A stretch of DNA of 64,000 nt from Pseudoxanthomonas suwonensis 11-1 (GTDB taxonomy: Bacteria; Pseudomonadota; Gammaproteobacteria; Xanthomonadales; Xanthomonadaceae), in contig NC_014924.1 in NCBI RefSeq assembly GCF_000185965.1, forward strand, positions 992,001-1,056,000. The letters run 5' to 3'. Under the pieces are notes generated by a model. It worked only from the letters and a program-made list of their open reading frames with translations. It was not told the DNA's origin and did not search any database. Positions 1 to 64,000 of the stretch are shown piece by piece. A program made the position numbers and the translations under genes. The number at the start of each line of letters is the position of its first letter. Positions within the stretch are counted from its first letter, which is position 1.

Positions 1-342
1 GTCTTCTGCAGCTTCACCGCCGGCCTGGCCGGCCTGCTGGTCAGCTCCAACGTGGCCAGCGCCGATGCCAACAACGCTGGCCAGCTGCTGGAGCTGGACG
101 CGATCCTGGCCGTGGCCCTGGGCGGCAGCGCCCTGGCCGGTGGGCGCTTCAGCCTGGCCGGCAGCCTGCTGGGCGCGCTGATCATCCAGACCCTCACCAC
201 CACCATCTACGCCATCGGCGTGCCGCCGCAGGTCAACCTGGTGGTCAAGGCGCTGCTGGTGACCGCGGTGCTGCTGTTGCAGTCGCCGCAGTTCCGGGCC
301 AAGGCCAGGGCGCTGTTCAGCCGCAGGGAGGCCCGCGCATGA
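1..342 (+). CDS. Sugar ABC transporter permease, YtfT-like (3' part only)
   Basis: The reading frame is open from the first base, so the 5' part lies outside the window; about 113 C-terminal residues are visible. They are hydrophobic, with the motif LGGSALAGGRFSLAGSLLGA that is typical of the last membrane segments of ribose/galactose-type permeases (BPD_transp_2 family), and end in a basic cytoplasmic tail. The stop codon overlaps the start of the next permease by four bases (ATGA), so the two are translationally coupled. In YtfQRTF-type systems two different permeases form the inner-membrane channel for a furanose sugar; the substrate here is inferred only from that resemblance. The ATPase and binding protein would lie upstream, outside the window. 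Confidence 0.85.
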   Translation, partial: VFCSFTAGLAGLLVSSNVASADANNAGQLLELDAILAVALGGSALAGGRFSLAGSLLGALIIQTLTTTIYAIGVPPQVNLVVKALLVTAVLLLQSPQFRAKARALFSRREARA

Positions 343-1361
343 GCGTCGCGATGCGTGCGCCGGGTGCCGGCAACCTGCTGCGCCGGCTGCGTGAGCCGGG
401 CCTGCTGTCGCTGGCGGTGACCCTGGCCCTGTTCGTGGCCATGTCCGCCGCCGGTGGCGTGCTGTACGAGGGTTTCCTGTCGCCGCAGGTGTTCCTGAAC
501 CTGCTGATCGACAACGCCTTCCTGCTGATCGTCGCGGTCGGCATGACCTTCGTGATCCTCACCGGCGGCATCGACCTGTCGGTGGGCGCGGTGGTCGCGT
601 TCACCACGGTGCTGCTGGCCAGCCTGGTCGAGAAGCATGGCTGGCATCCGCTGGCGGCGATCCCGGCGGTGCTGGCGCTGGGCACCGGTTTCGGTGCGCT
701 GATGGGCGTGCTGATCGAGCGCTACCGGCTGCAGCCGTTCGTGGTCACTTTGGCCGGCATGTTCCTGGCGCGCGGCGCGGCGACCCTGGTCAGCGTGGAC
801 TCGATCGGCATCACCCACGCCTTCCACGTGGCCGTGGCCAGCACCCGGGTGCCGCTGGGCGGCGGGGTCTCGCTTTCCGTGGCGGCACTGGTGGCCGTGG
901 CCATCGTCGTCGCCGGCGTGGTCCTGGCCGGCTCGACTCGCTTCGGGCGTACGGTCTATGCCATCGGCGGCAGCGAGCAGTCGGCGGCGCTGATGGGCCT
1001 GCCGGTGGATTCGACCCTGATCAAGGTTTATGCGCTGAGCGGCTTCTGCTCGGCACTGGCCGGCGTGGTCTATACCTTCTACATGCTCAGCGGTTACAGC
1101 CTGCACGGCATGGGCCTGGAGCTGGACGCGATCGCCGCGGTGGTGATCGGCGGCACCCTGCTGGCCGGTGGCAGCGGCTACGTGCTGGGCACCCTGTTCG
1201 GCGTGCTGGTGCTGGGCCTGATCCAGACCCTGATCGTGTTCGACGGCACCCTGAGCTCGTGGTGGACGCGCATCGCGATCGGCGTGCTGCTGCTGGCATT
1301 CTGCCTGCTGCAGCGCCTGCTGGCGCGGCGCAGCCCCACCAGCGGAGGCGGTCATGGTTGA
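339..1361 (+). CDS. yjfF: Sugar ABC transporter permease, YjfF-like
   Basis: A 340-residue inner-membrane permease of the BPD_transp_2 family, the usual length. The conserved segment ILTGGIDLSVGAVVAF lies near residue 80 and VVIGGTLLAGGSGYVLGT near 265, both hallmarks of sugar-ABC permeases such as YjfF and RbsC. It overlaps the preceding permease by four bases and the following GH97 gene by eight, so transport and glycosidase genes form one transcript. The pair of unequal permeases resembles the galactofuranose system of E. coli. Substrate is not proven by sequence; galactose- or arabinose-type sugars would fit the downstream glycosidases. Confidence 0.85.
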   Translation: MSVAMRAPGAGNLLRRLREPGLLSLAVTLALFVAMSAAGGVLYEGFLSPQVFLNLLIDNAFLLIVAVGMTFVILTGGIDLSVGAVVAFTTVLLASLVEKHGWHPLAAIPAVLALGTGFGALMGVLIERYRLQPFVVTLAGMFLARGAATLVSVDSIGITHAFHVAVASTRVPLGGGVSLSVAALVAVAIVVAGVVLAGSTRFGRTVYAIGGSEQSAALMGLPVDSTLIKVYALSGFCSALAGVVYTFYMLSGYSLHGMGLELDAIAAVVIGGTLLAGGSGYVLGTLFGVLVLGLIQTLIVFDGTLSSWWTRIAIGVLLLAFCLLQRLLARRSPTSGGGHG

Positions 1362-3321
1362 GGTTTCCATCCGCGCGCGCGGCATGCGTGCGCTGCTGGC
1401 GATGCTGTTGCTGGGCGCCTGGTTGCCGTTGCAGGCGGCGACGCCGCTGGGCGATGTCGCAAGTCCCGACGGCACGCTGCAGGTGGAGATGGCGCTGGAT
1501 GACGACGGGCGTCCCACCTGGCGCCTGCTGCGCCAGGGTCGCGAGGTGGTCGCACCGTCGCCGCTGGGCATGGTGGGCGAGGGCGTGGACCTGTCCCGCG
1601 GGCTGGCCTTTGCCGGCGTCGATCCGGTCCAGCCGGTGGCCGACGACTACGAGCTGCTGTCCGGCAAGCGTCGCCACAACCAGTACCGCGCCAACCGCCG
1701 CGTGTTCCACTGGAAGGACGCGCAGGGGCACACGCTGGCGGTCGCCTGGCAGGTATCCAACGACGGCGCCGCATTCCGCTACGAGCTGGCGCGGGCCGTG
1801 CCCGGGCTGGAGACCTGGAAGCGCGATGCCGCGAGCTTCCGCCTGCCGGCCGATGCCCACGCGTGGTTGCAGCCGCTGGCCGAACCCAAGACCGGCTTCG
1901 GCCGCACCAATCCCTCGTACGAGGAGTACTACCTGCAGGACGTGCGGGTGGGCACGCCCACGCCGATGGGCCATGGCTGGGCGTTCCCGGCGCTGTTCCG
2001 TGCGGGCGGCGATTGGATCCTGCTGAGCGAGGGCAGCCTGCGCCGCGGCGATGCCGGCAGCCGCCTGCTCGACGGTGCGACCCCGGGCGAGTACCTGATC
2101 GGCTTCCCCGACGAACGCGAGGCGCTGCCAGGCGGCGCTGCACTGCCGTGGATCGACAGTTTCCCGTGGCGTTCGCCATGGCGGATCGTGGCCGTGGGCG
2201 ACCTGGCCACGGTGGTCGATTCCACCCTCGGCACAGACCTCGCCGATCCGCCCGCGGTGGCCGCGACCTCCGTGCCGGGCAAGGCCTCGTGGAGCTGGCC
2301 GCTGCTGGGCGATGAATCCACCGTGTTCGAGGTGCAGAAGCAGTTCGTCGACTACGCCGCGCGCATGGGCTGGCGCTACACCTTGGTCGACGCGCTCTGG
2401 GATACCCAGATCGGCGAGCCGAAGATGCGCGAGCTGATCGACCATGCACATGGCAAGGATGTCTCGGTGCTGGTCTGGTACAACTCGGCCGGCGACTGGA
2501 ACGAGGCGCCGCAGACCCCGCGCAGCAAGCTGCTGGACCATGCCAGCCGCGTGCGCGAGTTCAAGAAACTCCAGGCGATGGGCGTGGCCGGGCTGAAGAT
2601 CGACTTCTTCGGGGGCGATGGCTCGTCGATGATCGCCTACTACCTGGACCTGCTGGCCGATGCCGCGCCGCATGGTTTCCAGATGAATTTCCACGGCTCG
2701 ACGCTGCCACGCGGCTGGCAGCGCACCTGGCCGCACCTGCAGACCATGGAGGCCGTGCGCGGACTGGAGTTCGCCACCTTCGAACAGGGCAATGCCGACC
2801 AGGTGCCGGTGCATGCGGCAACCTTGCCGTTCACGCGCAACGTGTTCGACCCGATGGACTTCACTCCGCTGGCGATGGTCAAGCTCAACGACCGCGTGCA
2901 GCGGCGCACCCGCCCGGCGTTCGAGCTGGCGCAGTCGGTGCTGTTCTTCTCCGGCATCCAGCACTACGCCGAGACCGCCGAGGGCATGGCCCAGGTGCCT
3001 GGCTACGTGCGCGATTTCCTCGCTGGCCTGCCCGAGGTGTGGGACGACAGCCGTTTCCTGGACGGCTATCCCGGCCAGTACGCGGTGTTTGCACGCCAGG
3101 GTGATGGCCGCTGGTTCGTGGGTGGTATCAACGCCGGCCCCGGCCCGCGCAAGCTCATCCTCGACGCCGACAGGCTGGGCGGCGGGGTGCAGCGCGGCCT
3201 GCTGGTCACCGATGGCGGCGATGCGCCGGGCTTCGCCCAGCGACGGGTGGAGTTCGCGCCCGGCAAGCCGCTGGAACTGGAGCTGCCGGCTGCCGGCGGG
3301 TTCGTGCTGCAGCTGGATTGA
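1354..3321 (+). CDS. Glycoside hydrolase family 97 protein, secreted
   Basis: A 655-residue protein with an N-terminal signal peptide (hydrophobic run at residues 13-28, Ala-rich cleavage site) and the GH97 layout: N-terminal beta-sandwich beginning with SPDGTLQVEMALDDDGRPTW, a central barrel, and a C-terminal beta domain. The barrel carries LKIDFFGGD, where retaining alpha-galactosidase-type GH97 enzymes have an Asp nucleophile, and TMEAVRGLE, a likely acid/base Glu. This favours an alpha-galactosidase-type over the inverting SusB type, but that is inference. The start at 1354 has GGAGG five bases upstream (1344-1348); an internal ATG at 1384 would give a shorter signal peptide. It probably acts in the periplasm, feeding sugar to the upstream transporter. 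Confidence 0.85.
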   Translation: MVEVSIRARGMRALLAMLLLGAWLPLQAATPLGDVASPDGTLQVEMALDDDGRPTWRLLRQGREVVAPSPLGMVGEGVDLSRGLAFAGVDPVQPVADDYELLSGKRRHNQYRANRRVFHWKDAQGHTLAVAWQVSNDGAAFRYELARAVPGLETWKRDAASFRLPADAHAWLQPLAEPKTGFGRTNPSYEEYYLQDVRVGTPTPMGHGWAFPALFRAGGDWILLSEGSLRRGDAGSRLLDGATPGEYLIGFPDEREALPGGAALPWIDSFPWRSPWRIVAVGDLATVVDSTLGTDLADPPAVAATSVPGKASWSWPLLGDESTVFEVQKQFVDYAARMGWRYTLVDALWDTQIGEPKMRELIDHAHGKDVSVLVWYNSAGDWNEAPQTPRSKLLDHASRVREFKKLQAMGVAGLKIDFFGGDGSSMIAYYLDLLADAAPHGFQMNFHGSTLPRGWQRTWPHLQTMEAVRGLEFATFEQGNADQVPVHAATLPFTRNVFDPMDFTPLAMVKLNDRVQRRTRPAFELAQSVLFFSGIQHYAETAEGMAQVPGYVRDFLAGLPEVWDDSRFLDGYPGQYAVFARQGDGRWFVGGINAGPGPRKLILDADRLGGGVQRGLLVTDGGDAPGFAQRRVEFAPGKPLELELPAAGGFVLQLD

Positions 3322-3361
3322 GCGTGGCGGCGCGGAAGTCGCGCCGCGCCGGAGGTAAACC

Positions 3362-5464
3362 ATGGTGTTCGCGCGAGTTCTCCTGCTGCTGTCCCTGCTG
3401 GCAGCTGGCGCCCAGGCCATCGCCGCACCGGCGACATGGACCGCCGACAACGGCAACGGCACCTACACCAACCCGGTCTTCCATGACGAGTTCTCCGACC
3501 CGGACCTGATCCGCGTCGGCGACTGGTTCTACATGACCGGCACCACCATGCACGCGGTGCCGGGCCTGCCGGTGCTGCGCTCGCGCGACCTGGTGAACTG
3601 GGAGTTCGTGTCCTACGCCATGCCTTCGTTCCCTGAAGGGCCCGAGTACCGGCTCCAGGACGGCGAGGACATGTACGGCCAGGGCATCTGGGCGCCGGTG
3701 CTGCGCCACCACGACGGCCGCTTCCATATCTTCGCCAACATCAACGAGCGCGGCCTGCACGTGTTCACCGCGGAGGATCCAGCCGGACCGTGGAAGCACA
3801 CGGTCATGGACCGCAACCTGCACGACCTGTCGGTGCTGTTCGATGACGACGGCCGGGTCTGGGCGGTGTTCAACTACAACGAGGTGCGGCTGGTCGAACT
3901 CAAGCCGGACCTGTCCGGCGTGGTCGAAGGCAGCGAGCGGGTGCTGATCCCGGCCGGCAATGGCATGGGCGAGGGCCACCACTTCTACAAGGTCGACGGG
4001 CGCTACTACATCATCAGCGCCAACTATGCCCCGGTCGGGCGCATGCAGGCCGCGCGCGCCGACAGCCTCGACGGTCCGTGGGAGACGGTGGCCATCAGTG
4101 CCAGCGAGAGCATGGGCTTCCAGCGCGGCTGGTGGGAGGACAGCGTGGGCCAGCGTTCGCCGATCCCGGCCGACGGCGCCGCGTTCTCCTCGCACAAGCC
4201 CGGCGACAACGCGCTGGGCGCGGTGCCGCTGCACCAGGGCGGCATCGTCCAGGCGCCGGACGGCAGCTGGTGGGGTTTCTCGATGATGGACCTCAAGTCG
4301 ATCGGCCGGACCACCTTCCTGTCGCCGGTGACCTGGCACGAGGGCTGGCCGTACTTCGGCCTGCCGGGCAACCTTGGGCGTTCACCGCGTACCTGGATCA
4401 AGCCGCGTGTCGACCTGGACGTGCAGCCGCATGCGCCGTATGCGCGCAGCGACAGCTTCGATGGGGCGCAACTGCAGCCGGTATGGCAGTGGAACCACCA
4501 GCCGCTGGACGGCAAGTGGTCGCTGCGCGAACGCCGCGGCCACCTGCGCCTCCATGCGCTGCCGGCCGAGGGCTTCCTGCATGCGCGCAATACCCTCACC
4601 CAGCGGGTGATGGGCCCGGAGGCCACCGCCACCGTGGTGCTGGATGCGGCAGGACTGCAGCGGGGCGATGTGGCCGGACTTGGCCTGCTGAACATGCCGG
4701 CGGCCTGGCTGGCGGTGGTGCAGGAGGACGGGCGGCGCATGCTGCGCTGGTATTCGCAGGCCGGGGATCGCCGGGTCGAGGTGCCCCTTCCGAAGGCGCG
4801 CGTGCACCTGCGCGTGCGCGGCGACCATGACCAGGACCTGGCGTGGTTTTCCTGGAGCGTGGACGGGCGCCGGTTCCAAGATATCGGCGGCCCGGTGCGG
4901 TTGCCGTACCAGCTCAAGACCTTCCAGGGTTCGCGCTATGCGCTGTTCGCCTACAACAGCGCCGGCCACGAGGGCGGGCATGCGGACTTCGACCGCTTCG
5001 ACCTGCGCGAACCGCTGGCCGACCGCTCGCGCAATATCCCGCTGGGCAAGGTGGTGAGGCTGGAGAACCTGGGCGATGGCAGCGTCGCCAGCGTGCATCC
5101 GCTGGGCGTGGTGCAGCCGCTGGCGGCCGACGACGACAGGGCGAAGTCACCGGACGCACGCTTCCGCGTGCACGACCGCGGCAATGGCCAGGTGGCGTTG
5201 GAAGCCATGGATGGCAGCGGCTTCCTGACCGTGGCCGGCATCGGCCTGTCCGCCGACGTGCGCCTGCTGCCCGAGCATTCGCTGGACAGCCGCTTCATGT
5301 GGCAGGACCTGCTGCGCGGCCAGTTCATGCTGCTGTCGATGAAGACCCACCGCTACCTGGGCATCCTGCCGGGCAGCGGCGAGCCCTATGCCGCCGACCG
5401 GCCGGGTACGCGCCCCGACCGTCGCGACGGTACCGTGCTGGTGTGGCGGCTGGCGGAGGACTAG
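3362..5464 (+). CDS. Glycoside hydrolase family 43 protein, secreted
   Basis: A 700-residue protein with a signal peptide (residues 1-22). The first ~340 residues form a GH43 five-bladed propeller: SDPD at 45-48 (catalytic base), GIWAPVL at 108-114, HDLSV at 154-158 (pKa modulator Asp) and GMGEGHH at 201-207 (acid Glu). These are the three catalytic positions of beta-xylosidases and alpha-L-arabinofuranosidases. A beta-sandwich follows (about 365-560) and then ~130 residues resembling a beta-trefoil sugar-binding domain. GGAGG at 3351-3355 supports the start. It is 40 bases behind the GH97 gene in the same direction. Exact substrate cannot be read; an arabino- or xylo-oligosaccharide is likely. 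Confidence 0.85.
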   Translation: MVFARVLLLLSLLAAGAQAIAAPATWTADNGNGTYTNPVFHDEFSDPDLIRVGDWFYMTGTTMHAVPGLPVLRSRDLVNWEFVSYAMPSFPEGPEYRLQDGEDMYGQGIWAPVLRHHDGRFHIFANINERGLHVFTAEDPAGPWKHTVMDRNLHDLSVLFDDDGRVWAVFNYNEVRLVELKPDLSGVVEGSERVLIPAGNGMGEGHHFYKVDGRYYIISANYAPVGRMQAARADSLDGPWETVAISASESMGFQRGWWEDSVGQRSPIPADGAAFSSHKPGDNALGAVPLHQGGIVQAPDGSWWGFSMMDLKSIGRTTFLSPVTWHEGWPYFGLPGNLGRSPRTWIKPRVDLDVQPHAPYARSDSFDGAQLQPVWQWNHQPLDGKWSLRERRGHLRLHALPAEGFLHARNTLTQRVMGPEATATVVLDAAGLQRGDVAGLGLLNMPAAWLAVVQEDGRRMLRWYSQAGDRRVEVPLPKARVHLRVRGDHDQDLAWFSWSVDGRRFQDIGGPVRLPYQLKTFQGSRYALFAYNSAGHEGGHADFDRFDLREPLADRSRNIPLGKVVRLENLGDGSVASVHPLGVVQPLAADDDRAKSPDARFRVHDRGNGQVALEAMDGSGFLTVAGIGLSADVRLLPEHSLDSRFMWQDLLRGQFMLLSMKTHRYLGILPGSGEPYAADRPGTRPDRRDGTVLVWRLAED

Positions 5465-5500
5465 CTTCGGCCAGCGGCCCCGCCCACGCTACGTTTCCGC

Positions 5501-5536
5501 GAATCCTCAATCCCGAATCCCGAATCCCGAATCCCG
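5501..5536. repeat. Short tandem GAATCCC repeats between convergent genes
   Basis: The unit CGAATCC is repeated three to four times in tandem with a degenerate copy at the left edge. It fills the gap between the GH43 gene and the convergent parE gene. The same word, in direct and inverted form, occurs between phoU and pstB (58091-58173). There is no long stem here, so a rho-independent terminator is not evident. Confidence 0.7.
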
Positions 5537-5541
5537 GCCCT

Positions 5542-7431
5542 TCACACTTCCAGCGAAGCCAGGTCGCCCTTGGTTTCCAGCCACGCCTTGCGGTCGGAGG
5601 CGCGCTTCTTCGCCAGCAGCATGTCCATCAGCGAGTGGGTCTGGTCGCCGTCGTCGACGGTCAGCTGCACCAGGCGGCGGGTGTCCGGATGGATGGTGGA
5701 CTCGCGCAGCTGCTGCGGGTTCATCTCGCCCAGGCCCTTGAAGCGGGTGACGCTGACCTGGCCCTTGATCTTTTCGCGGGCGATCTTCTCCAGCAGCAGG
5801 CGCTTCTCTTCCTCGTCCAGGGCGTAGAACACCTGCTTGCCCACGTCCACGCGGAACAGCGGCGGCATCGCCACGAACACGTGGCCGGCGGCGACCAGGG
5901 CGGGGAAGTGGCGCAGGAACAGCGCCGACAGCAGGGTGGCGATATGCAGGCCGTCGGAGTCGGCATCGGCCAGGATCACGACCTTGCCGTAGCGCAGGCC
6001 GGTGAGGTCGTCCTTGCCCGGATCGCAGCCGATGGCCACCGCGAGGTCATGCACTTCCTGCGAGGCCAGCACGCTGCCGGAGGCCACTTCCCAGGTGTTG
6101 AGGATCTTGCCGCGCAGCGGAAGGATGGCCTGGAAGTCCTTGTCGCGGGCCTGCTTGGCGCTGCCGCCGGCCGAGTCGCCCTCGACCAGGAACAGCTCGG
6201 TACGCGACAGGTCCTGGCTGATGCAGTCGGCCAGCTTGCCGGGCAGGGCAGGGCCCTGGGTGACCTTCTTGCGGGTCACCTGCTTCTCGGTCTTCAGCCG
6301 CGCGCTGGCGCGGTCGATCGCGATCTGGGCGATCTTCTCGCCCATCTCCACGTTCTGGTTGAGCCACAGGCTGAAGGCGTCGTGCGCCGCGCCTTCGATG
6401 AAGCCGGCGGCCTGGCGCGAGCTCAGCCGCTCCTTGGTCTGGCCGCTGAACTGCGGGTCGGTCATCTTCAGCGACAGCACGAAGGCGACGCGGTCCCACA
6501 CGTCCTCCGGCGCCAGCTTGACGCCACGCGGCAGCAGGTTGCGGAAGTCGCAGAACTCTCGCAGCGCGTCGGTCAGGCCGGTACGCAGGCCGTTGACGTG
6601 GGTGCCGTGCTGGGCGGTGGGGATCAGGTTGACGTAGCTCTCCTGGACCAGCTCGCCCTCGGGGATCCAGGCCACCGCCCAGTCCACCACCTCGGTTTCC
6701 TTCTTCAGGGCGCCGCTGAACAGGTCCGCCGGCAGCAGTTCGCGGCCGGCCAGCTCGTTCCTGAGGTAGTCGCGCAGGCCGTCCTCGTAATGCCAGCTGT
6801 CGCGCTCGCCGGAAGCCTCGTCGAACAGGTTCACGGTCAGGCCCGGGCACAGGACGGCCTTGGCGCGCAGCAGGTGGCGCAGGGCGCGGACGTTGATCTT
6901 CGGGCTGTCGAAGTACTTCGGATCCGGCCAGAAGCGCACCCGGGTGCCGGTGTTCTTCTTGCCCACCGTGCCGACCACTTCCAGCGGGGTGGCGCGGTTG
7001 CCGTCGCGGAAGGCGATGCGGTGCTCGGCGCCGTCGCGCTTGATGTGCACCTCGACCAGGGTGGACAGCGCGTTGACCACGCTCACGCCCACGCCGTGCA
7101 GGCCGCCGGAGAAGGTGTAGTTCTTGTTGCTGAACTTGCCGCCCGCATGCAGGCGGGTAAGGATCAGTTCCACGCCCGGGATCTTCTCCTCGGGGTGGAT
7201 GTCCACCGGCATGCCGCGGCCGTCGTCGGACACCTCGCAGCTGCCGTCGCGGTAAAGGGTAACCTCGACCGTGCGGGCATGGCCGGCCAGCGCCTCGTCC
7301 ACCGCGTTGTCGATCACCTCCTGCGCCAGGTGGTTGGGGCGCGAGGTGTCGGTGTACATGCCGGGCCGGCGCTTGACGGGGTCCAGGCCGGACAGGACTT
7401 CGATGTCGGCGGCGTTGTAGCGGCTGCTCAT
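5542..7431 (-). CDS. parE: DNA topoisomerase IV subunit B
   Basis: A 629-residue ATPase subunit of topoisomerase IV, matching the usual length. It begins [13 protein letters not shown]; the frame stays open a further 106 codons upstream, but homology to the family starts here. Visible motifs: the GHKL ATPase signature [13 protein letters not shown] near residue 40, the TOPRIM motif [17 protein letters not shown] in the middle, DADSDGLHI, and GLGEM near the C-terminus. With ParC it decatenates daughter chromosomes. The parC gene is in the same window but about 35 kb away, so the two are not an operon. The quinolone-determining region (around [16 protein letters not shown]) looks wild type. Confidence 0.97.
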
Positions 7432-7626
7432 GGAACCTTCGGGTGACGCGGAAAGACGCGCAAGTGTGCGGCCTGTCTCCCGTTTTTGCACCCCCGCAGG
7501 AAGGTGCCCGGACCCCTGTTCATGGCGGCGTCGGGCGCGCGGACGTATAAGGTACGCGCGGCGGAAGCCGTGGCCGGCGCCTCCCCCGGGGCGGCGGCCG
7601 AAGACCCCCGAAGTGGAGGAATGCAT

Positions 7627-11280
<3,654 letters not shown>

Positions 11281-11290
11281 GGAATCGCCC

Positions 11291-11614
11291 GTGTTGCGAT
11301 GGGTGCTCCTGGGGCTGGTCGTCCTGCTGGGATGGCTGCAGTACCGGCTCTGGTTCGGCATCGGCAACGCGGGCGAAGTCACCGCGCTCGCGGCGCAGGT
11401 CGAGGACCAGCGCCGCGAGAACTCCGGCCTGGAGGAGCGCAACGCCGCGCTGGCGGCCGAGGTGCGCGACCTCAAGGAGGGCGTGGCCGCGGTCGAGGAA
11501 CGCGCCCGCAGCGAGCTGGGCATGATCAAGCCGGGCGAGGTGTTCTACCGCGTGGTCGAGGATTCGCAGCCGCGTCCGCTGCCGCCGCCGGTGCCGGCCC
11601 CGGAGGAACGCTGA
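11291..11614 (+). CDS. ftsB: Cell division protein FtsB
   Basis: A 107-residue bitopic membrane protein with a GTG start. Residues 3-20 form the single membrane helix, followed by a coiled coil ([20 protein letters not shown] and on), and the conserved [19 protein letters not shown] that marks the FtsB/DivIC family. It bridges FtsL and FtsQ in the divisome. GAGG at 11279-11282, overlapping the eno stop, is the likely ribosome binding site. The stop overlaps the ispD start (ATGA), so the two are coupled. A Pro-rich tail ends the protein. Confidence 0.95.
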
Positions 11615-12303
11615 TGGGCAGCATCTGGGCCGTGGTTCCTGCGGCGGGGCGGGGCACCCGCTTCGGCGGCGAGATCCCCAAGCAGTACCTGGAAGTGGCC
11701 GGCCGGCCCCTGCTGGTCCACACCCTGGACGCGCTGCTGGCGCACCCGGCGGTGGCCGGCGTGGTGCTGGCGCTGTCCGGCGACGATCCGCGCTGGCCCG
11801 GCTGGCACGAATACCGTGGCAAGCCGCTGCTGGCCTGCACCGGCGGCGACAGCCGCGCCGCCTCGGTGCTGGCCGCGCTGCAGGCGCTGCCCGAATCCGT
11901 GCGTCCCGACGATTTCGTCCTGGTCCATGACGCCGCCCGGCCCAACCTGGCGCTGGACGACCTGGACCGGCTGCTGGAGCGAGGCCGCCTCGATCCGGTC
12001 GGCGCGATCCTGGCTGCACCGGTGCGCGACACCCTCAAGCGCGCCGGCGATGACGGCGGAATCGATGGCACCGAGCCGCGCGAGCGCCTGTGGCGCGCGC
12101 TGACCCCGCAGCTGTTCCGCCGCCTGCAGCTGACCCGCGCGCTGGAGGCCGCCGCGGCCGAGGGCGTGGAAGTCACCGACGAGGCCATGGCCTTCGAGCG
12201 CCAGGGCCTGCGCCCGCTGCTGGTGGAAGGCCGCGAGGACAACTTCAAGGTCACCACCCCGGCCGACCTGGCGCGGTTCGAATTCGAGCTTTCGCGGCGC
12301 TGA
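11614..12303 (+). CDS. ispD: 2-C-methyl-D-erythritol 4-phosphate cytidylyltransferase
   Basis: A 229-residue enzyme of the MEP isoprenoid pathway, coupling CTP to methylerythritol phosphate. The nucleotide-binding start [20 protein letters not shown] and the motifs VLVHDAARP and [11 protein letters not shown] are typical, and the length is standard. It is coupled to ftsB by a four-base overlap. Unlike most relatives it is not directly followed by ispF: a damaged gene (12331-12835) intervenes. Dxr from the same pathway is also in this window, on the other strand. Confidence 0.97.
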
Positions 12304-12330
12304 ACCCCGCCGCGCGACAGGGAGGTCGTG

Positions 12331-12835
12331 GTGCGGAAAGCGTGGCTCCATCTTCGTGATGTGCTGCTGGCCCCGCCTGACCATCGCCTGTTCCAGCGAT
12401 CACTGTTTGCCGGTGCGATCTCGGTGTGCGGGGCGCTGGCGAGCCTGTTCCTGGCCCTTCGGGGTGCTGGCGCTTGCGGGTGTGGCGCCGGATGAGCTGG
12501 AAAGCGTGGACCCGGGGTCCGGCTGGCGGCTTTTCTTCGGGGCGGTGGTGATCGCGCCGGTGGTGGAATCCCTGCTGTTGGGCGGCACGCTCTGGCTCAT
12601 GCCGGAGCGCTGGAGCATTCCGGCCAGGGCCCTCGTGGCAGGTATCGGCTGGGGTCTGCTGCACGGCCTGTTCGCCCCGTTCTGGTTCTTCGGTACCTGG
12701 TTCCCATTCTTCGTCTTTGCCTGCGGCTGGATGACGTGGCGGCAGCGCTCGTTCCGGCATGCCCTGGCAGCCGCCGCGCTGCCGCATGCGGTGCAGAACC
12801 TGCTGGCGTGCTGCATCGTGGCGGTATCCGGCTGA
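12331..12835 (+). pseudogene. Frameshifted CPBP-like membrane protein (Abi family)
   Basis: Two open frames each give half of one plausible protein. From GTG 12331 (GGAGG at 12321-12325) the frame reads MRKAWLHLRDVLLAPPDHRL and on through a membrane-like GAISVCGALASLFLA, then stops at 12495. The frame ending at 12835 continues the sense from about 12452 with [18 protein letters not shown] and carries [16 protein letters not shown] and HAVQN, which match the conserved Glu, His and HxxxN positions of CPBP-type intramembrane proteases. A one-base excess near 12440-12452 (around a CCC run) would rejoin them into about 167 residues. The first motif has ES instead of the usual EE. It may be a real inactivating mutation or a sequencing error. 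Confidence 0.7.
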
Positions 12836-12936
12836 GGTCTTCTTGCCCTGGTCCGCAAGGGGCAGGGCAGCGCAGGGCGAGGCACAATAGCGGCCGACGT
12901 GCCGGGCCGTTCCGGCGACAACCGGAAAACCGCGAC

Positions 12937-13431
12937 ATGGCAATCGATACCGCTCCCTTCCGCATCGGCCAGGGCTACGACGTCCACGTGTTCGGCGAGG
13001 GCGACCACATCATGCTCGGCGGTGTGCGCGTGCCGCACGACCACGGCGTGGTCGCGCACAGCGACGGCGATGTTGCGCTGCATGCGCTGTGCGACGCGCT
13101 GCTGGGCGCGCTGGCGCTGGGCGACATCGGCGTGCATTTCCCGCCCAGCGACGAACGCTGGCGCGGGGCCGACAGCCTGGGGCTGCTGCGCCACTGCGTG
13201 GCCCTGGTGGGCGAGCGTGGCTGGAAGCTGGGCAATGCCGACATCACCATCGTCTGCGAGCGGCCCAAGGTCGGCCCGCACGCGGCACTGATGCGCCAGC
13301 GCATCGCCGAGACCTGCGGCGTCGACGTCGACGCGGTCAGCGTCAAGGCCACCACCAGCGAGAAGCTGGGCTTCACCGGCCGCGGCGAGGGCATCGCCGC
13401 CCAGGCCGTGGCCCTGCTGGTGCGCGCGTGA
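12937..13431 (+). CDS. ispF: 2-C-methyl-D-erythritol 2,4-cyclodiphosphate synthase
   Basis: A 164-residue trimeric zinc enzyme of the MEP pathway. Zinc ligands are visible as Asp15 and His17 in GQGYDVH and His49 in SDGDVALHA; the CDP-binding [20 protein letters not shown] closes the protein. Length and start are standard. The last codons overlap the GTG start of truD by four bases, so they are coupled. About 100 bases separate it from the damaged gene upstream, enough for a promoter, though none is convincing. Confidence 0.97.
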
Positions 13432-14498
13432 GCGGGGCCATGCAGGCGTTCGGCGCGCCGGTACTGGCGGCGCGGATCCGCAGCGTGCCCGAGGATTTCC
13501 GGGTCGAGGAGCTGGATGGCTTCGAAGCCAGCGGCGACGGCGAACACCTGCTGCTGACCATCGAGAAGCGAGGCATGAACACCGCCTTCGTCGCCGGCGA
13601 GCTGGCGCGCTGGGCGGGGGTGCCGGAGGTGGCGGTGGGCTATGCCGGCCTCAAGGACCGCCATGCGGTGACCGTGCAACGCTTCAGCGTGCAGCTGCCG
13701 GGGCGCGAGGCGCCGCCGCTGGAGACGCTGGAGCGCGACGGCCTGCGCGTGCTGGCCCAGGCCCGGCACAAGCGCAAGCTGCCGCGCGGTGCGCTGGCCG
13801 GCAACCGCTTCGTGCTGGTGCTGCGCGGCGTGCAGGGCGAGCGCGATGCCGTCGAGGCGCGGCTGCAGGAGATTGCCGCCCGTGGCGTACCCAACGCGTT
13901 CGGCGGACAGCGCTTCGGACACGAGGGCGGCAATATCGCCAAGGCGCTGGCGATGTTCGGCGGCAAGCGGGTGGGGCGCGAGCAGCGCTCGATGCTGCTG
14001 TCGGCGGCGCGTTCGGCACTGTTCAACCAGGTCCTGGCCGCGCGCGTGGCCGATGGCAGCTGGGACCGTGGCCTGGACGGCGAGGTCTGGGCGCTGGAGG
14101 GCAGCCGCAGCGTGTTCGGCCCGGAGCCGATGAGCGGGCAGATCGCCGAGCGCCTGGCCGCGTTCGACATCCATCCCAGCGGCCCGTTGTGGGGCCGCGG
14201 CAGCCTGCGCAGCGAGGGGGCCTGCCAGGCGCTTGAGCTGGAGGCGATCGCGGACCCGGTCTCGCTGCGGCTGCGCGACGGGCTCGAGCGCGCCGGCCTG
14301 GACCAGGAGCGCCGCGCTCTGCGCCTGCGCCCGCAGGACCTGGCCTGGCGCTGGCTGGAGGCCGGCGTGCTGGAGCTGGCGTTCTCGCTGCCGTCCGGCT
14401 GCTATGCCACCTCGGTGCTGGAACAGCTGGGCACGATCGAGGACGCGGCGGCGCGTCCGGCCACGCCGGGTGACGAGGCTGCGCCGGAGAAGCCCTGA
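13428..14498 (+). CDS. truD: tRNA pseudouridine synthase D
   Basis: A 356-residue enzyme that makes pseudouridine 13 in tRNA-Glu. The catalytic Asp77 lies in [14 protein letters not shown]; other family motifs are [29 protein letters not shown], and the C-terminal [17 protein letters not shown] chose the GTG at 13428, which overlaps the ispF stop; ATG 13440 is an alternative giving four residues less. Beyond the catalytic core is a short Ala/Pro/Glu tail. In relatives surE and pcm usually follow; here the convergent bamA block follows instead. Confidence 0.95.
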
Positions 14499-14523
14499 CG
14501 GCAGGGCCTCCCATCGCGCGGAC

Positions 14524-14552
14524 AAAAAGGAAGGGCGCCTTGCGGCGCCCTT
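14524..14552. terminator. Bidirectional terminator between truD and bamA
   Basis: A perfect 9-bp stem (14531-14539 with 14544-14552) with a four-base loop. Read on the minus strand it is followed by TTCCTTTTT, a good terminator for bamA; read on plus it is followed by CTGCTTT, a weaker one for truD. Confidence 0.85.
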
Positions 14553-14579
14553 CTGCTTTCCACGGTCATGCGGCCAGGG

Positions 14580-17033
14580 TCAGAAGCCGCCGCCGAAAGT
14601 GAACTGCAGGCGCTCGATCTCGTCGCCCTCCTTCTTCTTGAAGGGGTAGGCGTAGCTGATCGAGATCGGACCGACCGGGGCGCGCCACAGCAGGGCCACG
14701 CCGGCCGAGGCACGCAGCTCGCCGGTGTCGAACTCGTCCACGCCGTTGAACACGTTGCCGAAGTCGACGAAGGCCGAGACGCGCGCGGCGTTGCTGTCGA
14801 ACAGCTTCGGGAACACCATTTCCAGCTGGCCGACGGTCTTCAGCGAGCCACCCAGCGCCTGGCCGCGGTAGCCGGCGATGACTTCCGAGCGCGGGCCCAG
14901 GGTGTTGTCGCGGAAGCCACGCACCGAGCGGGTACCACCGGCGTAGAAGTTCTCGAAGAACGGCAGGCCGGAGGCGGAGACGGTCTTGCGGTAGTCCGAC
15001 GAATCCGGGAGGCACGGGCTGGACGGCGCGTCGCCCGGCACCCAGGTGTCGGCCTTGCCGTCGCCGTCGGTGTCGACCAGGCTCGGCGGGGTGTAGCAGA
15101 GGTTGCGGACGGTGTCGCTGCCGTAGCTGTCGCCGTAGCCCAGGTCCAGGCCGGTGCGCAGCACGAAGGCCGGGCTGAGCTGCCAGTAGCGCGAGAACTC
15201 GTAGTTGATCTTGTAGTACTCGGCGGTCGAACCCGGCAGGGTCGTCTCCAGGCCCAGGCGCTGGTAGGTGCCGCGCGTCGGCATGAAGAAGTCGTTGCGG
15301 GTGTCGCGCGCCCAGCCCAGTTCGGTGCGCCAGGCGTGGAAGGTGCGCTGGCCGACCGCGTCGAGGTAGTCGACGATCGACTGCGGGGTGTAGCCGGACC
15401 AGGCCTGGATCTGGTTGCTGTCGATGCCGAACAGCAGCGAGACCGAGCTGTGCTCGGTGATCGGCAGGCCGAGCACGGTCTGTACCGCGGCGTTGGTGCT
15501 GTTGTACTGGGCGGTGTTGAAGTCCGAGTAGTCCAGCTCGCGCCACCAGACGTTGTAGCCCAGCGACACGCCTTCGTCGGTGAAGAACGGATTGACGTAG
15601 GAGAACGCATAGCGCTGCAGGTAGTCGCTGCGCTGCGCCTCGACCGACACGCGGTTGCCGCCGCCGAGGAAGTTGTTCTGCGACAGCTGGATCGACGCGG
15701 TCATGCCGGCCAGCTGCGAGTAGCCGATGCCGAACACGAAGCTGCCGGAGGTGGTCTCCTTGACGTTGAACACCACGTCGACCTGGTCGCCGCTGCCGGG
15801 GACCTGCGGGGTCTCGACCTCGACCGTCTCGAAGTAGCCGAGGCGGCGCAGGCGCACGGTGGAGCGGTCGATCGCCGCCTGCGAGTACCAGGAGTTCTCG
15901 AACTGGCGCATCTCGCGGCGCAGGACCTCGTCGGCGGTGCGCGAGTTGCCCTTGAACACGATCCGGCGCACGTTGACGCGCGGGCCCGGCATCACCTGCA
16001 GGTTGATCGCCACGGTGCGGTCGGCGCGGTTCGGGGTCGGCACCGGGTTCACCCGGGCGAACGCGTAGCCGATGTTGCTCAGGGTATTGGTGATGGCGTC
16101 GGCGCTGGCTTCCAGCAGCACGCGCGAGAAGGTGTCGCCGGCCTTCGGGATCACCATGCGCTCGACCACGTCCTGCGGCAGGATGGTGTCGCCGGTGACC
16201 TTGATCTCGGAGATCTTGTAGATCTCGCCCTCGGTGACCGAGGTGCTGAGGTACATCTCGCGCTTGTCGGGGCTGATCGAGACCTGGGTGGAGTCGATGT
16301 TGAAGTCGACGTAGCCGCGGTCCAGGTACCAGGAGTTCAGCTTCTCCATGTCGCCGGAGAGCTTCTCCTTGGAGTACTGGTCGTCGCGGCGGTACCAGGA
16401 CAGCCACGAGCTTTCCTTGGACTCCCAGCTGTCCAGGATCTGCTCATTGTCGAAGGTGTCGGCGCCGACCAGGTTGACGTGGCGGATCTTGGCTGCCTTG
16501 CCTTCCTTGACGTCGATGGTCACGTCCACGCGGTTGCGGTCCAGCGGGCTGACCGTGGGCGTGATCTGGACGTTGTACTTGCCGCGGTTGTTGTACTGGC
16601 GGGTCAGTTCCTGGGTAACGCGGTCCAGGGCCAGGCGGTCGAAGGTCTCGCCTTCGGACAGGCCGATGTCCTTCAGGCCGCGCAGCAGGTCCTCGCTCTT
16701 GATGTCCTTGTTGCCGGTCAGCGTGAGCTTGTTGATCGCCGGGCGCTCGGTCACGGTGATCACCAGGATGTCGCCCTGGCGGTCCACGCGCACGTCCTCG
16801 AAGAAGCCGGTGCGGTACAGGGCGCGCACGGTCTCGCCGGCGCGGCCCTGGTCCAGGACCTCGCCGCGCTCGACCGGCAGGTAGGTGAACACGGTGCCGG
16901 CCGCGATGCGCTGCAGCCCGTCGATGCGGATGTCCGCGACGGTGAACGGCTCGGCCGTCTGCGCCATCGCCGACAGGCTCAGGGACGAGGCGAGGGCGAG
17001 GGCGAGCAGGCGGCGAACGGGGAATCGCGTCAT
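14580..17033 (-). CDS. bamA: Outer membrane protein assembly factor BamA
   Basis: An 817-residue outer-membrane protein that inserts beta-barrels. It starts MTRFPVRRLLALALASSLSL with a signal peptide ending at AMA-Q; the frame upstream of this is only a shadow. Five POTRA domains span about residues 28-430 (first one FTVADIRIDGLQRIAAGTVF), then a 16-strand barrel ending in the expected beta-signal with a terminal Phe (LQFTFGGGF). The conserved VRGFRDNTLGPRS is the lid-loop VRGF motif. An insert around LVDTDGDGKADTWVPGD looks like an extracellular, Asp-rich loop. It is the last gene of the rpsB-to-bamA block; skp, lpxD and fabZ, usual followers, are missing. Confidence 0.97.
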   Translation of the reverse strand: MTRFPVRRLLALALASSLSLSAMAQTAEPFTVADIRIDGLQRIAAGTVFTYLPVERGEVLDQGRAGETVRALYRTGFFEDVRVDRQGDILVITVTERPAINKLTLTGNKDIKSEDLLRGLKDIGLSEGETFDRLALDRVTQELTRQYNNRGKYNVQITPTVSPLDRNRVDVTIDVKEGKAAKIRHVNLVGADTFDNEQILDSWESKESSWLSWYRRDDQYSKEKLSGDMEKLNSWYLDRGYVDFNIDSTQVSISPDKREMYLSTSVTEGEIYKISEIKVTGDTILPQDVVERMVIPKAGDTFSRVLLEASADAITNTLSNIGYAFARVNPVPTPNRADRTVAINLQVMPGPRVNVRRIVFKGNSRTADEVLRREMRQFENSWYSQAAIDRSTVRLRRLGYFETVEVETPQVPGSGDQVDVVFNVKETTSGSFVFGIGYSQLAGMTASIQLSQNNFLGGGNRVSVEAQRSDYLQRYAFSYVNPFFTDEGVSLGYNVWWRELDYSDFNTAQYNSTNAAVQTVLGLPITEHSSVSLLFGIDSNQIQAWSGYTPQSIVDYLDAVGQRTFHAWRTELGWARDTRNDFFMPTRGTYQRLGLETTLPGSTAEYYKINYEFSRYWQLSPAFVLRTGLDLGYGDSYGSDTVRNLCYTPPSLVDTDGDGKADTWVPGDAPSSPCLPDSSDYRKTVSASGLPFFENFYAGGTRSVRGFRDNTLGPRSEVIAGYRGQALGGSLKTVGQLEMVFPKLFDSNAARVSAFVDFGNVFNGVDEFDTGELRASAGVALLWRAPVGPISISYAYPFKKKEGDEIERLQFTFGGGF

Positions 17034-17101
17034 GTCACATCCGGTGGAAAACAGGTAACGGGGGCAGGATCGCCGGCGCCGGGCGCCGGTGGTCGTCAGG
17101 G

Positions 17102-18460
17102 TCATCGCGGGAGCAGGCCTAGCAGGTCGTTGTAGAAGGCCAGGCCCATCAGCCCCGCCAGCAACGCCAGGCCGACGTACTGGCCGGCGGCCATCGCCCG
17201 CTCGCTCAGCGGACTGCCCTTGATCAACTCGATCGAATAATACAGGAGGTGGCCGCCGTCCAAGATCGGGATCGGCAGCAGGTTGATGATGGCCAGGCTC
17301 AGCGAGAGCAGGGCCAGGAAGTACAGGAACCAGTCGGCGCCGCGCTTGGCCGAGGCGTTGGCGGCACGGGCGATGGTGACCGGGCCGGACAGGTTCTTGA
17401 CCGAGGCCTCGCCGGTGACCATGCGCCGCATCATGCCCAGCGAATCGACCGCCAGGCGGCCGGTCTCGCGCAGCGCGGCCGGGACCGCGGCCAGCGGGCC
17501 GAAACGCTGCACCGCGTCGTAGGCGGGGGCCTGGGGCGCGGCCAGGCTGATGCCCAGCTCCCACATGCCGTTGCGGGCCGGATCGGTGGCACGGCGGGGC
17601 TCCAGCTCCAGCGCCAGGCGCTCGCCGTCGCGCTCGACCTCGACCATGCCCGGGCCGCCGCGCTCGCCCAGCTGCTGGATGAGCGGGGAGATCTCATCGG
17701 CGGAGATCACCGGGGCGCCGTCCACGGCCAGCACCAGGTCGCCGGCCTGCAGGGCGCCGGCGGCGGCGCCATCGGTGCGGACCTGGTCGATCCGCGGCGG
17801 GGCCAGCAGGAAGTGCCAGGTCAGGCCGGCCTGCTCGGGCAGGCGGCGTTCGTCGACCACCTCCGGCAGCCGCGACAGGCGCAGGGTCCGCTCGGCGATG
17901 GCGCCGGCCGGGTCCTCGACCTTGACCGGGATGTCGCGGCGGTCCAGGGCCGGGGCGGCCAGGGCCAGGGTGGCCTCGGTCCAGGTCGCGACCCGGCGGC
18001 CGTCGACCTCCACCAGGCGGTCGCCGCGCTGGAGGCCGGATTCGGCGGCCACGCCGTCGACCCGTCCCAGCAGCGGGGCGTAGTCCTGGCGGCCGACCAT
18101 GAACATGACCCACAGCAGGGCCACGCACAGCAGCAGGTTGGCGGCCGGGCCGGCGGCCACGATCGCGATCCGGCTCCATACGCCCTGGCGGTTGAAGGCA
18201 TGGGCCTGGCGGGTGACCGGGACCTCGCCCTCGCGCTCGTCCAGCATCTTCACGTAGCCGCCCAGCGGGATGGCGGCGATCGCGAACTCGGTACCGTGGC
18301 GGTTGTAGCGCGACCACAGCGGCTTGCCGAAGCCCACCGAGAAGCGCAGCACGTCCACCCCGCAGCGGCGGGCGACCCAGTAGTGGCCGAACTCGTGGAA
18401 GGTGACCAGCACCCCGAGGCTGACGACCAGCCACCAGACAGAGCCCAGGAAGTCACCCAT
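17102..18460 (-). CDS. rseP: Regulator of sigma-E protease (site-2 protease)
   Basis: A 452-residue inner-membrane zinc protease that cleaves the anti-sigma factor RseA. The HEFGH zinc motif sits at residues 22-26 in the first membrane helix and [12 protein letters not shown] near the C-terminus supplies the third ligand. Two PDZ domains lie in the periplasmic loop (about 115-300). I take [10 protein letters not shown] at 18460 as the start: it overlaps the dxr stop by eight bases; the frame continues 11 codons further as [10 protein letters not shown], an unlikely extension. The neighbours dxr and bamA match the usual envelope cluster. Confidence 0.96.
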
Positions 18461-19679
18461 GGCGGGCGTCCTGGGGCGGCGTGGCTGGGGCACCGCCGGG
18501 GGAACGGTGTTCGATCATCTGGCGGGTCACTCGGCGTGCATCCGCGTCGGCCTGCAGCAGCGCCTCCAGGGAGGTGGCGGGCGCGGCGGGCAGTGCGGCG
18601 AGGGCGTCCTCGACCAGCGCGGGAATGGCTAGGAAACCCACGCGGCCCTGAAGAAAGGCTGAAACCGCCTCCTCGTTGGCGGCGTTGAGCACCGCGGGGG
18701 CGGTTCCGCCGGCTTCCATCGCCCCGCGGGCCAGGCCCAGGCAGGGGAAGGCGTCCATGTCCGGCGCCTCGAACTCCAGCCGGCCCTGGCTGAGCAGGTC
18801 CAGCCCGGCCACGCCGGATTCGATCCGTTCCGGCCAGCCCAGGCCAACTGCCAGCGCCGTGCGCATGTCCGGCAGGCCGAGCTGGGCGAGGGTGGAGCCG
18901 TCCACGTATTCGACCAGGGCATGGACCAGGCTCTGCGGGTGGACCAGCACGTCGATCCGCGACCCGGGCAGGCCGAACAGATGGTGGGCCTCGATCACTT
19001 CCAGGCCCTTGTTCATCAGGGTGGCCGAGTCGACCGAGATCTTCGGCCCCATCGACCACTTGGGATGGGCCACGGCCTGGGCCGGGGTGACCTCGGCCAG
19101 CGAGGCATGGCTGCGACCGCGGAACGGGCCGCCGGAGGCGGTCAGCACGATCCGGCGCACGCCGGTGTCGCGGCAGGAGCGCAGGCACTGGAACACCGCG
19201 CTGTGTTCGCTGTCGATCGGCACGATCTCGGCGCCGGCCTCGCGGACGGCGGCCATGACCAGCTCGCCGGCCAGGACCAGGGATTCCTTGTTGGCCAGCA
19301 GCAGGCGCTTGCCGGCGCGGGCCGCGGCCAGGGTCGAGCCCAGTCCGGCGGCACCGACGATGGCGGCGACCACGGTGTCGCAGTCGGGCCCGGCGGCCAG
19401 CGCCTGCAGGGCCTCGTCGCCGGCATGGGCGCGGGTATCCAGGCCGGCCTCGCGCAGCCCGTCGCGCAGGCGCGGGTACAGGGCCGGGTCGGCGATCACC
19501 GCGTGTTCGGGGCGGTGCGCGACGCACAGCTGCAGCAGGGCATCGACCCGGCCGCCGGCTGCGAGGACGGTGGCACGCATGCGCTGCGGATGGCGGGCGA
19601 TGACATCGAGCGCGGAGGTGCCGATGGAGCCGGTGGCTCCGAGGACCGCGACCCGGCGGATGTCGGCGGGGGAGGACAT
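18453..19679 (-). CDS. dxr: 1-deoxy-D-xylulose 5-phosphate reductoisomerase
   Basis: A 408-residue NADPH-dependent enzyme, the first committed step of the MEP pathway. It shows the NADPH-binding [27 protein letters not shown], the metal-binding [16 protein letters not shown], and the flexible loop region [20 protein letters not shown]. The length is standard. It is 14 bases behind cdsA and overlaps rseP. With ispD and ispF in the same window, three MEP-pathway enzymes are encoded here, in two transcripts. Confidence 0.97.
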
Positions 19680-19693
19680 GCAGGCGATCCCGT

Positions 19694-20557
19694 TCAGAAC
19701 CCGGCGATTTCCTTGCCGATGGCGAACACCGGCAGGGCCGCCAGCACGCCGTCGATGCGGTCGAGCACGCCACCGTGGCCCGGGATCAGGTCACCGGAAT
19801 CCTTCACCCCGGCCTGGCGCTTGAGCAGGCTCTCGACCAGGTCGCCGACGATGGAGAACAGGGTGGCGACCAGGGCGACCAGGGCCACGGCCGGCCACTG
19901 CGGCACGCCGGCTCCGGCCAGCCAGCCGAAGCCGATGGCCGCGGCGATGCCGGCGACCACGCCGCCCGCTGCGCCCTCGACGGTCTTGTTGGGGCTGATG
20001 GTCGGGGCCAGCTTGCGCCGGCCCAGGTAGCGCCCGGCGAAGTAGGCGCCGGTGTCCGCCGCCCAGACCAGGGCCAGCGCGGCCAGCAGCCAGCGATGGG
20101 CCAGCGGCTCGGCCTCGCTGCCGAGGGCGGCGAAGCCGTCCGAATGCACCAGGCACAGCGCGCACCAGGCCGGGACCACGGCCAGGGTGCCGGCGGCCAG
20201 CTTGAGGGCGCGGTTGCCGGGGCGGTCGGCGGCGCCGAAGCCCGGCCGCCACAGCCACAGCAGGGACAACACCCAGCCGCCGGCGCCAGCCAGGGTGGCC
20301 AGCTGGAACAGGACCGGGGAGAAGCCGGTGTCGCTGCGCGACGCCCAGACCAGCAGGACCATCAGCAGCAGGTTCAGGCCCACCAGCACGGTGCGCGGCA
20401 GGCTGTCGTCGACGCCGGCCAGCTTCAGCCACTCCCACAGGCCGGTGAGCATCACCAGGGCGGCGACAGCCGCCAGCCACGGGGTCGGCAGCAGCAGGAT
20501 GGCGGCGATGGCCGTCGGGGCCATGACCAGGGCGGCGATGACGCGGGTACGGGTCAT
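19694..20557 (-). CDS. cdsA: Phosphatidate cytidylyltransferase
   Basis: A 287-residue membrane enzyme that makes CDP-diacylglycerol for phospholipid synthesis. Eight or so hydrophobic segments are visible; the family signature near the C-terminus reads [17 protein letters not shown], followed by [20 protein letters not shown] with the metal-binding Asp and [11 protein letters not shown]. Starting [11 protein letters not shown], it overlaps the uppS stop by four bases. Neighbours uppS and dxr match the conserved envelope-lipid cluster. Confidence 0.96.
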
Positions 20558-21309
20558 GCGGAGGTCTCCGCGGCGATCTGCGCGCTGGTGAGGCCGAAGC
20601 GGCGCTCGCGCCGGCCGAAGTCGTCGAGGGCGTGTTGCAGCACCTTGGCGTCCACGTCCGGCCACAGGGTGTCGGTGAACCACAGCTCGGTGTACGCAAG
20701 CTGCCAGAGCAGGAAGTTGCTGATGCGGTGGTCGCCGCCGGTGCGGATGAACAGGTCCGGCGGCGGCAGGTCGGACAGGGCGACATGGGCGGACATCGCC
20801 GCCTCGTCGATCTGCTCCGGGTCCAGGCGGCCGGCGGCCACTTCCCGGGCCAGGGCGCGGGCGGCGACGGCGATGTCCTGGCGGCCGCCGTAGCTGGCGG
20901 CCACCGCCAGTTCCAGGCGGCTGTTGCCGGCGGTCTGGGCCTCGGCGGCGGCCATGCGCTCGCGGATTTTCGGTGCGAAGCGCTCGCGGTCACCGATGAA
21001 GCGCAGGCGCACGCCACGCTTGTCCAGGGCGCCGACCTCGCGTTCCAGCGCGCCGAGGAACAGCTTCATCAGCGCGTTGACTTCCTCTTCCGGCCGGCCC
21101 CAGTTCTCGCTGGAGAAGGCGAACAGGGTCAGCGCGTCGATCCCGTGCGCGAGGCAGAAGTCGATCGTGCGCTCGGCCGCGCGCGCACCGGCACGGTGGC
21201 CGACGACGCGCGGGCGCCGCCGGCGCTGCGCCCAGCGCCCGTTGCCATCCATGATGATGGCCAGGTGGCGGGGTACCGCTGGGCGGGCAGGTGCTGTCAT
21301 GAGGGTCAT
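20554..21309 (-). CDS. uppS: Undecaprenyl pyrophosphate synthase
   Basis: A cytoplasmic cis-prenyltransferase of 251 residues making the lipid carrier for peptidoglycan and O-antigen. HLAIIMDGNGRWAQRR holds the catalytic Asp; further motifs are GHRAGARAAERTIDFC, LFAFSSENWGRP and DLFIRTGGDHRISNFLLWQ. Two starts are possible, MTLMTAPARP at 21309 and the second Met at 21300. It is 16 bases behind frr and coupled to cdsA. Confidence 0.96.
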   Translation of the reverse strand: MTLMTAPARPAVPRHLAIIMDGNGRWAQRRRRPRVVGHRAGARAAERTIDFCLAHGIDALTLFAFSSENWGRPEEEVNALMKLFLGALEREVGALDKRGVRLRFIGDRERFAPKIRERMAAAEAQTAGNSRLELAVAASYGGRQDIAVAARALAREVAAGRLDPEQIDEAAMSAHVALSDLPPPDLFIRTGGDHRISNFLLWQLAYTELWFTDTLWPDVDAKVLQHALDDFGRRERRFGLTSAQIAAETSA

Positions 21310-21325
21310 GCGGTAGGCAGACCGC

Positions 21326-21883
21326 TCAGACCGCCATCAGTTCCTGTTCCTTGGCCTTGACCACCTCGTCGACGTCCTTGATCGCCTTGTCGGTGATCTT
21401 CTGGATGTCGTCCTCGGCGCGGCGCACGTCGTCCTCGGTGACCTGCTTTTCCTTCAGCAGGTCCTTGACCTGCTGGTTGGCGTCGCGGCGGACGTTGCGG
21501 ATCGCGACCTTGGCGTCCTCGCCCTCGCTGGCGACGACCTTGGCCAGGTCGCGGCGGCGCTCCTCGGTCAGGGCCGGCAGGTTCAGGCGGATGGTGGTGC
21601 CGGCGGTGTTCGGGGTCAGGCCCAGGTCCGAGGCCAGGATGGCCTTCTCGATCGGGCCGACCATCGACTTGTCCCACGGGGTGATGACCAGCGAGCGCGC
21701 GTCGGACACGGACACGGCGGCCACCTGCGACAGCGGGACGTCGCTGCCGTAGGCGCTGACCCGGATGGTGTCGACCAGGCCGGTCGAGGCGCGGCCGGTG
21801 CGGACCTTGACGAGGTTGTGGCGCAGGGCCTCGATGCTCTTGGCCATGCGGGCCTGCGCGTCTTGCTTGATTTCGTTGATCAT
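21326..21883 (-). CDS. frr: Ribosome recycling factor
   Basis: A 185-residue protein, the family's standard length, which with EF-G splits post-termination ribosomes. The N-terminal long helix includes [21 protein letters not shown]; the compact domain follows with [18 protein letters not shown] and [15 protein letters not shown]; the C-terminal helix ends [11 protein letters not shown]. It follows pyrH across a terminator-like hairpin and has its own -10-like TATAAT upstream. Confidence 0.97.
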
Positions 21884-21915
21884 CGCCGTGTTTCCTGGTG
21901 GAGCCGAATCGGCCG

Positions 21916-21921
21916 ATTATA
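21916..21921 (-). promoter_or_regulatory. Candidate -10 box for frr
   Basis: A perfect TATAAT on the minus strand, 32 bases before the frr ATG. No clear -35 stands 16-18 bases further upstream. It would allow frr-uppS-cdsA-dxr-rseP-bamA to be read independently of pyrH. Confidence 0.5.
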
Positions 21922-21976
21922 CGGGTAATACCGCGGCTGGCCCCGTGGGCCGGAAGCCGTTGGGCGGGCGGTAATG

Positions 21977-22002
21977 AAAAGGGCCGCGCAAGCGCGGCCC
22001 TT
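21977..22002 (-). terminator. Hairpin terminator after pyrH
   Basis: On the minus strand a perfect 9-bp stem (21992-22000 with 21981-21989) with a two-base loop, extended by AA/TT pairs, is followed by TTTT. It lies 25 bases past the pyrH stop and before the frr -10. Confidence 0.75.
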
Positions 22003-22025
22003 CGGGTGGTCCAGGGGCGTCCGGC

Positions 22026-22748
22026 TCAGCGGCGGGCGCGGACCAGGGTGCCGATCGGCTCGCCGCGCAGGATCGCCATCAGGTTGCCCGGCACGGACAT
22101 GTCATAGACCCGCAGCGGGATGCCGTGGTCGCGGCACAGGGCGAAGGCGGCAGTGTCCATGACCTGCAGGTCGCGGGCGATGACCTCGTTGTGGTCCAGC
22201 TCCTCGAAGCGCACGGCGTCGGAGAACTTCTTCGGGTCCTTGTCGTACACGCCGTCGACCTTGGTGGCCTTGAGCAGCAGGTCGGCGTTGATCTCGATCG
22301 CGCGCAGCGCGGCGGCCGAGTCGGTGGTGAAGAACGGGTTGCCGGTGCCGGCGGCGAAGATCGCGATGCGGCCCTTCTCCAGGTGGCGCACGGCGCGGCG
22401 GCGGATGTAGTCCTCGCACACGTCGTTGATCTTGATCGCGCTCATCACCCGGACCTTGCCGCCGAGCTTCTCCAGCGCGTCCTGCATGGCCAGGGCGTTG
22501 ATCACCGTGGCCAGCATGCCCATCTGGTCGCCGGTCACCCGGTCCATGCCGCCGGCGGCCAGGCCGGCGCCGCGGAAGATGTTGCCGCCGCCGATCACCA
22601 GGGCGACCTCGGCACCCGCCTGGCGGGCCTCCATCACCTCGCCGGCGATGCGGTTGATCATCGCCGGGTCGATGCCGTAGTCCTCCGACCCCATCAGCGC
22701 TTCTCCCGAGAGTTTCAGCAGGATTCGGCGATGGGCGAGTTCGGACAT
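22026..22748 (-). CDS. pyrH: UMP kinase
   Basis: A 240-residue hexameric kinase making UDP from UMP, regulated in the family by GTP and UTP. Motifs: [43 protein letters not shown], and [16 protein letters not shown] for UMP binding. It starts [11 protein letters not shown]; the upstream open frame is a shadow. Usually it follows tsf directly; here a 1.5-kb regulator gene lies between them. Confidence 0.97.
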
Positions 22749-22821
22749 GGAGGGCCTCGGGGGTAGGGTGGGCAAACGCGGGGATTCTAGCGGAAACCCC
22801 GGCGACCGTCCCCACGATTTT

Positions 22822-24312
22822 TCACTGCCCGTGCTGTCCGACCTGGTTGCGGCCGCGGCGCTTGGCCAGGTACAGGGCCTGGTCGGCCGCCTGCACCAGG
22901 CTGCGCGGGCAGGTGAACTGGCCATGCTCGCCGTCGCGGGTGGCCACGCCGGCGGAGAAGGTCACGTACAGCGGGTGGCCGTCGACCACCGCCATCGGCG
23001 TGCGCGCGGTCTCGTCGAGGATGCGCTGCAGCACGCGGGTGGCGGCGGCCTCGTTGGAATGGGCCAGCACCACCAGGAATTCCTCGCCGCCGTAGCGGGC
23101 GACCAGGTCGGTGCTGCGCAGCATGCGCTGCAGGGTCTGGGCGAACTGGCGCAGGACCTGGTCGCCGACGAGGTGGCCATGGCGGTCGTTGATCTGCTTG
23201 AAGTCGTCCAGGTCGACGAAGGCGATCGACAGCGGGTGCCCGGCCGCGACGGCGGCCGAGAACTCGCGCTCCAGCGCCTCCTCCAGCTGCATGCGGTTGT
23301 ACACGCCGGTCAGCGGGTCGCGCCGGGCCTGCTCGGTGAGGTTGCGGATGTGCTCGCGCGAGGCGTCGGCCTCGCGCCGGGCACGGGCGGTCTCCTGGAT
23401 CTCGCGCAGGTTGCGCAGGACCAGCAGCTCGCGGGCCTGCTCGATGATCGCCTGCAGGTGCGCCGGCTGGACGATGCGCATGTCGAACAGCGCGCCGAAG
23501 CCCTGCGCGGCCGAGGCCATCTGCGCCAGCAGGCTGTCCAGGGTGCCGGGGCCACCGACGCCGCCGGCCTGGATCCGGGCCGCGGCGGCGGTGCGCAGGG
23601 CGCCGTCGTCGTCGCCCTCGGCCAGCCACAGGGTTGCGACCGCGCCGGAAGCGTAGACGCAGCCCTCGAACGTGCTGGACGGCTCCGGCGAGCCCTCGCT
23701 GGTGGCGATGGCGTTGCACAGGTAGCCCGGCAGCTGCCAGCGCCGGGCCAGCCAGGCGCCGGCCTCGGCATGGTCGCCGCCGAATACCTCGCGTTCGCGC
23801 TCCGGAGTGACCGGGATGCGGCCGCCATCGCGCAGCGCCAGCCAGGCGTCGGGGCGGGCCTGGAGCATGGCCAGGGCGCCGATGTCCTGCAGCAGGCCGG
23901 CCAGCATCAGGTCTTCCAGCTTGTCCAGGCCGGCCTGTTCGCCCAGCAGGCGGGCAGCCAGGGCGGCCAGCACGCTGTGCTTCCACAGCCGCTCCTGCTC
24001 GGCGGCGGCGCTGTCGATGGCGCGCAGGCCGCGGGCCAGGGAGAAGCCCAGGGCCAGGCTGAGGGTGGCGTTGAGGCCCAGCATGGTGGTGGCCTGGGCG
24101 AGGGTTTCGACCCGGCGGCGGCCGGCGTAGAGCGGGGAATTGGCGACCCGCATCAGGCGGGCGCTGAGCGCCGGGTCCATGGCGATGACGCTGGCGGCGG
24201 CGCCGAGGTCGACGTCCGGATCCTGGGCGAGCTCGATGATCTGCAGCGCGATCGCCGGCGGCGAGGGCAGGTTGCGGCAATGCAGGAGGCTGGATTCGAG
24301 GTCCGGGTGCAT
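22822..24312 (-). CDS. HDOD-GGDEF signalling protein (probable diguanylate cyclase)
   Basis: A 496-residue soluble protein with two domains. Residues 1 to about 260 are an HDOD domain ([40 protein letters not shown]), a fold related to HD phosphohydrolases but lacking their catalytic residues. A short linker helix leads to a GGDEF domain (about 335-490) with [16 protein letters not shown], the active-site GGEEF and, five residues before it, RSTD, an inhibitory RxxD site. It should therefore make cyclic di-GMP with product feedback. It lies between tsf and pyrH in the same direction, 73 bases before pyrH, and may be transcribed with them. The stimulus is unknown. Confidence 0.88.
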
Positions 24313-24441
24313 CGTCTCTGGCTGTCAGGTTGGGCCTGTCGCCGTGGAGTGGGGTCCCACGGAACCGTCAGGGCGGGGCGCGCGCGACACGCGGCCTGCC
24401 TCCGGAACGGTTATCGGCGGGCTAGCGCCAGCCTTTAACGC

Positions 24442-24470
24442 GGAAAGCCGCGGGATGACCGCGGCTTTCC
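24442..24470 (-). terminator. Strong stem-loop after tsf
   Basis: A perfect 12-bp stem (24442-24453 with 24459-24470) with a five-base loop, 26 bases past the tsf stop. The minus-strand sequence after it has no real T run, so termination may be partial, or the stem may protect the 3' end of rpsB-tsf mRNA. Confidence 0.6.
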
Positions 24471-24495
24471 GGGACCAGCCTGTGGAGGCGATGGA

Positions 24496-25374
24496 TCAGG
24501 CCAGGCCGGCCTGCTTCATCACTTCGGCGGCGAAGTCGTCTTCCTTCTTCTCGATGCCCTCGCCGACGGCCAGGCGGTCGAAGCGCAGGACTTCGGCGCC
24601 GGCGGCCTTCAGCGCCTGCTCGACGGTCTGGTTGGTGTCCAGCACGTACGGCTGGCCGTACAGGGTCACCTCGTTGACGATCTTGGCGATCTTGCCGGAG
24701 ATGATCTTCTCCAGGATGTCGGCCGGCTTGGCCTTGTCCTTGTCGGACATCTTGGCCAGCTCGATCTCCTTCTCCTTGGCGATGAAGTCGGCCGGGACGT
24801 CGGAAGCCTTGATGTGCGGCGGGTTCATGGCCGCCACGTGCATGGCGATGCCACGGGCCAGCTCGGCGTCGCCGCCCTTGAGCTCGACCAGCACGCCGAT
24901 GCGGCCGCCGTGCACGTAGGCAGCCACGTTCTCGGCGCTGTCGATGGCGACCAGGCGACGGACCTGCACGTTCTCGCCGACCTTGGCGATGACGGCGGCG
25001 CGGGCTTCCTCGATGGTCTCGCCCGAGGCGATCTTCGCGGCCTTCAGGGCCTCGGCGTCGGCGGCGCCGGAGGCCAGGGCGGCCTGGGCGACGGCGTCGG
25101 TGAAGGCCAGGAAGTTGGCGTCCTTGGCGACGAAGTCGGTCTCGGAGTTGATCTCGACCAGCACGGCCTTGCCGCCGGCCTGGGCGACCGCGATGCGGCC
25201 GTCGGCGGCCACGCGGTCGGCCTTCTTGTCGGCCTTGGCCAGGCCCGACTTGCGCAGCCACTCGGCCGCGGCGTCGATGTCGCCGTTGTTCTCGGTCAGG
25301 GCCTTCTTGCACTCCATCATGCCGGCGCCGGTGCGCTCGCGCAGTTCCTTGACCAGGGAAGCAGTGATTTCCAC
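24496..25374 (-). CDS. tsf: Elongation factor Ts
   Basis: A 292-residue guanine-nucleotide exchange factor for EF-Tu. The N-terminal UBA-like domain holds [20 protein letters not shown], followed by the family's [11 protein letters not shown], and MHVAAMNPP in the core domain. Length and start are standard. It follows rpsB by 160 bases of GC-rich sequence with several overlapping palindromes and no gene. Confidence 0.98.
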
Positions 25375-25534
25375 GGGAATTCCTCTTTAACGGGATGAAG
25401 GTGGCTCCGCGGTCGCGGAGCGGGGGAGGACCGTCGCGCATGCCTGCGCGGGATGGCCCGCCCTGTCGCGGGCCGGCCGTCGCCGGTGGCCCGCGGAGGG
25501 GTGGCGGCCGCGCGGGGCGGCCGCCGGGTGCGGC

Positions 25535-26350
25535 TTACTCGGCCGCGGCGGCCTCGCCTTCCTCGGCCTTGCCCTTGCGCGGACCCTTCTTGGCCGGGGC
25601 GCGGCGGGCGCCCTTGGCCTCTTCGCCCTCGGCGAAGTCGGACTCGGTCACGGTGGCGGCGTGCGGGGCGGCAGCCTTGCCTTCCAGGACCGCGTCGGCG
25701 GCGGCGCGGGCGTACAGCTGGACGGCGCGGATGGCGTCGTCATTGCCCGGGATGGCGTAGTCGACCAGGTTGGGGTCGTAGTTGGTGTCGACGACGGCGA
25801 CCACCGGGATGCCGAGCTTCTTGGCTTCCTTGATGGCGATGTCCTCGTGGCCGATGTCGATCACGAACAGGGCGTCGGGCAGGCGGTTCATGTCCTTGAT
25901 GCCGCCCAGCGAGGCTTCCAGCTTGTCGCGCTCGCGGCGCAGGCCCAGCACTTCGTGCTTGACCAGCTTCTCGAAAGTGCCGTCGGTCTCGGCGGCCTCG
26001 AGCTCCTTCAGGCGGGAGACCGACTGCTTCACGGTGCGGAAGTTGGTCAGGGTGCCGCCCAGCCAGCGCTGGGTCATGTACGGCATGCCGCAACGCTCGG
26101 CCTCTTCCTTCATGGCGTCGCGCGCGCTGCGCTTGGTGCCCAGGAACAGGATGGTGCCGCGCTTCTGGGCGATGCCCGAGATGAAGTTCATCGCGTCCTG
26201 GAACAGCGGGACGGTCTTCTCGAGGTTGATGATGTGGATCTTGCCGCGGGCGCCGAAGATGTACGGACCCATCTTCGGGTTCCAGTAACGGGTCTGGTGG
26301 CCGAAGTGGACGCCGGCTTCCAGCATCTGGCGCATGGTGATCTGGGGCAT
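25535..26350 (-). CDS. rpsB: 30S ribosomal protein S2
   Basis: A 271-residue ribosomal protein starting [20 protein letters not shown]. It shows [30 protein letters not shown] and [20 protein letters not shown]. The C-terminal ~40 residues form an Ala/Lys/Glu-rich tail ([19 protein letters not shown]) longer than in E. coli S2. It heads the rpsB-tsf transcript behind a long leader, where S2 is known to autoregulate in enterobacteria. Confidence 0.98.
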
Positions 26351-26587
26351 TGCAGAACTCCTGGCAGTGGAACCCTCCGCGGCCGTCTTTCGGCAAGGTG
26401 CGGGCGCCCCGGCAGGTCGCCGTGGGCATGGGTTCCGGGGTTGGGCCTCCCTGGCGCTTCCGTGGCCGAACCTGTCTGGCAGGCACCCCGGCACGGGCTT
26501 TGGCGTCAGGTGTGTATTCGCCGGCCGGGACGGTGCCCGGAACCCTGCGCCCGGCGTGGGCGTCCCCCTGGTGGGGGCAAACAGAGA
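26351..26587 (-). promoter_or_regulatory. Long untranslated leader of rpsB
   Basis: About 237 bases separate the predicted transcription start from the rpsB ATG with no convincing gene. In gammaproteobacteria this leader is the target of S2 feedback control; the length and position fit, but I cannot confirm the structure by eye. An AGGAGT lies just before the ATG as ribosome binding site. Confidence 0.5.
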
Positions 26588-26593
26588 CGCGGA

Positions 26594-26622
26594 AGTATAG
26601 CCGGCCGGGAGGGGGCGGGCAA
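26594..26622 (-). promoter_or_regulatory. Sigma-70 promoter of rpsB
   Basis: On the minus strand TTGCCC (26617-26622) and TATACT (26594-26599) are separated by exactly 17 bases. Transcription would begin near 26587. Confidence 0.75.
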
Positions 26623-26697
26623 ACCGGCCCCCCGGGGCGGGACGCGGCGTCCCGCGGGAAGGGCCGGACGGGCGGCCCGCGGGGCGCGGAATGCGCG

Positions 26698-26703
26698 ATA
26701 ATC
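26698..26703 (+). promoter_or_regulatory. Candidate -10 box of map, six bases from the ATG
   Basis: GATAAT sits exactly six bases before the map ATG, so transcription would start at or next to the start codon and the mRNA would be leaderless. No Shine-Dalgarno sequence is present between them. No good -35 is visible; the spacer region is nearly pure GC. Confidence 0.5.
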
Positions 26704-26709
26704 CCCGCC

Positions 26710-27486
26710 ATGACCGTGCACCTCAAGACCCCCGAAGAAATCGAGAAGATGCGCATCGCCGGCCGCCTGGCCGCCGAGGTGCTGGAAATGATCACCCCGT
26801 ACGTGAAGCCGGGCGTGAGCACCGAGGAACTGGACCGCATCTGCCACGACCACATCGTGAAGGTGCAGGGCGCGATCCCGGCCAACGTCGGCTACCGCGG
26901 CTATCCCAAGACCACCTGCATCTCGGTCAACAACGTCATCTGCCATGGCATCCCGAGCGAAGCCAAGGTCCTGAAGGACGGCGACATCGTCAACATCGAC
27001 GTCACCGTGATCAAGGACGGCTGGCACGGCGACACCAGCCGCATGTACTACGCCGGCACCCCTTCGGTGATGGCGCGGCGCCTGGTCGAGACCACGTTCG
27101 AGGCGATGTGGCGCGGCATCCGCGCGGTCAGGCCGGGCGCGACCCTGGGCGACGTCGGCCACGCGATCCAGGCCTACGCCGAATCCGAGCGTTTCTCGGT
27201 GGTGCGCGAGTACTGCGGCCACGGCATCGGCAAGGTCTACCACGACGAGCCGCAGGTGCTGCACTACGGCCGCCCGGGCGAGGGCCTGGTGCTGAAGCCG
27301 GGCATGACCTTCACCATCGAGCCGATGATCAACGAGGGCACCCGCTACACCCGCGTGCTGCCCGACGGCTGGACCGTGGTCACCAAGGACCGCAAGCTCT
27401 CCGCGCAGTGGGAGCACATGGTGGCCGTGACCGAGGACGGGGTCGACGTGCTGACGCTGGCGGAAGGCCAGCTGCCACCGGCGTGA
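26710..27486 (+). CDS. map: Methionine aminopeptidase, type I
   Basis: A 258-residue dimetal enzyme that removes N-terminal Met from nascent proteins. Metal ligands are visible in [19 protein letters not shown] (two Asp), [13 protein letters not shown] (His), TIEPM (Glu) and QWEHMVAV (Glu). Length is standard for the type Ia form. It is divergent from rpsB, as in most proteobacteria, and its stop overlaps the GTG start of glnD by four bases. Confidence 0.98.
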
Positions 27487-30113
27487 GCGCGCCCGGCCTG
27501 GTGGACGGGGCTGGCGCCGGCATAGCCAGCGACGCCGACTGGGCCGCCGCCGCCCGCGGGCAGCTCTCCGTCGCCGACGCCCGGCTGGCCCGCCGCTACG
27601 GGCCCGAATGCGACATGGACCGCCTGCTCGCGCTACGCGCGCGGGCGGTCGACCTGCTCCTGCGCCAGGCCTGGGCGCGCTGCCTGCCGGCTGTTTCCGG
27701 CCTGGCCATGTTCGCGGTCGGTGGCTACGGCCGCGGCGAACTGTTCCCGCGCTCGGACATCGACCTGCTGGTGCTGGGCGAGGCCGATGCGCAGCGCGCC
27801 CACGAGGCCGCGCTCTCGCGGTTCTTCGCCCTGGTCTGGGACGTCGGCCTGCCGGTCGGCCATGCCGTGCGTTCGGCGGCCGAATGCACCGCCGCGGCCG
27901 CCGACCAGACGGTGATGACCGCGCTGCTGGAGGCGCGCCCGCTGGTGGCCGACGCCGCCGCGCAGGCGGCCCTGGCCGCGGCGATCGCCCCGGACCGGGT
28001 GTGGCCGCCGCGCGAGTTCTTCCTGGCCAAGCGCGAGGAGCTGCAGGCGCGGCACCGGCGCTTCGGCGACACCTCCGACAACCTCGAACCGAACATCAAG
28101 GACGGCCCGGGCGGCCTGCGCGACCTGCACACCCTGGGCTGGATGGCGCTGCGCGCCTTCGGCGTCAGCGACCTGGAGGCGGTGGTCGAGCTCGGCCACC
28201 TCGGCCCGGACGAGGCCGCCGCACTGGCGCGCGAGCGCCGCGCGCTGGGTCGCCTGCGCTTCGGCCTGCACCTTGTCGCCGGGCGCCCCGAGGAGCGGCT
28301 GGGCTTCGACTACCAGAAGCTGCTGGCGGAGCGCCTGGGCCTGCAGGACGACGACCACAGCCTCGCGGTCGAGAAGATGATGCAGGGCTTCTACCGCAGC
28401 GCCGCGATCGTGCGCCGGATCAGCGACCGGCTGCTGCAGCGCTTCGAGGAGACCTTCGACGGCGAGGCCGAGGCGGTCCCGCTGAACCCCGACTTCGGCC
28501 TCAAGCGCGGCTACCTGGCCGCCGCGGCGCCGTACTGGCCGGAGGGCGACCTGCGCGAGGTGCTGGGCCTGTTCTCGACCTGGGCGGCAGACCCCGAGAT
28601 CCGCGGCCTGCACTCGCGTACCGCCCGCGCCCTGGCCGAGGCACTGCCGCGCCTGCCGGCTTACACCGAGGCCGGTCCGGCCGCGCGCGCCCGCTTCATG
28701 GCGCTGCTGCGCGGCCCGCGCCCGGTCGAGACCTTGACCCGGCTGGCGCGCCTGGGCGTGCTGGGCCAGTACCTGCCGGCGTTCGCGCAGGTCTCCGGGC
28801 GCATGCAGTTCGACCTGTTCCACGCCTACACGGTGGACCAGCACACGCTGATGGTGCTCCGGAACATGGCCGGCTTCGCCAGCGGCCAGGCCGACGAGCG
28901 CTTCTCCATCACCCACGAGGTGTGGCCGCGGCTGCGCAAGCCGGAGCTGCTGCTGCTGGCCGGCCTGTTCCACGACATCGCCAAGGGCCGCGGCGGCGAC
29001 CATTCCGAGCTGGGTGCGGTCGACGCGCGCGGGTTCTGCGCCGCGCACGGGCTCAGCGAATCCGACACCGGCCTGGTGGCCTGGCTGGTCGAGCAGCACC
29101 TGCGCATGTCGGTCACCGCGCAGAAGCAGGACATCGCCGATCCGGAGGTGGTGCGCCGCTTCGCCATCCTGGTCGGCGACCGCGAGCGCCTGGACTACCT
29201 GTACCTGCTGACCTGCGCCGACATCGCCGGTACCAGCCCGAAGGTCTGGAACGCCTGGAAGGACCGTCTGCTGGCCGACCTCTACCTGGCCACCCGGCGC
29301 ATGCTGCGCGAGGGCCTGGAGGCGCCGCTGGACGTGGAGGCGAGGGTGGCCGAGGCGCGCGAGGAGACCCGCGTCCTGGTCCGGGACATGGGCCTGGACG
29401 ACGCCACCATCGACCGCCAGTTCGCGCAGATGCCCGACGAGGCCTTCCTGCGCTTCCGCCCCGAGCAGCTGGCGTGGCAGACCGCGCTGCTGGTGGACGT
29501 GCACATGGGCGACACCCGGGTCGCGGCGAGGCGCCTGGCCGGCTCGGGCACCGCGCTGGAGGTGTTCGTGCACTCGCCCGACCGCGACGGCCTGTTCGCC
29601 GCGATCGTGGCCACCCTGGACCGCCACGGCTACGGCATCCACCAGGCGCGCGTGCTGATGGGCCCGCACGGCACCGTGTTCGATACCTTCGAGGTGCTGC
29701 CGGCCGACAGCTTCGCCAGTGGCGATCCGGCTCAGCTGGAAGCGGCGCTGCGCGATGCGCTGTCCGGCGAGCTGGACCGGGTGCGCGCCACCCGCCGCGC
29801 CACGCCGCGCCAGCTGCGGCATTTCCGCTTCACCCCGAAGGTCGAATTCAACACCACCGCCGACGGCCGCCGCAGCCTGATCTCGCTGGTCTGCCCGGAC
29901 CGCCCGGGCCTGCTGGCCGAGGTGGCGCTGGCACTACGCGCCTGCAGGCTGCGCGTGCACGACGCGCGCATCGCAACCTTCGGCGAGCGCGCCGAGGACC
30001 TTTTCCAGATCACCGACGAGCACGACCGGCCGCTGGACGAGGCCGCGCAGGAATGCCTGCGTGGCGAACTCCGCAAGCGGCTGGACCCCGACAGCACAGG
30101 AGCTGCACGCTGA
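27483..30113 (+). CDS. glnD: Bifunctional uridylyltransferase/uridylyl-removing enzyme GlnD
   Basis: An 876-residue sensor of glutamine that uridylylates or deuridylylates PII proteins. The nucleotidyltransferase motif [15 protein letters not shown] is at residues 80-94; the HD domain motif [17 protein letters not shown] is near 495; two ACT domains at about 687-745 and 798-860 sense glutamine. The GTG start overlaps map; a later ATG at 27615 would cut off 44 residues. The N-terminus before residue 20 is Ala/Gly-rich and may be loosely conserved. The stop overlaps dapD (ATGA). Confidence 0.97.
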
Positions 30114-31021
30114 TGGCAACGACGCCCAAGAAGACCCCCGCCGCCCGCAAGCCCGCCGCGCCGCGCAAGCGCGCCGCCGTGGCCACCGAGAAGCCGGGCC
30201 TGGCCGAGCTGCGGTTCTCGATCGAGGACGCGTTCGAGCGCCGCGCCAACCTCACCCTGGACGAGATCGACGGCTCCACCCGCCCGCTGGTGGAGCGCGC
30301 GATCAGCGGCCTGGAGAGCGGCGAATTCCGCGTCGCCGAGCCGGACGGCAACGGCGGCTGGCAGGTCAACGAATGGCTGAAGAAGGCCGTGCTGCTGTAC
30401 TTCCGGGTCAACGACATGGTCGTCATGGAAGGCGCGCCCGGCCCGTTCTGGGACAAGGTGCCGCTGCGCTTCCAGGGCTACGGCGAGGCCGAGTTCCGCA
30501 AGCTGGGCGTGCGCGTAGTGCCGGGCACCGTGGCCCGCCGCGGCAGCTATTTCGGCAAGGACGTGGTGCTGATGCCGAGCTTCGTCAACATCGGCGCGCA
30601 CGTGGGCGAGGGCACCATGGTCGATACCTGGGCCACGGTCGGGTCCTGCGCCCAGGTCGGCAAGCACTGCCACATCTCCGGCGGCGCCGGCATCGGCGGC
30701 GTGCTCGAGCCGCTGCAGGCCAGCCCGACCATCATCGAGGACCACTGCTTCATCGGTGCGCGCTCGGAAGTGGTCGAGGGCGTCGTCGTCGGCCACCACA
30801 GCGTGATCGGCATGGGCGTGTTCATCGGCCAGTCCACCCGCATCTACAACCGCGCCACCGGCGAGATCAGCTACGGCTACGTGCCGCCGGGCAGCGTGGT
30901 GGTGTCCGGCTCGCTGCCGGCCGCCGACGGTTCGCACTCGCTGTACTGCGCGGTGATCGTCAAGCAGGTGGACGCGAAGACCCGCGCCAAGACAAGCATC
31001 AACGAGCTGCTGCGCGGCTGA
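30113..31021 (+). CDS. dapD: 2,3,4,5-tetrahydropyridine-2,6-dicarboxylate N-succinyltransferase
   Basis: A 302-residue enzyme of the succinylase branch of lysine and diaminopimelate synthesis. The C-terminal left-handed beta-helix shows hexapeptide repeats ([49 protein letters not shown]). The first ~25 residues ([20 protein letters not shown]) form a Lys/Pro/Ala-rich tail absent from E. coli DapD, resembling histone H1-like tails; family similarity starts at about residue 27. It is coupled to glnD; dapE follows two genes later. Confidence 0.96.
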
Positions 31022-31057
31022 CCTTGCCGATCGTTCCAGCTTCAAGGGGAGAGGCTC

Positions 31058-32962
31058 ATGAAGGCGGATCGCAGCAGGGGGCAGCGGGTCTCGTGGCTGG
31101 CGGTACTGCTGGCGGCAGTGATGCCGCTGGCCATCGCCAGTGACCTGAGCCGCTACAGCGAGGAAGGCCTGCGCACCGAGCTGGCCCGGATCGCCGATGC
31201 GGAAATGGCGGTGCTGGTGCCGATGCGCGACGGCGTCGGCCTCTCCACCAACATCTGGCGGCCCAAGGGCGCCGCCGGCAAGCTGCCGACCGTGCTGTGG
31301 AAGACGCCGTACAACGAGCACGCCCTACGCGGGCGCTCGGCGCAGCTGGCGATCGAGGCGGTGCGCAACGGCTACGCCTTCGTGGTGCAGAACGAGCGCG
31401 GCCGCTATTTCAGCCAGGGCGAATACCAGATCCTTGGCCATCCGCAGACCGATGGCTGGGACACGCTGGACTGGATCGCCGGCCAGCCATGGTCCAACGG
31501 CAAGGTCGGGACCCTGGGTTGCTCGTCCTCGGCCGAATGGCAGCTGGCGCTGGCGGCGCTGGACCACCCCGCGCACGCGGCGATGGTGCCGATGGCCGCC
31601 GGTGCCGGCATCGGCAAGGTCGGCCGCTTCCGCGAGCAGGGCAACTTCTATACCGGCGGCGTGCCGCGCACCCTGTTCGCGGTGTGGATGTACGGCGTGG
31701 ACAACCCGCTGCGCGCGCAGCTGCCGGCAGGCCTGACCGGGGCGATGCGGGCGCGGGTGGCGCAGTACAACGACCTGCACGCGACCAAGCCCAAGGTCGA
31801 GTGGGCCAGGCACATCTGGCACCTGCCCTACAGCGAACTGCTGTCCTCGCTGGGCGAGCCACCGGCGACCTTCGAATCGATGATCGCCCGCACCCCGGCC
31901 GATCCGGCCTGGGAGCAGGGCGGGCTGTACCACGACTCCATGGGCTGGGGCGTGCCGGCACTGTGGTTCAACAGCTGGTACGACGTGTCCATCGGCGCGA
32001 ACCTGGAGCTGTTCAACCACGCCCGCAACGCCGGCACCGATGCCGAGGCCAGCGCCCACCAGTACGTGGTCATCGGCCCCAACCCGCACTGCCAGTTCTG
32101 GCAGCTCGGCCCGGACTACACGGTCGGCGCGCGCAAGATGGGCGATGCCAGCTTCCCGGTCAGCGACCAGGTCTGGGCGTTCTTCGACCGCTGGCTCAAG
32201 GGCGATCGCAAGGCGTTCCCCTCCACCACGCCGAAGGTGCGCTACTTCACCATGGGCCTGGACAAGTGGCAGTCCGACGAACAGTGGCCGCCGAAGGCGG
32301 CCAGGCCGCTGCGCCTGTACCTGCATTCCGGAGGCCGCGCCAATTCGCTGTACGGCGACGGCCGCCTGTCGTTGGAGGCGCCGGCGGCCGACGCGCCTGC
32401 CGACCGCTTCGTCTACGACCCTGCCAACCCGGTGCAGACCATCGGCGGCGGCGACTGCTGCAACGGCGGCATCGTCGTTCCCGGCGCCTTCGACCAGCGC
32501 CCGGTCGAGGCCCGCCAGGACGTGCTGGTCTATACCAGCGATCCGCTGCAGCAGCCGCTGGAGGTGAGCGGCTTCGTCGACGCCGTGCTCAAGGTCTCCT
32601 CCAGCGCGCCGGATACCGACTTCGCGGTGAAGCTGGTGGACGTGGCGCCGGACGGCACCGCCTGGATCATCGGCGACACCATCCTGCGCGCGCGTTACCG
32701 CGACGGCTTCGAGGATCCGCAGCCGATGGAGCCGGGCAAGGTCTATACGCTGCAGCCCACGCCGATCGCCACCTCGATCCGCTTCGACGCCGGCCATCGC
32801 ATCCGCGTGGAAGTAACCAGCTCGAGCTTTCCCAAGTTCGCGCGCAACCTCAACACCGGCGGCCCGAACGAAAGCGAGTCGACCCCCGTGGTGGCGGAGA
32901 ACACCGTGCACCACGCCGCCGGAGCCGCCAGCTACATCGAACTGCCGGTGGTCCCGCGCTGA
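31058..32962 (+). CDS. CocE/NonD family hydrolase, exported
   Basis: A 634-residue protein with a signal peptide (residues 12-27, cleavage after IAS or nearby). The alpha/beta-hydrolase domain of the peptidase S15/CocE family has PTVLWKTPYNEH, QNERGRYFSQGEY, and the nucleophile segment GCSSSAEWQ; the C-terminal ~230 residues form the jelly-roll X-Pro domain (EVSGFVDAVLKVSSSAPDTD). Members hydrolyse acyl esters, amides or Xaa-Pro peptides; the substrate here cannot be told. It lies inside the lysine-biosynthesis gene row, 36 bases after dapD, but has no obvious link to it. GGGGAG (31044-31049) is a likely ribosome binding site. Confidence 0.85.
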   Translation: MKADRSRGQRVSWLAVLLAAVMPLAIASDLSRYSEEGLRTELARIADAEMAVLVPMRDGVGLSTNIWRPKGAAGKLPTVLWKTPYNEHALRGRSAQLAIEAVRNGYAFVVQNERGRYFSQGEYQILGHPQTDGWDTLDWIAGQPWSNGKVGTLGCSSSAEWQLALAALDHPAHAAMVPMAAGAGIGKVGRFREQGNFYTGGVPRTLFAVWMYGVDNPLRAQLPAGLTGAMRARVAQYNDLHATKPKVEWARHIWHLPYSELLSSLGEPPATFESMIARTPADPAWEQGGLYHDSMGWGVPALWFNSWYDVSIGANLELFNHARNAGTDAEASAHQYVVIGPNPHCQFWQLGPDYTVGARKMGDASFPVSDQVWAFFDRWLKGDRKAFPSTTPKVRYFTMGLDKWQSDEQWPPKAARPLRLYLHSGGRANSLYGDGRLSLEAPAADAPADRFVYDPANPVQTIGGGDCCNGGIVVPGAFDQRPVEARQDVLVYTSDPLQQPLEVSGFVDAVLKVSSSAPDTDFAVKLVDVAPDGTAWIIGDTILRARYRDGFEDPQPMEPGKVYTLQPTPIATSIRFDAGHRIRVEVTSSSFPKFARNLNTGGPNESESTPVVAENTVHHAAGAASYIELPVVPR

Positions 32963-32988
32963 GCGCGCCACCCGGCATGGAGTACTGA

Positions 32989-33348
32989 ATGAGCAACACG
33001 ATCTACGGCCTGAAGAACTGCGACACCTGCAAGAAGGCGACCAGGTGGCTGGACCGCTTCGGCGTGCCGTACACCTTCGTCGACTACCGCGAGCACAAGC
33101 CCTCGCCCGAGACCCTGGTGGAGTGGGCGGGCAAGGCCGGCGGCTTCGACGCGCTGGTCAACAAGTCCTCCACCACCTGGCGCCAGCTGCCGGACAACCG
33201 CAAGGCGCCGGGCAGCGAGGCGGAGTGGAAGCTGCTGCTGCGCGAGCATCCGCAGCTGGTGCGCCGCCCGGTGGTGGTCAGGGAGGATGGCAGCTTCAGC
33301 CAGGGCTTCTCCGACAACGGCTTCAAGAAGCTGTTCGGCGTCGGCTGA
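32989..33348 (+). CDS. ArsC/Spx-family protein, YffB-like
   Basis: A 119-residue thioredoxin-fold protein of the arsenate reductase-like YffB family. It begins [19 protein letters not shown], with a CxxC at residues 11 and 14, and has the conserved RRPVVV near residue 92. The well-known E. coli relative lies next to dapE, as here; no arsenic genes are near, so a role in arsenic resistance is unlikely. Biochemical function is unproven; glutathione-dependent reductase activity has been suggested for the family. Confidence 0.88.
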
Positions 33349-33388
33349 GCCCGCCGCACCCTCCCCGCACTGCATACGGATCGAGAGC

Positions 33389-34531
33389 ATGAGCGAAGTC
33401 CTGGACCTGGCCTGCGAGCTGATCGCACGTCCCTCGGTGACGCCTGGCGACGCTGGTTGCCAGGCGCTGCTGGCCGCGCGCCTGCAGCGTGCCGGTTTCG
33501 CCTGCGAATCGCTGCGCTACGGCGAGGTCGACAACCTCTGGGCCACGCACGGCAGCGGCGAGGGACCGGTGCTGGTGCTGCTCGGGCATACCGACGTGGT
33601 GCCGCCGGGCCCGCGCGAGGCCTGGGCCAGCGATCCGTTCCAGCCGCAGGTGCGCGACGGCGTGCTCTACGGTCGTGGTGCCGCCGACATGAAGGGCAGC
33701 GTGGCCGCGTTCGTGGTCGCCGCCGAGCGTTTCGTCGCCGCGCACCCCGACCATCCGGGCACCCTGGCGCTGCTGCTGACCTCGGACGAGGAGGGCGATG
33801 CCATCGACGGCGTGCGCCGCGTCGCCACGACCTTCCGCCAGCGCGGGCAACGCATCGACTGGTGCATTACCGGCGAGCCGTCCTCGACCGCGAAGCTGGG
33901 CGATCTGCTGCGCGTGGGACGCCGCGGCAGCCTCTCGGCCACGCTCACGGTCAGGGGCGTGCAGGGCCACGTGGCCTATCCGCACAAGGCGCGCAACCCG
34001 ATCCACCAGGCCGCACCTGCACTGGCCGAGCTGGTGGCGCGGGTGTGGGACGAGGGCTACGAGAGCTTCCCGCCGACCAGCCTGCAGGTCAGCAACATCC
34101 ACGCCGGTACCGGCGCCAACAACGTGATCCCGGGCGAACTGCAGGTGCTGTTCAACCTGCGCTACAACCCGCATTGGGACGCGCCGAAGCTGGAGGCTGA
34201 GATCGCGGCGCTGCTGGACCGCCACGGCCTGGACCACGAACTGCGCTGGCACCGCAGCGGCGAGCCGTTCTATACCCCCGAAGGCACGTTGCGCGTGGCA
34301 GCACGCGAAGTGCTGTCCGAAGTCGCGGGCGCGCCGCCGGAAGAAAGCACCGGCGGCGGGACTTCGGATGCGCGCTTCATCGCGCCGCTGGGGGCGCAGT
34401 GCATCGAGGTCGGGCCGGTGAACGCGAGCATCCACCAGGTCGACGAGAACGTGTCGGTCGCCGACCTGGAGGCGCTGCCCGGCCTGTACCAGCGCCTGGT
34501 CGAGCGCCTGCTGCTGCAGCCTGCGCGCTGA
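33389..34531 (+). CDS. dapE: Succinyl-diaminopimelate desuccinylase
   Basis: A 380-residue dizinc peptidase-family enzyme of lysine and diaminopimelate synthesis. Metal sites: [11 protein letters not shown] (His, Asp), [10 protein letters not shown] (bridging Asp), TSDEEGDA (catalytic and ligand Glu), ITGEPSS (Glu) and NASIHQVDE near the C-terminus (His). It starts [20 protein letters not shown]; the open frame further upstream is a shadow. Together with dapD it supplies the succinylase route. The gene ends in a perfect palindrome shared with the convergent gene. Confidence 0.97.
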
Positions 34532-34546
34532 GCCCCGCGGGGCTCA
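34529..34546. terminator. 18-bp perfect palindrome spanning two convergent stop codons
   Basis: TGAGCCCCGCGGGGCTCA begins with the dapE stop codon and ends with the reverse complement of the ABC1 kinase stop codon. It can fold on both transcripts. There is no T run on either side, so it is at best a weak bidirectional terminator or mRNA end cap. Confidence 0.5.
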
Positions 34547-36217
34547 GTTCGGTCCGCTGCGCTCGGAAGGGCGCGCGCGGCGGTCGAAGATCAGCGCGCT
34601 CAGGGCGATGGTGATGCCGAGCGCGGCACCAACCAGGAACAGCAGCACCGCCAGCACCGGATAGCCGAACAGGGTCGCCTGGGTCTCGATCCGCATCAGC
34701 ATCGCCGAGGACATCAGCAGCGCCGCGGTCACCACCGCCGCGGCGATGCGGTTGGCGATCTTCTGCATGTTCTCCATGATCCTGGAGTGGTCCAGGCCAT
34801 CGAGCCGGACCTGCATCTTGTTCTCCGCCAGCAGCGAGAGCGTGTCGGAGATCTTGCGCGGCGCGTCGCGCAGCAGTGCCTGCACCTCCAGCGCCTCGCT
34901 GGCCATGTTGGCGGTGGAGAACGACCGCCGCAGCTGCTTGCGCATGATCGACTGCAGGTGTTCCTCGACCACCTCCTGCACGTCCATCTCCGGATCCAGC
35001 GCATCGACCACCCGCTCCAGGTTGAGCAGGGTCTTGCCGAGCAGGCTGATCTCCGGAGGCACGCGCAGGCCGCGCTCGGCGGCACAGGCGACCAGTTCCA
35101 GCAGCAGCCGGCCCTCGGAAGTGCGCTTGCCGCCGGTGGCGTAGCGGGCCACCAGCTGTCCCGTGTCGCGGGCAAAGGCGGCGTCGTCGAACTGCTCCAG
35201 GCGGGTACCGATCGCCACCAGCTCGCGGGCCACGTCCTCGCCGCGCGCGTCCACCGCGGCGAACAGCAGCTTGAGCAGGCGCTCGCGCATGCGCGGCGCG
35301 ACCTGGGCGACCATGCCCAGGTCGATCAGGGCCAGGCGGCCGTCGCGGCACAGCAGCACGTTGCCCGGATGCGGATCGGCGTGGATGTCGCCGTTGACGA
35401 ACACCTGGTCCAGGTAGGCGCGCATCAGCTCGGAGGCCGGCGTGCACAGGTCCATCTCGGTGCGCTGCAGGCCGGTGACCGAGGTGACCTTCTCGCCGTG
35501 CACCAGCTCCATGGTCAGCACCCTGGAGGTGCTCAGGCCCCAGATCGGCGCCGGCACGAGGAGGTGCTGGTACTCGGACAGGCTTTCGCGGAAGCGCTCG
35601 AGGTTCTCGGCCTCGCGGCGGTAGTCCAGTTCCAGCAGCAGGATCTTGCGGAACTCGGCGATCCAGTCGGCGAAGCGCAGGCGGCGGCCGGCCTGGGTCA
35701 GGGCGTCTGCAGTCCCGGCGAGGCTGGCCAGCACTTCCAGGTCCAGGCGGATGGCGGCATCCATGCCCGGGCGCTGGACCTTGACCGCGACCTCGCGGCC
35801 GTCGCGCAGGGTGGCGCGGTGCACCTGGGCCAGCGAGGCGGCGGCCAGCGGCACTGGATCGAAGCTGGCGAATACGCGGCTGATCTTCGCGCCAAGCTCC
35901 TCCTCGATGATCTTCTCGATCACCGCCGTCTCCACCGGCCCCACCTCGTCCTGGATGCGGTCCAGCGCGTCGATGTAGGCGGCAGGCACCAGGTCGGGGC
36001 GGGTCGAGAGCGACTGGCCGAGCTTGATGAAGGCCGGCCCCAGCACCTCGAGGTCGGCGGCGAAGGCCTTGGCCTCGGCCACTTCGGACACGGTGCCGGC
36101 GGTCGGCTCCACCGCCGGCGCCGCGCTCCAGTCCATCCCGGAAAGGATGCGGCGATGGCGCGCGAGGCGGCTGACGACCTGGGTGGTGCGGGTGAGGCGG
36201 CGGCTGGTTTCTGGCAA
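34544..36217 (-). CDS. ABC1/UbiB-family atypical kinase
   Basis: A 557-residue protein with the UbiB/ABC1 kinase-like motifs: IKLGQSLSTRPD at 64-75 (the KxGQ signature), AASLAQVHRA at 126-135, VAVKVQRPG at 143-151 with the conserved Lys, HADPHPGN at 279-286 and LIDLG at 297-301. Two hydrophobic helices close the protein (about 490-548). The family supports ubiquinone synthesis and quinone handling as ATPases. No ubi genes are adjacent here, so it could be a second ABC1 kinase rather than UbiB itself. The frame is convergent with dapE; upstream lies the asnB regulatory region. Confidence 0.85.
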   Translation of the reverse strand: MPETSRRLTRTTQVVSRLARHRRILSGMDWSAAPAVEPTAGTVSEVAEAKAFAADLEVLGPAFIKLGQSLSTRPDLVPAAYIDALDRIQDEVGPVETAVIEKIIEEELGAKISRVFASFDPVPLAAASLAQVHRATLRDGREVAVKVQRPGMDAAIRLDLEVLASLAGTADALTQAGRRLRFADWIAEFRKILLLELDYRREAENLERFRESLSEYQHLLVPAPIWGLSTSRVLTMELVHGEKVTSVTGLQRTEMDLCTPASELMRAYLDQVFVNGDIHADPHPGNVLLCRDGRLALIDLGMVAQVAPRMRERLLKLLFAAVDARGEDVARELVAIGTRLEQFDDAAFARDTGQLVARYATGGKRTSEGRLLLELVACAAERGLRVPPEISLLGKTLLNLERVVDALDPEMDVQEVVEEHLQSIMRKQLRRSFSTANMASEALEVQALLRDAPRKISDTLSLLAENKMQVRLDGLDHSRIMENMQKIANRIAAAVVTAALLMSSAMLMRIETQATLFGYPVLAVLLFLVGAALGITIALSALIFDRRARPSERSGPN

Positions 36218-36317
36218 GGCGGTGTCTCCGCGAGTACTGCATGGCCGGCGCCGGGTGCGCCGTGGGCGGAGTATTGGCGGGCCTGCGTGAGCGAGGCGTC
36301 AGTTGCCAAGGCAACGG

Positions 36318-36346
36318 TTGCGGTGCCCCCGGCGCGCGGTTAGTGT
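36318..36346 (+). promoter_or_regulatory. Candidate promoter of the asnB leader
   Basis: TTGCGG (36318-36323) and TAGTGT (36341-36346) are 17 bases apart. The -10 ends six bases before the leader-peptide ATG, so transcription would start at that ATG. The rest of the 36218-36352 gap shows only a small GTTGCC-AA-GGCAAC hairpin. Confidence 0.45.
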
Positions 36347-36352
36347 CGCCCC

Positions 36353-36451
36353 ATGCCTTCGATCAGCCGCGCCAATCCGGCCAATGCCAACCGCAACAAT
36401 ATTGCGGGGAATAACCGTGCGCGACCGATGCGGGGGCGCCACCGGGCCTAG
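36353..36451 (+). CDS. Asparagine-rich leader peptide of asnB
   Basis: A 32-codon open frame: MPSISRANPANANRNNIAGN, then NRARPMRGRHRA and TAG. Seven of its codons specify Asn (at 36374, 36383, 36389, 36395, 36398, 36410 and 36413), extraordinary in such GC-rich DNA and matched to the product of the next gene, asparagine synthetase. It has no Shine-Dalgarno sequence; the candidate -10 lies six bases upstream, so it may be translated from a leaderless mRNA. By analogy with his, leu and trp leaders, ribosome stalling on the Asn codons when Asn-tRNA is short would control the hairpins downstream. I infer this; the peptide itself needs no other function. Confidence 0.85.
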   Translation: MPSISRANPANANRNNIAGNNRARPMRGRHRA

Positions 36452-36505
36452 GCAGGAACAGGCCGGCGAACGACGAGACCCGCATCGACCGATGCGGGTT
36501 TTTTT
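36426..36505 (+). promoter_or_regulatory. Transcription attenuator of asnB (antiterminator/terminator)
   Basis: Three segments compete. Segment 2 (36426-36434, CGATGCGGG) lies within the last codons of the leader peptide. Segment 3 (36479-36487) is its exact complement, nine pairs. Segment 4 (36491-36499) also pairs with segment 3 and is nearly the same sequence as segment 2. An inner stem (36437-36440 and 36445-36449 with 36460-36468) brings 2 and 3 together. A ribosome stalled at the Asn-Asn pair (36410-36415) would reach to about 36426 and leave segment 2 free, so 2:3 forms and transcription continues. A ribosome reaching the TAG at 36449 would cover segment 2 and allow the terminator. A clear segment 1:2 hairpin is not visible beyond five pairs (36391-36395 with 36429-36433). 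Confidence 0.82.
36478..36505 (+). terminator. Attenuator terminator hairpin before asnB
   Basis: A 9-bp stem (36478-36486 with 36491-36499), GACC loop and a run of seven Ts at 36499-36505. It is a strong intrinsic terminator placed 60 bases before the asnB ATG. Confidence 0.92.
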
Positions 36506-36565
36506 GTGCCCGGCACCGGAGTGCGACCAGACACCCACGCAGCATCCATCCCAGGAGTCCTTCCA

Positions 36566-38260
36566 ATGTGTTCGATCTTCGGCATCTTCGGCCTGCAACC
36601 GGGCGATGACCTGCAGGACCTTCGCCGGCAGTCGCTGGACCTGTCGCAGCGCCAGCGCCACCGCGGCCCCGACTGGAGCGGCGTGTACGTGGACGCGGGC
36701 GCGATCCTGGTGCACGAGCGCCTGGCCATCGTCGATCCGGCCGGCGGCTCGCAGCCGCTGCTGTCCGAGGACGGCGGGCTGGCGCTGGCGGTCAATGGCG
36801 AGATCTACAACCACAAGCTGCTGAAGGACGGGCTGCGGCAGCCGTACGCGTTCCAGACCGCGTCGGACTGCGAGGTGATCAACGCGCTGTACCGCGAGGA
36901 CGAGCCGGCCTCGTTCCTCAACCGGCTCAACGGCATCTTCGCTTTCGCCCTGTGGGACAAGGCGAAGGGGCGCGCGATCATCGCCCGCGATCCGATCGGC
37001 GTGGTGCCGCTGTACTGGGGCCATGACCGCGAAGGCCGCCTGCGCGTGGCCTCGGAGATGAAGTCGCTGGTGGAGGAGTGCGCCGACGTCGCCCAGTTCC
37101 CGCCCGGCCACTGGTACGACACCGCCACCGGCGAACTCACGAAGTACTACGAGCGGCCGTGGCGCGACTACGACGCGGTCGAGGGCGTGGAAGTCACGCC
37201 TCAGGAACTGCGCGAGGCGTTCGAGGCGGCGGTGCACCGCCAGCTGATGACCGACGTGCCCTACGGCGTGCTGCTGTCCGGCGGCCTGGATTCGTCGCTG
37301 GTCGCGGCGGTGGCCGCGCGTTACGCCCGCCATCGCGTCGAGGATGGCGACCAGACCGAGGCCTGGTGGCCGCGCCTGCACTCGTTCGCCATCGGCCTGG
37401 AGGGTTCGCCCGACCTGGCAGCGGCCAAGGTTGCCGCCGAGGCGCTGGGCACCGTGCACCACGGCTTCGAATACACCTTCGAGGAAGGCCTGGACGCGCT
37501 GCCGGAGGTGATCCGCCACATCGAGACCTATGACGTCACCACCATCCGCGCCTCCACGCCGATGTTCCTGCTCGCGCGCCGGATCAAGGCCATGGGAGTG
37601 AAGATGGTGCTGTCGGGCGAAGGCAGCGACGAGGTGTTCGGCGGTTACCTGTACTTCCACAAGGCACCGAACGCGCGCGAGTTCCACGAGGAGCTGGTGC
37701 GCAAGCTCGACGCGCTCAACTTCTATGACTGCCTGCGTGCCAACAAGTCGATGATGGCCTGGGGCGTGGAGCCGCGCGTTCCGTTCCTGGACCGCGAGTT
37801 CCTCGACGTGGCCATGCGCATGGACGCCAAGTACAAGATGGTGCTCAAGGGCAGCGACGGCCCGCAGCGGATGGAGAAGGGCATCCTGCGCCAGGCCTTC
37901 GACGGCTACCTGCCGCCGGAGATCCTGTGGCGGCAGAAGGAGCAGTTCAGCGACGGCGTCGGCTACGGCTGGATCGACGGCCTCAAGGCGCATGCCGAGG
38001 CCCAGGTCTCCGACCGCGAGCTGGCCGCCGCCGACAAGCGCTTCCCGGTCAACCCGCCGCAGACCAAGGAGGCGTACTTCTACCGCACCCTCTTCGAGCG
38101 CTTCTTTCCGGGCCAGGCCGCGGCGGAAACGGTGCCGGGCGGCAAGTCGATCGCCTGTTCCTCGCCCGCGGCGATCGCCTGGGACGCCAGCTTCGCGAAG
38201 ATGGCCGACCCATCCGGTCGCGCGGTGGCAGGCGTGCACAACGAGGCGCTGGCGGGGTGA
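36566..38260 (+). CDS. asnB: Asparagine synthetase B (glutamine-hydrolysing)
   Basis: A 564-residue enzyme making asparagine from aspartate, ATP and glutamine. The N-terminal nucleophile is Cys2 in MCSIFGIFG; the glutaminase domain shows RGPDWSG, RLAIVDP, NGEIYNH. The synthetase domain has the pyrophosphate loop LLSGGLDSSL and the later LSGEGSDEVFGGY. Length is close to E. coli AsnB (554). AGGAG at 36553-36557, eight bases before ATG, is the ribosome binding site. Transcription must cross the Asn-peptide attenuator, so expression should rise when charged tRNA-Asn is scarce. It is monocistronic, followed by repeat-like palindromes. Confidence 0.97.
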   Translation: MCSIFGIFGLQPGDDLQDLRRQSLDLSQRQRHRGPDWSGVYVDAGAILVHERLAIVDPAGGSQPLLSEDGGLALAVNGEIYNHKLLKDGLRQPYAFQTASDCEVINALYREDEPASFLNRLNGIFAFALWDKAKGRAIIARDPIGVVPLYWGHDREGRLRVASEMKSLVEECADVAQFPPGHWYDTATGELTKYYERPWRDYDAVEGVEVTPQELREAFEAAVHRQLMTDVPYGVLLSGGLDSSLVAAVAARYARHRVEDGDQTEAWWPRLHSFAIGLEGSPDLAAAKVAAEALGTVHHGFEYTFEEGLDALPEVIRHIETYDVTTIRASTPMFLLARRIKAMGVKMVLSGEGSDEVFGGYLYFHKAPNAREFHEELVRKLDALNFYDCLRANKSMMAWGVEPRVPFLDREFLDVAMRMDAKYKMVLKGSDGPQRMEKGILRQAFDGYLPPEILWRQKEQFSDGVGYGWIDGLKAHAEAQVSDRELAAADKRFPVNPPQTKEAYFYRTLFERFFPGQAAAETVPGGKSIACSSPAAIAWDASFAKMADPSGRAVAGVHNEALAG

Positions 38261-38270
38261 AGCGCGGTGG

Positions 38271-38295
38271 CTCCCTCTCCCCTTGGGAGAGGGAG
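38271..38295. repeat. Palindromic CTCCCTCTCCC repeat (REP-like)
   Basis: An 11-bp inverted repeat CTCCCTCTCCC / GGGAGAGGGAG with a three-base loop, followed by GGTGGTGAGGGG. This sequence type is recognisable as a scattered intergenic repeat in GC-rich proteobacteria. It can fold on both strands and lies 10 bases past the asnB stop. Confidence 0.65.
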
Positions 38296-38365
38296 CGGTG
38301 GTGAGGGGCGGTATGTCACCCATGTGCGGGACCAGCCTTCTCCCCAGTTTCCCGCTGCGCGCCTG

Positions 38366-38389
38366 GCCCGCGCCTCGACAGGCGCGGGC
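38366..38389. other. GC-rich hairpin between convergent asnB and cobB
   Basis: A perfect 10-bp stem GCCCGCGCCT / AGGCGCGGGC with a four-base loop and no T run. With the palindrome at 38271 it fills the 195-base gap between asnB and the sirtuin gene; no gene is seen there. Confidence 0.5.
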
Positions 38390-38455
38390 GGTTGGCGGCA
38401 TACGCGCCAGTAGCGCTTGAACATGCACTTCGCCCGGCGGGCAACGGGCTCCGGG

Positions 38456-39223
38456 CTAGTTGCGCAGCAGTTGCTCCACCAGCAACGGCAGTCCCACCGC
38501 GGCGCTGAGCGGCACGTGGTGCATGGGGCGGACGCCTGGCGCACCCGGCTGCGGATTGACCTCCACCACCACCGCATCACGCGGCGCCAGGCCGACCAGG
38601 CCTGCCGCCGGCTGGACCACGCCGGAGGTGCCGACCACCAGCAGCAGGTCGCAGGTGGCGATGCGTTCCTGCGCCTGCTGCCAGACGGTGTCCTCGAGCA
38701 TCTCGCCGAACCAGACCACGCCCGGACGCACTTCACCGCCGCAGTGCGCGCAGCGCGGCGGATCCAGCCGCCGCTGCGCCGCGCCCGGAGGTGACGGCAT
38801 CAGCGGGTGCGGCGCCGCGCAGTCGAAGCAGCGCGGCGCGAACAGGCTGCCGTGCAGGTGCAGTGCGCCGGCCACGCCGGCGCGCTCGTGCAGGTCGTCC
38901 ACGTTCTGGGTGACGACCTGCGCGCCCAGCGCCTGCTGCAACCGCGCCACGGCCAGGTGGCCCGGATTGGGCCTGGCCTGCATCACCAGGCCGCGCCGCC
39001 ATTCGTACCAGCCCCAGACCAGGGCGCTGTCGCGCCGCCAGGCCTGCGGCGTGGCCAGCTGCTGCGGATCGAACGCGTGCCACAGGCCGTTGCTGCCCGA
39101 GCGGAAGGTGGGGATGCCGCTGTCGGCGGACATGCCGGCGCCGCTGAACACCACGATGCGTTCGAAGCGGCGCGCCAGCGCCTGTTGCAACGAGGGATCG
39201 AGGACGACGTCTTCCATCGGCAT
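38456..39223 (-). CDS. cobB: NAD-dependent protein deacylase, sirtuin
   Basis: A 255-residue Sir2-family enzyme removing acyl groups from lysines using NAD. Motifs: VVFSGAGMSADSGIPTFR, TQNVDDLHERAG with the catalytic His in LHLHGSL, four zinc Cys (CFDC and CAHC), and VVGTSGVVQPAA. The pair Tyr and Arg in WYEWRR matches the YxxR of class III desuccinylases/CobB, so succinyl removal is likely besides deacetylation. Start may be the first or third codon (MPM). It lies three bases from the stop of the upstream acylase gene, so the two are cotranscribed. Confidence 0.92.
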   Translation of the reverse strand: MPMEDVVLDPSLQQALARRFERIVVFSGAGMSADSGIPTFRSGSNGLWHAFDPQQLATPQAWRRDSALVWGWYEWRRGLVMQARPNPGHLAVARLQQALGAQVVTQNVDDLHERAGVAGALHLHGSLFAPRCFDCAAPHPLMPSPPGAAQRRLDPPRCAHCGGEVRPGVVWFGEMLEDTVWQQAQERIATCDLLLVVGTSGVVQPAAGLVGLAPRDAVVVEVNPQPGAPGVRPMHHVPLSAAVGLPLLVEQLLRN

Positions 39224-39226
39224 GGA

Positions 39227-41593
39227 TCAGCGATCGACAGCCGCCGGCTGCAGCGTGAGCGTGTGCAGCGCGGGGCCGGGCAGGAAGGGTGTCGGCCGCC
39301 CATGCACCCAGTCGTCGTGGCCGGCGCCCCAGAACGGCGAAAGCGGATGGCCACTCTGGCCGCCAGGCATGTGCGCCAGGCCATCGGCCTCGTGGCCGGG
39401 TGCGACCACCATGCGCTCAGAAGCGCCAAAGCCCGGCCCTTGTACCCGCGGCACCGTGGTGTCGCCGCGCAGCGGCTCGGCGCGCATGCACAGGCGGCGC
39501 GCCAGTGCGGCGGGCATGGCTCCAGAGAGCGGGTGGCAGATGCGCGCGGTATTGCGTTCGCCCCAGCGGCGTTCCGGCAGGGGGCCGGCCTCGACCAGTC
39601 CGTCGCGGACCTCGATGGCGGCATCCTCCAGCAGCGCCTCCCAGCTAGCGAAACCCGCCGGCAGCAGGTGCGCGGGGCGTTCGCGCAGCAGCGGCCACGC
39701 CACGCCGTCCAGCTGCGGGAACCCGGGCAGCTCGAAATCCTCTTCGAGACGAGCCAGCGCCGGCGCGGCCAGGCCGTTGGCGATGCGCGTGTGCACGGCC
39801 AGGCGCAGGCTGCGGACGATGCGGTAGGCCACCGATTCCGGCGCGGCATGGCCATTCCAGTCGTCGCTGGCATCGGCCAGTTCGCGCAGCGCCGAGCCGG
39901 CGGCCGCGCGCTGGCCTTCCGCGGCCAGCAGGTGGTGCCAAGGCTCCAGCAGCAGGGCCTGGTCGTCCAGCTGGATCGCCAGCAGCGCCTGTTCGTCGAA
40001 ACGTCCGGCCCCGTGCAGGCGCTTGCGGATCTGCCAGGCGCGGATGCCATGGGCGTAGCCGGCATCGCCCACGCGCGCCAGCGCGTCGCCGTCGAGCGTG
40101 CGCGCGTTGGCGGTCCACAGGCGATGGTCCGGCGGATCGCGCAGCACGGGCACGGCCTGGGTGGTCATCGACCATGGCGTGCACGAGGGGATCGTTCCGT
40201 CGGGCTGCAGGCCGGTGCAACGCGGCTCGCGCGCGGGCAGCGGGCCGAGGATCCGCCACGCGATGCGGCCGCCACGGTCGGCGATGACCAGGTTCTGCGC
40301 CGGAATCGCGACGGTCTCGGCGATGGCCAGCGCCTGGTCCAGGTCGGCGGCAGTGGCGAAGTGGGCAAGGCCGAAGTTGAGTGCGCCTGGCAGGTGGGCG
40401 ACCCAGCGCAGGGCCAGGGCCTGGCCGTCCACGTCGTGGTGGATGACCGGACCGGCGGCGGTCTCGAGGACCTCCACGCGTACGTCCTTACCCCCGGCGA
40501 CGTGGAGGGTCTCCTCGTGGCGCATCACCGGATCGCAGTCGCCGGCCTGCCCCTCGGCACAGGGTCGCACCGGGAACCAGTCGGCGGTGTCGGCATAGGC
40601 GTTGGTGAAGCCCCAGGCGATATGGCCGTTGCTGCCCACGATCACCGCCGGCAGGCCGGGCAGGGAGAAGCCGCTGACGTCGACCTTGCCACCGGGCGCG
40701 GCCGGATCCGGATAGCGCAGGCGCACCCGGAACCAGATGTTGGGCGCGCGCAGGCCCAAGTGCATGTCGTCGGCGACGATGGCGCGGCCGTCGGCGGTCA
40801 GGGCGCCGGCCACGGCCCAGTTGTTGCTGCCGGGCGCGGCCGGATCGGGCAGGGCCTGGCCGGGCGTGGCGGGGGATCCCAGCTGGCCCAGGTCGACGCT
40901 GGCGGCATCCGGCAGCACGGCCTCGCCGCGGGCCTCGCCCAGCAGCGGTGCGTCCCACTGGCTGCCGTCGCGCAGCAGCAGGTCGCGCAGTGGCGCCGGC
41001 AGGTTCCTGCCCAGCCGCCACAGCGCCAGCTCACGGCTGTTGTTCGAGTCCTGCAGGTCGAAGTACATGGCGTAACCGGCCAGGGCCGAGTCCTCCACCT
41101 TCCAGGGACGGGGCTGCTGGCGCAGCAGCAGGTAGGCCCAGGGGCGCGCCCGCAACGCGGCCAGGCCGGCGTTGACGCCCTCGGCGTAGGCCTGCAGCTG
41201 CGGCAGGCGCTCGCCGGCAAAGGCATCGAGGTTGGCCTCCACGCGTGCGCGCAGGCGGTGCGTCCGCCGCTCGCGGTCCATCTCCAGGGCGCGAGTGCCG
41301 AACAGTCCGGCCAGCTCCCCGGCGGCGCTGCGCCGCATCAGGTCCATCTCGAAATAGCGTTCCTGGGCGTGGACGTAGCCCAGGGCGCGCACGGCATCGA
41401 CCTCGCTGGCCGCATCGATGGTGACGATGCCCAGGGCATCGCGCTGCACGGTCACTGGTGCGGACAGGCCGGCCAGCGGCGGCTCGCCCTCCAGCGCCGG
41501 CAGGCTGCCGCGCAGCATCAGCCAGGCGGCCGCGGCCAGCACGACCAGGACCAGCAGCAGCGCGCAGGCCGCGCGCAGGAACCATCTGGGCAT
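39227..41593 (-). CDS. Penicillin acylase family N-terminal-nucleophile hydrolase
   Basis: A 788-residue precursor of the penicillin G acylase/acyl-homoserine-lactone acylase family. A membrane or signal helix spans residues 8-27. The self-cleavage site is visible as [11 protein letters not shown], with Ser256 as the new N-terminal nucleophile of the beta chain, followed by ADDMHLGL. Members hydrolyse amides such as beta-lactam side chains or quorum-sensing AHLs in the periplasm; the true substrate is unknown. I chose ATG 41593 because the hydrophobic helix follows directly; 32 further codons upstream are open but poor in signal-like character. Confidence 0.88.
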
Positions 41594-41736
41594 TGGGTTT
41601 TCCGGGACGGGGCGCCAGTGGCGCGGGGCGTGCGGTCGGGGCGCCGGGGCACCTGCAACTGCGACTGATTCCGATTGAAACATGGCCACCGCGCTTGCGG
41701 CACACTGCAGGCCTGCACCACCCGAGGAGTTCCCCC

Positions 41737-42228
41737 ATGAAAGGCGATCCCGAAGTCATCGAGTGCCTCAAGGAGCTGCTGCGCGGCGAGCTGGCCGCGC
41801 GCGACCAGTATTTCCTGCACTCGCGCCGCTACGAGGACCTGGGCCTGAAGGCCCTGTACGAGCGCATCAACCACGAGATGCAGGAGGAGACCGAGCACGC
41901 GGACGCGATCCTGCGCCGGGTCCTGTTCCTCGAGGGCGATCCGGACATGCGCCCGCACGCGTTCACGCCGGGCGCCACCGTGGTGGAGATGCTCGAGGCC
42001 GACCTGCGGGTGGAGTACGAGGTGCGCGCCAACCTCGCCGCGGCGATGAAGCTGTGCGAGGAGAAGCAGGACTACGTCAGCCGCGACATGTTGCTGGCCC
42101 AGCTCAAGGACACCGAGGAAGACCACGCCTGGTGGCTGGAGCAGCAGCTGCGCCTGATCCGCATGATCGGGCTGGAGAACTACCAGCTGTCCAAGCTCGA
42201 GGGCGACGGCGCCCCGGCGCACGGCTGA
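41737..42228 (+). CDS. bfr: Bacterioferritin (heme-ligand Met52 replaced by Thr)
   Basis: A 163-residue four-helix iron-storage protein starting [15 protein letters not shown], strongly like E. coli Bfr. Ferroxidase ligands align: Glu18, Glu51, His54, the Glu in DLRVEYEV, and the EEDH Glu/His pair near residue 127; Tyr25 is kept. However, the residue at position 52, Met in heme-binding Bfr, is Thr here ([14 protein letters not shown]; Met is at 48). The subunit may therefore not bind heme in the usual way. GAGGAG at 41724-41729 is the ribosome binding site. It stands alone, divergent from the acylase gene; no bacterioferritin-associated ferredoxin gene is adjacent. Confidence 0.93.
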
Positions 42229-42265
42229 ACCCGCTGGCGCCGCCTTCCGGCCCCCGGGAGCGGGC

Positions 42266-42922
42266 TCAGCGGCGGCGCAGGCGGTAGACCGCGGTCGACA
42301 GCGCGGTCACGCCATCGGCGATGAAGCGCGGCTCCTGGGCCAGGATGTCGCGCCGTTCCAGCAGTTCCACGTCCCAGTCCGCTTCGAAGAGCCCGCGGAC
42401 CTCCGCCTCGGGCACGGAGAACGGCGGGCCCTGCATCTGCGCCTGCGGGTATTCCAGGGTGACCAGCAGGCCCTCGCAGCCGCCTGGCAGGCGGCCGTAC
42501 ACCTCGCCGGCGTAACGGCGGCGCAGGTCGGGCGGCAGGGCGATCAGCGCGGCGCGGTCATAGACCGCCCGCATCCGCGCCAGGGTGGCGTCGGTCAGCG
42601 CGAAGACATCGCCTTCCACCAGGTCGATGCGGCCGGCGCGGTGGTGCAGTCCGTCCGCGTCGCGCTCCTGTTCCGGCACCAGGCCGGCCTCGGCGAAGAA
42701 CGCCTGCACCGCCAGCGGCGAGAGTTCGCAGCCCAGGACCTGGTGGCCGCGTGCGGCCAGCCAGTGCATGTCCAGGGTCTTGCCGGCCAGCGGCACGAAT
42801 ACCGGCGCCCCTTCGGCCACTCCCAGCGCGGGCCAGTGCTTCTCCAGCAGCGGCATCACCGCCTCGCGATGGAACCCGGTGCGGCCCTCGCGCCAGCGCT
42901 GCAGCCAGAAATCCGGTTCCAT
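42266..42922 (-). CDS. tpm: Thiopurine S-methyltransferase family protein
   Basis: A 218-residue S-adenosylmethionine-dependent methyltransferase, the usual length. It starts MEPDFWLQRWREGRTGFH and has VFVPLAGKTLDMHWLAARGH and VLGCELSPLAV for cofactor binding, then YDRAALIALPPDLRRRYA. Bacterial relatives methylate selenium, tellurium and thiopurine compounds. The longer open frame begins 11 codons earlier, but the family start is at 42922. It is read in the same direction as parC, 70 bases downstream, and is convergent with bfr across a 37-base gap. Confidence 0.92.
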   Translation of the reverse strand: MEPDFWLQRWREGRTGFHREAVMPLLEKHWPALGVAEGAPVFVPLAGKTLDMHWLAARGHQVLGCELSPLAVQAFFAEAGLVPEQERDADGLHHRAGRIDLVEGDVFALTDATLARMRAVYDRAALIALPPDLRRRYAGEVYGRLPGGCEGLLVTLEYPQAQMQGPPFSVPEAEVRGLFEADWDVELLERRDILAQEPRFIADGVTALSTAVYRLRRR

Positions 42923-42992
42923 CGCCTGCTCCCGTGGTGGGACTTGGGGTTGCACGCCGCGCCCATGCGCGGCGGCGGCGGGCTACGACGCC

Positions 42993-45236
42993 TTACTCGA
43001 CGTCGAGCCCATCGACCTTCTGCCAGCCGCGCGGCAGCAGGCCGCCGCGGGTCGCACGCGCACCCAGGTAGGTGTCCAGGTCCTTGAACGACAGGGTCAT
43101 GGTGCGCTGGCCGCTGTAGACCTGCAGCTTCTGCGCCGGGCCGACCGCGGCCACCGCCACCACCCGCTCGGTGCCGAGCTTGGCGCGCGGGATGTCGATC
43201 AGCTTGTTGCCCTTGCCCTTGTCCAGTTCCGGCAGCTCGGCCGCGGGGATCGCCAGCAGGTGGCCGGCACTGGTCACCGCGACGATGCGGTCGGTTTCAG
43301 GGTTGCCGACCACCGCCGGCTGCAGCACGTTCGCGCCGGTAGCCAGGTTGATCAGCGCCTTGCCGGCCTTGTTGCGGCCGGTGAGGTTCTCGAAGCGGGT
43401 CACGAAGCCGTAGCCGTGCGACGACGCCAGCACGAAGCGGGTGTCGTTCTCGCCGCTGGCCAGGGCCAGGAACGATGCACCGCTGGCGGGCGAGAAGCGG
43501 CCGGTCAGCGGCTCGCCGTTGCCGCGCGCCGAGGGCAGGCTGTGCGCAGGCGTGGAATAGCTGCGGCCGTGCGAATCCAGGAACGCGACCTGCCAGGTGC
43601 TGCGCGCGCGCACCGCGCCCAGCAGCGCGTCGCCTTCGCGGTAGGACAGGCCGGCTGCGTCCACGTCGTGGCCCTTGGCCGCGCGCACCCAGCCCTTCTG
43701 CGACAGCACCACGGTGACCGGCTCGCTGGGCACCAGCTCGGTCTCGTCGATGGCGTGCGCGGCCTCGCGCAGCACCAGCGGCGAGCGGCGGGCGTCGCCG
43801 AACTTCTTCGCGTCCGCCAGCAGCTCGTCCTTGACCAGCTTCTTCAGCCTGGCTTTGCTGTCCAGGGTGGCGACGATGCGCTCCAGTTCCCTGGCCAGCT
43901 CGTCCTGCTCGCCGCGGATCTTCATTTCCTCGAGGCGGGCCAGCTGGCGCAGGCGGGTCTCGAGGATGTAGTCGGCCTGTTCCCCGGTCAGGCCGAAGCG
44001 GGCGATCAGCGCCGGCCTGGGCTCGTCCTCGGTACGGATGATGCGGATCACCTCGTCCAGGTTGAGGAAGGCCACCAGCAGGCCTTCCAGCAGGTGCAGG
44101 CGGCGCTCGACCTTCTCCTGGCGGTGCTTGAGCCGGCGCACCACGGTGTCGGTGCGGAAGGTCAGCCACTCGTCCAGCAGGGTGCGCAGGTTCTTGACCG
44201 CCGGCTTGCCGTCCAGGCCGATGACGTTCAGGTTGACCCGGTAGCTCTTCTCCAGGTCGGTGGTCGCGAACAGGTGGCCCATCAGCTGCTCGGCATCGAC
44301 GCGGTTGGAGCGCGGCACCAGCACCACCCGCACCGGGTTGGCGTGGTCGGACTCGTCGCGGATGTCCTCAAGCCACGGCAGCTTCTTGGTGCGCATCTGC
44401 GCGGCGATCTGCTCGATCACCTTGGACGGGGAGACCTGGTAGGGCAGGGCGGTGACGACGAAGTTGCCGTTCTCCTTCTGCCAGGTGGCGCGGGCGCGGA
44501 CGCTGCCGGTGCCGTTCTCGTACATCGCGCGCAGGTCCGACGGCGAGGTGATGATCTCCGCCTCGGTCGGGTAGTCCGGGCCGCGCACGTGCTCGCACAG
44601 GTCGGCGACGGTGGCGTCCGGATCGTCGAGCAGGCGCACGCAGGCGCTGACGATCTCGTTGAGGTTGTGCGGCGGCACGTCGGTGGCCATGCCGACCGCA
44701 ATGCCGGTGGTGCCGTTGAGCAGCAGGTGCGGCAGGCGCGCCGGCATCCAGCTCGGCTCCTCCAGGGTGCCGTCGAAGTTCGGCACCCAGTCCACCGTGC
44801 CCTGGCCGAGCTCGCCGAGCAGGACCTCGGCGATAGGGGTCAGCTTGGACTCGGTGTAGCGCATGGCCGCGAACGACTTGGGATCGTCGCTGGAGCCGAA
44901 ATTGCCCTGGCCCTCGATCAGCGGGTAGCGGTACGAGAACGGCTGGGCCATCAGCACCAGGGCCTCGTAGCAGGCCGAATCGCCGTGCGGGTGGTACTTG
45001 CCGATCACGTCGCCGACGGTGCGCGCCGACTTCTTGGGCTTGGCCGCGGCGTTGAGCCCCAGCTCGCTCATCGAATAGATGATGCGCCGCTGCACCGGCT
45101 TGAGCCCGTCGCCGAGGAACGGCAGGGCACGGTCCAGGACCACGTACATCGAATAGTCCAGGTAGGCGCGCTCGGCGTACTCGCGCAGCGGGATCTGTTC
45201 GAAGCCGTGGAAGGCGGGGCGGATGGTTTCGGTCAT
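42993..45236 (-). CDS. parC: DNA topoisomerase IV subunit A
   Basis: A 747-residue subunit that breaks and rejoins DNA. The catalytic Tyr127 lies in [10 protein letters not shown]. The quinolone-determining region reads [12 protein letters not shown] with Ser87 and Glu91, the wild-type residues (Ser80 and Glu84 in E. coli). The C-terminal ~250 residues form the DNA-wrapping beta-pinwheel with degenerate repeats. It starts [11 protein letters not shown]. The gene is monocistronic or leads tpm; its partner parE is far away at 5542-7431. Confidence 0.97.
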
Positions 45237-45297
45237 TGCGGGCACAGCTGCGGGTCAGGAGCGCGATTCTACCCGCGCGCCGCCGCCCGGCGCCCGA

Positions 45298-47118
45298 CTA
45301 TCCGGACAGCGGCGGCAGCAGCGGGCCGCCCAGCCACAGGGCGCGGGCCATCCAGGCGCTGGCCAGGCCGATCAGGATGGTCAGCGGCACGCCCACCCGG
45401 AGGAAGTCGCCGAAGGTGTAGCGGCCCGGGTTGAGGATCAGCAGGTTGCCGTGGTGCCCGATCGGGGTCAGGAACGAGGCCACCGCGCCCATCGCGGTGC
45501 ACACCACGAATGGTGCCGGGGGCAGGCCCAGGGCCTCGGCCACCGCCAGCGCGATAGGAGCCAGCAGCACCGTGGTGGCGGCATCGGACAGGATCTGGGT
45601 CAGCAGCGCGGCGGTCCAGAACATCACCAGCAGCAGCACGAACACCGGCCACTGCGCGGCATGGGCCATCAGCAGGTCCGCCACGGCCTGGGCGGTGCCG
45701 GTCTGCTCCATCGCGATGCCCAGCGGGATCACGCCGGCGATCATCACGTAGATGCGCACGTCGACCTGCTGGTAGGCCTCCTCCATCGGCACGCAGCGGC
45801 ACAGCACCATCGCCACCGCGCCGGCGAGGAAGGCGATCTGCGGGGCCAGCAGGCCGGTGGCGGCGGCCGCCACGGTCGCGGCCATGATCGCCAACGCCAC
45901 CGGCGCGCGGCGGCGCGCCTGGCCACGGCCCTGGAACGGCATCAGCATCATGAAGCCGTGGTGGGATGCCAGCGGGCGGATGTCCGGCTCGCGGCCCCAC
46001 AGCACCAGCAGGTCGCCCTCCTCCAGGCGCATCCCGGACAGCTCGCCGTGCAGCCAGCCCTCGCGCCGCCACAGGCCGACCACGGCCACGCCCAGGGTAC
46101 GCATGAAGTCGATGTCGGCCACGCTGCGGCCGATGAATTCCGAGTGCGGCGCCACCACCGCCTGGACCAGCTGCTCGTCGCCCAGCAGCTCGGCCTGGCC
46201 GCCCTGGCGCGGGCTGTCGCCGTACTTGGCCACCGCGTGCAGGGCCAGGCCGGGTTCGTCCTTGATCGAGGCGATCTCGTCCGGCGACGCGCGCACCAGC
46301 AGCACGTCGCCGGCGGCCAGCGGGCTGTCGCCGGACTGGCGGCGCCGGCGCATGCCGTGGCGCAACCAGTCCACCACCTGCAAGCGTTCGCTGAAGGCCT
46401 CGTCGAACTCGCGCCGGGTGCGCCCGACCCAGGGCGAGCCTTCCTCGACCAGCAGCTCGGTGTAGTAGCGCTCCAGGCGCATGTAGTCGCCCTGCTGGGC
46501 CTCGCCCTGGCGGCGCGGCACCAGCCAGCGCGCCAGCAGCATGTAGACCGTGCCCAGCACGACCAGCACCGCGCCGATCGGGGTCACGGCGAGGATGTCC
46601 AGGCCCTCGCCGTCGGCACGGCGCAGCAGGTCGCTGGCCAGCAGGAAGGCCGGCGCGCTGAACAGGGTGAGGGTGGTGCCGAGCGAGGCGGCCAGCGACA
46701 TCGGCATCAGCAGCCGCGAGGCCGCCAGCTGCCGCTCCCGCGCCAGCCGCATCAGGATCGGCAGCATCATCGCGGTGACCATGACGTGGTGCGAGAACGC
46801 GGCCAGCGCCGCGGTCGCCGGCATGACCACGGCGATGGTGCGCCATTCGCTGCCACCGGCCGCGCGCCCGATCGCGGCGCCGATGCGGTCGGTGATGCCG
46901 GTGGCCGAGAGCCCGGCCGACAGCACGAACACCGAGACCACGATGATCGCCGGCTCGCTGGAGAACCCGGCCAGCACCTGGCGCGGATCGAGGATGCCGG
47001 TGAAGGCCAGCGCCAGCAGGGCCAGCATCGCCACCAGGTCCACCCGCAAGCGTCCGCTGACGAACAGCGCCAGCGCGGCGCCGAGGATCAGCAGGAAGAC
47101 GATCTGTTGTGGGTCCAT
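45298..47118 (-). CDS. SLC13-type anion transporter with RCK-C domains
   Basis: A 606-residue inner-membrane protein with about ten hydrophobic segments in two halves, separated by two TrkA-C/RCK-C-like domains (about residues 215-290 and 300-385). The conserved halves begin FSSEPAIIVVSVFVLSAGL and ILSDAATTVLLAPIALAVAE, and the motif ASFLTPIGHHGNLLI is near 550. This is the layout of SLC13/DASS-like permeases (often annotated as sodium/sulfate or citrate symporters). The substrate cannot be predicted. It is upstream of parC in the same direction, 61 bases away. Confidence 0.85.
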   Translation of the reverse strand: MDPQQIVFLLILGAALALFVSGRLRVDLVAMLALLALAFTGILDPRQVLAGFSSEPAIIVVSVFVLSAGLSATGITDRIGAAIGRAAGGSEWRTIAVVMPATAALAAFSHHVMVTAMMLPILMRLARERQLAASRLLMPMSLAASLGTTLTLFSAPAFLLASDLLRRADGEGLDILAVTPIGAVLVVLGTVYMLLARWLVPRRQGEAQQGDYMRLERYYTELLVEEGSPWVGRTRREFDEAFSERLQVVDWLRHGMRRRRQSGDSPLAAGDVLLVRASPDEIASIKDEPGLALHAVAKYGDSPRQGGQAELLGDEQLVQAVVAPHSEFIGRSVADIDFMRTLGVAVVGLWRREGWLHGELSGMRLEEGDLLVLWGREPDIRPLASHHGFMMLMPFQGRGQARRRAPVALAIMAATVAAAATGLLAPQIAFLAGAVAMVLCRCVPMEEAYQQVDVRIYVMIAGVIPLGIAMEQTGTAQAVADLLMAHAAQWPVFVLLLVMFWTAALLTQILSDAATTVLLAPIALAVAEALGLPPAPFVVCTAMGAVASFLTPIGHHGNLLILNPGRYTFGDFLRVGVPLTILIGLASAWMARALWLGGPLLPPLSG

Positions 47119-47204
47119 GCCTATGCATCCCCCTGCGCGGACCCGGATCGTGCCAGAAGGACGCCGGGGGCCTGGTGATGCCCACGTTCGCGGGCCCTGA
47201 TACG

Positions 47205-47228
47205 AAAAAACCTCGCCGGGGCGAGGTT
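47205..47228 (-). terminator. Rho-independent terminator after the downstream tRNA-Leu copy
   Basis: On the minus strand an 8-bp stem (47221-47228 with 47209-47216), a four-base loop and six Ts (47205-47210). It closes the tRNA gene at 47258-47342. Confidence 0.9.
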
Positions 47229-47257
47229 CATCGGTGACCTTGCGGCCGCTGCGCCAT

Positions 47258-47342
<85 letters not shown>

Positions 47343-47356
47343 GGCGCAGGGCGGCA

Positions 47357-47385
47357 ATTCTGCGGGAGGTGCGGAAGACTGTCAA
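47357..47385 (-). promoter_or_regulatory. Promoter of tRNA-Leu copy 1
   Basis: On the minus strand a perfect TTGACA (47380-47385), 17 bases, then CAGAAT (47357-47362), ending 14 bases before the tRNA 5' end. The same arrangement stands before copy 2. Confidence 0.88.
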
Positions 47386-47423
47386 CAACCGTCGACGCAT
47401 CCGCGCGGCAGGCCCCGGAAAGC

Positions 47424-47447
47424 AAAAAACCCCGCCGGGGCGGGGTT
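47424..47447 (-). terminator. Rho-independent terminator after tRNA-Leu copy 2
   Basis: On the minus strand an 8-bp stem (47440-47447 with 47428-47435), four-base loop, six Ts (47424-47429). It lies between the two tRNA genes, so each is its own transcription unit. Confidence 0.9.
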
Positions 47448-47474
47448 CTTCGTCGGGCCGTAAGGCCTTTGTCT

Positions 47475-47559
<85 letters not shown>

Positions 47560-47573
47560 AGGTGAGGCGGCGC

Positions 47574-47602
47574 ATTCTGGGGGTGCACGCGGACGATGTC
47601 AA
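47574..47602 (-). promoter_or_regulatory. Promoter of tRNA-Leu copy 2
   Basis: On the minus strand TTGACA (47597-47602), 17 bases, CAGAAT (47574-47579), 14 bases from the tRNA 5' end. Confidence 0.88.
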
Positions 47603-47658
47603 CGGTTCGTTTACGGAACGTCACGACGGGCCCACGTGGCGGTACAGGGGGCCGGGTG

Positions 47659-47664
47659 TAGGAT
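47659..47664 (+). promoter_or_regulatory. Candidate -10 box of rnr, six bases from the ATG
   Basis: TAGGAT ends six bases before the rnr ATG, with no Shine-Dalgarno sequence between, the same geometry as at map and the asnB leader. No clear -35. Confidence 0.4.
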
Positions 47665-47670
47665 CGCCGC

Positions 47671-50130
47671 ATGAACAAGACTGGAAGTCGCGGCAGCAGC
47701 CGCAAGGGAGCCGGTGGCGCCGGCGCAGGGAAGGGTGCGGGAAGCAGCGTGGGAGGCAAGGGCGGCAAGCGCCAGGCCGGCAAGCTGCCTCCATGGATGC
47801 CGGAGCCCGCGCCGGCAACCCGCCAGGCCGGGCGGTCGGGCGCCGGCAATGCACCTTCGGCAGCGCGTCCGCCACGCCGCAACACCGCCGGCCCCGCCGT
47901 CACCGATCCGTTCGCGGCGCGCGAGGCGCAGCGCTACGACAACCCCATCCCCAGCCGCGAGGCCATCCTGGCGGTGCTGGAGGAGGCGGAAGGCCCGCAG
48001 ACCGCCGAACAGCTCGCCGGGCTGCTGGGCCTGCATGACCCCGAACGTTTCGATGCCCTGGGCAAGCGCCTGGGCGCCATGGTCCGCGACGGCCAGCTGG
48101 TGCAGAACCGCCGCGGCGGCTTCGCCCCGGTCGAGCAGACCAACCTGATCCCCGGCGTGGTCATCGCCAACCCCGAAGGCTTCGGTTTCCTGCGGCCGGA
48201 TTCCGGCGGCGGCGACGACCTGTTCCTGCCGCCGTACGAGATGCGCAAGGTCATGCATGGCGACCGCGCGCTGGCCAACGTCACCGGCATCGACCGCCGC
48301 GGCCGCCGCGAGGGCAGCATCGCGCGCGTGCTGGAGCGGGGCGTGCACCGGCTGGTCGGCCGTTTCGGCAGCGAGGCCGGCATCAGCTTCGTCATCCCCG
48401 ACGACCGCCGCATGCAGCGCAACCTGCACATCCCGCCCGACGCCACCTGCGGTGCGCGCGAGGGCCAGCTGGTGGTGTGCGAGATCGTGGCCCCGCCCGA
48501 TACCCGGCGTCCGCCGATCGGCAAGGTGGTGGCGGTGCTGGGCGACAGCCTGACCCCGTCGCTGGTGGTCGAGACCGCGATCCACTCCCACAACCTGCCG
48601 CACGAGTTCCCGCCGGAGGTGCTGGACGAGGCCACCGCGGTGCCGCTGACCGTCGAGCCGTCGATGATCGGCGACCGCGTCGACCTGCGCGAGCTGCCGC
48701 TGGTGACCATCGACGGCGAGGACGCCAAGGACTTCGACGACGCGGTGTACTGCGAGCCCAACCGCCAGGGCTTCCGCCTGGTGGTGGCGATCGCCGACGT
48801 CTCCCATTACGTGCGCCCAGGCACCCCGCTGGACGACGAGGCGCAGAAGCGCGCGACCTCGGTGTACTTCCCGGGCTTCGTGGTGCCGATGCTGCCGGAG
48901 ACCCTGTCCAACGGCATCTGCTCGCTGAACCCGAAGGTCGACCGCATGTGCTTCGTCGCCGACATGCAGGTCGACCACGACGGCGAGGTGGTGCGTTCGA
49001 AGTTCTACGAGGCGGTGATGAACTCGCACGCCCGCCTGACCTACACCCAGGTGTGGAAGGCGGTGGGCGAGGACGATGCCGAAGCGAAGGCGCAGATCGG
49101 CGCGCTGATGCCGCAGGTCGAGCGCCTGCACCAGCTGTACCAGGTACTGGCCGCCGCCCGCGCCCGGCGCGGTGCGATCGAGTTCGAGAGCAGCGAGGTC
49201 CGCTTCGTGCTCGACAACCGCGGCGAGGTCACCCAGGCCGGCATGCTGCCGCGCAACGACGCGCACAAGCTGATCGAGGAGTGCATGATCGCGGCCAACG
49301 TCGAGGCCGCGCGCTACCTGATCCGCAGCCACATCCCGGCGCCGTTCCGGATCCACGAGAAGCCGCCGGAATCCAAGTACGCGGACCTGCTGGAGTTCCT
49401 CAAGGAATTCGGCCTGGCCCTGCCGCCGTGGAGCAAGGTCGTGCCGGGTGACTTCACCCGCCTGCTGAAGAAGGTGCGCGACCGCGCCGACGCCACCCTG
49501 CTGGAGTCGGTGCTGCTGCGCAGCCAGAGCCTGGCGATCTACTCGCCGGACAACGCCGGCCACTTCGGCCTGGCGCTGGAGGCCTACGCCCACTTCACAT
49601 CGCCGATCCGCCGCTACCCGGACCTGCTGGTGCACCGCGCGATCAAGCACGCGCTCAAGCGCGGCAAGCCGGAGGCCTACCAGTACTCGGCCCGCGACAT
49701 GGCCGGCTTGGCGCTGCAGTGCTCCGAGCGCGAGCGCCGCGCCGACGAGGCCGAGCGCGAGGTCGACGAGCGCTACCGCGCGGCGTGGATGGAGAAGCAC
49801 GTCGGCGGCCAGTTCGATGGCGTGGTCAGCGGCGTCACCAGCTTCGGCCTGTTCGTGGAGCTGGACCAGTCCAAGGTCAACGGCCTGGTCCACGTCACCC
49901 AGCTGCCGCACGACTACTACCAGTTCGATCCGATCCGGAAGATGCTCAGCGGCGAGCGCCGCGGGCTGGAATTCCGCCTCGGCGACCGGGTGCGGATCGT
50001 GGTGCTCAAGGCCAGCATGGAGGACCGCAAGATCGACTTCCGCCTGGTCGACGACCCGGCGCACGACGCCGGCCTGCCGCCGCTGCCGCCACGCGGCAAG
50101 CCGGCGAAGCGACCCAAGAAGCGCTACTGA
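47671..50130 (+). CDS. rnr: Ribonuclease R
   Basis: An 819-residue 3'-5' exoribonuclease of the RNB family that degrades structured RNA. The first ~75 residues are a Gly/Ser/Lys-rich disordered tail (SRKGAGGAGAGKGAGSSVGG). Then a helix-turn-helix-like domain, cold-shock domains, the RNB core with four catalytic Asp in TIDGEDAKDFDDAVYCE, HFTSPIRRYPDLLVH, and a C-terminal S1 domain (VVSGVTSFGLFVELDQSKVN) with a basic tail. The start at 47671 has no Shine-Dalgarno; the frame is closed upstream near this position. The GFA and rlmB genes follow closely; rnr-rlmB is the usual proteobacterial pair. Confidence 0.96.
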   Translation: MNKTGSRGSSRKGAGGAGAGKGAGSSVGGKGGKRQAGKLPPWMPEPAPATRQAGRSGAGNAPSAARPPRRNTAGPAVTDPFAAREAQRYDNPIPSREAILAVLEEAEGPQTAEQLAGLLGLHDPERFDALGKRLGAMVRDGQLVQNRRGGFAPVEQTNLIPGVVIANPEGFGFLRPDSGGGDDLFLPPYEMRKVMHGDRALANVTGIDRRGRREGSIARVLERGVHRLVGRFGSEAGISFVIPDDRRMQRNLHIPPDATCGAREGQLVVCEIVAPPDTRRPPIGKVVAVLGDSLTPSLVVETAIHSHNLPHEFPPEVLDEATAVPLTVEPSMIGDRVDLRELPLVTIDGEDAKDFDDAVYCEPNRQGFRLVVAIADVSHYVRPGTPLDDEAQKRATSVYFPGFVVPMLPETLSNGICSLNPKVDRMCFVADMQVDHDGEVVRSKFYEAVMNSHARLTYTQVWKAVGEDDAEAKAQIGALMPQVERLHQLYQVLAAARARRGAIEFESSEVRFVLDNRGEVTQAGMLPRNDAHKLIEECMIAANVEAARYLIRSHIPAPFRIHEKPPESKYADLLEFLKEFGLALPPWSKVVPGDFTRLLKKVRDRADATLLESVLLRSQSLAIYSPDNAGHFGLALEAYAHFTSPIRRYPDLLVHRAIKHALKRGKPEAYQYSARDMAGLALQCSERERRADEAEREVDERYRAAWMEKHVGGQFDGVVSGVTSFGLFVELDQSKVNGLVHVTQLPHDYYQFDPIRKMLSGERRGLEFRLGDRVRIVVLKASMEDRKIDFRLVDDPAHDAGLPPLPPRGKPAKRPKKRY

Positions 50131-50143
50131 CGCGGAGGCACGC

Positions 50144-50635
50144 ATGGCAGCTGGAACCGGCAAGGAACCCGTATACACCGGCGGCTGCCAGTGCGGCGCG
50201 GTCCGCTTCCGGGTCACCGGAACGGTCGGCGACGCCTCGGTCTGCCACTGCCGGATGTGCCAGAAGGCCTTCGGCGCGTACTACGCGCCGCTGGTCTCGG
50301 TGCGCGGCGCGCGCCTGGAATGGACCCGCGGCCAGCCGCGCCGGTTTGCCTCGTCCAACGTGGTCCGGCGCGGGTTCTGCCCGGACTGCGGCACCCCGCT
50401 GACCTACGAGGCGCCCGACGGCGTGGCCCTGGCGGCCGGGGCCTTCGACGACCCGGCGGCGTTCCCGCCGTCGATCCAGTACTCGGTCGACACCCGCCTG
50501 CCGTTCGTCGACGGACTGGCCGGCCTGCCGGCGCGCACCACCGACGACGACCTGGAGGTCTCGCCCTTCCTGGACGGGATGGTCTCCCGCCAGCACCCGG
50601 ACCACGACACCGCCGACTGGCCGCCGCAGGCGTGA
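50144..50635 (+). CDS. GFA family (DUF636) zinc protein
   Basis: A 163-residue protein with the Cys pattern of the glutathione-dependent formaldehyde-activating (GFA/CENP-V) family: GGCQCGAVRF, CHCRMCQKAFG and GFCPDCGTPLTY, seven Cys for two zinc ions. GGAGG at 50134-50138 lies six bases before ATG. It sits 13 bases behind rnr and before rlmB, probably in one transcript. Members mostly have unknown function; formaldehyde metabolism is not shown by the context. Confidence 0.85.
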   Translation: MAAGTGKEPVYTGGCQCGAVRFRVTGTVGDASVCHCRMCQKAFGAYYAPLVSVRGARLEWTRGQPRRFASSNVVRRGFCPDCGTPLTYEAPDGVALAAGAFDDPAAFPPSIQYSVDTRLPFVDGLAGLPARTTDDDLEVSPFLDGMVSRQHPDHDTADWPPQA

Positions 50636-50666
50636 AGGCCCGCCGCCGGGGAACCCCGGCGGGTGC

Positions 50667-50672
50667 GATAAT
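50667..50672 (+). promoter_or_regulatory. Candidate -10 box of rlmB
   Basis: GATAAT preceded by GC, as at map. Transcription would start near 50679, 24 bases before the rlmB ATG. No clear -35. Confidence 0.4.
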
Positions 50673-50702
50673 GCCGGCCTTCCTTTCGTGGCCGCGCAGT
50701 AC

Positions 50703-51449
50703 ATGAGCAAGCAGAACCAGTGGGTGGTGGGCGTCAACGCCGTGGCCTCCGCCATCGAGAACGACGCCGAGCACGTGCGCGAGGTCCTGGTCGACTCGTC
50801 CGCGCGCAACCCGCGCCTGGTCGAGATCGAGGAGCAGGCCCGCCGCTACGGCATCGAGGTGCGCAAGGTCGCCACCCAGGCCCTGGACGGCATCGGCGGC
50901 AACGTCCGCCACCAGGGCGTTGCCGCGCGCTACGCCGCCGCGAAGACCTGGGGCGAGGGCGAGCTGGCCGGCCTGGTCGAGGCAGCCGACGGCAAGGCCC
51001 TGCTGCTGGTGCTCGATGGCGTGCAGGATCCGCACAACCTCGGCGCCTGCCTGCGCAGCGCGCTGGCTGCCGGCGCCACCGCCGTGGTCATCCCCAGGGA
51101 CAAGTCGGCCCCGGTCAACGCCACCGTGCGCAAGACCTCGGCAGGTGCCGCCGACCGCCTGCCGGTGGTCCAGGTCACCAACCTCGCCCGCACCCTGCGT
51201 GAGCTGCAGAAGCAGGGCGTGTGGATCTACGGCCTGGCCGGCGAGGTCGACGAAACCCTGTATGGCGTGGACCTCAAGGGCAACGTCGCCCTGGTCCTGG
51301 GCGGCGAGGCCGACGGCCTGCGCCGCCTGACCCGCGAGACCTGCGATGGCCTGGTGCGGATCCCGATGCCGGGCGACGTGGAAAGCCTCAACGTCTCCGT
51401 CGCGGCGGGCGTGTGCCTGTTCGAGGCGGTCCGCCAGCGCGGCAGTTGA
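50703..51449 (+). CDS. rlmB: 23S rRNA 2'-O-methyltransferase RlmB
   Basis: A 248-residue SpoU-family knotted methyltransferase that methylates the ribose of G2251 in 23S rRNA. Substrate-binding L30e-like N-domain, then motif 1 LVLDGVQDPHNLGACLRSA, motif 2 VLGGEADGLRRLTRE, motif 3 IPMPGDVESLNVSVAAGVCL. ATG 50703 matches the family start (MSKQNQWVVGVNAV); a GTG at 50688 in frame is possible. Follows the GFA gene by 67 bases. Confidence 0.95.
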   Translation: MSKQNQWVVGVNAVASAIENDAEHVREVLVDSSARNPRLVEIEEQARRYGIEVRKVATQALDGIGGNVRHQGVAARYAAAKTWGEGELAGLVEAADGKALLLVLDGVQDPHNLGACLRSALAAGATAVVIPRDKSAPVNATVRKTSAGAADRLPVVQVTNLARTLRELQKQGVWIYGLAGEVDETLYGVDLKGNVALVLGGEADGLRRLTRETCDGLVRIPMPGDVESLNVSVAAGVCLFEAVRQRGS

Positions 51450-51478
51450 GACGGGGACGACAGGCCAGGAGCGCCCGG

Positions 51479-54469
51479 GTGCCGTCACGCCAGCAGGGGG
51501 GATGGCGGGCGCGCGTCGCCTGCTGGGCGGTGCTTTGCCTGCTGCTGTGGCTGCCCGCGGCCGCCGTGCTGGCTGCCGCGCAACCCGGGCCGCCACCGCT
51601 GCGCGACTACGCGGTCGATGCCTGGACCACGCGCAACGGCCTGCTGCACAACTCCGTGCGCGACATGGCCCAGACCGCGGAGGGTTACCTCTGGTTCGCG
51701 ACCTGGGAAGGCGTGGTCCGCTACAACGGCGTGGAGTTCACCGCGTACAACCGTGGCAGCACGCCCGGGCTGCGCGACAACGGCGTCGGCGCGCTCTACC
51801 TGGATCCGAACCGGCGGCTGTGGCTCAGCGATTCGCGCGGCAACCTCGGCCGCCTCGGCGACGACGGCGCCTGGCACTACCTGGAGCGCGCGCCGGAGTG
51901 GCCGCGCGCGCTGGTCCACGACATGGCGATCGATGGGCAGGGCCGGATGTGGCTGCTGTTCGAGGGCCATGGCCTGGGCTGCGTGCATCCGGACGGGCGC
52001 CTGGACTACATCGCGCCGCCACCGGGCATCCCGCTCCGGGCCAGCTTCCAGCGCATGGCCATCGATGCGGCGGGCGACATCTGGATCGGCACGCTCGAGG
52101 GCCTGGTCCGCTACACGGCCGATGGCAAGTGGCAGCGTTACGGCCGTGCCGACGGTTTCCCGCAAGGGCTGGTCTGGCCCTACCTCGCGCCCGACGGGAC
52201 CCTGTGGCTGGCCGCAGGCGAGCAGGTCTTCCGCCGCCGGCCCGACGGCCGCTTCCGCCTGGCGCATGCGCTGCCCGGCGCCGGCTACTTCACCTCGATG
52301 CTGCAGGACCGCGAGGGACAGCTGTGGCTGGGCACCGAGAACCGCGGCGTGGCCCGCATCGGCCCGCGCGGGCTTGAGTGGCTGCCGCCGGAGAGCCTGA
52401 CCAACGGCCGCATCGCCAGCCTGCTGGAGGATGCCGAGGGCGGCATCTGGATCGGCGCCAACGGCGGCCTGTTCCGCCTGCGCGAAACCCTGTTCACCAG
52501 CTGGACCCGGCGCGACGGCCTCGGCGGCGACTACGTGCGCGCGGTGCTCGAGGACGACGCCGGCACGCTCTGGGTCGGCGGCAGTGGTGGGCTGGACCGC
52601 TTGGGCGCCGACGGCAGGTTCCACGCGGTGGCGCTGCCGGGCGGCAACGCCCAGGTGCCCTCGATCCTCAGCCTGGCCCAGGGCAGGGATGGCGACCTGT
52701 GGGCGGGCACCTTCGCCGACGGCGTGTTCCGCCTGCGCCAGGGGCGCGTGGTGGCGCACTACGGTCCGGCCGAAGGCGTGCCCAGCGGGCACGTGCGCGT
52801 GATCGCGGTGTGCGAGGACGGCCGGGTCTGGATCGGCACCCGCCGCGGCGTGGTGGTGATCGACGAAGCCGGCGCGCAACCGGTGCCCGACGCGCCCCAG
52901 GGGCTGGTGACCGCGCTGGCGGCGATCGGCGGCGAGCTGTGGATCGGTTCGGTGGAAGGCGCCAGCGTGCGCCGCGCCGATGGCAGGGTAGAGCGGATAC
53001 CACTTGAAGATGCCGGTGGCGACCCGCGCACCGTGTTCGGTTTCCATCTCGTCGGCGGTGCGGTGTGGGCGGCCTCCGACCGCGGCCTGTACCGGATCCG
53101 CGATGGCCGCCTGGCGCGCGTGGGGATGGAGCAGGGCTTGCCGGTGGACGCGGTGTTCCACCTGCTGGCCGACGACGCCGGCGATGCCTGGATCACCAGC
53201 AACCGCGGCGTGCTGCGTGTGCCGCTGGCGGCGCTGGAGGCGGCCGCCGATGGCAGCGGCGCGCGCCTGCCGCTGCAGCACTACACCGAGATCGATGGCC
53301 TGCCGAGCTCGCAGGGCAATGGCAGTTCCTCGCCTTCGGCGCTGCGTCGGCGCGACGGCAGCATCTGGGTCGCCACCGCCGCCGGTGCCGCCAGCGTCGC
53401 GCCCGCGCGCCTGGACCGCTACGCGCACCGCCCGCCGCCGCCGCCGGTGATCGAGGCGGTGAGCGCGGACGGACGCGCACTGGACTGGCGCTCGACTTCG
53501 TCCCTGCCGGGCGGCGCCCGCCTGGCGGTGACCTATGCCGGCCTCAGCTACCTGCTGCCGGAGCGGATCCGCTACCGCACCCGGCTCGAGGGCCTGGACG
53601 AGGACTGGATCGAGCGCGGCACCCGCCGCGACGTCGAGTTCATCGGCCTGCCACCGGGCAGCTACACCCTGGACGTGCAGGCGGCGCATCCGGGCGGCGA
53701 GTGGAGCGCGGAGCCTGCGCGCTGGTCGTTCGAGGTGCAGCCGCTGTGGTGGCAGCGCACCAGCGTGCGGGCCGCGGGCCTGCTGGCCGCGCTGCTGCTG
53801 CTGTACGGCGCATACCGTTACCGGGTGCACCGTTACCAGGCCAGCAACAGGCGCCTGGCCGCGCAGGTCGAGGCGCGCACCGCGGACTTGCAGGCGCAGG
53901 CGCGGCAGCTGCTGGAGATCGACCGCGAGCGCGCCGGGCTGCTGGAGCAGCTGCGCGAGCAGGCCGAGGCCTACGCGCGCCAGGCCCGCGAGGACGCGCT
54001 TACCGGCCTGCCCAACCGCCGCCAGTTCGACGAGCACCTGGCCCGCGACATCGCCCTGGCCAGGCGCGGCGCACATCCGCTGTGCCTGGCGCTGCTGGAC
54101 ATCGACCACTTCAAGCGGATCAACGACACCCGTTCGCACGCGGTCGGCGACCAGGTGCTGCGCGAGGTCGGCCAGGTGCTGCAGGGCGAGCGCCGCGGCT
54201 CGGACCTGGTGGCGCGCCTGGGTGGCGAGGAGTTTGCCCTGCTGATGCCCGACACCCTGCTGGAGGAGGCGCAGCTGGCCTGCGACAACCTGCAGGAGGC
54301 GATCCGCCGGCACCGGCCGTGGGCCGGCGACGAAGAGTTGCAGGTGACCTTCAGCCTGGGCCTGGTGGCGCTGCGTCCGGGCGAGGGCATGGAAGACCTG
54401 TATCGCCGCGCCGACGCGGCCCTGTACCAGGCCAAGCACGCCGGCCGCGACCGCCTGCAGATCGGCTGA
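51479..54469 (+). CDS. Membrane sensor diguanylate cyclase with periplasmic propellers
   Basis: A 996-residue protein. GTG 51479 is preceded by GGAG (51468-51471) seven bases away and leads into a signal/anchor helix (CWAVLCLLLWLPAAAVLAAA). The periplasmic part (about 40-690) contains repeated two-component-propeller blades such as GYLWFATWEGVVRYNG and DIWIGTLEGLVRYT, then a Y_Y_Y domain (SYLLPERIRYRTRLEGLDED). One membrane helix (about 763-780), a coiled coil, and a C-terminal GGDEF domain with DALTGLPNRRQF, GGEEF, and the inhibitory RGSD five residues before it. This is the HTCS-like sensor layout of Bacteroides and xanthomonads, but with cyclic di-GMP synthesis as output. The ligand may be a sugar; it is unknown. 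Confidence 0.88.
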   Translation: MPSRQQGGWRARVACWAVLCLLLWLPAAAVLAAAQPGPPPLRDYAVDAWTTRNGLLHNSVRDMAQTAEGYLWFATWEGVVRYNGVEFTAYNRGSTPGLRDNGVGALYLDPNRRLWLSDSRGNLGRLGDDGAWHYLERAPEWPRALVHDMAIDGQGRMWLLFEGHGLGCVHPDGRLDYIAPPPGIPLRASFQRMAIDAAGDIWIGTLEGLVRYTADGKWQRYGRADGFPQGLVWPYLAPDGTLWLAAGEQVFRRRPDGRFRLAHALPGAGYFTSMLQDREGQLWLGTENRGVARIGPRGLEWLPPESLTNGRIASLLEDAEGGIWIGANGGLFRLRETLFTSWTRRDGLGGDYVRAVLEDDAGTLWVGGSGGLDRLGADGRFHAVALPGGNAQVPSILSLAQGRDGDLWAGTFADGVFRLRQGRVVAHYGPAEGVPSGHVRVIAVCEDGRVWIGTRRGVVVIDEAGAQPVPDAPQGLVTALAAIGGELWIGSVEGASVRRADGRVERIPLEDAGGDPRTVFGFHLVGGAVWAASDRGLYRIRDGRLARVGMEQGLPVDAVFHLLADDAGDAWITSNRGVLRVPLAALEAAADGSGARLPLQHYTEIDGLPSSQGNGSSSPSALRRRDGSIWVATAAGAASVAPARLDRYAHRPPPPPVIEAVSADGRALDWRSTSSLPGGARLAVTYAGLSYLLPERIRYRTRLEGLDEDWIERGTRRDVEFIGLPPGSYTLDVQAAHPGGEWSAEPARWSFEVQPLWWQRTSVRAAGLLAALLLLYGAYRYRVHRYQASNRRLAAQVEARTADLQAQARQLLEIDRERAGLLEQLREQAEAYARQAREDALTGLPNRRQFDEHLARDIALARRGAHPLCLALLDIDHFKRINDTRSHAVGDQVLREVGQVLQGERRGSDLVARLGGEEFALLMPDTLLEEAQLACDNLQEAIRRHRPWAGDEELQVTFSLGLVALRPGEGMEDLYRRADAALYQAKHAGRDRLQIG

Positions 54470-54481
54470 GGCGGAGCGGGA

Positions 54482-55141
54482 TCAGCCCGGCAGCGGCGAG
54501 GGCCAGGCGTTGGCGATGCGGCAGAACAGCTTCGCGGTCTGCTCGGCGTCGTACACCGCCGAATGCGCCTCCCTGGCATCCCACTCCAGGCCGGCGGCCT
54601 GGAGCGCGCGCGCCAGCACCGTCTGCCCATAGGCGATGCCGCCCAGGGTCACGGTGTCGAACACGCTGAAGGGATGGAACGGGTTGCGCTTGTGGCCGCT
54701 GCGGGCCACCGCGGCGTTGACGAAGTTCAGGTCGAAGTGCGCGTTGTGCCCGACCAGGATCGCGCGCTGGCAGCCGTTCCTGCGCACCGCGGCGCGGACC
54801 TGGTTGAACACGTGGCCCAGCGCGTCGCGCTCGGGCTTGGCCAGGCGGAAAGGATGGTCCAGGACGATGCCGGTCACTTCCAGCGACTTGGGGTCGATCT
54901 CGGTGCCGGGCGCGGGGATGAAATGCGCCGCCGCGGTCTTGCCGGGCACCAGCAGGCCCTGCTCGTCCATCTCGATCGGGACCGCCGCCATTTCCAGCAG
55001 GGCGTGGCGGTTCCAGTCGAAGCCACCGGTCTCCACGTCCACCACCACCGGCAGGTAGCCGCGGAAGCGGCGGGCCATCGCGCCGGGAGGCGCGGCCGGG
55101 GTCTCGTCCTTGTGCAGGTCGTCCAGATCGCTTTCAGTCAT
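54482..55141 (-). CDS. rnt: Ribonuclease T
   Basis: A 219-residue DEDD exonuclease trimming tRNA and other RNA 3' ends. Catalytic residues are visible: [11 protein letters not shown] (Asp, Glu), [11 protein letters not shown] (Asp) and [11 protein letters not shown] (His, Asp). It begins [13 protein letters not shown]. Its start overlaps the stop of the HvfC-like gene by eight bases, so it is the last gene of that operon, an unexpected partner for copper-peptide genes. Confidence 0.95.
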
Positions 55142-55946
55142 GCGGCAAGGGTACTTCACCCGGCCGGGGTGGCGATGAACCGCACCGCGCCCGGTCCCCC
55201 GGAAGCGTGCCCAGCAGGGTGCCTTCGGCGCGCATCCGCCGCAGCAGGGCCGCGCCCTGGTCGAGGAAGCCGGGATCGCCGGCGACACCGGCCTCGGTGG
55301 CGAGCAGGTCCAGGCACTCGCTGCCACTGCGGCTGGCTTCGCCCAGCAGCTCCAGCAGTCGCCACGCCGGTCCCGAGAGGCTGGAGAAGCGCGCCTCGCC
55401 GAGTCCGTCGCGGCGCACCAGGAGCAGGGTTGGCGCAGCAGGCGGCTGCGCCGGCAGGTGGTCGGGTGATAGCTGGTGCACCGGCCAGGCATAGGCCAGG
55501 GCGCGCATCCATGGTGCTGGCACCGGCACGCCGCGCAGCAGGTCGCCCTCGGGATCGTGCGGCGGGGCAGGGGTGTCGTCGATCCGCACCACCAGCTCGA
55601 TCCACTCGTAATGTGCCAGCTCGGCCAGCCACGGCGGGTCGTCCGCATGCGGCTGCTCCTGCAGGAAGCGCACGAATTCGCGGCCAATCTCCGGGAACAG
55701 CGGGCTGCGGCTGCGGTGGTTGGCATAGAAGCGGCGCACCAGCCCCATCCATGCGTCCTCGCCGAGGATGCGGCGGATCACCGGGAAGCCGTTGCCGAGC
55801 AGGTTGGCGATGTTGTTGAGGAACAGGCGGCGGTAGACCGCCATGCGCCGGCCCTCGATGCCAGGCGGTGGCGGATGGCCTGCCGGATCGCGCAGGTGGG
55901 CGGCGAAGGCGTACTGCTGCGCGCGCAGGTCGCGGGGCTCAGCCAT
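55134..55946 (-). CDS. hvfC: HvfC/BufC-like protein (DUF2063)
   Basis: A 270-residue protein starting [20 protein letters not shown], with the DUF2063 N-terminal domain ([29 protein letters not shown]) and a less conserved C-terminal wing. In characterised systems this protein binds the precursor peptide and positions it for the MNIO enzyme. It overlaps the MNIO gene upstream by eight bases and rnt downstream by eight, so all are coupled. Confidence 0.88.
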
Positions 55947-56796
55947 GGCCGGTTCCGGCCCGCGCCGCCGACGAGGCTTCCAGTGCCGCTGCCTGCAGGG
56001 AACGGATCCGCGCCACTTCGTCAAGCAGTCCAGCCAGCGGCGGCAGGTTGAAGTCGCGTTCCAGCAGGGTGGGGCGTACGCCGTGCAGGCGGTAGGCCTC
56101 GCCCAGCAGGTCCCAGACATCGTCGCGTACCGCGGCGCCGTGGGTGTCGATCTTCAGGTCCACGTCCTCGTCGTGGTGGCCGGCCACGTGGTACGAGGCG
56201 ATGCGCGAGGTCGGCATCCGCGCCAGGAAGGCGCGCGCGTCATAGCCGTGGTTGACCGCGTTGACGTAGACATTGTTGACGTCCAGCAGCAGGTCGCAGT
56301 CGGCCTCCTCCAGCACCGCCAGCACGAAGTCGGCCTCGTCCATCGCCTGCCACGGGGCGGCGTAATAGGAGACGTTCTCCACCGCGATGCGGCGCCCGAG
56401 CATGTCCTGCACCCGGGCGATGCGTGCGGCGACATGGCGCACGGCTTCTTCGGTGAAGGGCAGGGGCATCAGGTCGTAGAGCTGGCCGTCGTCGCTGCAG
56501 TAGCTCAGGTGCTCGCTGTACAGCCGCACGCGGTGGCGGTCGAGGAAGCGGCGGGTGCGCTCGAGGAAGCCTTCGTCCAGCGGTTCCGGCCCGCCCAGCG
56601 ACAGCGACAGCCCGTGGCAGGTCAGCGGGTGGCGCGACGATAGCCCGGCCAATGCCTCGCCGAGCGCGCCACCCACGCCGATCCAGTTGTCCGGCGCGCA
56701 CTCGAGGAAATCGAACGCGCCAGCCGGGGCCTGGCGCAGTCCGTCGAGCAGGGCGCGGCGCAGGCCGAGGCCGGCGCTGGCAGGGGAAAGGTCCAT
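55939..56796 (-). CDS. hvfB: MNIO (DUF692) peptide-modifying iron oxidase, HvfB-like
   Basis: A 285-residue TIM-barrel protein of the DUF692 family, multinuclear nonheme iron-dependent oxidases. Metal-binding and active-site segments are present: [52 protein letters not shown] and LLERDFN. In Haemophilus HvfB with HvfC converts Cys in EGKCG motifs to oxazolone-thioamide-type rings that bind copper; bufferin systems modify Cys similarly. The precursor gene with EGKCG repeats lies 61 bases upstream. Length is standard. Confidence 0.93.
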
Positions 56797-56857
56797 GGCT
56801 CTCTACGTCGCAGGAGCGCCGGTCCGGGCGCGCGTGGCGCCCGGACCGGCCGGAGGA

Positions 56858-57283
56858 TCAGGCGCTGGCGCCGCAGCCGCCTTCGCCACACTTGCCCTCG
56901 CCGCACTTGCCTTCGGCGGCCTTGTCCTCGTGCTTGCCCTTGTGCTCGGCACCGCACTTGCCCTCGCCATGCTTGCCGGCGTGGTAGGCATCGATCTCGG
57001 CCTGGTCGATGAAGCCGTCCTGGTTGGCGTCCATGCGCGGGAAATGGTCGGCCTCGCCGGGGTGCCTGGCGAGGAACTCGGCCTGGGAGACGCGACCGTC
57101 GCCGTCGGTGTCGACCTTTTCGATGCCGCACTTGCCTTCGCCGCACTTGCCCTCCTGGACCTTGTCGTCGGCGGCGAGCATGTAACCCTGGGCCAGCGGC
57201 TCCATGGCGAAGGACGATCCGGCCAGGGCGAGGCCGGCCAGGGCGGTACCGAGCGCGATCGCGACGGGTTTCTGCTTGGACAT
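56858..57283 (-). CDS. hvfA: Exported EGKCG-repeat precursor peptide with two EF-hands
   Basis: A 141-residue protein starting MSKQKPVAIALGTALAGLAL, with a signal peptide ending near SFA (residue 26). EGKCG occurs at 44-48, 49-53, 107-111, 124-128 and 129-133, and EGGCG at 134-138; these hold all six Cys. Between the blocks are two canonical 12-residue EF-hand loops, DTDGDGRVSQAE (58-69) and DANQDGFIDQAE (85-96). The Cys motifs are those modified by HvfB/HvfC in Haemophilus; the adjacent genes encode both. The product is probably a periplasmic copper-binding, and possibly calcium-binding, modified peptide. GGAG lies seven bases before ATG. TAGACT (57343-57348, minus) may be its -10. Confidence 0.88.
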   Translation of the reverse strand: MSKQKPVAIALGTALAGLALAGSSFAMEPLAQGYMLAADDKVQEGKCGEGKCGIEKVDTDGDGRVSQAEFLARHPGEADHFPRMDANQDGFIDQAEIDAYHAGKHGEGKCGAEHKGKHEDKAAEGKCGEGKCGEGGCGASA

Positions 57284-57374
57284 GTCCGTGCTCCGGATTG
57301 AGGGATGCGATGTGCGGCGCATCCGGCCGCCGGGGGGAGGCCAGTCTACCCCCGCGGCGGCGGCCCGGCGTGGC

Positions 57375-58067
57375 TCAGGGGGCGGAGGCGGTACTGGTGT
57401 CGTCGCGCTTGTCCCGGGGCGCTGGCGGCTGCTCGCCGTGGAGCAGGAACCACACGTTCTCGGCGATGTTGGTCGCGTGGTCGCCGATCCGCTCCAGGTT
57501 CTTGGCCATGAACAGCAGGTGGGTGCACGGGGTGATGTTGCGCGGGTCCTCCATCATGTAGGTCAGCAGTTCGCGGAACAGCGCGGTGTACTGCTGGTCC
57601 AGGCGCGCGTCGTTGTCGCGCACCTGCAGGGCCAGTTCGCCATCGCCCTCGCGGTAGGCGCGCAGGGCCTGGCGGACCTGGCCGGCGGCCAGCATGCCCA
57701 GCGCCCGCAGGCCAGCGGTATGCGGCAGCGGGGGCGCGGTGTTGAGGGCGATCGAGCGCTTGGCCACGTTGGCGGCGTAGTCGCCGATGCGCTCGATGTC
57801 CGCGGGGATGCGCACCCCGACCAGGATCTCGCGCAGGTCGCGCGCAAGCGGTCCGCGCAGGGCCAGCAGCATCACCTCGCGGCTGATCCGCCGCTCGGCA
57901 TCGTCGATGGCGTCGTCGTTGGCGACCACCCGCCGCGCTGCGGAGTCGTCGCGGCGCTCGACCACGTCCAGCGCCGCCTCCAGCTGCGCCACCGCGACAT
58001 GCCCCATGTCGATGATCTGTTCGACCAGCTGTCGCTGTTCCTCGTCGTAGCTCCTGACGATATGCAT
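57375..58067 (-). CDS. phoU: Phosphate-specific transport regulator PhoU
   Basis: A 230-residue cytoplasmic protein of two three-helix repeats, each with the metal motif: DIERIGDYAANVAK and NLERIGDHATNIAE. It links the Pst transporter to the sensor kinase PhoR and represses the Pho regulon when phosphate is plentiful. It starts MHIVRSYDEEQRQL, 123 bases after pstB, across an inverted pair of GGGATT-type repeats. phoB and phoR are not in the window. Confidence 0.96.
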   Translation of the reverse strand: MHIVRSYDEEQRQLVEQIIDMGHVAVAQLEAALDVVERRDDSAARRVVANDDAIDDAERRISREVMLLALRGPLARDLREILVGVRIPADIERIGDYAANVAKRSIALNTAPPLPHTAGLRALGMLAAGQVRQALRAYREGDGELALQVRDNDARLDQQYTALFRELLTYMMEDPRNITPCTHLLFMAKNLERIGDHATNIAENVWFLLHGEQPPAPRDKRDDTSTASAP

Positions 58068-58090
58068 TCAGCACCTCCGGTGCTTGGTTC

Positions 58091-58173
58091 GGGATTAGGC
58101 ATTCGGGACTAGGGATTCAGGTGGCAGCGTTGGTTTGCTCTTACGAATCACCAATCACGAATCCCCAATCCCG
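58091..58173. repeat. Inverted GGGATTC/GAATCCC repeats between pstB and phoU
   Basis: On plus, GGGATTAGGCATTCGGGACT and on to 58118, then after 25 bases the complementary CGAATCACCAATCACGAATC to 58173. The halves pair imperfectly into a long hairpin in the pstB-phoU message. The same words occur at 5501-5536. Confidence 0.7.
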
Positions 58174-58190
58174 CACCGGCAGGGTCGGCG

Positions 58191-59045
58191 TCAGCCGAAC
58201 CTGCCGGTGATGTAGTCCTCGGTCTGCTGCTTCGAGGGGCTGGAGAAGATGGTTTCGGTGCGGTCGTGCTCGACCAGGTCGCCCAGGTACATGAAGGCGG
58301 TGTAGTCGGAGACGCGCGCCGCCTGCTGCATGTTGTGGGTGACGATCACGATGGTGTAGTCGGTCTTGAGCTCCTCGACCAGCTGCTCGATGCGGCTGGT
58401 GGAGATCGGGTCCAGCGCCGAGGTCGGCTCGTCCAGCAGGAGCACGTCCGGGCGCAGGGCCACCGCGCGGGCGATGCACAGGCGCTGCTGCTGGCCGCCG
58501 GACAGGCCCAGCGCGCTCTGGCCCAGCTTGTCCTTGACCTCGTCCCACAGCGCGGCCTGGCGCAGCGCCTGCTCGACGCGCTCGGCCATCTGCGGCTTGG
58601 GCAGCTTCTCGTGGTGGCGGATGCCGTAGGCGACGTTCTCGAAGATGGTCATCGGGAACGGCACCGGCTTCTGGAACACCATGCCCACGCGCGAGCGCAG
58701 CCGGTTCATCGGGTACTTGGGCGAGAGGATGTTCTCGCCGTCCAGCAGCACCTCGCCGCGCGCCTCCAGCTTCGGGTACAGCGCGTAGATGCGGTTGAAC
58801 ACCCGCAGCAGGGTGGACTTGCCGCAACCGGAGGGGCCGATCAGCGCGGTGACGCGCTTCTCCGGGATCTCCAGGTTGATGCCCTTCAGGGCATGGAAGC
58901 GGTCGTAGTAGAAGTCCAGGCCGCGGGCGGCCAGCTTGACCGGCGAGGGAGCGGCCTCGGGGCGGGCGACCGCCGCCAGCGGCAGCGGCTGGGCGGTGGA
59001 GGTCTCGGGCAGGTTCATGGCCAGGTTCCGGGCGGTATCAATCAT
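58191..59045 (-). CDS. pstB: Phosphate ABC transporter ATP-binding protein
   Basis: A 284-residue ATPase. Walker [11 protein letters not shown]-loop [11 protein letters not shown], signature [16 protein letters not shown], Walker [14 protein letters not shown]. The first ~30 residues are a poorly conserved extension; the internal Met at 59018 is an alternative start. The start overlaps the pstA stop by eight bases. The product energises the PstCA channel. Confidence 0.97.
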
Positions 59046-59913
59046 GGGAAATCCGTTTGCGCAGCAGCAGGGCGCGCGCGGCGAGGCTCACCAGCAGGAC
59101 GAAGACGGTCAGTACCAGGGCGCCGGCCCAGGCCAGCACCTGCCACGACTCGTACGGGCTGGCGGCGAACTGGTTCATCACCACCGGCACCGAGGCCATC
59201 GGCTGGAACACGTTGGTGCTCCAGTACTGGTTGCCGAACGCGGTGAACAGCAGCGGCGCGGTCTCGCCGGAGATGCGGGCCAGGGCCAGCAGCACGCCGG
59301 TGACGATGCCGGCGCTCGCGCTGCGGTAGAGCACCTGCACGGTCACCTTCCACTGCGGGATGCCCAGCGACAGCGCGGCCTCGCGCATCTGCACCGGCAC
59401 CAGGCGCAGCATCTCGTCGGTGGTGCGCACCACCACCGGCAGCACGATGAAGGCCAGGGCCAGCGCGCCGGCGAAGGCGGAGAAATTGCCGCCGGTCTGC
59501 ATCACGTACAGGGTGTAGACGAACAGGCCCAGCACGATCGACGGCGCCGACAGCAGGATGTCGTTGACGAAGCGGACCACCGTGCCGGCGCGGCGGGCGC
59601 CGCCGTACTCGGCCAGCCAGGTGCCGGCGGCGATGCCCAGCGGCGTGCCGATGCCGATGGCCATCAGGCACATCACCGCGCTGCCGAAGAACGCGTTGGC
59701 CAGGCCGCCCTCCTGCATGGGCGGCGGCGTCATCTGGGTGAACAGCGCCCAGTTGATGCCGCCCAGGCCCTTGGCCAGCAGGGTCCACAGGATCCAGCCC
59801 AGGAAGAACAGGCCGAACAGGGCCGTGGCGCAGCTCAGCACCAGGGCGATGACATTGGTGAGGCGGCGGCGCAGGTACAGCCCGCCGGAGCGGGGAGCCG
59901 TGACGGCGGACAT
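59038..59913 (-). CDS. pstA: Phosphate ABC transporter permease PstA
   Basis: A 291-residue inner-membrane permease with six predicted helices. The cytoplasmic EAA loop reads [20 protein letters not shown], followed by [16 protein letters not shown], typical of PstA. Start [11 protein letters not shown] shares one base with the pstC stop (TGATG). It forms the channel with PstC. Confidence 0.97.
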
Positions 59914-60881
59914 CAGTTGCCCTCCTTGCGGGCCAGGCGCATCAGCATCAGGCGGGCAATGGCCAGCACCACGAAGGTGACGATGAACAGCACGAACCCG
60001 AGCAGCAGCAGCGCGGAGCGGTAGGTCTCGGTGGCCTCGCCGAAGTCGTTGGCGATCAGCGCGGCGATGGTGGTGCCCGGCTCCAGCAGCGACGGCGACA
60101 GGCGCACCGCGTTGCCGACCACGAACGCCACCGCCATGGTCTCGCCCAGTGCCCGGCCCAGGCCGAGGAAGATGCCGCCGATCACCGCCGAGCGAGTGTA
60201 GGGCAGGACGATGTCCCAGCTCACTTCCCAGCGGGTGGAGCCCAGCGCGTAGGCCGATTCCTTCAGCCGGGTCGGCACGGTGAGGAACACCTCGCGCATC
60301 ACCGAGGAGATGAACGGGATCACCATGATCGCCAGGACGAAGCCGGCGGTCAGCAGGCCGATGCCCAGCGGCGGGCCCTGGAACAGCGGGCCGATCACCG
60401 GCGCGGTGCCCAGGTTCTCGTTGAGCCACGGGGTGACGTGCTCGGTCATCACCGGCACCAGCACGAACAGGCCCCACATGCCGTAGATGATCGAGGGGAT
60501 GCCGGCCAGCAGCTCGATGGCCGTGCCGACCGGCCCGCGCAGCCAGCGCGGCGCCACCTCGGTGAGGAAGAAGGCGATGCCGAAGCTCACCGGCACCGCG
60601 ATCAGCATCGCGATCAGCGCGGTGACCAGGGTGCCGTAGATCGGCACCAGGGCGCCGAAGCGGTTCTCCACCGGGTTCCACTCGGAGGAGAAGAAGAAGC
60701 TGAGGCCCTGGACCTCGAGCGCATGGCGGCCGCCCCACAGCATCGACAGGGCGGCACCGGCCAGGGCGACCAAGACGAACGCGACGCAGGCGGTCAGCGC
60801 GTAGCGGAACATCCGGTCGGCGCGGGCGTCGCTGCGCTCGCGCGTGGCGGCCGGGGTGTCATTCATCGGAATGGCGTTCAT
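59913..60881 (-). CDS. pstC: Phosphate ABC transporter permease PstC
   Basis: A 322-residue permease (six helices plus an N-terminal extension). Conserved ELLAGIPSIIYGMWGLF, KESAYALGSTRWEVSWDIVL and LGLGRALGETMAVAFVVGN. Three starts are possible: TTG 60896, ATG 60881 (chosen) and ATG 60866; none has a clear Shine-Dalgarno. It follows pstS by about 100 bases without a gene. Confidence 0.95.
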   Translation of the reverse strand: MNAIPMNDTPAATRERSDARADRMFRYALTACVAFVLVALAGAALSMLWGGRHALEVQGLSFFFSSEWNPVENRFGALVPIYGTLVTALIAMLIAVPVSFGIAFFLTEVAPRWLRGPVGTAIELLAGIPSIIYGMWGLFVLVPVMTEHVTPWLNENLGTAPVIGPLFQGPPLGIGLLTAGFVLAIMVIPFISSVMREVFLTVPTRLKESAYALGSTRWEVSWDIVLPYTRSAVIGGIFLGLGRALGETMAVAFVVGNAVRLSPSLLEPGTTIAALIANDFGEATETYRSALLLLGFVLFIVTFVVLAIARLMLMRLARKEGN

Positions 60882-60983
60882 CGGGTCGCTGGGCAATGGG
60901 TGCGCGCGGGGGCGGCGGTCGCGGGGAGGGTCGGACCGCCACCCCTGGCACGCAGGGGGACGCGGGCGCGGGCGCCGCGCGGA

Positions 60984-62078
60984 TTACTTGAACTCGCTGG
61001 CCCAGTAGGTCTCGATCTGCTGCACCAGCTCCGCCGGCAGCGGCACGTAGTGCAGTTCGTCGGCCTGGGCGCGGCCGTGCTCGAAGGCCCAACGGAAGAA
61101 CGCGAGCGTGGCCTGGCTGCGCGCCGGGTCCTTGGCCTGCTTGGGCATCAGCATGAAGTTGGTGGCGGTGATCGGCCAGGCGGCCTCGCCCGGGGCATTG
61201 GTGATCACCAGGTTGAAGTCCTGCGCGCCGGCCCAGTCGGCGCTGGCGGCGGCGGCGGCGAAGCTCTCGGCGCTCGGCTGGACCCACTGGCCGGCCGCGT
61301 TCTGCAGCGAGGCGTAGGGCATGCCGTTCTGCAGCGCGTAGGCCAGCTCGACGTAGCCGATGCCGCCCTTGATCTGCTTGACGTAGGCGGCCACGCCCTC
61401 GTTGCCCTTGCCGCCCACGCCGCCCGGCCACTGCAGCGAGGTGCCTTCGCCGATCTTCTCCTTCCACTGCGGGCTGACCTTGGACAGGTAGTTCGAGAAG
61501 TTGAAGGTGGTGCCCGAGCCGTCGGAGCGGTGGACCACGGTGATCTTCTCGGCCGGCAGCGACAGGCCCGGGTTGGCGGCGGCGATGGCCGGGTCGTTCC
61601 AGGTGGTGACCTTGCCCATGAAGATGTCGGCCAGCAGGGCGCCGGTCAGGCGCAGCTGGCCCGGCTCGATGCCGGCGACGTTGAACACCGGCACCACGCC
61701 GCCGATGGCCGACGGGAACTGGCCCAGGCCGGCCTCGGCCAGCTCTTCGGCCGGCAGCGGCTTGTCGGAGGAGCCGAAGTCCACGGTGCCGGCCTTGATC
61801 TGGGCGATGCCGCCGCCGGAGCCGATGGACTGGTAGTTGACCTTGTGGCCGGTGGCGGCGTTGTAGTCGGCCGACCAGCGCGAGACCAGCGGGTAGATGA
61901 AGGACGCGCCGGCGCCGGAGATCTGCACGGAGACGCGCTCGCCGCTGGCGGCGGGGGCGGACGCCTGCGGGCCTTCGGCGGAGGTGGCGGTGCCGGCGTC
62001 GCCGGAGGGCTGGCAGGCGGCCAGCGCCACGGCGGTGGCCAGGGACAGGGCGAGGAGACGAACCGGGGAGGGCTTCAT
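60984..62078 (-). CDS. pstS: Phosphate-binding lipoprotein PstS (copy 1)
   Basis: A 364-residue periplasmic binding protein. Unlike copy 2 it has a lipobox: LATAVALAACQPSG, so it is likely a lipoprotein. Ligand-binding segments SGAGASFIYPLVSRW, GSGGGIAQIKAGTVDFGSSD, VHRSDGSGTTFNFSNYL are intact. The start MKPSPVRLLAL is at 62078. A Pho-box-like repeat pair lies 48 bases upstream. It heads pstSCAB-phoU. Confidence 0.96.
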   Translation of the reverse strand: MKPSPVRLLALSLATAVALAACQPSGDAGTATSAEGPQASAPAASGERVSVQISGAGASFIYPLVSRWSADYNAATGHKVNYQSIGSGGGIAQIKAGTVDFGSSDKPLPAEELAEAGLGQFPSAIGGVVPVFNVAGIEPGQLRLTGALLADIFMGKVTTWNDPAIAAANPGLSLPAEKITVVHRSDGSGTTFNFSNYLSKVSPQWKEKIGEGTSLQWPGGVGGKGNEGVAAYVKQIKGGIGYVELAYALQNGMPYASLQNAAGQWVQPSAESFAAAAASADWAGAQDFNLVITNAPGEAAWPITATNFMLMPKQAKDPARSQATLAFFRWAFEHGRAQADELHYVPLPAELVQQIETYWASEFK

Positions 62079-62125
62079 GGGATCTGGGCGTCGTAGGCCG
62101 GGATTCCGGCGGGCACGCAAATGAA

Positions 62126-62143
62126 ATGATATTTTTGTGACAG
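62126..62143 (-). promoter_or_regulatory. Pho-box-like PhoB site before pstS copy 1
   Basis: On the minus strand CTGTCAC (62137-62143), AAAA, ATATCAT (62126-62132): two 7-mers with an AT-rich 4-base spacer, as in the E. coli Pho box (CTGTCAT repeats). It is an AT-rich island in GC-rich DNA. No clear -10 follows. Confidence 0.75.
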
Positions 62144-62212
62144 CCTTATTACGGTTTGAACACGGATGCCATGCGCGGCTGCCGCGCGGCCCGGGACGGC
62201 CCGTGAACGGCC

Positions 62213-62248
62213 GGAAAAAGAAGAGCGCGGACCCCGTGGGGACCGCGC
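62213..62248 (-). terminator. Terminator after pstS copy 2
   Basis: On the minus strand GCGCGG and an inner CCCC/GGGG stem (62225-62248) followed by CTTCTTTTTCC. It separates pstS copy 2 from the pstS-pstCAB-phoU unit, so the two PstS are transcribed apart. The rest of 62079-62282 holds the Pho box and no gene. Confidence 0.8.
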
Positions 62249-62282
62249 CCGGTGAGCGAAGGGGGGAGAGAGGACCCGCCGC

Positions 62283-63302
62283 TCAATACTTCAGGTTCTG
62301 TTCCCAGTGGGCCTCGATCTGGCCGACCAGGCTGTCCGGCAGCGGGACGTAATGCAGCTGCCGGGCCTGGGCGTCGCCGCGGGCGTAGATCCAGCGGAAG
62401 AACTCCCGCGTCTGCCGGGCGCTGGCCGCGTCCCTGGGCTGGCGGTGGACCAGGATGAAGTTGGTCGCGGTGATCGGCCAGGCCTCCTCGCCGGGGGCGT
62501 TGGTCATGACCAGGTGGAAATCCCGGGCCGCGGCCCAGTCGGCGCTGGCGGCGGCCGCGGAGAAGCTCGCCTCCCCGGGCTGCACGAAGCGGCCGGCGGC
62601 GTTCTTCAGCGAGGCGTAGGACATGCGGTTCTGCAGCGCGTAGGACAGCTCGACGTAGCCGATGCTGCCCTTGATCTGCTTGACGTACGCGGTCACGCCC
62701 TCGTTGCCCTTGCCGCCGATGCCCACCGGCCAGCGCAGCGAGGTGCCTTCGCCGACCCTGGCCTTCCATTCCGGATTGACCTTGGACAGGTAGTTGGCGA
62801 AGTTGAACGTGGTGCCCGAGCCGTCGGAGCGGTGGACCACGGTGATGCGCGCGTCCGGCAGCGCCAGGCCCGGGTTGAGCGCCGCGATCGCCGGGTCGTT
62901 CCAGCGGGTGAGCTTGCCGAGGAAGATGTCGCCCAGGGTGCGGCCGTCCAGCCGCAGCGCGCCCGGCGCGATGCCCTTGACGTTGACCACCGGCACCACG
63001 CCGCCGATCACCGAGGGGAACTGCACCAGCCCGGCCGCGGCCAGTTCCTCCGGCCGCAGCGGGGCGTCGGAGGAGCCGAAATCGACGGTGCCGGCCTTGA
63101 TCTGGGCGATGCCGCCGCCCGAGCCGATGGACTGGTAATTGACCTTGTTGCCGGTGGCGGCGCTGTAGTCGGCCGACCAGCGGGACATCACCGGGAAGAT
63201 GAACGACGCACCGGCGCCGGTCACGTCGGCGGCCGAGGCGGTGAGCGTGGCCGAGGCGACGACCAGGCACGCGGCGATGCGGGTCCTGAACAGGCGGATC
63301 AT
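62283..63302 (-). CDS. pstS: Phosphate-binding periplasmic protein PstS (copy 2)
   Basis: A 339-residue paralogue of the downstream PstS, about two-thirds identical by eye. It has an ordinary signal peptide (MIRLFRTRIAACLVVASATL, cleavage near SAA) and no lipobox at the cleavage site, so it should be soluble in the periplasm. The binding motifs SGSGTTFNFANYL and GSGGGIAQIKAGTVDFGSSD are kept. Three Pho-box-like repeats lie upstream. Two PstS with different anchoring suggests separate roles under phosphate limitation. Confidence 0.95.
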   Translation of the reverse strand: MIRLFRTRIAACLVVASATLTASAADVTGAGASFIFPVMSRWSADYSAATGNKVNYQSIGSGGGIAQIKAGTVDFGSSDAPLRPEELAAAGLVQFPSVIGGVVPVVNVKGIAPGALRLDGRTLGDIFLGKLTRWNDPAIAALNPGLALPDARITVVHRSDGSGTTFNFANYLSKVNPEWKARVGEGTSLRWPVGIGGKGNEGVTAYVKQIKGSIGYVELSYALQNRMSYASLKNAAGRFVQPGEASFSAAAASADWAAARDFHLVMTNAPGEEAWPITATNFILVHRQPRDAASARQTREFFRWIYARGDAQARQLHYVPLPDSLVGQIEAHWEQNLKY

Positions 63303-63361
63303 GAGGGGATTCCTGGTGGAGGGACGAACCGGCCCTCCGGCGCCCATTGCAGCGCCGGTGG

Positions 63362-63401
63362 ATGACGGCCGGGTGTCCGGCGGATGACGGAAGGGTGACG
63401 G
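63362..63401 (-). promoter_or_regulatory. Triple Pho-box-like repeat before pstS copy 2
   Basis: On the minus strand CCGTCAC (63395-63401), four bases, CCGTCAT (63384-63390), 15 bases, CCGTCAT (63362-63368). Repeats start 11 and 22 bases apart, the helical phasing of PhoB sites. Each is one base from the E. coli consensus CTGTCAT. They overlap the end of the porin region only by adjacency. Confidence 0.65.
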
Positions 63402-63411
63402 GGCGGGACGC

Positions 63412-64000
63412 TTACCAGTGGAACTGCGCGCGCGCCTCGAGGATGTTCGGGTTGTCGTCCACCACGGTGCCGGCGCTGGCGCTGTAGCGGCTGCTGTCGA
63501 CCATCACGTAGTTGAGCGCGAACTTGAAGTTCGAGCGCCAGTACCAGTTGGCGCCGATGGTCCAGGCGTCCTGCTTGCCGCCGAGCACGCCGTCGACCCG
63601 GGGCGCGCCGCCGGGCACGGCGGCGGCCAGCAGGCGGCCGTCGTCCAGGTCCAGGGTGTCGTAGCGCAGGCCCAGCTGCCACTTGCCGCTGGCCGGCGCG
63701 TCCGGCAGGCCGGTGGTCGGCACGCCGGAGCGGTAGCCCCAGGTCTCGCCGGTGATGTTCCACAGGCCGCTCAGGTACCAGCCGTCGCCGCCGAAATCGC
63801 CCACGCCCTCGCCGTAGCGGCTGACGTCGGCCGAGTAGTACTCGCCCTGCAGCTTGAACGGGCCCTTGATCCACATGCCCTCCAGGCCCACGGTACGCAG
63901 CCGGTCGGTGTTGGCGAGGGTGCCGGTGTCGACCAGGCGCTGGGTGGCGAGGTCGGCGTTGGGGCGCGCGCGCAGGCGCAGGGTGTCGGTGTCGTTGTCG
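63412..64000 (-). CDS. Phosphate-selective porin, OprP/OprO-like (C-terminal part)
   Basis: The frame is open to the window edge, so the N-terminus is missing; 195 residues are visible. They show alternating beta-strands and end in the aromatic ARAQFHW, the outer-membrane beta-barrel signature, with GLEGMWIKGPFKLQGEYYSA and LGLRYDTLDLDDGR typical of OprO/OprP porins. Position directly upstream of pstS copy 2 fits a phosphate or polyphosphate uptake role. Confidence 0.85.
   Translation of the reverse strand, partial: DNDTDTLRLRARPNADLATQRLVDTGTLANTDRLRTVGLEGMWIKGPFKLQGEYYSADVSRYGEGVGDFGGDGWYLSGLWNITGETWGYRSGVPTTGLPDAPASGKWQLGLRYDTLDLDDGRLLAAAVPGGAPRVDGVLGGKQDAWTIGANWYWRSNFKFALNYVMVDSSRYSASAGTVVDDNPNILEARAQFHW

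Follow-up and report, generated by a model that had tools for sequence, protein, structure and literature searches.

Asparagine-rich leader peptide and predicted transcription attenuator upstream of asnB in Xanthomonadaceae and their relatives

The DNA analysed here (the window) is a stretch of 64,000 nucleotides with a GC content of 71%, belonging to a genome of Xanthomonadaceae type (G000). It carries asnB, starting with ATG at 36566, and among the best 80 of 584 named contigs the nearest named relative as judged by AsnB was Pseudoxanthomonas suwonensis (97% identity). A second AsnB-like protein, a 751-aa frame, is distant, being 39% identical across residues 1-168. On the side opposite to asnB, the leader region is flanked by a divergent UbiB-like gene on the minus strand, which starts at 36217 and scored 341 bits against TIGR01982, under the cut-off of 487.55. 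The features of the locus are collected in the table.

Table. Features of the asnB leader region and their positions in the window
Feature	Position	Strand	Basis
-35-like box TTGCGG, 17 nt before the -10 box	36318..36323	+	Sequence; position of TTGC kept in relatives
-10-like box TAGTGT, ending 6 nt before the leader ATG	36341..36346	+	Position of -10-like hexamer in relatives
Asn-rich leader peptide ORF, 32 codons, 7 Asn, stop TAG 36449-36451	36353..36451	+	Sequence; leader in 96/99 related loci
Control-codon cluster, five Asn codons including two Asn-Asn pairs	36389..36415	+	Sequence; Asn 9.4-fold over shuffled leaders (n=96)
Segment 2, 5' arm of antiterminator, within the leader ORF	36426..36434	+	Exact complement of 36479-36487; pairing kept in relatives
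Intrinsic terminator, 12-bp stem, loop GACC, T7	36475..36505	+	9-bp core 36478-36486/36491-36499; recurs in relatives
Segment 3, 3' arm of antiterminator, overlapping terminator 5' arm	36479..36487	+	Complementarity; relatives
Shine-Dalgarno-like CAGGAG region before asnB	36551..36557	+	Sequence
asnB, glutamine-hydrolysing asparagine synthase	36566..38260	+	NF006949 equivalog, 868 bits, cut-off 499

The short leader ORF between the two genes (translation MPSISRANPANANRNNIAGNNRARPMRGRHRA-stop) contains Asn codons at 36374, 36383, 36389, 36395, 36398, 36410 and 36413, and no other of the window's 244 small ORFs (10-60 codons) is as rich in Asn, the runner-up having four Asn in 57 codons. The first-pass annotation had described this frame, its seven Asn codons and the cluster of five, together with a nine-pair antiterminator and a mutually exclusive terminator ending in seven Ts; all of these coordinates were confirmed in the sequence. 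The first base of the region so described, 36318, is the start of the -35-like box. Segment 2 (CGATGCGGG) pairs over 9 bp with its exact complement in segment 3, and the terminator reaches 12 bp when the A-T extension is counted (36475-36486 with 36491-36502; T run 36499-36505), ending about 60 nt before asnB. A promoter and terminator scan called neither element at the leader. The promoter was missed because the -10/-35 rule of the scan is stricter than the leader boxes, and for the terminator we take it that the stem extending into the T run hides it from the rule.

Relatives of the locus were found with the AsnB protein in 60 related genomes (30 loci) and in the best 80 of 584 named contigs, giving 101 distinct loci after deduplication; two of them (L062 and L097) end before the upstream region, leaving 99 readable loci. 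A readable locus from these two sources was scored as leader-bearing when a frame of 12-50 codons held three or more Asn codons and had a TTG[CA] box lying 30-41 nt upstream of its start codon; 96 of the 99 qualified, and at least four Asn codons were present in 93/99. The leader was absent from L027, of which asnB is 76% identical, from L074 (a Holophagales MAG) and from L101 (a Rhodococcus sp. record). Leader-bearing records include Pseudoxanthomonas, Xanthomonas, Stenotrophomonas, Thermomonas, Luteimonas, Lysobacter, Dyella, Luteibacter, Rhodanobacter, Fulvimonas and Dokdonella. The counts over 97 leaders omit rows L016, L027, L062, L074, L097 and L101; they include L082 (MIRIAAVNANTNNPRDRGRVGV), the stop of which was mis-assigned by the script and which was dropped from the counts over 96 leaders. 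Locus L112 was unplaceable and was not used, and genome G014, with a disturbed leader frame, a fragmented asnB match and a listed assembly completeness of 57%, was excluded. The tandem leaders of L016 were rejected as a probable scaffold artefact, since the two copies flank a run of N. At 13 of 15 further asnB loci of the family, picked by hand mostly where the covariance model (see below) was weak or silent, a leader was also found, for L192 and L198 by eye, with a GTG start; the two loci lacking it are L193 and L194, which have a divergent asnB.

The leader was found in none of four divergent, 64%-identical asnB copies in the own family (L120, L123, L193, L194), in none of eight asnB loci from families of the order other than f1, f2 and f12 (L119, L121, L122, L124-L128), and in convincing form in none of 23 loci at class level outside the order (39 genomes with a match). 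Three of these 23 (L162, L171, L175) have small Asn-rich ORFs in DNA of lower GC content, with no GC-rich hairpin plus T run visible. In family f12, L028 (genome G055) has an Asn-rich leader with a weak best antiterminator match, and no leader stands upstream of asnS in the own genome. When the asnB upstream regions were aligned, a check that had been proposed with the original reading, the Asn codons, the terminator and the complementarity between segments 2 and 3 recurred before orthologous asnB in the own family and in f2 and f12, two further families of the order. Comparison of relatives brings out the frame, its Asn codons, the terminator, the antiterminator pairing and the promoter position as shared features. 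Judging from this distribution, the putative leader device has a long history in a single clade, where it accompanies orthologous asnB.

The same association was observed with a covariance model, built from 37 loci, some of which come from the same 149 family genomes that were searched with it. At E<=1e-8, each of the 48 matches in these genomes precedes asnB; coordinates place 46 of them, and two at contig ends were placed by reading the sequence. At E<=0.01 a match of any kind was found in 98/149 genomes, a count that takes in opposite-strand matches and branched-chain leaders, while a close asnB is present in 132/149. Three weaker matches (L181-L183) resemble branched-chain leaders. The model misses the more divergent leaders, and genomes such as G020, G030, G034 and G035 gave no match although they carry one.

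The Asn codons are specific to the leader frame. At least four Asn codons in an ATG frame of 15-45 codons were found in 94 of 97 loci and in 21 of 1940 dinucleotide-shuffled upstream regions, and over the 97 leaders (3244 codons) 616 Asn codons stand in the leader frame versus 4 and 10 in the other two. The median leader has six Asn in 32 codons, and 92 of the 97 distinct leaders contain an Asn-Asn pair. Both codons are used (AAC 332, AAT 284), and as the Asn codons switch between AAT and AAC, the amino acid is what selection keeps. A different signal might nevertheless be read at this site: a general drop of translation, another amino acid such as Arg or Ala, or free asparagine recognised directly by the RNA in the manner of a riboswitch or T-box. 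Ala and Arg do account for 18.7% and 16.2% of leader residues, and the terminator is predicted to form without a ribosome, so that translation initiation should matter too. Over shuffled leaders, however, Ala is enriched 1.8-fold and Arg 1.2-fold, against 9.4-fold for Asn (96 leaders); no Rfam 15 family, the T-box included, reached its gathering score in window 36200-36700 or at the loci of six relatives; and the gene downstream makes asparagine. We therefore regard a signal other than Asn-tRNA as very unlikely.

The peptide itself gives rise to another alternative, in which the ORF product is a small Asn-rich protein that serves a purpose of its own, the terminator does no more than separate asnB from the ORF, and read-through is constitutive. 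The peptide end NNRARPMR is indeed strongly conserved in Pseudoxanthomonas and Xanthomonas. This end, however, encodes segment 2, and in the Lysobacter and Rhodanobacter types it is replaced by LP[QR]AGD and WRARA, respectively, with the RNA pairing kept; the N-termini of the leaders are unalike, and all 48 strong matches of the covariance model precede asnB. In 36 distinct aligned rows the core codons of segment 2 are near-invariant (CCG 33, ATG 34, CGG 35), the Asn pair near segment 2 varies synonymously (AAT 27/AAC 8 and AAT 21/AAC 13), and the Arg codon just 5' of the core also varies (CGG 28, CGA 8). This contrast between synonymous drift of Asn codons and fixed segment-2 codons separates constraint on the peptide from constraint on the RNA; codon bias may contribute to the constancy of CCG and CGG. 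The own genome contains a degenerate DNA pattern for NNRxRxMR a single time; counting the own genome, 21 of the 149 family genomes have one occurrence each, and the reversed control gave zero matches in the same 149 genomes. An independent function of the peptide, uncoupled from asnB, is given very little credence.

The hairpin recurs together with the frame. A lax script found a hairpin with a T-rich tail (at least four T in eight) in 95 of 97 leaders; for L080 and L081 it found no terminator, and a hairpin with a short, interrupted T run was seen by eye. We also considered translational attenuation, in which the hairpins would chiefly gate the access of ribosomes to asnB. An SD-like motif stands before asnB in 86/96 loci and is in principle a possible target. 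Nonetheless, a stem followed by T7 is an intrinsic terminator, the distance from the hairpin end to the asnB ATG is 25-222 nt (median 57), and in the window the start region of asnB lies outside both arms, which makes control at this level a highly improbable reading.

The antiterminator pairing, between the leader end and the 5' arm of the terminator, comprises 5-16 bp among the relatives. Its arms differ by group and yet remain complementary: CGGCCGATGCGGG/CCCGCATCGGCCG, GCAGGCC/GGCCTGC, CGCGGGC/GCCCGCG and GGCGGGCC/GGCCCGCC. Taking as segment-2 partner the best match of each locus, a choice on which the pairing scores rest, the median score was 24 with the locus's own terminator, 18 with terminators of other loci and 13 for shuffled segment-2 regions, and 0.5% of segment-2 shuffles reached the own-pairing median. 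The distance from segment 2 to the end of the stop codon is 9-10 nt in 47/95 loci and 17 nt in 16/95, the window included; in 10/95 the best match lies more than 24 nt before that end, or behind it, and is not the expected partner.

Compensatory changes in the hairpin arms, the other support named in the first-pass annotation, were observed for the antiterminator in two groups. Three alignments (A1-A3) took 74 of the 97 leaders and left 23 unassigned, the rows of A3 being partly off by 1-2 bases. In the Lysobacter-type set (14 loci, which share ancestry and so do not amount to 14 events), one antiterminator pair is A-U in seven loci and G-C in seven, with none broken. The fourth residue from the leader end is accordingly Gln (A) in seven and Arg (G) in seven, and the segment-3 base is T or C to match in 14/14. 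At this covarying base the terminator pair is U-G in six, U-A in one and C-G in seven; its partner base stays G in 13/14 loci, leaving a wobble in 6/7 of the Gln types. The outermost pair tested is broken in 8/14 loci of this set. In the Rhodanobacteraceae-type set (23 sequences) 91.8% of cells are paired, and shuffles reached the observed pairing in 5/500 cases and the covariation score in 0/500. In the Xanthomonas/Pseudoxanthomonas set (37 sequences) 95.4% of cells are paired with scarcely any variation, and 251/500 shuffles reached the observed pairing and 174/500 the covariation score; because the antiterminator is near-invariant there, covariation is uninformative in that set. The notion of a spurious ORF beside a terminator, for which it might be said that hairpins are common in DNA of 71% GC, is already refuted by the relatives and, given the conservation, the frame control, the shuffles and the covariation, has a negligible probability.

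The competition between the two structures was modelled by folding the RNA with the ribosome footprint masked and all other RNA kept. Ribosomes stalled at Asn15, Asn16 and Asn20 allowed 9/9 antiterminator pairs with RNA polymerase at 36488-36492. It had been claimed that a stall on 36410-36415 would leave segment 2 free; this held for Asn20, and failed for Asn21, where no antiterminator formed when the upstream RNA was kept. In a simpler fold without upstream RNA, the antiterminator formed for stalls from Asn13 to Asn21. With the ribosome at the stop codon and its footprint beginning at 36431 or 36428, the antiterminator was absent and the terminator reached 9/9 by 36508; with the footprint beginning at 36434, 8/9 antiterminator pairs formed transiently before the terminator was complete. 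In this model the full-translation branch is the weaker step in the window, where segment 2 lies farther from the stop than in other groups. When the ribosome was absent, the simpler fold gave 0/9 antiterminator and 9/9 terminator pairs. The complete transcript at equilibrium favoured the terminator in every case folded; the antiterminator must therefore form first, and the order of synthesis matters, as in similar systems.

The start of the leader RNA was considered from the position of its promoter. In 67 leaders just one ATG with three or more Asn codons behind it is eligible as the start. Relative to this ATG, the first base of TTGC lies at -37 to -35 in 66 of them, and a -10-like hexamer, by a broad pattern set after the data had been seen, begins at -13/-12 in 58. 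The gap between the -10 box and the ATG is 6 or 7 in 95 of 97 leaders, the choice of start having itself used the promoter score. SD-like motifs precede the leader in 15/96 loci, compared with the frequency given above for asnB. From the promoter position and the scarcity of leader SD motifs we infer that the leader mRNA is probably leaderless, its -10 box ending 6-7 nt before the ATG.

Taken together, the sequence upstream of asnB very probably forms an asparagine-specific transcription attenuator of the classical, ribosome-mediated type. The proposal of an Asn-specific attenuator controlling asnB, made from the window alone, is thus supported by the relatives, the frame-specific Asn codons, the covariation and the footprint-masked folding; from this arrangement we infer stalling, read-through and a physiological response. 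Transcription would start at, or within one base of, the leader ATG, and a translating ribosome would follow RNA polymerase closely along the leader. Under a shortage of charged Asn-tRNA, this ribosome would stall on the Asn codons at 36389-36412, leaving segment 2 free to pair with segment 3; this pairing would block the terminator, so that asnB is transcribed and asparagine made. When Asn-tRNA is plentiful, the ribosome would reach the stop codon and interfere with segment 2, and with segment 2 obstructed the terminator would end transcription before asnB. Since segment 2 is predicted to stay unpaired with segment 3 when there is no translation, the default should also be termination.

The supply of asparagine agrees with such a circuit. 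AsnRS was detected above the curated cut-off in 58 of 60 relatives, the own genome included, and neither GatB nor AsnA was found in the own genome, leaving free Asn as the only evident route to Asn-tRNA. The system would then be a simple closed loop: asparagine is produced by AsnB, loaded onto its tRNA by AsnRS and sensed in that form by the leader, and no bypass through GatB or AsnA was found in the genome. It would explain how asnB is regulated in soil, plant-associated and opportunistic bacteria.

Leader-peptide attenuators are classical in proteobacteria for the trp, his, leu, ilv, thr and phe systems. The asnB leader shares with them a short ORF rich in codons for the end product, an antiterminator and a terminator sharing one strand, and a biosynthetic gene downstream; it differs in that asparagine would be sensed and that asnB follows. 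In Firmicutes, T-box elements ahead of Asn genes sense the charging of Asn-tRNA. There the tRNA binds the RNA directly, whereas the asnB leader has a leader ORF instead and no T-box match. The best Rfam leader matches of the locus were to the Thr, Leu and Trp leaders (16.4 vs 55, 16.2 vs 50 and 13.2 vs 41 bits), all far under the gathering score. Searches of an open-licence full-text library pointed to no Asn leader peptide.

A similar leader stands in the same genome, where ilvC, followed by a TIGR00118-matching gene, is preceded by a branched-chain leader (L178, G000:C1:485000-487200, minus strand). As seen by eye, it has the same plan: its -35 box is TTGACA, a weak -10-like stretch is followed at about 7 nt by the ATG, the control codons read LLLVVLI, and there is a GTGCGGG segment 2 ahead of the stop as well as a CCCCGCAC...GCGGGG-T6 terminator. 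It differs in its branched-chain codons and in the gene downstream, and the Asn-leader covariance model matches it weakly (E 4.9e-6). The Asn and ilvC leaders suggest that, in the order, attenuation by leader peptides is associated with leaderless starts. No His leader was found in 500 nt before hisG of the own genome, taken as a positive control.

A parallel for the predicted start is the Sinorhizobium meliloti trpL leader (rnTrpL), an attenuator leader reported to be leaderless, the RNA beginning with the ATG of the leader ORF (PMC7298713); a function in trans is reported for it as well. That leader senses Trp in an alphaproteobacterium, and what it shares with the Asn leader is the ATG at the RNA 5' end, which is predicted here. 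By analogy, the terminated Asn-leader RNA could persist as a small leaderless mRNA. The full combination, in which the leader is leaderless, asnB reads both Asn-tRNA charging and the capacity for leaderless-ATG initiation (failure to initiate leading to termination), and termination yields a stable, leaderless small mRNA of about 150 nt that acts in trans, is a speculative and rather unlikely extension. As a putative attenuator the Asn-specific leader, strongly supported by comparison, would be a new member of a well-known mechanism when set against the open-licence library and Rfam 15. It would extend leader-peptide attenuation to the sensing of asparagine, and its evolutionary record in this one order is deep.

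Divergent asnB copies (64% identical) without the Asn-rich leader were observed in some members of Xanthomonadaceae (loci L120, L123, L193 and L194), suggesting that the regulated asnB was replaced there by a gene under other control. In two further records, the leader was likewise absent before asnB genes of 74% (L101, a Rhodococcus sp. record) and 81% identity (L074, a Holophagales MAG), and these genes may represent either transfer or contamination. At three asnB loci of the same class outside the order (L162, L171 and L175), small Asn-rich ORFs precede asnB in DNA of lower GC; no GC-rich terminator was visible at these ORFs, which may be either chance occurrences or an Asn leader of another form. 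The upstream region of locus L016 carries a run of N flanked by two identical leader stretches, and this doubling is probably a scaffolding artefact. In the window, the two ORFs tabulated below, whose likely identities are judged only from their translations, are oriented head-on to asnB.

Location of the ilvC leader and of two window ORFs
Feature	Position	Strand	Remark
Branched-chain leader peptide upstream of ilvC (L178)	within G000:C1:485000-487200	minus	peptide end SLLLVVLITSPTGAGRAGV
ORF resembling Sir2-type deacylase	window 38456-39223	minus	predicted, judged from translation
ORF resembling penicillin-acylase-type hydrolase	window 39227-41689	minus	predicted, judged from translation

The ilvC leader of the same genome contains both antiterminator and terminator, its start is probably leaderless, and a comparison of this stretch with Rfam found nothing at an E-value of 1 or below. 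At L181-L183, the loci of three weaker matches to the Asn-leader covariance model, there seem to be further leaders resembling this branched-chain one.
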